22,281 nucleotides of DNA from a virus, in IMG/VR virus record IMGVR_UViG_3300025137_000332, positions 1 through 22,281 of that record, one strand, 5' to 3'. Numbering within the stretch: the first letter of the stretch is position 1; every line of letters begins with the position of its first letter. Shown piece after piece: positions 1 to 22,281 of this stretch. The notes under the pieces were generated by a model. That model saw only the letters and a list, made by a program, of their open reading frames with translations. It had not been told where the DNA came from and did not search any database. The position numbers and the translations under genes were made by a program.

Positions 1-141
1 GATATGTTGAAGTCTATTGAGAAGATTAAAAAGAAGACGCCAGGTAATGGGTTCGCTAAGATGCAGTGTAAGGAACGAATTGCAGAGTTGGAAAAAATCT
101 TTGATGAGATTGACTATGCAGCCCAGATTACCTATGATTAA
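1..141 (+). CDS. 3' end of a hypothetical protein (5' end outside window)
   Basis: Frame 1 is open from the window edge to a TAA at 139-141 and gives the last 46 residues of a protein. The fragment is rich in Lys, Glu and Ile (for example KSIEKIKKK and ERIAELEKIFDEID), which suggests a charged helical C-terminus, possibly a short coiled coil. I do not recognise a family. It lies upstream of a strong promoter, on the same strand as every other gene here. The AT-rich, AAA/GAT-rich codon use matches the small genes that follow. Function unknown; the fragment is too short to assign. Confidence 0.6.
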   Translation, partial: DMLKSIEKIKKKTPGNGFAKMQCKERIAELEKIFDEIDYAAQITYD

Positions 142-154
142 AAAAGATCAAAAT

Positions 155-229
155 AAGTGAAGAAAGTGCTTGACTTTGTTATCATAACATGGTATATTGA
201 TCAAGTAACAATGAGAAAGAGGTTTTATT
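155..229 (+). repeat. Promoter/RBS cassette, copy 1 of a direct repeat
   Basis: The segment carries an upstream 20-mer (155-174), a 17-bp spacer, a -10 region, GATCAAGTAA and AAAGAGGTT before the start codon. The same order and mostly the same bases recur at 820-894, about 665 bp downstream. The spacer between -35 and -10 is the most divergent part, while the upstream block, the region after the -10 and the RBS are kept. Confidence 0.8.
170..198 (+). promoter_or_regulatory. sigma70-like promoter P1 of the small-gene block
   Basis: A -35 hexamer TTGACT (170-175) is separated by exactly 17 bp from a -10 hexamer TATATT (193-198). It lies in the only gap between the first fragment and the 81-aa gene, about 30 nt before that start codon. 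The sequence around it is almost repeated at 820-894. A host-type -35/-10 promoter rather than the phage late motif suggests early transcription by unmodified host RNA polymerase; that timing is inferred. Confidence 0.8.
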
Positions 230-475
230 ATGAAGTTTGAAAAGTGGTTAGATACGTTGGTTGAAGAAAAAGGTCTTGACTTAGACCATACCTTTGAGTA
301 CAACGGCCCAGTCTATGGGATGAATATGATTCCATTGGAATCAGTGGTTGAACAAATCAAGGCGTTTCATCCTCAAACCCAAGAGATGACAAAGAATAGA
401 TTGGTTGAGATTGATTTTAAAAACGGTGATGTAATGCATTTCTTTGGTTACATTGCACAGAAAATGGCGATATAG
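230..475 (+). CDS. Hypothetical small acidic protein, 81 aa
   Basis: The start codon is ATG at 230, preceded by AAAGAGG (216-222) at good spacing and by promoter P1. The protein begins MKFEKWLDTLVEEKGLDL and ends with an IDFKNGDVMHFFGYIAQ segment; it is mixed alpha/beta in character and acidic, with no signal peptide, membrane segment or catalytic motif. It resembles in style small uncharacterised proteins of marine T4-like phages, but I cannot name a family. It is the first gene after P1, and its stop overlaps the ribosome-binding site of the next gene (AGGAG at 474-478), so the two are probably co-translated. Being first in a host-type promoter unit fits an early phage protein; the function is unknown. 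Confidence 0.75.
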   Translation: MKFEKWLDTLVEEKGLDLDHTFEYNGPVYGMNMIPLESVVEQIKAFHPQTQEMTKNRLVEIDFKNGDVMHFFGYIAQKMAI

Positions 476-486
476 GAGAATATATT

Positions 487-819
487 ATGGGATTACATAT
501 TGAAGTTTATAAGAATGGTAAGTGGGATTGCACAAATGGTGGAGTTACCTCTGGCGATATTAAAGGTCTTTGTATTGAAAACGTAAGTGGGCCGTTTAAT
601 CCAAGTGAGGATTATCCTGCTGCTCAGTTAGTTTCAAGGAATGTTATGGGTAGAACAATCGTTCACATCGTTCCTACTGCTGAGATTGAAAAGGGTTCGT
701 GGACTATGATGGGTGGACACTATGGTTCAACATCAGATTCAAGGTTCAGCGAAAAGGTTGAAGAGATGATGGGTACACCATTCTATGGGGCTCTTGCAAT
801 TCACGATAGAGTTGAATAA
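487..819 (+). CDS. Hypothetical protein, 110 aa
   Basis: The start is ATG at 487, behind an AGGAG site that overlaps the stop codon of the preceding gene. The product is soluble, with no transmembrane segment or signal peptide. It opens with a beta-like MGLHIEVYKNGKWDC, has a glycine-rich middle, and carries two histidine-containing patches (IVHIVPTAEIE and MMGGHYGSTSDSRF) that might bind a ligand or metal; that is only a guess from composition. The end (FYGALAIHDRVE) looks like a folded domain edge. No known family was recognised. It is the second gene of the P1 unit and is followed at once by the second promoter copy, so P1 may serve only this pair. Confidence 0.72.
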   Translation: MGLHIEVYKNGKWDCTNGGVTSGDIKGLCIENVSGPFNPSEDYPAAQLVSRNVMGRTIVHIVPTAEIEKGSWTMMGGHYGSTSDSRFSEKVEEMMGTPFYGALAIHDRVE

Positions 820-894
820 AAGTGAAGAAAGTGCTTGACATTGGCTAATTACTATGGTACTATGATCAAGTAAGATAAAGAAAGAGGTTATATT
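820..894 (+). repeat. Promoter/RBS cassette, copy 2 of a direct repeat
   Basis: This is the second copy of the cassette at 155-229. It has an identical 20-mer at 820-839, the same 17-bp promoter spacing, GATCAAGTAA after the -10 and AAAGAGGTT ahead of the ATG at 895. Such repeated regulatory cassettes in phages often mark places where small gene modules are gained or swapped by recombination. Confidence 0.8.
835..863 (+). promoter_or_regulatory. sigma70-like promoter P2, near-copy of P1
   Basis: A perfect -35 TTGACA (835-840) and a -10 TACTAT (858-863) are spaced by 17 bp. The 20-mer at 820-839 is identical to that at 155-174, and the sequence downstream of the -10 (GATCAAGTAA) is also shared with P1. 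It drives the run of four small genes and probably the tRNA, up to the terminator at 1769-1795. Confidence 0.82.
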
Positions 895-1131
895 ATGAAT
901 ACAAATATTGAAAAGATTGTGAGTGAGATTGTTGACTTTGTTGCTTACGTTGAGAGTTTCTACGGTAATGTGCCTGATGCCATTTACCCTATCGGTGCGA
1001 CACCCAATATGATTTTGTCTGCTACTAAGAAGTATATTAATGACAGACCAGATGATTTTTGTGGAGACAGTCTTGACCGTGAAAGAGTTAGAGACATTAT
1101 GATTAATGATTATGGATTGGAGTGGAAATAA
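895..1131 (+). CDS. Hypothetical protein, 78 aa
   Basis: The start is ATG at 895, 7 nt after AAAGAGG in the repeated promoter cassette. The product is acidic and probably helical at the N-terminus (NIEKIVSEIVDFVAYVESF), followed by a Pro/Gly-containing linker and a charged segment (DRPDDFCGDSLDRERVRDI). There is no membrane segment, export signal or recognised motif. It is the first gene of the P2 transcription unit and its TAA shares one base with the next ATG, which suggests translational coupling. Function unknown; an early host-modifying protein is possible by position only. Confidence 0.72.
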   Translation: MNTNIEKIVSEIVDFVAYVESFYGNVPDAIYPIGATPNMILSATKKYINDRPDDFCGDSLDRERVRDIMINDYGLEWK

Positions 1132-1316
1132 TGAATGATATTTTAAAAGACATTGATGACCTTACGGTTGTTTTGGATGCCATCAAAGTTGGAATTAAAC
1201 CCGACTCTGTGTGTGATGCGATTGAGAAAATCATCGCTGTCAAGAAATCCCAAGTTGAATTGTTTGAGTTTGATTTGGAAAAAGAATTTAACAATGAAAT
1301 GAAAGAGGTAGCCTAA
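1131..1316 (+). CDS. Hypothetical helical protein, 61 aa
   Basis: I chose ATG 1131 because it overlaps the upstream stop codon by one base (TAATG) and has GGAG at 1119-1122; an in-frame GTG at 1122 would add three residues but lacks its own site. The protein (start MNDILKDIDDLTVVLDAIKV) is acidic and predicted to be mostly alpha-helical, with a heptad-like C-terminal half ending in ELFEFDLEKEFNNEM. No family recognised. It is coupled on both sides by stop/start overlaps, so it probably belongs to one operon with its neighbours. Confidence 0.68.
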   Translation: MNDILKDIDDLTVVLDAIKVGIKPDSVCDAIEKIIAVKKSQVELFEFDLEKEFNNEMKEVA

Positions 1317-1492
1317 TGAGTAAAGTAAAAAACTGGATTATGGATATGGAAGAGTCAGTTCACGCTGCTCTTGATTCCAATTGTACTACAGTTGAACAAG
1401 TGATTGCATTCGTAAAGAATGATTCCGATGTTCAACTTTGTGATGAAGTGTTTGTCACAGAATACTTTAATGAGTGTATGGAGGCTGTTTAA
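1316..1492 (+). CDS. Hypothetical small acidic protein, 58 aa
   Basis: A short frame runs from ATG at 1316 (sharing one base with the TAA of the previous gene) to TAA at 1490-1492. AGAGG at 1304-1308 is a good ribosome-binding site. The translation opens MSKVKNWIMDMEESVHAAL and is acidic and soluble, with three cysteines (near residues 23, 42 and 54). The one-base overlaps on both ends and the matching codon use make it a credible gene despite its size. No family or function is recognised. Confidence 0.65.
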   Translation: MSKVKNWIMDMEESVHAALDSNCTTVEQVIAFVKNDSDVQLCDEVFVTEYFNECMEAV

Positions 1493-1677
1493 TGTTTGAG
1501 ACAACAATTAAATTTCAGACTGAAGTTGGTAGTTCTGTTATCAACCGTTCAACTGGCATCTTTATTGGTGAGACTGAAGAGTCTTCTGTTCAAACCGCCC
1601 TATCAGAGTTTGCTACTCATTATGGCAAACCACAAGACATTCTAGAAATCAAAACTCTAGATAAGACAAAAGACTAA
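1492..1677 (+). CDS. Hypothetical protein, 61 aa
   Basis: ATG 1492 is chosen because GGAGG (1480-1484) sits 7 nt upstream and the codon overlaps the previous stop (TAATG); an in-frame GTG at 1474 lies before that site and is unlikely. The product begins MFETTIKFQTEVGSSVINR and looks like a small alternating-strand beta fold followed by a helix (SSVQTALSEFATHYG). No export signal or motif is recognised. It is the last protein gene of the P2 unit; the tRNA gene starts 6 nt after its stop. Confidence 0.68.
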   Translation: MFETTIKFQTEVGSSVINRSTGIFIGETEESSVQTALSEFATHYGKPQDILEIKTLDKTKD

Positions 1678-1683
1678 TCCAAT

Positions 1684-1761
1684 CTGCCCTTAGCTCAGTT
1701 GGATTAGAGCAACAGCCTTCTAAGCTGTAGGTCGCAAGTTCGAGTCTTGCAGGGCAGGCCA
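1684..1761 (+). tRNA. tRNA-Arg (anticodon UCU), CCA encoded
   Basis: All cloverleaf arms can be drawn by hand. The acceptor stem is CTGCCCT (1684-1690) with AGGGCAG (1751-1757). The D stem is GCTC/GAGC (1693-1696 with 1707-1710). The anticodon stem is ACAGC/GCTGT (1712-1716 with 1724-1728), with loop CTTCTAA and anticodon TCT at 1719-1721. The T stem is GCAAG/CTTGC (1734-1738 with 1746-1750), with loop TTCGAGT. The discriminator is G1758, followed by encoded CCA (1759-1761). It reads AGA (and AGG by wobble). AGA is heavily used here: in the gp25 gene 8 of 11 Arg codons are AGA and 3 are CGT. Phage tRNAs for AGA are common and are usually explained as compensating for low host supply. Confidence 0.95.
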
Positions 1762-1765
1762 ATCC

Positions 1766-1795
1766 AAAGGGAGAGCATCATCGCTCTCCCTTTTT
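1766..1795 (+). terminator. Rho-independent terminator after the tRNA
   Basis: An 8-bp GC-rich stem GGGAGAGC (1769-1776) pairs with GCTCTCCC (1783-1790) around a 6-nt loop, can be extended by AAA/TTT (1766-1768 with 1791-1793), and is followed by TTTTT (1791-1795). It lies 7 nt after the tRNA CCA and just before the first late promoter, so it separates the small-gene/tRNA unit from the structural genes. Confidence 0.92.
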
Positions 1796-1798
1796 CGT

Positions 1799-1806
1799 TA
1801 TAAATA
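1799..1806 (+). promoter_or_regulatory. T4-type late promoter (TATAAATA) upstream of the hub gene
   Basis: This is an exact TATAAATA octamer, the -10-only element recognised by the T4 late sigma factor gp55 with its clamp-linked coactivator. It lies 19 nt before the ATG of the baseplate hub gene and directly after the terminator, the expected place for the start of a late operon. Confidence 0.88.
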
Positions 1807-1824
1807 GTGGCAGGAGATTTATGA

Positions 1825-2943
1825 ATGTCAAATTATTTTAGCGGGATGGATGGGTTCATCTGGTTCACAGGCGTAGTTGAAGATAGAAACGATCCAGACA
1901 AACTTGGTCGTGTTCGTGTTCGTTGCGTAGGATACCACACAGATAACATCCAGAAAATTCCAACTTCCGATTTACCTTGGGCATGGGTTATGATGCCAAC
2001 AACATCATCAGCACTAAATGGTATTGGTGAGTCACCTTCCTTTATAGTTGAAGGCAGTTGGGTTATTGGTTTCTGGCGTGACCCTCAAACAATGCAAGAA
2101 CCTATTATCATGGGTACACTGCCTGGCGTTCCATCCGTATCTCCAAACAAAGACAAAGGTTTCAATGACCAAAGAGAAGACCCAGACTATGGGCCTTATC
2201 CTATAACTATTGAAGAGTCTGATACAAATAGACTTGCACGAAATGATGAAGACAAGCAACATACAATGCTTAAGAGCAAAGATGATGCACAGACAAAAGA
2301 AGTTCCTATTGCAAATGCAAAGCCCATTATCGGAAGTTCTGATGCTACGGTTGATGCTTCTGCAACAGTAGATACAATTAATGATACAACTACAGAAACT
2401 AAGTGGAATGAACCTCTTACTTCAGACAAATCTTCTAAGGAAGATACAACAAGATACGCATCAAAGTATCCCTACAATCATGTTATGGAAACAGAGAGTG
2501 GACATATCGTAGAATATGATGATACAAAGAATGCAGAACGAATACAAGAATATCATAAGAGCGGAACATTCTATGAGATAGATGCTGATGGAAATAAAGT
2601 TACTAGAATTGTAGGGAACAATTACAACATTGTTGCTGGTACAGATTTTATAAACGTAAAGGGTGATGTAAACCTTACGATTGATTCAAACTGCAAGACA
2701 TATATTAAAGGTGATTGGGATATCCAAGTTGATGGTAACGTCAATGAGGTAATCAAAGGAACACTAACACAAGATGTAACTGGAGCAGTATCAGAAACTT
2801 ACAAAGCAGAAAAAACAGAAAACGTAACAGGACTTGTTTCGGAAACATATCAAGCAAGTCAAACAACAAATATTACAGGAACACTAGACTTGGATGCTTC
2901 ATCTGAAGTAGACGTTGATGCTGGTGTAATTAATCTAAACTAG
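1825..2943 (+). CDS. 5: Baseplate hub / central spike protein, gp5-like, lacking the lysozyme domain
   Basis: The start is ATG 1825, with AGGAG at 1812-1816; the ATG at 1821 is out of frame and soon stops. Residues about 8-105 resemble the N-terminal OB-fold of T4 gp5 and related spike proteins (FTGVVEDRNDPDKLGRVRVR, then GSWVIGFWRDPQTMQEPIIMG). Residues 110-210 are a hydrophilic linker. Residues about 215-270 contain the VgrG/gp5-type segment METESGHIVEYDD with HKSGTFYEIDADGNK, and 270-372 form short valine/threonine repeats expected of a triple-stranded beta-helix needle. T4 gp5 is 575 aa because a lysozyme domain lies between the OB-fold and the needle; at 372 aa this protein has no room for one. 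The next gene encodes the PAAR tip, which should cap this spike. The fold assignment is from pattern recognition. Confidence 0.88.
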   Translation: MSNYFSGMDGFIWFTGVVEDRNDPDKLGRVRVRCVGYHTDNIQKIPTSDLPWAWVMMPTTSSALNGIGESPSFIVEGSWVIGFWRDPQTMQEPIIMGTLPGVPSVSPNKDKGFNDQREDPDYGPYPITIEESDTNRLARNDEDKQHTMLKSKDDAQTKEVPIANAKPIIGSSDATVDASATVDTINDTTTETKWNEPLTSDKSSKEDTTRYASKYPYNHVMETESGHIVEYDDTKNAERIQEYHKSGTFYEIDADGNKVTRIVGNNYNIVAGTDFINVKGDVNLTIDSNCKTYIKGDWDIQVDGNVNEVIKGTLTQDVTGAVSETYKAEKTENVTGLVSETYQASQTTNITGTLDLDASSEVDVDAGVINLN

Positions 2944-2951
2944 GAGATGAT

Positions 2952-3248
2952 ATGCCGGCAGTTACAAGAGTAGGTTTAGATAGTCATGTTGGTCATGCAA
3001 GTCCTACACCAAATCCATTTCATAAAACATCATATGCAACAGGTTCTTCAAACGTATTAACGAATGGAGCACAGACAACTAGGATTGGAGACACGACAGG
3101 TTGTGGTGACCCAGCGACAGGTGGTTCTGGTACTGTCTTTGTTAATGGTATTCCAGTTCACAGAAAAGGTGATGGTACAGGTGGACATGGGAGTTGGGTG
3201 CCAAATGCATCATCTTCTGGTTCTCCAAATGTAAATGCTGGTGGTTGA
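2952..3248 (+). CDS. 5.4: PAAR-repeat spike tip protein (gp5.4-like)
   Basis: This 98-aa protein starts 8 nt after the hub gene, with AGGAG at 2943-2947. It shows the PAAR-family pattern: MPAVTRVGLDSHVGHASPTPNPF at the start, then TTRIGDTTGCGD, GTVFVNGIPVHRKGD and a GGHGSW turn. The histidines and the single cysteine near the middle are the residues that bind a metal ion at the cone apex in PAAR proteins. PAAR proteins sharpen the tip of gp5/VgrG spikes in contractile tails and type VI secretion systems. Position right after the hub gene agrees with T4-like phages of marine bacteria. No effector extension is present: the protein ends soon after the PAAR fold. Confidence 0.9.
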   Translation: MPAVTRVGLDSHVGHASPTPNPFHKTSYATGSSNVLTNGAQTTRIGDTTGCGDPATGGSGTVFVNGIPVHRKGDGTGGHGSWVPNASSSGSPNVNAGG

Positions 3249-3251
3249 CGT

Positions 3252-3259
3252 TATAAATA
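3252..3259 (+). promoter_or_regulatory. T4-type late promoter (TATAAATA) upstream of gp25
   Basis: An exact TATAAATA lies in the 29-nt gap between the PAAR gene and the gp25 gene, 19 nt before the latter's ATG. It is the second of three exact copies found in intergenic gaps. Confidence 0.85.
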
Positions 3260-3277
3260 ATAGAAAAGGATAATCAC

Positions 3278-3718
3278 ATGGCAGTTCAATCAGCATACAG
3301 AGATGCAGAGCGTACAAACGATTCAAGTCGTAGTGTCAAAAAGTTTAAAGACCTTAACTTGAATTTCACAAAGCATCCAAGTACAAAAGACGTAACAACT
3401 CTTTCTGACGCAGCTTCTGTTAAGCGTAGTGTTAGAAATCTTGTTCAGTATGGTATGTATGAAAAACCTTTCCATCCAGAGATTGCCTCTGGTGTTAGAG
3501 ATTTGTTATTTGAACCAATGAGTCCATTCTCTTCAAACATTCTTGCAAGAAAAATTGAAGATGTAATTAATAACTTTGAACCAAGAGCTTTACTCGCTGG
3601 AGTTAATGTTACTCCAAGATTTGATAATAATGAATATGAAGTAACCGTAGAGTTCTATATCAACAATGCTCCGTCTGAACTTGTTGACTTATCCTTTACT
3701 TTAGAGAGAATTAGATAA
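3278..3718 (+). CDS. 25: Baseplate wedge protein gp25 (GPW/gp25 family)
   Basis: The start is ATG 3278, with AAAGGA at 3265-3270. At 146 aa it is close to T4 gp25 (132 aa). The family signature is clear: FEPMSPFSSNILARKIEDVI (about 78-97) followed by the conserved EPR triplet at 101-103 (NNFEPRALLAGVNV), then an amphipathic strand pair (NEYEVTVEFYINN). In T4 and in type VI secretion (TssE), gp25 sits at the junction of the inner baseplate and the first sheath ring and helps start sheath assembly; the EPR motif contacts the gp6 core bundle. The gp6 gene follows with zero spacing (stop TAA 3716-3718, next ATG 3719), as expected for partners. Confidence 0.95.
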   Translation: MAVQSAYRDAERTNDSSRSVKKFKDLNLNFTKHPSTKDVTTLSDAASVKRSVRNLVQYGMYEKPFHPEIASGVRDLLFEPMSPFSSNILARKIEDVINNFEPRALLAGVNVTPRFDNNEYEVTVEFYINNAPSELVDLSFTLERIR

Positions 3719-5620
3719 ATGGCAACCACAGATAAAAGATTAACAATTACAGATTTAGACTTTGATGATATTAAAGCAAATCTAAAAACATTTATGCGTA
3801 ATCAATCAGAGTTTACTGATTATGATTTTGAGGGTTCTGGAATAAACGCTGTACTAGATGTGCTTGCGTATAATACACACTACCTTGCAATGAATGTAAA
3901 TATGGCTGCAAATGAAATGTTCTTGGATACTTCTTCAATCAGAAGTTCCGCTGTTTCTCATGCAAAGACTTTAGGTTATATTCCCAACTCTGTTCGGGCG
4001 CCTGTTGCATATATTGATGTTACTTTAAACAACTTTGGTGCTACCACTATTGCTACTCTTCCAAGAGGAACAAAGTTTAATGCATCCGTTGATGATGTTA
4101 ACTATGACTTTGTAACTGTTTCCGATTTTACTGCACTCGCTTCTAACAGTGTATTATCATTCTCTAACATTCCAATCTATGAGGGAACTTATACTACAAA
4201 TAGATATACAGTCAACACACAGAACGTAGATCAAAGATTTGTTCTTACGAATAATCGTGCAGATACCACAACAATGAAAGTTCAAGTGTTCCAATCATCT
4301 GACTCTACGCAATCTATAACATACACTCAAGCAACAGATATCACTCAAGCGGGTTCAACTGCTAATGTTTATTTTTTACAAGAAGTAGAAGATGGTAAGT
4401 TTGAAATATACTTTGGTGACGGTATTGTTGGTCGTGCATTATCTAATGGTAATGTTGTTGTTATAACATATGTTGTTACTAATAAGACAGCAGCAAATAC
4501 TGCTACAGGTTTTAATACATCCGCTAGTATTTCTGGTATATCAGATATAACTGTTGCAACATCTGAAGCGGCTTCTGGTGGTGCAGAAGCAGAAAGTATT
4601 AAGTCTATTAAACTTAACGCTCCTCTTGATTACGCATCACAGGGTAGAGCAGTAACACCAGATGACTACAAAGTTATCATTCCAAAAATTTATGCTAATA
4701 CTAAATCAGTTCAAGTATGGGGTGGAGAAGATAATGCCACTTCTGTATACGGTAGAGTTTATATTTCAATTGTTCCCACAACAGGAGCAGTAACTACAGC
4801 TGCTAAGGCTGACATTGTTAGAGAACTGAAAAGTCTTTATACCATTGCATCAGTGACGCCAGTTATTGTTGACCCTGTAACAACCTTTATTAGATTCCAA
4901 ACTAATTTCAAATATAACGAAAAAGATACAACACAAACAAAAGAATCTTTGATTAGTAAAGTTACTACTGCATTAACAAATTATGATTCAAATGAACTTC
5001 AAAGCTTTGAAGGTATTTTTAGACATTCTTATGTAACTGGACTTATTGATGATACGGATGATGCTATTCTATCTAACGTAACCACAGTAAAATTATCTCA
5101 ACGTATTACTCCTACTTTGAATACAGAAACAAAATATAATCTAGACTTTAACAATGCATTATACTATCCACACAGTGGACATGATGCTACTGGTGGTGGA
5201 ATACTTTCTTCTACTGGATTTAAAATTTCTGGAAATACAAATGAAATGTTTTTGAATGATGATGGTATGGGTAATATTAGAATGTATTATATCACAGGTG
5301 GTTCAACAAAAACTTATGTAAATGATACTGCTGGTACAATTGATTATGCCACTGGTACGATTGTCCTTACAGCATTAAACATTACTTCAATTTCTGATGT
5401 TGACCTTTCCACATCAAATACAATAAGAGTTGTTGTGATACCAAGTTCATATGATATTGCAGCTGTACGAAATCAAATATTAAAAATAGACTTCACTAAT
5501 TCACTTGTTGCCGCTGACGTAGATACAATTGCATCTGGTGGTTCTGCTGCTGGAACATCTTATACAACATCTACTGTTTACTCATCGTCATCAACAGCAT
5601 CAACTAGCACTGGTTATTAA
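3719..5620 (+). CDS. 6: Baseplate wedge protein gp6
   Basis: This 633-aa protein (T4 gp6 is 660 aa) directly abuts the gp25 gene and probably depends on translational coupling, since only GAGAGA (3704-3709) resembles a binding site. The N-terminal part is typical of gp6/gpJ-like wedge proteins: LDFDDIKANLKTFMRNQ (14-30), FEGSGINAVLDVLAYNTHYLA (37-57) and NEMFLDTSSIRSSAVSHAKTLGY (65-87). A middle motif FEIYFGDGIVGRAL (228-241) and LDYASQGRAVTPDDYK (303-318) also match the family. gp6 dimers form the ring holding the baseplate wedges together. The last 27 residues are Ser/Thr-rich low complexity. AGA and CGT dominate its arginine codons. Confidence 0.93.
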   Translation: MATTDKRLTITDLDFDDIKANLKTFMRNQSEFTDYDFEGSGINAVLDVLAYNTHYLAMNVNMAANEMFLDTSSIRSSAVSHAKTLGYIPNSVRAPVAYIDVTLNNFGATTIATLPRGTKFNASVDDVNYDFVTVSDFTALASNSVLSFSNIPIYEGTYTTNRYTVNTQNVDQRFVLTNNRADTTTMKVQVFQSSDSTQSITYTQATDITQAGSTANVYFLQEVEDGKFEIYFGDGIVGRALSNGNVVVITYVVTNKTAANTATGFNTSASISGISDITVATSEAASGGAEAESIKSIKLNAPLDYASQGRAVTPDDYKVIIPKIYANTKSVQVWGGEDNATSVYGRVYISIVPTTGAVTTAAKADIVRELKSLYTIASVTPVIVDPVTTFIRFQTNFKYNEKDTTQTKESLISKVTTALTNYDSNELQSFEGIFRHSYVTGLIDDTDDAILSNVTTVKLSQRITPTLNTETKYNLDFNNALYYPHSGHDATGGGILSSTGFKISGNTNEMFLNDDGMGNIRMYYITGGSTKTYVNDTAGTIDYATGTIVLTALNITSISDVDLSTSNTIRVVVIPSSYDIAAVRNQILKIDFTNSLVAADVDTIASGGSAAGTSYTTSTVYSSSSTASTSTGY

Positions 5621-5622
5621 AA

Positions 5623-8163
5623 ATGTCTAATGATAATACCCTTGTAAATAAGGTATCTCCATTAATACAAACTCAACTGCCCGAATTCATTCAGTCAGAC
5701 CATCCCCTATTTGCTAGTTTTTTAAAATCGTATTATCAATTTCTAGAAAGTGCTGAAGTAACTTTTAGTGAGGTTAATAACTATCTTGTTCAAGAAACAA
5801 CATCTCCACAATTCATTCTTGACCAACAAGGAGATAATGTTGTTCTTGAAGACTCTGTAGCAAAGTTTACTGTCGGAGAAACTATTACTGGTTTAACTTC
5901 TGGAGCTACAGCAAAGGTTCTAGTGGATGATGTAGATAATAACAAAAGACTTTTTATATCTGCACAGTCTCAATTTATTATTGGGGAAACTGTCAATGGG
6001 TCTACTTCAAACTCTTCTGGTACTATATCAAATTACAAAGCGAACCCTGTACAAAACATTCAACAACTTTTGGGTTATGCAAACGTAGACACTACTGTCT
6101 ATGATTTCTTAGATAGATTTAGAGATTCGTTCCTAGACGGAATGGTTGACAACATTAATAGTGGTGTTGATAAAAGAAAACTAATTAAAAATATTCGTGA
6201 CCTCTACATATCAAAGGGTACAAAAAAAGGACATGAATTATTCTTCAGACTTCTTTTAAATGAAGAAGCAACTATTTCTTATCCTACAGAAAATCTTTTA
6301 AGACCGTCTGATGGTCAGTGGACTTTCAGAACTATTATGAAAGTTCAAGAACTAACTGGTTTTGTTAGTGAACTTATTGGTCAAACGATTACTGGTCAGT
6401 CATCAACTGCTACTGCAATTCCAACATCAACTCTTGGATACAGAGAATCTAACACAAGTATTCAAGAAATTGAAATTGATACAAACTTAATTGTAGGAAC
6501 ATTCGCCGTTGGGGAAACTGTCAAAGGAACTTCTGTTACAAATGACACAGACGTATCCTTTAAAATTCTAGGAATGGTAACAGGAGCTACAGTTTCAAAT
6601 CGTGGTCTTTATTACACTGCTGGACAATCTGTTCCAATTGCTACAGGGGGAAGTGCTACAGCAACTGCTACAGTAGAAACTGTTGGTGTGGGTGGAGTTG
6701 ATAATATTATAATTGATACGGTTGGTAGTAACTATGCAACTGGTGACACAATTAACTTTAATAATACTGGAACAGATGGTACTGGTGCTGCTGCTCAAAT
6801 TTCTGTAGTTGGTGGAGCCCTTGCTCCAGAGACAGGTGATGTTAATGAATATGGAATGGCACTTACAGACCATATTTTATTAGAAGACTTTACTCAATCA
6901 GTAATGGGTGATACTTATCATGGAACAAAGATTGTTCTTGAGGATGCTACATTTGGTAATGCGCCAGGCAGTAGTGTAAATGAACGTGGTTCTATTACAG
7001 ACATTAGATTAATTAATAGTGGTACAGGATATAAAAGTCTTCCCTTTATTTCTTCTATATCAACTGCTTCTGGTACTGGAGCTAAACTTCTTGGTAAATC
7101 AACAAGTGGTATTGGACAGATTGAAGGTATTACATTCTCAAATTTTGGTTTCAATTACACCTCTGCACCAACGATAAGTCCACTACGTCATGTTATCATA
7201 ACAGGAATAACTGGAACATTTTCTGCTGGGAATTCATTAACATCTCATACAGGTAAAGTTGTAACCTTTGATACTGTAAGACAACTTATGACAATTGACA
7301 CAACAGCTAATCTAGCTGTAGGAAATACAATTGCTACTTCGGGTGCTAGTGGTGTTGTTGCTGATGTAAACATTGGTGTTGCAACTGCAACTATCGGACA
7401 GGTTGGTACAACAACTGGCGATTTCTTAGGAGAGTTTGGTAAAGCATCTTCAGATGTTATGAGAATTCAAGACTCTAATTATTACCAAGACTATTCCTAT
7501 GTGGTTAAAGTTGGTGAGGGTATTGCTAGTTGGAGAAGTGCAATCAAGAAAACTGTTCACCCTGCTGGTTGGGCTGTGTTCGGAGAAGTTGCAACAGTTA
7601 ACAAAGTAAGTGCTGGAGTACAGGTACAACAGGTAGAATCATTTACACCAGAACTCGCATCTCTATTCTCTACAATCTTTACAACTATTTTTGGTAGAAG
7701 ACTTGGTGTAGCAGGAACAACAACACTTAGGGCAAACGCTAAGTTGGGTAGTAATGCAATATTAAACTCTGGTGAAAGAGATGTTACATTAACAAAAGTT
7801 AATACTATATTTGTAGGAACTGCCAGAGTAGCAAAGTATACTGGGCCCACATTAGATTTACTTCCTAAGTACGCATTTTCAATTGGGCCAAGAACTACTG
7901 AAAATACACTTGCACACTATCCAACTATAGTGTCTAAAGCAAAGAGCGATACAAATGATTTTGCATATTTTAATATTGGACAATTTGCAGATATAAAAAT
8001 TAACCAAGTATCTGATAGTAATGGTAACATACCAGCTTCAGCATTCGTCACAAAGTCAAATGTGCCACCGCCTGGATCTATTGAGATATCAAATACTTCT
8101 AGTAAGTTTGATACCACTAATATCAGTTTTGACAGTAACTTGAAGACTTTTGATGCACAGTAG
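5623..8163 (+). CDS. Large baseplate-associated structural protein in the gp7 position
   Basis: The start ATG 5623 is 2 nt after the gp6 stop, with no clear ribosome-binding site, so coupling to gp6 is likely. The 846-aa product opens with QTQLPEFIQSDHPLFASFLK and SYYQFLE (17-42), a motif I recall from large baseplate proteins of marine T4-like phages. A helical block at about 143-240 carries ISKGTKKGHELFFRLLLNE and PTENLLRPSDGQW. Residues 80-135 and several later stretches contain FTVGETITGLTSGATAKV-type repeats; 320-520 holds repeats of the SNRGLYYTAG / NSGTGYKSLP kind. By gene order (gp25, gp6, this gene, ..., gp8) it occupies the place of T4 gp7, the long wedge protein (1032 aa), but sequence similarity to gp7 cannot be asserted by eye. 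A structural role is very likely; equivalence to gp7 is inference. Confidence 0.8.
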   Translation: MSNDNTLVNKVSPLIQTQLPEFIQSDHPLFASFLKSYYQFLESAEVTFSEVNNYLVQETTSPQFILDQQGDNVVLEDSVAKFTVGETITGLTSGATAKVLVDDVDNNKRLFISAQSQFIIGETVNGSTSNSSGTISNYKANPVQNIQQLLGYANVDTTVYDFLDRFRDSFLDGMVDNINSGVDKRKLIKNIRDLYISKGTKKGHELFFRLLLNEEATISYPTENLLRPSDGQWTFRTIMKVQELTGFVSELIGQTITGQSSTATAIPTSTLGYRESNTSIQEIEIDTNLIVGTFAVGETVKGTSVTNDTDVSFKILGMVTGATVSNRGLYYTAGQSVPIATGGSATATATVETVGVGGVDNIIIDTVGSNYATGDTINFNNTGTDGTGAAAQISVVGGALAPETGDVNEYGMALTDHILLEDFTQSVMGDTYHGTKIVLEDATFGNAPGSSVNERGSITDIRLINSGTGYKSLPFISSISTASGTGAKLLGKSTSGIGQIEGITFSNFGFNYTSAPTISPLRHVIITGITGTFSAGNSLTSHTGKVVTFDTVRQLMTIDTTANLAVGNTIATSGASGVVADVNIGVATATIGQVGTTTGDFLGEFGKASSDVMRIQDSNYYQDYSYVVKVGEGIASWRSAIKKTVHPAGWAVFGEVATVNKVSAGVQVQQVESFTPELASLFSTIFTTIFGRRLGVAGTTTLRANAKLGSNAILNSGERDVTLTKVNTIFVGTARVAKYTGPTLDLLPKYAFSIGPRTTENTLAHYPTIVSKAKSDTNDFAYFNIGQFADIKINQVSDSNGNIPASAFVTKSNVPPPGSIEISNTSSKFDTTNISFDSNLKTFDAQ

Positions 8164-8175
8164 TTGTAGAAGTCT

Positions 8176-8183
8176 TATAAATA
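8176..8183 (+). promoter_or_regulatory. T4-type late promoter (TATAAATA) upstream of the fibre island
   Basis: An exact TATAAATA lies in the 46-nt gap between the gp7-position gene and the 263-aa fibre-like gene, 26 nt before its ATG. It gives the fibre island its own late transcription start. Confidence 0.85.
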
Positions 8184-8209
8184 AGAGTATAGGAATTTAG
8201 GAGAAACAC

Positions 8210-9001
8210 ATGGCGTATCAAGCAATTGGATTAGGGTCTTCAGCCAACGATGGTAATGGTGACACAATCCGTGCTGGTGGAGATAAAGTAAATGATAACT
8301 TTGTAGAATTGTATACTAAACTTGGTAACGGTTCTGCATTATCGAACATTACTTTCCCTACTGGAACTGATACTATTGTAGGAAGAGCAACTACGGACAC
8401 TCTTACTAACAAAACAATTACTGCTCCCACCATTAACGGAGTAGTTGGTGGAACTCAAACTTCAGCAACAATCACTACACTTACAACTGCTGGAATTACT
8501 GGAACTGGTGGTGCTCTAGAAGTTACACCAGCTAATAATATACTTGAGATTAGAGGTAATGGTTCATCAGTTGAAGGGCAGATTAAACTTAACTGTCATG
8601 CAAACACACATGGACAAACACTTAAAGCACAACCACATAGTGCAAGTATAACAAACACAATGTTGCTTCCTATTGGTGCAAGTTCTACATTGGTGAGTTT
8701 GATATCTGCTGATACACTTACAAATAAAACTTTAACTTCACCAGATATTAATACACCAGACATTGACGGTGGTACTATTGATGGTGCAGTAATTGGTGCA
8801 AACACTCCAGCTGCAATTACAGGTACAGCAATTAGTGGAACATCTATTGCCGTTACTGGCACTGCTGGTGCAATGACACTGAACTCAGTAACAACAACTC
8901 AACGTAATGCATTGACTGCTGCTGTTGGAATGGTTGTATACAATAGTACTACAAGTAAAATTCAAGCATACGCTGGTAGTGCTTGGGTTGACTTACATTA
9001 A
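8210..9001 (+). CDS. Short tail-fibre-like structural protein, 263 aa
   Basis: The start is ATG 8210, behind AGGAGAAAC (8199-8207). The N-terminus (IGLGSSANDGNGDTIRAGGD, then KVNDNFVELYTKL) is a pattern I recall from short structural proteins of marine T4-like phages. The middle has two copies of a fibre repeat, TDTLTNKTITAPTINGV (62-78) and ADTLTNKTLTSPDINTP (167-183), typical of trimeric fibre shafts. The C-terminus has the common tip motif QRNALTAAVGMVVYNSTTSK with AYAGSAWVDL (231-262). I infer a short homotrimeric fibre or an adapter attached to the baseplate. It is the first gene of a three-gene island between wedge genes. The exact role (gp9/gp10/gp12 analogue) is not decidable here. 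Confidence 0.78.
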   Translation: MAYQAIGLGSSANDGNGDTIRAGGDKVNDNFVELYTKLGNGSALSNITFPTGTDTIVGRATTDTLTNKTITAPTINGVVGGTQTSATITTLTTAGITGTGGALEVTPANNILEIRGNGSSVEGQIKLNCHANTHGQTLKAQPHSASITNTMLLPIGASSTLVSLISADTLTNKTLTSPDINTPDIDGGTIDGAVIGANTPAAITGTAISGTSIAVTGTAGAMTLNSVTTTQRNALTAAVGMVVYNSTTSKIQAYAGSAWVDLH

Positions 9002-9014
9002 AGGATAGATAAGA

Positions 9015-10172
9015 ATGGCAATTGATAAAATTACAGCTAGTGGTCTTGGAGATGGTGGAGTAACAACTGCTGATTTGGCAGATGGTGCTGTATCACTTGC
9101 AAAACTTTCTGCATCTGGAACAAAAAACAATACAACATTCCTTCGTGGAGATAATACGTTTTCTGCATTGTCAACCACTCTCGCTGGACTAGATGATACT
9201 ACAGTAAACTCAGGCGACCCAGCATATAATAGTAATGTTGCTGGTGCATCAGTTGGTCACATTTGGGTTAACTCAACTTCTGGTGAGGTTTATGTTCTAA
9301 CAAACGCTACAAACAACTTAAATGTTTGGACAAATATTGGTGATGGAACTGGAACTCTTAACGCCTCATATAATATATCAGACATCCTCGTAGTCGCTGG
9401 AGGCGGCGGCGGTGGTGCTCGTGGAGGCGGTGGTGCTGGTGGTATGCTTCAAGCAGCAGGTTATAGTATTTTAACTGGTAACACAATCACAGCAACCGTT
9501 GGTGGTGGTGGTGACCAAGGTAGTGCTGGTGATGGTAATGATGGGGGCAACTCTGTTCTTGCAACAAATGGTGGTCAATGGTCAACACTAACTGCAATCG
9601 GTGGTGGTGGCGGCGGTCAAACAAATGGTCGTACTGGTGGTTCTGGTGGCGGTGGTGATTATCAAGCATCTGGTGGTGCTGGAACTGCTGGACAAGGAAA
9701 TGCTGGTGGTGCTGGTGCTGGCTCTGCTACTGTAACTGGTGGAGGCGGTGGTGGAAAATCTGCTGCTGGTTCTAATGGTGTTGGTAACTCAGCTGGTGGT
9801 GCTGGTGGTGCTGGTTTAGCAGACTCAATTACTGGTTCATCCGTAACATACGCTGGTGGCGGTGGAGGTGGTTCTGAAACAGTTCGTGGTGGTGAAGCCG
9901 GTGCAGGCGGCGGTGGTAGAGGTGTTTTCTTATCAGGCTCTGGATGGAATGCTCAAGGTGATGTTGGTGATTCTGGAACTCCAAATACTGGTGGAGGCGG
10001 CGGTGGTTCTTATAATGGTGGTGTCATTGGTGGACACGGTGGTAGTGGTGTAGTTATTATTGTTGTACCTACTGCAAGATATAGTGGAACAACATCTGGT
10101 TCACCAACAGTCACAACAGTGGGTGCAAACAAAGTAATTAAATTTACCTCTTCTGGTACATATACAGCATAG
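9015..10172 (+). CDS. Polyglycine-rich tail-fibre adhesin, 385 aa
   Basis: The start is ATG 9015, with AAAGGATAG about 8 nt upstream. Residues 1-37 (MAIDKITASGLGDGGVTTAD, then LADGAVSLAKL) resemble the start of the fibre gene at 21721 and probably anchor the protein. Residues 60-115 contain a small beta motif (VGHIWVNSTSGEVYVLTN). From about residue 128 to 345 the sequence is dominated by Gly-rich runs (GGGGGG, GGAGGAG) between short variable segments, ending GGHGGSGVVIIVVPTARYSG; this resembles the widespread glycine-rich domain of phage adhesins, known in S16-type gp38 to form a polyglycine-II sandwich whose loops bind the receptor. I infer a host-recognition tip. The DNA is locally G-rich on the + strand. 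Confidence 0.8.
   Translation: MAIDKITASGLGDGGVTTADLADGAVSLAKLSASGTKNNTTFLRGDNTFSALSTTLAGLDDTTVNSGDPAYNSNVAGASVGHIWVNSTSGEVYVLTNATNNLNVWTNIGDGTGTLNASYNISDILVVAGGGGGGARGGGGAGGMLQAAGYSILTGNTITATVGGGGDQGSAGDGNDGGNSVLATNGGQWSTLTAIGGGGGGQTNGRTGGSGGGGDYQASGGAGTAGQGNAGGAGAGSATVTGGGGGGKSAAGSNGVGNSAGGAGGAGLADSITGSSVTYAGGGGGGSETVRGGEAGAGGGGRGVFLSGSGWNAQGDVGDSGTPNTGGGGGGSYNGGVIGGHGGSGVVIIVVPTARYSGTTSGSPTVTTVGANKVIKFTSSGTYTA
9396..10052 (+). repeat. GGN-codon-rich low-complexity tract encoding polyglycine segments
   Basis: The + strand is dense in ggtggtggcggcggt-like runs, much richer in G than the AT-rich surroundings, and includes many imperfect repeats of GGT-GGT-GCT-GGT. Reading frames on both strands stay open across it because stop codons are excluded by composition. 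Such repeats can expand or contract by slippage or recombination. Confidence 0.75.
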
Positions 10173-10182
10173 GAAAACAAAT

Positions 10183-10515
10183 ATGACATATTTCGCAAAA
10201 GTATCAAGTGATGGAACAGTACTAGACGTTATTGTTGCAGACCAAGATTTTATTGATAACAATACAGAAAGTTCAGATGACCATTCTTATGTAGAAACAT
10301 TTATGGATGCAGATGGAAAATCTAAAAAATATAATTATGCATCAAAGGGTCATATGTATAATTCTGATGCTAAGGCATTTCACAGGTTACAACCTTATGC
10401 AAGTTGGAAACTGAACACAACAACATATTTGTGGGAGCCTCCTGTTGCACAACCATCTAGTGGTAAACACGAATGGGATGAAGGTACTCAAAAATGGGTT
10501 GCAGTAACCGAATAA
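10183..10515 (+). CDS. Small fibre-associated protein of the W-rich marine-phage type, 110 aa
   Basis: The start is ATG 10183, with ATAGGAAAA (10171-10179) upstream. The N-terminus MTYFAKVSSDGTVLDVIVADQDFID and the C-terminal pattern RLQPYASWKLN..TYLWEPPV...P....HEWDE.TQKWV (about 67-106) match a small protein I recall as very common next to tail and fibre genes in T4-like phages of marine bacteria. The spaced tryptophans (near 74, 86, 97 and 103) suggest a compact aromatic beta domain. Its biochemical role is not established to my knowledge; location right after the adhesin suggests a fibre tip, cap or assembly partner. It contains no signal peptide or membrane segment. Confidence 0.75.
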   Translation: MTYFAKVSSDGTVLDVIVADQDFIDNNTESSDDHSYVETFMDADGKSKKYNYASKGHMYNSDAKAFHRLQPYASWKLNTTTYLWEPPVAQPSSGKHEWDEGTQKWVAVTE

Positions 10516-10518
10516 ATA
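10511..10518 (+). promoter_or_regulatory. Possible weak late promoter (AATAAATA) upstream of the gp8-like gene
   Basis: AATAAATA differs from the late octamer only at the first base and overlaps the stop codon of the previous gene, 18 nt before the next ATG. This is the same spacing as the exact late promoters at 1799 and 3252. The same variant occurs at 18919-18926. In AT-rich DNA a one-mismatch octamer is weak evidence. Confidence 0.45.
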
Positions 10519-10536
10519 AGATTATAGGAAAAAACA

Positions 10537-12045
10537 ATGGCAGCGATAATTACAGAAAAATTTAGACAAGCAAATGCAGATACATTTTTTGCAAACTTGT
10601 CTTCCAGCAAATATTATATGTTTGTTGGAAAGTCACAACCGTGGACTTCAGAAGGTGCGGCTTCGGATAGTAATCCACCCACACCAATTGATAGTGTAGC
10701 GCCCGAATCTTATTATTGGGATGATATGTTGGCAGCAAAACTAATTGCTGGTTCAAACATTTCTTATGTAGTTCCTCGTAGAAATTTCTCTACAAGTTCT
10801 GCATTCGATATGTATCGTCACGATGTTTCGGGAACAACTACTACTGGTAACTACCCAGCGAAAACAACTTCGTCAAGTGGTGCTACTAGTGTATATGATT
10901 CTACATATTACTTCTTAACAAGTGCTAATCGTGTGTATAAGGTATTATATAATGGTGACCAACTTCAAACTGGTGCATCTAATATTTCGGGTTCTGAACC
11001 AACAACAGAATCAACTACACCATTTTGGCAGGATGGGAATTATTATCTAAAGTATATGTATTCACTAACTACTTCAGAAGTTCAAAACTTTTTAACTACT
11101 GATTTTATGCCTGTATCAAATACTGCAAACGCTGTAGTTGATAGGGGTATCTATGTATTTTCGGTAACAACTGCTGGGTCATCGTATCCAAATGGAACTT
11201 TCTATTCACCACTTCGTGGTGATGGTACTGGTGGTAAGATTGCTCTCGTTGTTGCTGGTGGTTCAATTACAGAATTTGGTTCTAATAATTCAACCAGTTC
11301 ATATATGTATGCGCCGGGCAGTGGATATAGTTTTGCAAACATCGACCTTAGTGCTGCTAATATCTTTACAGACAATGGTTGTTCAACTGCAATCTCTGGT
11401 TCAGTTGCAACTGCATGGGGGAATGCGACTACTGGTGTTATCAGAACAATGATTGAACCAAAGGGTGGTCATGGTTCTGACGATATCGCTGAACTTGGTG
11501 GACATTATATTATGGTTCAAGGTAAATTTGAACCTACTGATACTGATGCAACACAAGTCAATGATTTCAGAAGAGTTGGTTTGTTAAAGAATCCATTCGC
11601 TACTGCGTCTGGTGCTGTTTCAACCCTTTCAACTGCAAGACAAACTAGAGCAGTTATTTTTAGTGGTTCGATTTCAACTAACTTCCAATCAGATGAAAAG
11701 ATTACACAAGCAACAACTGGTGCTCAAGGTAGAGTAGTAGAATTTGATGCTTCCAATAAAATACTATATTACGTTCAAGAAAAGTATACCACTTACGGCC
11801 TAGATAGTAGTGGTAATATGACATTGTTCTCTGGTGCAAATGCAATAACTGGTTCAACATCTTCTGCTAGTTATACACCAAACACAAGTTCTTCTGCAAC
11901 TGTAAATACAACACTATTTGCTAGTGGATATTCAGTACCAGAACTAACTCAAGATACAGGAGAAGTTCTGTACGTTGAAAATAGAAGAGCAATCTCAAGA
12001 GCAAGTGACCAAACAGAAGATATTAAAGTCGTAGTGGAATTTTAA
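10537..12045 (+). CDS. 8: Baseplate wedge protein, gp8-like
   Basis: The start is ATG 10537, behind ATAGGAAAA (10523-10531). The N-terminal 200 residues fit the gp8 pattern of T4-like phages of marine bacteria: MAAIITEKFRQANADTFFAN (1-20), KYYMFVGKSQPW (25-36), YYWDDMLAAKLI (59-70), SYVVPRRNF (76-84) and WQDGNYYLKYMYSLTTSEV (164-182). In T4, gp8 (334 aa) forms dimers in the wedge that link gp7 and gp10. This protein is longer (502 aa): about 390-440 holds an SDEKITQATTGAQGRVVEFD segment related to repeats in two neighbouring virion proteins, and the end is Ser/Thr-rich before a conserved-looking ENRRAISRASDQTEDIKVVV tail. It is 3 nt upstream of the 2061-aa gene. Confidence 0.85.
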   Translation: MAAIITEKFRQANADTFFANLSSSKYYMFVGKSQPWTSEGAASDSNPPTPIDSVAPESYYWDDMLAAKLIAGSNISYVVPRRNFSTSSAFDMYRHDVSGTTTTGNYPAKTTSSSGATSVYDSTYYFLTSANRVYKVLYNGDQLQTGASNISGSEPTTESTTPFWQDGNYYLKYMYSLTTSEVQNFLTTDFMPVSNTANAVVDRGIYVFSVTTAGSSYPNGTFYSPLRGDGTGGKIALVVAGGSITEFGSNNSTSSYMYAPGSGYSFANIDLSAANIFTDNGCSTAISGSVATAWGNATTGVIRTMIEPKGGHGSDDIAELGGHYIMVQGKFEPTDTDATQVNDFRRVGLLKNPFATASGAVSTLSTARQTRAVIFSGSISTNFQSDEKITQATTGAQGRVVEFDASNKILYYVQEKYTTYGLDSSGNMTLFSGANAITGSTSSASYTPNTSSSATVNTTLFASGYSVPELTQDTGEVLYVENRRAISRASDQTEDIKVVVEF

Positions 12046-12048
12046 AAC

Positions 12049-15000
12049 ATGGCACAGAAAACAGATTTAAACGTATCACCATATTATGATGACTTCAATG
12101 TTGACGATGATTTTCATCGTGTACTCTTTCGGCCTGGATTTGCAATCCAAGCAAGAGAACTAACTCAACTACAGTCAATCTTACAAAACCAAGTTGAAAA
12201 GCATGGAAGACATATGTTCAAAGAAGGAACACTTGTTATCCCAGGCCAAACTGGTTTTACTAATGAATTTTATGCAGTCAAACTGCAAAGTACTTTTAAC
12301 TCTGGTGCAATTGCTGGATACCTCTCATCTTATGTTGGTTCAACCATCACAGGTGCAACCTCTGGTGTTACTGCAAGAGTTGTTGCTGTCGATGCTGCTA
12401 CAACTACAGACCCAGAAACTTTATATGTAAAGTATCTATCGTCTGCAACTAATACTTCTGGTACTTCGGTTGCAAACGTAACAACAGAGTTTATTGATGG
12501 GGAATCTATTCAATCAGATATAGTAATCAATTCATTAAATGCTGGTTCTAACTCTGCAACTCTTTTATCATCTGCTGCTACTGCACAAGGGTCTTCTGCA
12601 AGTATACAAGAAGGTGTATACTTCATTCGTGGAAATTTTGTTCGTGTGACAGAACAGAGAATTGTTCTGGACAAGTATACAAACACTCCTTCTTATCGTG
12701 TCGGTCTTACTGTCACAGAAAGTTTAATTACACCAGAAGCAGATACTTCTCTTTTAGATAATGCTACTGGTTCATCTAATGTAAACGCTAAAGGCGCTCA
12801 CAGACTTAAATACACATTGACCCTTGCAAAACTAGACCTTGGTTCTGCCGCTGATGATAACTTTGTCGAACTCTTCAGAGTTCAAAGGGGTATCATTTCT
12901 CAGAAGGCAAGAAATACAGAATATTCTGTTCTTGGTGAGACTTTTGCAAGACGTACTTTTGATGAGTCTGGTGATTATGCAGTTCGTCCTTTCGATATTG
13001 ATATTCGTGAGACTTTAAACGATGGATTGAACAACGGTCTTTATTCTGCTAATGCAAATACAGATAGTGGAAACACTGCATCTGAACAGTTGATGACAGT
13101 ACAAGTTTCGCCTGGAAAGGCATATGTAAAGGGATATGAAATTGAAACCGTATCTCCATCATTCATTGATATTAATAAACCTAGAACTACAGCAGAGTTT
13201 GATAGTGCTGTTACTCCTATGGAAGTGGGTAACTTCGCAAGAGTTCAAAAGGTATTCGGTTCACCAGATCTTCACAGTGATGAAGAGGGTACGTCTGCAA
13301 TTACTCCATATAAAACTGTATCTCTAGTTGATAAAGTAACTTCTACAAGAGGTGCAATTGCTAGTGGTGGAACAGTTCTTGGATTTGCTCGTGTTAAAGG
13401 ATTTGAACACGAATCAAATAACCTTGGGTCAAGTACACATTACCTAACTAAAGCTAGTGTAGATAACGCTGAATTTAAATTATATCTTTTTGATATTCGT
13501 ATGATTACGAAACTAACAGTCAGTGCTGCCCCATCACCTTCTAACAATGTTCCTATCGGTGCAAAGATTACTGGTGTTAATAGTGGTGCAACTGGTTTTG
13601 TAACAACTGGTACTACAAGTACAACTATCAATCTTATTACAACTGTTGGTACATTCCAAACTGGTGAAAAAATACTTTCAACATCAAGTGCTGAGACTGA
13701 CCAGATTGTAGAGAATTCTTCAAACGCTGATATTACTATTAGTACAGTTACAGGTAGAGACTTTAGTGAAGTCAAACAAGTATTCATGGATGACCCACAA
13801 AGTGGTCAAGATTTTACTGCTAACCTTAAACTTTCAAACCAACTTAAACTTAGTGGTGTTGTAACAACAACTTCTGGCGACCCAACCGTAACTGGATTTG
13901 GTACGTCTTTCACTACAGAACTTAAAGCTGGTGATCATATTAACATTGACGGTGTTGGTGAGAAAATTGTTGCAAGTGTTACTAATGCTACAGAGTTAGA
14001 ACTAACCACTAATGGTGGTACTGCACAAACTACAGTTGGTCTAACAAGATTGCGTGCTCAATTACAAGACCAAGAGAAAAACCTTTCTCTTAGAAAAGTA
14101 AGAAAAACAAATACAAAAACTTTAAAGACTGATGGTAATGGAAATGTTTCACAAACCTTTATTACTGTTCGTAAACAATTTATTAAAACATCAAACGGTT
14201 CTGGTATTATAACTTTCGGTGCTGCTACTGGTGAGACTTTCTCTGCAAAATCTAATGTAGATTATATTGCACAAGTATTGACTGCTGGTTCTGCAATCGG
14301 TGGTTCTGGTACAACAGCTGCTGCTGGTGATATTCTTAATCTCAACTCCACACTTGTTACTGCATTTACAATTTCTGGTAACTCACTTTCGATTACTGCC
14401 CCCGCTCTATTAGGTAGTGGTGCAGAAGTTAAGTTAGTTGCTACCGTAACAAGATCTGTGTCAGTTGAAAAAAGTAAAACTAAAAATGCTTCTCATCTTG
14501 TTCTTGTAGATAATGATGTTGCTGAATATGGTACATCTGCTAGACACAAAGATATCTCTCTTGGTCGTGGTGATGTTTATAAGTTACTCGCAGTATACGA
14601 TTCGGAATCTGGTAGTAATCCAGTTATTCCACAATGGACACTTACAGGTGTGAGTGGAACATTCGTAAAGGGTGAGATTATTACTGGTGCAACTTCTGGT
14701 GTTACTGCAACAGTGGTTAATCCAACAACTCCACTTACTTTTGTACCAACAATTTCTACTGCAAATTTCACTTCTAGTGAAAAGATTACAGGTGGAACAT
14801 CTGCCGCTACTGCAACTCTGGATACCTTTACTGCTGGTTCAAGAGATATTACATCTAGGTTTGAACTAGATAATGGACAAAGAGATAACTATTATGATGT
14901 CTCTAGAATAAGAAGAAAGGCTGGTCAAAGTGAACCCGCTGGTAAACTGTTAATCGTATGTCATTATTTTGACCACGGTACAGGTGATTTCTTTTCTGTA

Positions 15001-18000
15001 GATTCATATAGTTCAGTTGACTATAAAGAAATACCAGTTTATTCTGCTACTAGGGTTGACCCAGAGGTTAGAGAACCTACTGGTGAATATGACTTGCGTG
15101 ATGCTTTTGACTTTAGACCAAAGGTTGCTAACTCTACTCAAACAACTTCTACTATTCAGAATCAAACTTGTTATAAAGTTACTGACTTTAGTTTTGACTT
15201 TACTAAGAGAACATTTAGTGGTGCTGGTGCATCTGAAATTCGTGTACCAAAAGATAATTCAAATATGTTATATGATTTTGAACATTATCTTGGTAGAATT
15301 GATTTACTTGCACTAACAGAAAATGGTCAGTTTAAGATTGTTTCGGGAACAGCTGCAGAAGATCCTGTCGCTCCCAAACCTTTAGAAAATGCAATGTTAA
15401 TTGCTAAGTTAAACTTTAATCCATATATCTTGGATGAGTTTGATGCTTCTTTCACCAAGTCTGATAATAAAAGATACACCATGCGTGATATCGGTAAACT
15501 AGAAGCTCGTATTAATAATATCGAATATTACACTGCTCTTAATCTCTTAGAAAAAGATGCTCAGTCTTTAGAAGTAACTGACTCAGATGGACTTAATAGA
15601 TTTAAGTCTGGATTCGTTGTAGACAACTTTGCTGGTCATGCTACTGGTGATGTTAAACATCCAGATTATCGTTGTGCAATTGATATGTCTGCTGGTGAAC
15701 TTCGCCCAAAATATTTTATGAAGGGTGTTAAGTTGCTTGAAGAAAACTCAAACGATACTTCAAGAACACTAAACAATTATGCAAAAACTGGTGACTTGAT
15801 TACGTTACCATATACTCATCAAATTGTAGCACAACAAGTTTACGCTTCTAGAGTTGAAAATCTTAACCCTGTACTTAACTTCTCATGGGCTGGTATCTGT
15901 ACACTTTCACCATCTGGTGATGAGTGGTTTGAAACAGAACGTGCTCCAGATTTGGTTGTTAATAGAGAAGGTAACTTTGATACAATTCTTGCACAGAATA
16001 GGAATGCTCTTGGAACTATTTGGAATGCTTGGCAGACACAGTGGACAGGTGAAACTGTTATAGGAACAAATCAATTTAGAGATACTTCTTGGCAACGTGC
16101 TAGAAGACAAGTTCCATTTAGACCTGTTATTCAAAGAACTACGACTCAACAAACAGGTGTTGCTACTAGACAAGGTGTTCAAACAAATGTAATTGCACAG
16201 ATTGATAGGGAATCCCAAGGTGATAGAATTATATCACGGGCAGTTATTCCTTTCATGCGTTCTGTAAATATTAGTTTCTCTGCTGTTGGTCTTAAACCTT
16301 TAACTAGAGTTTATCCATTCTTTGATAAGAATAATGTTACTTCACACACAACCCCAAATGGTGGTAGTGCTGGTGCTGCGTTGATATCAACTGCTAATGG
16401 TGACTTGAGTGGTACATTCTTAGTACCAGACCCAACTGTATCTGGTAACCCAAGATTTAGAACTGGTGAAAGGGTGTTTAGACTTACATCTTCTACAACT
16501 AATGATTCTACTACTGAACCAGAAACATTCTGTCAGGCAACATTCTCTGCTACAGGTATTCTTAATACTGTACAAGAAACTATCATTGCGACTCGTAATG
16601 CAAGAGTAGAAACTAGAACAGTTCAACAGACTCAAAATGTTGTTGGTCAAACAACAACTAGAGATGACGTTGTTGGTTGGTGGGATCCTCTTGCCCAATC
16701 CTTTATGCCACAGGCTGAAGGTGGTGAGTACATTACTAAGGTTGATGCATACTTCTCAACTAAAGATGCTAACATTCCAGTTACTTGTCAAATTAGAGAA
16801 ATGCAAAATGGATATCCAACAACAAAGGTTCTTCCATTTGCCTCTAAGACACTTAATCCTAGTGGGGTTAGTTTGTCATCTAATGCTTCTGTTGCAACAA
16901 CATTCATCTTTGATTCTCCTGTATATGTGAAGAATGGAACAGAATATTGTATCGTTCTTCAAACAGATTCAGACCAATATAAGGCATGGATTTCTAGAAT
17001 GGGAGAACTTGATGTTGGTGGTACAAGGATGATATCAGAACAACCATATCTTGGTGTTCTTTTCAAATCACAAAACAATACTACTTGGACTGCATATGAT
17101 TTTGAAGATTTGAAATTCACGTTATATCGTGCTAAATTCTCAACTGGTATTAATGGTGTAATGACTTTGGTTAACGAACCTCTTCCAGTTAAGAAACTAG
17201 AACCATCTTCAATAGAAACTTCAAATGGTAGTAATGTGGTCAAAGTTTATCATCGTGACCACGGTATGTATTCGACATCAAACAATGTGATTATTGCTGG
17301 TGTGGTTGCAAACGCTGGGTCTGCTGTAAATGGTATTCCAATCACAGAACTCAATGCTACTCATACTGCTATTTCAAATATTCAAATAGATTCTTATACA
17401 ATCACAGTAAGTAGTAATGCTACTTCTACTGGAACTGCTGGTGGTAATAATGTTACTGCAACAGAAAATGCTCTGATAGATCAGTTGCAAACTCTTGTTC
17501 CAACTGTAGAACATCCAGATACTTCTCTGATTGCAAATATTAGAAGTACAAGTGGTACTTCACCTAGTGGAACTCAAACATCATTTAATTTACAGGCTGC
17601 TTCACAATCAGAAGTAATACCTATTAATGATGGTTATATTTTTGAAAATTCAAGATTGATTGCTTCTCCTATTAATGAAACTAATGAGTTATCTGGAAGT
17701 AAATCATTTAGACTTTCATTTACAATGGGAACAACAAAAGATAATCTGTCTCCTGTAATTGACCTTGATAGAAAATCAATTCTGACTGTAGCTAATAGGT
17801 TGGATAATGTGGATACATCTTCAGACGTATACCCAACAACATCGTATGTATCACCTAATGAACCAGATGGGGATAGTGGTGAAGCAGTTTATGTAACTCG
17901 TAAGGTTGCACTAAAAACTCCTGCTACATCAATCAAAGTAATATTTGATGCTGTAAGGTTTAATTCTTCTCAGATTCAAGTCATGTATAAAATACTTCGT

Positions 18001-18234
18001 TCAGATGATGCAAGTGATTTTGATGAATTGGGTTGGAGATACTTTAACACGGATGGAAGTCCAGACACTACAGTAAACGATTCAACTAATCAATATGATT
18101 TCCTTGAGAATACTCATAGTGTAGAAGACTTAGATGAATTCATTGCGTTCTCAATTAAGATTAGAATGCAAGGTACTAACTCTTCAGAAGTACCAAGAAT
18201 AAAAGATCTTCGTGCTATTGCATTGGCGACATAA
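12049..18234 (+). CDS. Giant tail/baseplate structural protein, DUF4815-type, 2061 aa
   Basis: ATG 12049 comes 3 nt after the gp8 stop; only TGGAA lies upstream, so translational coupling is likely. The N-terminus (YYDDFNVDDDFHRVLFRPGF, then AIQARELTQLQSILQNQ) is the motif I associate with DUF4815 of large phage tail proteins. Residues about 100-112, 507-520, 876-890 and 910-925 carry ITGATSGVTA-like repeats. About 620-670 is a small beta module (VTGFGTSFTTELKAGDHI). Near 1544 is WWDPLAQSFMPQAEGGEYIT, followed by YFSTKD, IREMQNGYP, VYVKNGTEYCIVLQTDSDQY and YLGVLFKSQN, a conserved block of such proteins. The C-terminal quarter is beta-rich. It is about 28% of the window. Likely a major peripheral baseplate or fibre component, perhaps an equivalent of T4 gp10/gp11; the exact role is unknown. 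Confidence 0.85.
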   Translation: MAQKTDLNVSPYYDDFNVDDDFHRVLFRPGFAIQARELTQLQSILQNQVEKHGRHMFKEGTLVIPGQTGFTNEFYAVKLQSTFNSGAIAGYLSSYVGSTITGATSGVTARVVAVDAATTTDPETLYVKYLSSATNTSGTSVANVTTEFIDGESIQSDIVINSLNAGSNSATLLSSAATAQGSSASIQEGVYFIRGNFVRVTEQRIVLDKYTNTPSYRVGLTVTESLITPEADTSLLDNATGSSNVNAKGAHRLKYTLTLAKLDLGSAADDNFVELFRVQRGIISQKARNTEYSVLGETFARRTFDESGDYAVRPFDIDIRETLNDGLNNGLYSANANTDSGNTASEQLMTVQVSPGKAYVKGYEIETVSPSFIDINKPRTTAEFDSAVTPMEVGNFARVQKVFGSPDLHSDEEGTSAITPYKTVSLVDKVTSTRGAIASGGTVLGFARVKGFEHESNNLGSSTHYLTKASVDNAEFKLYLFDIRMITKLTVSAAPSPSNNVPIGAKITGVNSGATGFVTTGTTSTTINLITTVGTFQTGEKILSTSSAETDQIVENSSNADITISTVTGRDFSEVKQVFMDDPQSGQDFTANLKLSNQLKLSGVVTTTSGDPTVTGFGTSFTTELKAGDHINIDGVGEKIVASVTNATELELTTNGGTAQTTVGLTRLRAQLQDQEKNLSLRKVRKTNTKTLKTDGNGNVSQTFITVRKQFIKTSNGSGIITFGAATGETFSAKSNVDYIAQVLTAGSAIGGSGTTAAAGDILNLNSTLVTAFTISGNSLSITAPALLGSGAEVKLVATVTRSVSVEKSKTKNASHLVLVDNDVAEYGTSARHKDISLGRGDVYKLLAVYDSESGSNPVIPQWTLTGVSGTFVKGEIITGATSGVTATVVNPTTPLTFVPTISTANFTSSEKITGGTSAATATLDTFTAGSRDITSRFELDNGQRDNYYDVSRIRRKAGQSEPAGKLLIVCHYFDHGTGDFFSVDSYSSVDYKEIPVYSATRVDPEVREPTGEYDLRDAFDFRPKVANSTQTTSTIQNQTCYKVTDFSFDFTKRTFSGAGASEIRVPKDNSNMLYDFEHYLGRIDLLALTENGQFKIVSGTAAEDPVAPKPLENAMLIAKLNFNPYILDEFDASFTKSDNKRYTMRDIGKLEARINNIEYYTALNLLEKDAQSLEVTDSDGLNRFKSGFVVDNFAGHATGDVKHPDYRCAIDMSAGELRPKYFMKGVKLLEENSNDTSRTLNNYAKTGDLITLPYTHQIVAQQVYASRVENLNPVLNFSWAGICTLSPSGDEWFETERAPDLVVNREGNFDTILAQNRNALGTIWNAWQTQWTGETVIGTNQFRDTSWQRARRQVPFRPVIQRTTTQQTGVATRQGVQTNVIAQIDRESQGDRIISRAVIPFMRSVNISFSAVGLKPLTRVYPFFDKNNVTSHTTPNGGSAGAALISTANGDLSGTFLVPDPTVSGNPRFRTGERVFRLTSSTTNDSTTEPETFCQATFSATGILNTVQETIIATRNARVETRTVQQTQNVVGQTTTRDDVVGWWDPLAQSFMPQAEGGEYITKVDAYFSTKDANIPVTCQIREMQNGYPTTKVLPFASKTLNPSGVSLSSNASVATTFIFDSPVYVKNGTEYCIVLQTDSDQYKAWISRMGELDVGGTRMISEQPYLGVLFKSQNNTTWTAYDFEDLKFTLYRAKFSTGINGVMTLVNEPLPVKKLEPSSIETSNGSNVVKVYHRDHGMYSTSNNVIIAGVVANAGSAVNGIPITELNATHTAISNIQIDSYTITVSSNATSTGTAGGNNVTATENALIDQLQTLVPTVEHPDTSLIANIRSTSGTSPSGTQTSFNLQAASQSEVIPINDGYIFENSRLIASPINETNELSGSKSFRLSFTMGTTKDNLSPVIDLDRKSILTVANRLDNVDTSSDVYPTTSYVSPNEPDGDSGEAVYVTRKVALKTPATSIKVIFDAVRFNSSQIQVMYKILRSDDASDFDELGWRYFNTDGSPDTTVNDSTNQYDFLENTHSVEDLDEFIAFSIKIRMQGTNSSEVPRIKDLRAIALAT

Positions 18235-18235
18235 G

Positions 18236-18472
18236 ATGGGTGATTTTTTAAAAGTTGAAGGACATGATGGACTAGTCAGAGACACCCATTCTAAAGCAAT
18301 CATAAATACTAATGTAGGTGCATACGAGGCGGCTATCGCAAGGAAAAACATGGTAAAAAGACAAAAAGATGACTTGCGAAATGCAACTAGAGAAATAAAT
18401 ACTTTAAAATCAGAAATGCATGAAATTAAAGGTCTATTACTCCAACTAGTGGATAAAGAAAATGGCAGATAG
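18236..18472 (+). CDS. Small coiled-coil virion-associated protein, 78 aa
   Basis: ATG 18236, one base after the giant gene's stop, is preferred over an in-frame upstream TTG at 18212 because the product then begins MGDFLKVEGHDGLVRD, a start I recall from small T4-like phage proteins of the kind KV-GH-LVRD-x-AI-NT. Residues 8-37 are that conserved-looking part; residues about 45-75 (RKNMVKRQKDDLRNATREIN and following LKSEMHEIKGLLLQLV) form a heptad-patterned coiled coil. No binding site is clear, so coupling to the upstream gene is likely. The last 11 nt overlap the next gene in another frame. It may be a small virion or assembly protein; the function is not known to me. Confidence 0.72.
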   Translation: MGDFLKVEGHDGLVRDTHSKAIINTNVGAYEAAIARKNMVKRQKDDLRNATREINTLKSEMHEIKGLLLQLVDKENGR

Positions 18473-18920
18473 AAGTGTAGCAGCATCCGATACCTTTGAG
18501 GTATTTAGAACCACATTTAATTCCCTTAGCACTGATGTTGGTGACATTGCTAATATCACTGGCGCTTCTGGAATCATTGCTTCTGCTTCTGACGTAATTG
18601 AGGCTGTAACTTTACTTAACACTGCTGTTGGTGGTTCAGACTTAGACGCTACTGCTGATACAGGTACTATTGCAATTGACTTAGATACTGAAGTACTGGC
18701 GGTTAGTGGTACTTCTAATCAGATTGTGACATCTGCTACAGGCAATGCAATAACAATTGGACTACCCAATGCTGTAACAATTTCTGGAACAATGACTGCT
18801 GGTAATCTACAAACTGCTGGTAATATAACAAACGGTTCTGTTAACTTGACATTTCCAGCAACAGGTGGAAATATATCAACAGAAGGATTTTCAATTGCCA
18901 TTGGTGTGGCATTAGGATAA
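18462..18920 (+). CDS. Fibre-like structural protein, 152 aa
   Basis: The start is ATG 18462, overlapping the preceding gene by 11 nt, with GGATAAAG 5-12 nt upstream. The N-terminus MADRSVAASDTFEVFRTTFN with SLSTDVGDI resembles the N-terminal attachment segment of some marine phage fibre proteins. The rest is Ala/Thr/Gly-rich with alternating hydrophobics (AITIGLPNAVTISGTMTAGN, then LQTAGNITNG), a fibre-shaft style sequence. It ends with a hydrophobic, glycine-rich tail (FSIAIGVALG). It is short for a complete receptor-binding fibre and may be an adapter or connector between baseplate and fibre. No enzymatic motif is seen. Confidence 0.7.
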   Translation: MADRSVAASDTFEVFRTTFNSLSTDVGDIANITGASGIIASASDVIEAVTLLNTAVGGSDLDATADTGTIAIDLDTEVLAVSGTSNQIVTSATGNAITIGLPNAVTISGTMTAGNLQTAGNITNGSVNLTFPATGGNISTEGFSIAIGVALG

Positions 18921-18926
18921 TAAATA
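18919..18926 (+). promoter_or_regulatory. Possible weak late promoter (AATAAATA) upstream of the 200-aa gene
   Basis: AATAAATA overlaps the stop codon of the 152-aa gene and lies 22 nt before the next ATG, a geometry very like the site at 10511-10518. One mismatch to TATAAATA; evidence is modest. Confidence 0.42.
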
Positions 18927-18947
18927 GGAACATAGGAAGAAAATAAC

Positions 18948-19550
18948 ATGGCTAATAATTTCGTAAACTCATTCACAAGTATTGTAACTGCTGGAGAGTA
19001 TTATCAATCAAATGCAACTGATGCTAGTACAGGCCCACAAACAGTCTATACTGCGAATAATGGTTCTTCTGGTGTTAACTCAATTCTAATCGAACTGGAT
19101 GCATCAAATACTGGTAACGCTTCAGTTGCTTTTTCAACTCTAATTCAAGATACAAGTTCAACACTAGGATCAATTACAAGTATTGTTTCATCTAGTGATG
19201 TTGCAACAGTAACAACTGGTTCTGCACATGGACTTAAAATTGGACAATATGTTAATGTAACAGGTTCAACTACAAACTATGTAAACGGTGTATATAAAGT
19301 TGCAAGTGTGCCAAGTACAACAACATTTACATACGCACAAAATGTTAATGCTGCTAACGGTACTGCCGCTGGTACGAAAGTAATTTTCAAAGCATTTCAC
19401 ATTGTTAAAGACGCTCCAATTCCAGCGGGATCAACTCTAAAGGTTGTTGCTGGACAGAAGGTTGTTCTTAACTCTAACGACAAGGTAATTTCATATGCAA
19501 GTGCTGCTAACGTAGACGTACTTGCTGGTATTCTACAGGACGTAACATAA
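18948..19550 (+). CDS. Beta-rich virion protein with an FCCH-like insert, 200 aa
   Basis: The start is ATG 18948, with AGGAAGAAA (18933-18941). Residues about 32-72 (TVYTANNGSSGVNSILIELD) and 145-200 (FHIVKDAPIPAGSTLKVVAG, NSNDKVISYASAANVDVLAG) read as two halves of one beta-sandwich of the kind found in small phage tail and decoration proteins. Between them, residues 78-132 (VATVTTGSAHGLKIGQYVNV, VNGVYKVASVPSTTTFTY) match the AHGL...G..Y.V.SVP..TTFTY pattern of FCCH-like repeats seen in many phage virion proteins. So the FCCH-like module appears inserted into a loop of the base domain. Attachment to the virion is inferred; the exact site is unknown. The last codons hold the AGGA used by the next gene. 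Confidence 0.72.
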   Translation: MANNFVNSFTSIVTAGEYYQSNATDASTGPQTVYTANNGSSGVNSILIELDASNTGNASVAFSTLIQDTSSTLGSITSIVSSSDVATVTTGSAHGLKIGQYVNVTGSTTNYVNGVYKVASVPSTTTFTYAQNVNAANGTAAGTKVIFKAFHIVKDAPIPAGSTLKVVAGQKVVLNSNDKVISYASAANVDVLAGILQDVT

Positions 19551-19551
19551 A

Positions 19552-20325
19552 ATGTCATATATCGGTGTTCAAAACGTAAATCGTGTAACACCTAGTTTCG
19601 TAAAAGAGGATTTTGTCGGAACTGGTGCAACAGCAGACTTCACTTTAACTAATGAAGTGCCAGGTGGTGAAGAACAAAACATCATGGTTGTTTTGAATAA
19701 CGTCATACAAGAACCTGTAGTTGCTTATACGATTGTGGATGATTCAAGTAATCTTCCAAAAATTCTAAGATTTTCTGCTAACCCAGCAGCTGCTGATTCA
19801 ATCTATGTTGTACATAGAGGGATTGGTTCTTATAATACTAAACCACCAGCTGGTTCAATTACTGCTACAGAATTAGATTCAAGTCTCAAGACTCTTGTTA
19901 CTGATACCTTTACAGGTGACGGTTCTGATACAACATTTACAATGAGTGAAATACCACACGACATAAATTCTATTCTAGTTTTCGTTGACGGTATTCTTCA
20001 GAAGTCATCAACTAACTTTTCAATTAGTGGACAAGTTTTAACATTTACTGCTGCTCCAGATAGTTCTGCTGAGATTGAAATAAGACATATGGGAATTCGT
20101 TCTGTACAAAGAAGGTCTACGGATTATGTCTGTGACACCTTTACAGGAAATGGTTCAGCAACTACACAAACATTAAGTAATGCCACTTCTGCTAATAACG
20201 CATTCGTATTTTACAATGGAGTTGTACTCCAACCAGCAACTGATTATGCAATTAGTGGTTCAACTATAACATTTACATTCACACCGCTGAATGCATCAAA
20301 CATAATGGTGAGGTATCAAATCTAA
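19552..20325 (+). CDS. Three-repeat fibre/appendage protein, 257 aa
   Basis: ATG 19552 is one base after the previous stop, with AGGA at 19537-19540 inside the previous gene. Three related units of about 65-75 residues are visible: about 19-90 (EDFVGTGATADFTLTNEVPG, VLNNVIQEP, FSANPAA), 118-182 (DTFTGDGSDTTFTMSEIPHD, FVDGILQKS, LTFTAAPDSSAEIEIRH) and 194-257 (DTFTGNGSATTQTLSN, FYNGVVLQPATDYAISGSTI). Each unit has the pattern F.G.G..T.FTL..-P-VFV-G-LQ...-Y.ISG..-TFT-AP, a beta module common in phage fibres. A short linker (about 98-112) separates repeats one and two. The stop shares one base with the next ATG. Likely a rod-like spacer or fibre base; function inferred from repeats and context. 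Confidence 0.78.
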   Translation: MSYIGVQNVNRVTPSFVKEDFVGTGATADFTLTNEVPGGEEQNIMVVLNNVIQEPVVAYTIVDDSSNLPKILRFSANPAAADSIYVVHRGIGSYNTKPPAGSITATELDSSLKTLVTDTFTGDGSDTTFTMSEIPHDINSILVFVDGILQKSSTNFSISGQVLTFTAAPDSSAEIEIRHMGIRSVQRRSTDYVCDTFTGNGSATTQTLSNATSANNAFVFYNGVVLQPATDYAISGSTITFTFTPLNASNIMVRYQI

Positions 20326-21707
20326 TGGCAACTAACGCAAAATTAATCGCAGAACTTTTAGAATCAGATGGTGATGTTAAGGCCTCTGCTCTAGATAATG
20401 CAAACGTAGCAATTAAAGTTTATTCAGTTACACCACAAACCGTTTCTGGTGCGTCTGGTGTTAGTGTAGCAATCATTGGTGAGGGATTTGTAAGTACACC
20501 AAGTGTACATTTCATTTCTGCTCTTACTGGTGCTGTCAGCGCTGCTGGATCAGTAACTTTTAACAGTGTAGTAAAACTTACAGTTACAACACCACAATTA
20601 ACAGTTGCCGATGAACCTTGGACTATAAGAGTTACAAATCCAAATGGTCAGTCTGCTGCAATAGAATCTATTCTTGATGCTGGTGGAAGTCCTTCTTGGA
20701 GTACTTCTGCTGGCCAAATTGGTGCTGATGTAATTCAAGGTAATTCTTTTTCTCAGTCGGTGTCTGCTTCAGACCCAGATGGTACTGCTGTTGTTTATTC
20801 AGAAAGTGGAACAGATGTTTTAACTGGTTCTGGTTCTGGTAAACTTGGATTTACAATTAACTCTTCAAACGGTGCAATCGCTGGAACAATGCCTTCATTG
20901 TCAAGTGACACAACATTTAACTTTACACTTGGTGCAAGTGATGGAGTAAACTTAACAACAAGAGCATTTAATATTGTTGGTAAATCTGGAACAGCAACAG
21001 TCAATTATATCTACGGTGGTGTAGTCTCCACTGTATATAATGGTACAGGTCATGCTAGTTCTGCTATGGCTGGACAAACAGTTCCTTATGGTATTGTGAG
21101 TGGCAGCCAAGCAAATGGTTACTATAATCACGGTTCTGCTAACTACAGTAACACTGATAGGGCAGTATATACGAGTGGATATTCTGGTACGCATGACGGC
21201 GCACATACTCAAGGTAGTAGTGAAATCTTTACTGCACAGGGTACTACAGATGGTCGATACTATTTCCGATGTGGTGGTTCTGGTTCAACTGGTGTTGGTA
21301 TTTCTGTCGGTTGGTATTGGGGAAGATTGTATATTCCAGCAGACCACGATAGAATGAGAATAGAATTTTATGCACACAGTTATGCCTCTAATAACAATGC
21401 TAATGGTGGTGACATTTCGTTTACTTTGCATACAGCTGTTTCACAAAGTGCGTATGGATTTAATGGTACAGAAAATACTCCCACTGCTTCACCAGCAAGT
21501 GGTAGTTTAGCAAGAATGGGTGGTGCTGGTAGTTATGGTGGAAAGGCAACAGGAACAAGACAATTTGATGCAAATATCTCTGCGTCTGTTATCAACGGTG
21601 GAAATCATCAACTTACTGCATATGCATCTGGTGGACAATTTTCTAACAGTTATGCTGAGTTATATAGAGTATCAACTTATAACAGCGTCATTGGACTAGT
21701 AACATAA
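20325..21707 (+). CDS. Multi-domain fibre protein: IPT/TIG, putative Ig domain, unrecognised C-terminal domain, 460 aa
   Basis: ATG 20325 overlaps the previous stop by one base. Residues 1-27 (MATNAKLIAELLESDGDVKA, then SALDNAN) are an N-terminal tag I recall from fibre-type proteins of marine phages. Residues 31-105 look like an IPT/TIG domain (KVYSVTPQTVSGASGVSVAI, GEGF, TVTTPQL, WTIRVTNPNG). Residues 122-217 look like a cadherin-like putative Ig domain (SVSASDPDGTAVVYSESG, FTINSSNGAIAGTMP, FTLGASDG). Residues about 225-460 form a Gly/Ser/Tyr-rich domain with aromatic clusters (RYYFRCGGSG, VGWYWGRLYIPADHDRMRIE), a single Cys near 316 and no family I recognise. I infer a receptor-binding fibre protein, with the C-terminal domain as candidate binding tip. 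Confidence 0.78.
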   Translation: MATNAKLIAELLESDGDVKASALDNANVAIKVYSVTPQTVSGASGVSVAIIGEGFVSTPSVHFISALTGAVSAAGSVTFNSVVKLTVTTPQLTVADEPWTIRVTNPNGQSAAIESILDAGGSPSWSTSAGQIGADVIQGNSFSQSVSASDPDGTAVVYSESGTDVLTGSGSGKLGFTINSSNGAIAGTMPSLSSDTTFNFTLGASDGVNLTTRAFNIVGKSGTATVNYIYGGVVSTVYNGTGHASSAMAGQTVPYGIVSGSQANGYYNHGSANYSNTDRAVYTSGYSGTHDGAHTQGSSEIFTAQGTTDGRYYFRCGGSGSTGVGISVGWYWGRLYIPADHDRMRIEFYAHSYASNNNANGGDISFTLHTAVSQSAYGFNGTENTPTASPASGSLARMGGAGSYGGKATGTRQFDANISASVINGGNHQLTAYASGGQFSNSYAELYRVSTYNSVIGLVT

Positions 21708-21720
21708 TAGGAAAAAATAA

Positions 21721-22281
21721 ATGCCAATTTCAAAAATTAATACAAAAGGATTAGGTGATAGTTCTGTAACCGCTGGCAAGATTGATGACGGTGCAGTTGT
21801 TACTGTGGAAATTGCTGATGATGCTGTAACTGGGGCAAAGATTGAAAACAATCCTACAGTTGCTGGTAATCTTGCAACTGGTGGAACACTTGCTATTGCT
21901 GGACATGGTTCTATAGGTAATGCTGGTACAGTTGCAGGCACAAGAGCATTGACAGTAGTTGGTGCAACTGATGGTACTAGTAGTTCAATACTCGTTGGTT
22001 ATAATTCAAGTCTTGCACAAAAATTTTCAGTCAGAGATGATGGTTTTGCAACTATAGGAAATGGGTTATCTTTAACTGATGGCAACCTTGTAGTAGCAAG
22101 TGGTCATGGAATTGATTTTAGTGCTGGTGCTAATGCAGCTGGTATGACAAATGAACTCCTTGACGATTATGAAGAAGGCGCATGGACACCAACACTTGGT
22201 AATGTTTCAGCACCAACCTTTACCAGTAGAAATGGAACATACACTAAAATAGGACGTATTGTTTATCTTACTTGTGAAATA
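21721..22281 (+). CDS. Tail-fibre protein, 3'-truncated by the window edge (187 aa visible)
   Basis: The start is ATG 21721, behind ATAGGAAAAA (21707-21716); the frame stays open to the window end. The N-terminus (MPISKINTKGLGDSSVTAGK, IDDGAVVTVEIADDAVTG) parallels that of the polyglycine adhesin at 9015, with shared I-KI-GLGD-VT-DGAV positions. A hydrophilic beta middle (ALTVVGATDGTSSSILVGYN) is followed, at the window end, by LLDDYEEGAWTPTLGN and RNGTYTKIGRIVYLTCEI. The DDYEEG-WTPT-x-G ... GTYTKIGR motif is a widespread C-terminal module of tail fibres and side-fibre-like proteins in marine phages. The gene probably continues by roughly 60-100 residues outside the window; that estimate is inferred. 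The 13-nt gap upstream holds no exact late promoter. Confidence 0.8.
   Translation, partial: MPISKINTKGLGDSSVTAGKIDDGAVVTVEIADDAVTGAKIENNPTVAGNLATGGTLAIAGHGSIGNAGTVAGTRALTVVGATDGTSSSILVGYNSSLAQKFSVRDDGFATIGNGLSLTDGNLVVASGHGIDFSAGANAAGMTNELLDDYEEGAWTPTLGNVSAPTFTSRNGTYTKIGRIVYLTCEI

Follow-up and report, generated by a model that had tools for sequence, protein, structure and literature searches.

Repeated early-promoter cassettes that lie between small genes and are tied to modular shuffling have been described for T4-like myoviruses under the name PeSLs, promoter early stem-loops (Arbiol et al. 2010; Comeau et al. 2014; as summarised in PMC4503421). The early promoters of T4 are strong host sigma-70 promoters with an A-rich upstream stretch and a TGn element and require no phage proteins; their shut-off persists without AsiA and is not fully explained (PMC2988021). 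A scattered regulatory site is known from the cluster A mycobacteriophages (L5, TipsytheTRex), where the stoperators are asymmetric and are bound by the monomeric immunity repressor of these temperate phages (PMC9283540). Melnitz (MZ577097), a Methylophilales phage and T4-like myophage whose host is the OM43 bacterium H5P1, was reported to have 31 predicted early promoters, and its description mentions no palindrome, inverted repeat or operator (PMC9004378).

The locus described here resembles the PeSLs, as far as the summary of these goes, in that a cassette is repeated intergenically before small genes, that modules are shuffled with cassettes at the junctions, and that a quarter of the promoters with the palindrome described below have a terminator-like hairpin upstream. 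It differs in that the two copies in the window, by which we mean the whole 22,281-base stretch of DNA that was analysed, are without a stem-loop, and in that a palindrome in the promoter spacer and further palindromes inside genes are absent from the citing accounts of the PeSLs. The general build of the T4 early promoters is found here as well, whereas the 13-bp palindrome, TGTTNTNANAACA, is wholly absent from T4. The likeness to the operators and stoperators of the mycobacteriophages consists of a 13-bp site that recurs about 26 times throughout the genome, at some promoters among other places; the site of the present phages is, however, symmetric, and these phages belong to the T4-like group, no integrase having been reported in Melnitz. 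The latter phage has homologues of the small genes A, B and C and of the gene that precedes the first promoter, and it has the same promoters, but in another gene order. As far as can be judged from sequence, the new element is the dyad in the spacer together with its scatter through the genome, and the two promoters of the window, P1 and P2, are members of a multi-copy, movable promoter class of marine T4-like phages, presumably of early timing.

Two copies of a promoter cassette

The window is an entire IMG/VR record and represents an incomplete genome. It comes from a relative of Melnitz, a marine T4-like myophage, of which it is a fragment. Its genes include those for T4-type baseplate proteins (a gp5-like OB domain and PAAR) and a gp25-like ORF, the latter assigned by homology to Melnitz, and its start has about 77% DNA identity to that phage across 23% of the first 3 kb. 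Behind P1 lie the small genes A (230-475; 81 aa, phrog_6004) and B (487-819; 110 aa, phrog_6045), both of unassigned function; the Melnitz homologue of A stands directly behind a dyad promoter. P2 is followed by gene C (895-1131; 78 aa, phrog_7799), which is among the commonest first genes behind the dyad promoters of relatives, and by three more small ORFs of the same unit (1131-1677; 61, 58 and 61 aa). The putative early module ends with a tRNA-Arg(TCT) (1684-1761) and is closed directly after it by a terminator-like hairpin (1766-1793), which is followed by the T4-type late promoter motif TATAAATA (1799-1806), 26 nt before the start codon of the gp5-like gene; all of these features are on the plus strand. 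The same motif occurs at 3252 and 8176, 26-34 nt ahead of structural ORFs, and its count in the window shows no excess over chance. The arrangement would fit an early module followed by late structural genes. The small-gene module and its tRNA-Arg (1-1761) immediately precede the baseplate genes, whereas in Melnitz the homologues of this module lie next to tRNA-Arg and rpsU, at a distance of about 40 kb; the module seems to have moved as one block.

The preliminary description had reported a shared 20-mer, a 17-bp spacing, GATCAAGTAA after the -10 and AAAGAGGTT before the ATG, and all of these were found again in both blocks (155-229 and 820-894), together with sigma-70 hexamers and a TGn element, each block standing ahead of an ATG. 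More specifically, the 20-mer AAGTGAAGAAAGTGCTTGAC occupies 155-174 and 820-839 on the plus strand and comprises the A-rich upstream stretch and most of the -35. It is expected 0.01 times on the basis of shuffling. Within the window only these two copies exist, even when up to 3 mismatches are allowed, and 16 stretches of viral contigs contain the exact 20-mer. P1 (170-198, plus strand) consists of TTGACT (170-175), a 17-bp spacer with TGG, and TATATT (193-198), and is conserved in three near-identical contigs (L003, L007 and L016). P2 (835-863, plus strand) consists of TTGACA (835-840), a 17-bp spacer with TGG, and TACTAT (858-863). The conserved leader of the first copy (199-229, plus strand) carries GATCAAGTAA at 199-208 and AAAGAGGTT, the ribosome-binding region, at 216-224, with the ATG at 230; in the second copy (864-894, plus strand) the same elements lie at 864-873 and 881-889, with the ATG at 895.

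Both promoters have -35 and -10 hexamers within the 16-18 bp distance of sigma-70 promoters, and a TGn element. A T4 middle promoter, in which a MotA box takes the place of the -35, is ruled out for both, the TTGACT and TTGACA being intact. A promoter scanner applied to the window returned 7 sites against 10 expected in shuffled sequence, which by itself gives no support, and the short core AAAGTGCTTGAC...TANNNT is present in at least 120 stretches, mostly of unrelated viral contigs. Since the strong extended -35 (AAAGTGCTTGAC) is generic when taken alone and the scanner is uninformative, it is the joint context, together with the relatives, on which the claim depends.

A gapless alignment of the two blocks over 90 nt (145-234 and 810-899, 665 bp apart) gave 77% identity. 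Outside the -35/-10 core the identity is 84%, the highest of all pairs of class members that were compared. The spacers had been said to differ, which is correct, and the place at which they do so is a 13-bp palindrome that only the first copy has: the dyad TGTTATCATAACA (177-189, plus strand), our candidate operator, at which 8 of the 13 positions differ from P2 in a direct comparison. The statement that no phage-specific box is apparent therefore does not stand, as the spacer of P1 holds the box. P2, whose spacer contains no dyad, looks like a copy in which the operator was lost or replaced and the polymerase contacts and the leader were kept. Promoters ahead of the same gene are less similar (0.44 for P1 and the promoter of Melnitz gene A, 0.46 for P2 and that of Melnitz gene C), and this suggests copying or homogenisation inside one genome. 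Yet the mean similarity of promoters within genomes is only slightly higher than that between genomes, so that homogenisation is no more than suggestive.

The spacer dyad and its distribution

The spacers of the relatives contain TGTT-N-T-N-A-N-AACA, the 13-bp dyad TGTTNTNANAACA, and judged by these relatives no other part typifies the promoter class as well as its spacer does. In Melnitz there are 26 dyads in 141.5 kb, where a first-order Markov model predicts 0.6. Permuted half-sites (n=29) gave 0-3 copies each in the same genome, and variants of the dyad with gaps of 0, 2, 3 or 5 did not occur at all. Ten of the dyads are located in TTGAC promoters, ten promoters matching the exact dyad-promoter pattern, and 16 are found elsewhere. 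Many promoter-like sites of these phages, 22 of 32 in Melnitz, are without the dyad, which speaks against the operator reading given below.

About 190 unique dyad promoters were gathered from the fetched contigs, a set from which prevalence cannot be read, since part of it was fetched with the pattern itself; Melnitz, and the loci retrieved through proteins B and C, were obtained without recourse to that pattern. With a slightly looser pattern an ORF that starts with ATG follows 201 of 220 sites (median length 93 aa). The earlier suggestion of a conserved promoter class is thereby supported, and relatives hold many copies of it. The ORF starts at a median of 32 nt, and mostly 30-39 nt, after the -10. 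The first genes belong to many unrelated families, among them DUF932 proteins, gene C and SprT-like proteins.

The dyad is lacking (count of zero) in T4, KVP40, P-SSM2, Syn9, Mosig and Shewanella phage 1/4, and HTVC008M has three dyads, none of them in a promoter of this pattern. A BLAST search with the cassette against named phages produced, beyond the four Melnitz strains, matches at chance level only.

Dyads also occur within structural genes of the window: TGTTGTTATAACA at 4456-4468, TGTTATCATAACA at 7191-7203, TGTTATCAGAACA at 11436-11448 and TGTTGTAACAACA at 13857-13869 (no strand assigned). In the six dyad-bearing records together there are 36 such in-gene dyads against about 4.7 expected from synonymous-codon shuffles, an excess of about 8-fold. 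The ORF dyads outside promoters number 11 in Melnitz, 4 in the window and 8, 5, 5 and 3 in the others, and the respective expectations are 1.2, 0.21, 1.89, 0.6, 0.6 and 0.16. Each genome contributes only a small number (3-11), and the records are related, Melnitz and G027 being close relatives; the excess is modest per genome yet consistent in six of six records. The controls gave 0 against 1.18 (Mosig) and 3 against 0.84 (HTVC008M), in sum 3 against 2.0. An in-gene excess is what a network of binding sites would leave behind, and promoter tuning alone would be hard-pressed to explain it.

A candidate operator and competing explanations

We lean slightly towards a mobile, PeSL-like early cassette of promoter plus leader that carries, in its spacer, an operator for a DNA-binding protein by which the early promoters would be shut off. 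An operator function of the dyad is likely, and the explanation that we would put first is that a phage protein represses these promoters. In each movable unit an A-rich upstream stretch precedes a strong host sigma-70 promoter of the form CTTGACA, 17 bp, TGn, TATAMT, after which come a short leader and the ribosome-binding site; the unit stands ahead of one to several small genes. Such units would be read by the host RNA polymerase, presumably at once upon infection. Most copies, including P1, carry the candidate operator TGTTNTNANAACA wholly between the -35 and the -10, and a sequence-specific DNA-binding protein, probably dimeric and phage-encoded, would occupy the dyad, block RNA polymerase and so turn the early genes off. 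P2, with its dyad putatively lost, would escape repression, and the same protein might bind the in-gene dyads, possibly as roadblocks.

Marine T4-like phages are abundant, and an operator inside their early promoters would provide a direct mechanism of shut-off and would link movable early-gene cassettes with a shared regulatory site, two subjects that are usually handled separately. P1 and P2 form a natural pair, near-identical outside the core, with and without the candidate operator. A genome-wide network of symmetric 13-bp operators, located in promoter spacers as well as in genes and bound by a predicted phage protein, is a more tentative and rather doubtful proposition. If true, the network would shut the early promoters off and perhaps block elongation or organise the genome, and it would constitute a stoperator-like system outside temperate phages, borne on shuffling promoter cassettes.

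It is unlikely, in our estimate, that the dyad is instead an operator for a regulator of the host, one which the phage either uses to its advantage or has to obey. This possibility draws some support from the search for a regulator in the phage, considering that Pfam and PHROG scans of the Melnitz proteins returned no convincing helix-turn-helix, and no phage regulator, among the best 25 families per batch. However, when a stricter promoter pattern was run across 84,980 bacterial and archaeal species, the 38 matches were scattered, mostly over Firmicutes, and none was in a contig labelled OM43 or SAR11. Moreover, three bacterial genomes of 2.3, 5.5 and 5.5 Mb contained 11, 12 and 16 dyads, which is close to the reversed-pattern control and thus at background level. 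A host-encoded regulator keeps some probability, since a Melnitz tRNA, used as a probe for the host genome, retrieved no OM43 genome.

Two phage proteins were considered as the regulator, and neither is supported as a DNA-binding protein. For gene C a three-helix model (pLDDT 88) was obtained without a fold match in the PDB, and the dyad-free P-SSM2 has gene C as well. The other is a basic protein of 177 aa, encoded in Melnitz (L018) at 35673-36206 downstream of tRNA-Arg and rpsU, which is found in five of five dyad-rich records and is missing from all nine others. The structure predicted for it is of low confidence (pLDDT 73) and displays no DNA-binding fold. This protein is only a lead, as shared ancestry could explain the co-occurrence. 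Homologues of it were present in about 50 of the fetched loci.

A purely recombinational role, in which identical promoters of PeSL type are kept for the exchange of small-gene modules and the dyad is incidental, appears about equally improbable. The variation in gene order agrees with such a role. With u for the gene that precedes P1 and P for a promoter, the species of the window has the order u-P-A-B-P-C (L003, L007 and L016 alike), and relatives have u-P-C-B-P (L008, L015, L181, L182), P-C..u-B-P (L144-L147, G022), P..P-C-B (L148, L149, L153-L156) or u-C-P (L226, L234, L268, L281). Melnitz has C and B at 32-33 kb and, about 6 kb off at 39 kb, A with a dyad promoter of its own. Promoter-gene modules are thus reshuffled among relatives, and the rearrangement junctions often coincide with promoters. 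Terminator-like hairpins, which were found upstream of neither window copy, precede 27% of the dyad promoters (51 of 190) against 3.9% of random stretches, and the flank identity of P1 and P2 (0.84) exceeds that of all other pairs compared. Nevertheless, both copies are retained 665 bp apart in the three near-identical contigs, where no product of a recombinational deletion between P1 and P2 was seen. The shuffling of small genes proposed in the preliminary description is therefore borne out as far as the reshuffled orders are concerned, and recombination between the promoters as its cause is not. In addition, exchange of modules leaves unexplained why dyads occur in genes and why P1 and P2 diverge just at the dyad.

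We regard as less likely again that the dyad is a positive element, or a preferred spacer, that strengthens promoters for the host polymerase without any dedicated protein. The early promoters of T4 have extra conserved bases beyond the hexamers, which are thought to optimise polymerase contacts (PMC2988021), and the spacer is where such bases would fall. In one set of relatives, however, the dyad starts 0, 1, 2 or 4 nt past the -35 hexamer, always within the spacer, and hence its distance from the -35 varies by up to 4 bp. The great majority of the collected dyads sit in a 17-bp spacer, and entries with 19 bp arise where one of these sites is read to a second -10 that overlaps the first. An activator is expected to hold one helical phase and a blocking protein need not, and the variable offset would for that reason suit steric blocking better than a phase-dependent activator. 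Enrichment of the dyad in genes, away from promoters, also argues against a positive element, as do Mosig and HTVC008M, T4-like phages of marine bacterial hosts that have promoter-like sites without the dyad. A hairpin promoter as used by the virion RNA polymerase of phage N4, with the dyad extruded as a stem, has the short inverted repeat inside the promoter in its favour but is very improbable, given that no covariation links the opposite middle arm positions 5 and 9 (0.251, against 0.239 after shuffling), a result that makes a hairpin unlikely, that the sigma-70 hexamers are intact and that Melnitz encodes no RNA polymerase (PMC9004378).

First genes and a second promoter type

Genes of the DUF932 family (TIGR03299-type) stand behind dyad promoters in 28 places, for example at Melnitz 136591 and in relatives such as L245, and are the commonest first genes. 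Melnitz also has a second recurrent, dyad-free promoter type, AAAGCTATTGACTTT...TATTAT/TACTAT (L018:36621 and L018:48652). Promoters of the AAAGCTATTGACTTT type precede a putative endonuclease and an ssDNA-binding protein gene.

Follow-up and report, generated by a model that had tools for sequence, protein, structure and literature searches.

A predicted six-stranded barrel domain recurs in three baseplate-region proteins of a T4-like phage fragment and at fixed sites in its relatives

Three proteins encoded close together in a 22,281-base stretch of viral DNA, which is the whole of IMG/VR record IMGVR_UViG_3300025137_000332 (hereafter, the window), carry a short beta motif of the form F..GE.ITG.TSGATA.V. 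The locus raises the question of whether these segments share a common ancestor, what structural unit they belong to, how they came to lie in different virion proteins and what they might do there. The window is probably a genome fragment of a marine T4-like myovirus and contains a baseplate gene cluster of that type. In the collection searched, the nearest named phages are Methylophilales phage Melnitz, which matches the full length of the gp7-position protein at 43% and shares the gene order of the window, and the Pelagibacter phages Mosig and HTVC008M. The genes that bear on the analysis are as follows:

1825-2943: gp5
from 2952: PAAR protein
from 3278: gp25
from 3719: gp6
5623-8163, plus strand: gp7-position baseplate wedge protein, 846 aa, host of domain copies A, B and C (order gp25-gp6-gp7-gp8; PF23786, E 5e-13)
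10537-12045, plus strand: gp8 baseplate wedge protein, 502 aa (PF09215, E 1e-16; hhalign to T4 gp8, 98.7%)
12049-18234, plus strand: DUF4815/VrlC-like virion protein, 2061 aa, "giant" (PF16075, E 6e-56; phage 812 ORF65 structure 9euf, E 8e-50)

Two fibre-like genes and a small ORF separate gp7 from gp8. The gp8 assignment scores 61.3 bits against the PF09215 Phage-Gp8 profile (cut-off 25), and the 2061-aa protein scores 190 bits against the PF16075 DUF4815 profile (cut-off 30). Just 5' of gp5, a strong terminator-like hairpin (11 pairs, 6 GC; 1766-1793) divides the baseplate genes from the small genes that precede them. At 145-234 and 810-899, two direct copies of a 90-nt sequence, 77% identical to each other, look like a duplicated early promoter upstream of small genes: both copies contain TTGAC-17-TATATT/TACTAT, with TG before the second hexamer and an ATG at the end. 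Across the window, the total of promoter-like sites was not above that in shuffles.

Orthologues of the three host proteins were drawn from viral contigs and named phages and aligned, and the motif is conserved at each site. All of the segments named in a preliminary description of this sequence were present where it had placed them in the gp7-position, gp8 and 2061-aa proteins. The short repeat it had proposed is real, but forms only half of the true unit, a domain of ~60 aa with two similar halves: F..GE.ITG.TSGATA.V, a variable strand, and then a second, usually weaker F..GE.I.G.TS. Seven such domains, or ~14 half-units, lie in the window—three in the gp7-position protein, one in gp8 and three in the DUF4815/VrlC protein (E-values are from the domain HMM, and bit scores from HMMs with the host protein held out):

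5860-6042, plus strand: gp7-A, residues 80-140, halves at ~82 and ~118 (1.7e-17; 42.0 bits)
6364-6561, plus strand: gp7-B, residues 248-313 (9e-9; 13.0 bits)
7204-7392, plus strand: gp7-C, residues 528-590 (1.7e-6; not recovered)
11674-11904, plus strand: gp8 copy, residues 380-456 (2.6e-15; 21.8 bits)
12325-12543, plus strand: giant-A, residues 93-165, second half degenerate (1.8e-9; 14.3 bits)
13546-13719, plus strand: giant-B, residues 500-557 (1.4e-13; 15.1 bits)
14650-14838, plus strand: giant-C, residues 868-930 (8e-17; 29.2 bits)

The segments previously taken as weaker copies (118-137, 294, 585 and 910) are mostly second halves of these domains, and the first half at gp7 residue ~530 had been overlooked. 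Two stretches of the giant gene, 12349-12375 and 14681-14707, had also been called nearly identical in DNA; with those coordinates they are out of register and agree at 5 of 27 positions, while in frame the stretches from 12343 and 14677 share 32 of 39 nt. Within the latter, 11 codons encode the same residue and agree at 29 of 33 nt, where codon usage predicts 26.5; the DNA likeness of giant-A and giant-C is therefore mostly accounted for by codon bias and protein identity. A recent DNA duplication linking the two was rejected because their DNA identity is near that expectation.

Since the host proteins are rich in Gly, Thr and Ser and the window holds many short DNA repeats of such kind, low-complexity, Gly/Thr-rich beta strands might have come to look alike without common descent. 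In profile–profile comparisons with hhalign, 20 of the 21 pairs of the seven domains beat every null, the nulls being 252 comparisons against segments from elsewhere in these Gly/Thr-rich proteins (maximum 20.6) and 210 column shuffles (maximum likewise 20.6). Profile hits no better than shuffled Gly/Thr-rich sequence, an outcome the preliminary description had allowed for, were not what we obtained: HMMs built with one protein left out recovered six of the seven copies at 13-42 bits, well clear of the 9.2 that was the top score in a set of 1,400 shuffled proteins. The HMM built without gp7 sequences did not recover gp7-C, which hhalign finds at 93% against giant-C. Most alignments between copies span 45-61 residues and include both halves, and this extent, together with the held-out profiles and the null segments from the same proteins, makes convergence highly unlikely. 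Chance or low complexity is rejected by both sets of profile nulls as well as by the held-out HMMs and the shuffled proteins, and at the level of sequence the seven copies are shown to be homologous. Scores of first-half against second-half profiles exceed every shuffle in 25 of 49 pairs. Given this resemblance, the domain itself is probably an internal duplication; the likeness of the halves is strongest within gp7-A (98%) and giant-C (97%), and giant-A has a second half that can barely be recognised.

Structure prediction agrees with a two-half organization. An AlphaFold2 model of giant-C alone, computed with an alignment of 103 copies (pLDDT 82), has six strands as two three-strand halves (2-6, 14-17 and 23-28; 34-37, 49-52 and 58-61) with an offset of ~32-35 residues. 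The model of the full gp7-position protein is poor to mediocre overall (pLDDT 64), with gp7-B and gp7-C at ~86-94 and gp7-C itself at ~93; strands of gp7-A in this model lie at 87-90, 96-103, 109-114, 123-126 and 132-139. The expectation that the copies fold alike holds, in terms of strand order, for the four of seven that were modelled (giant-C and gp7-A, B and C). Against the PDB, the isolated barrel gave weak matches (Z about 5, Foldseek E above 1), the top ones being mostly barrel proteins: the F1-ATPase N-terminal barrel (Z 5.1, 52 residues, 2.4 A), eIF2-gamma domain III, EF-Tu and pyruvate kinase. Residues 43-140 of gp7 matched aIF2-gamma domain III at Z 6.6 and 3.3 A. ECOD groups the barrels of pyruvate kinase and EF-Tu as related, of the cradle-loop/RIFT type and with a GD box (PMC4256011), and the domain resembles such barrels in its predicted six strands, its two similar halves and a Gly-acidic motif in each. 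The GE pair, conserved in both halves by column conservation across the seven sites, is suggestive of a GD box-like element. The likeness differs from an established relationship in that Z values reach only 5-6.6, a range that by the search tool possibly reflects mere common arrangement, and sequence homology is not part of the match; a profile search of the PDB for solved relatives returned nothing credible. We therefore describe the domain tentatively as a predicted six-stranded, cradle-loop-like barrel. Among predicted viral structures, the isolated barrel has many matches, including cyanophage virion proteins, a neck protein (gp14) and, from Stenotrophomonas phages, VrlC-type proteins.

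Comparison of the host proteins with their solved relatives places six of the seven copies in stretches longer than those in T4 gp7, T4 gp8 or the phage 812 DUF4815 protein, and the seventh, gp7-B, at the position of T4 gp7's own barrel. Window gp8 residues 1-220, 339-356 and 464-502 align to T4 gp8 9-228, 264-281 and 295-334 (the middle block being weak alone and colinear with the others), and the gp8 copy falls in a stretch of ~107 residues (356-464) against 13 residues in T4 gp8 (281-295). Giant-A lies between blocks matching residues 7-59 and 77-239 of the phage 812 protein, and giant-B and giant-C lie between the blocks matching 77-239 and 365-610. For the gp7-position protein, colinear profile matches pair residues 10-45, 192-324 and 626-665 with T4 gp7 644-679, 732-847 and 862-903; only the second is strong, at E 3.4e-5 (as a single comparison) and 72%. 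On this frame, gp7-A falls in the interval from T4 gp7 679 to 732, in which the window protein is longer by 94 residues and the upstream anchor is weak; gp7-B aligns with T4 gp7 ~781-843, inside the strong match; and gp7-C lies inside an insertion of ~290 aa relative to T4 gp7 847-862.

The colinear profile matches, together with the best PDB structural matches of the gp7 model, which are T4-type gp7 (9f4a_A0, Z 9.5; 5iv5_BJ, Z 8.9; the next unrelated matches have Z 6.6), indicate that T4 gp7 very likely has its orthologue in the 846-aa protein. The gene for this protein follows gp6 and precedes gp8, an order shared with P-HM2 and T4. A published comparison reported T4 gp7 to be absent from pelagimyophages and cyanomyophages, with VrlC in its place (PMC7029224), and a likely gp7 orthologue here speaks against the view that pelagimyophages lack this protein. 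The giant protein was considered as a gp7 substitute and rejected, having no profile similarity to T4 gp7. In P-HM2, gp7 is annotated at 4454 aa (L004:19905-33269), more than five times the length of the window's protein, with few recognisable domain copies. A second repeat type, GSGY..aPtV, occurs at gp7 residues ~460-520 and gp8 residue ~261; it is also found in cyanophage gp14 (L163, L166), and a loose version of the pattern hits P-HM2 gp7 up to 13 times.

The placement of gp7-B bears on where the domain came from. The barrel of T4 gp7 (~764-851; PDB 5iv5, 9f4a) occupies the same position as gp7-B and matches at Z 9.5 over 87 residues and 2.3 A. On the strength of position and structure, it may be the original source of the domain. 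Taken alone, the T4 gp7 barrel has no clear sequence match (best score 21.0 against a null maximum of 19.2), T4 yields no profile match to the domain, and the domain family spans several proteins, unlike the T4 gp7 barrel; that T4 gp7 is not among the matches listed for the isolated-barrel PDB search proves nothing in this respect. A possible but doubtful extension is that the gp7 barrel was copied in an ancestor of the T4-like phages far from T4 and became a general graft domain of gp7, gp8, the DUF4815 protein, neck gp14 and fibres, constituting an undescribed mobile family of cradle-loop barrels in virions.

The copies are present in nearly all orthologues. All three gp7 copies are retained in 43 of 43 orthologues and the gp8 copy in 58 of 60; among orthologues of the 2061-aa protein, giant-A is present in 50 of 52, giant-B in 52 of 53 and giant-C in 50 of 53. 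The orthologues of HTVC008M, Mosig and L059 lack giant-C as a clean gap, running from ISLG.AD to DIT.RF.LD.GQR. The neck protein gp14 carries the domain in P-HM2 and S-PM2, and none was detected in gp14 of T4 or HTVC008M. In a tree of 100 copies, clades form by site across phages, with support of 81-100. As the copies cluster by site and not by phage, any duplication predates the divergence of these phages, and the duplications, as dated by this tree, are old; the earlier proposal of spread by local duplication finds no support in its recent form. Most copies lie in insertions relative to solved relatives or orthologues, and they are old and have kept their positions.

Whole-record HMM scans of chosen phages at E 0.01 extended the range of the domain well beyond the window. 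Melnitz has seven copies, all in the same three genes, and the domain was also found in Mosig, HTVC008M, P-HM2, Sf-CH1b, RHph_I1_18, S-PM2, P-SSM2, phiM12, Cr30, IME-SM1 and SRB7757. At this threshold, none was detected in T4, lambda, KVP40, 812, P2, T7 or D490, and the A-1(L) record gave no match even at E 1. A tblastn search with a made-up domain consensus returned no hits. Carriers include rhizobial, Caulobacter, Stenotrophomonas and Desulfovibrio phages, and in cyanophages the domain extends to tail-fibre and giant structural proteins. The notion of a module confined to neighbouring wedge proteins is too narrow for this range, which includes neck gp14; the best reading is that the domain is common in T4-like phages far from T4. 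Copies match a dozen PHROG families. In Pfam, matches of the 103 copies were weak, scattered and confined to few members each (best E 0.001-0.004), and NCBIfam gave none; the domain is without its own model in either, and no description of it was found in the literature searched.

What the domain does can be approached through its conservation. Of 55 aligned columns, 14 have the same consensus residue at five or more of the seven sites (G, I, T, G, T, S, G, A, V, F, G, E, T, T), and another 21 are conserved within single sites and differ between them, both counts being made on the same alignments that defined the domain. The 14 shared columns read as a fold signature, and the 21 site-specific ones fit different partners at each site. 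The explanation we favour, and regard as likely, joins demonstrated homology, insertion and age with a predicted fold and a proposed contact role: a two-fold, six-stranded barrel of ~60 residues, inserted or retained at many virion-protein sites of T4-like phages outside Straboviridae, would serve as a graft giving site-specific contacts. The graft would fold autonomously, enlarge the surface of the baseplate or neck, and contact whichever neighbour is local, such as other wedge proteins or fibres; its host sites would be wedge gp7 and gp8 and the DUF4815 protein and, in relatives, neck gp14 and fibre-type proteins.

Two other functions deserve weighing against this conservation pattern. The plug envisaged in the preliminary description, in which copies on neighbouring wedge proteins dock into each other or into the same socket and spread by local duplication, draws on the proximity of the three genes and on the contact between gp7 and gp8 in T4 (PMC3004832). 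Nothing beyond the fold signature is conserved between sites, however, and with the domain also in neck gp14, far from the wedge, and its sites forming old clades, such a plug is quite unlikely. Weak binding to glycans on the host surface, a role put forward for Ig-like and BACON domains of phages (a precedent discussed in PMC6949934), would suit copies that decorate distal structures and occur in some fibre-type proteins, but a domain that also occurs in neck gp14 and is strictly kept at fixed wedge sites fits a structural role better, and column conservation across the seven sites reveals no common polar or aromatic binding patch; adhesion is accordingly an unlikely function.

The site-specific graft has parallels among known phage domains. 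Like the Ig-like and BACON domains (PMC6949934; Fraser et al. 2006, as cited there), it is small, predicted to be all-beta, and added to many structural proteins; those domains are likewise present or absent among orthologues, as here in the cases of giant-C and gp14, and sometimes duplicated. It differs in being tentatively predicted as a two-fold six-stranded barrel, not a sandwich, and in being inserted singly at fixed sites instead of in tandem arrays. A Pfam scan of the 103 copies at E up to 1 placed no Ig, Big, fn3 or BACON family among the 24 listed. Another parallel is offered by the wedge protein gp31 of A-1(L), whose insertion domain (residues 81-180) has been solved in two copies, one contacting the hub cleft and the other the long tail fibre (PMC10966104). 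This too is an extra domain in a wedge protein; the contacts of the domain described here are ones we infer, and no sequence relationship between the two was found.

The baseplate proteins of marine T4-like phages are far larger than those of T4, and what this additional sequence does is poorly understood. With the domain defined, some of it could be annotated in phages that infect Pelagibacter, Prochlorococcus, Synechococcus and methylotrophs, and the domain offers a way to align proteins that look unrelated.
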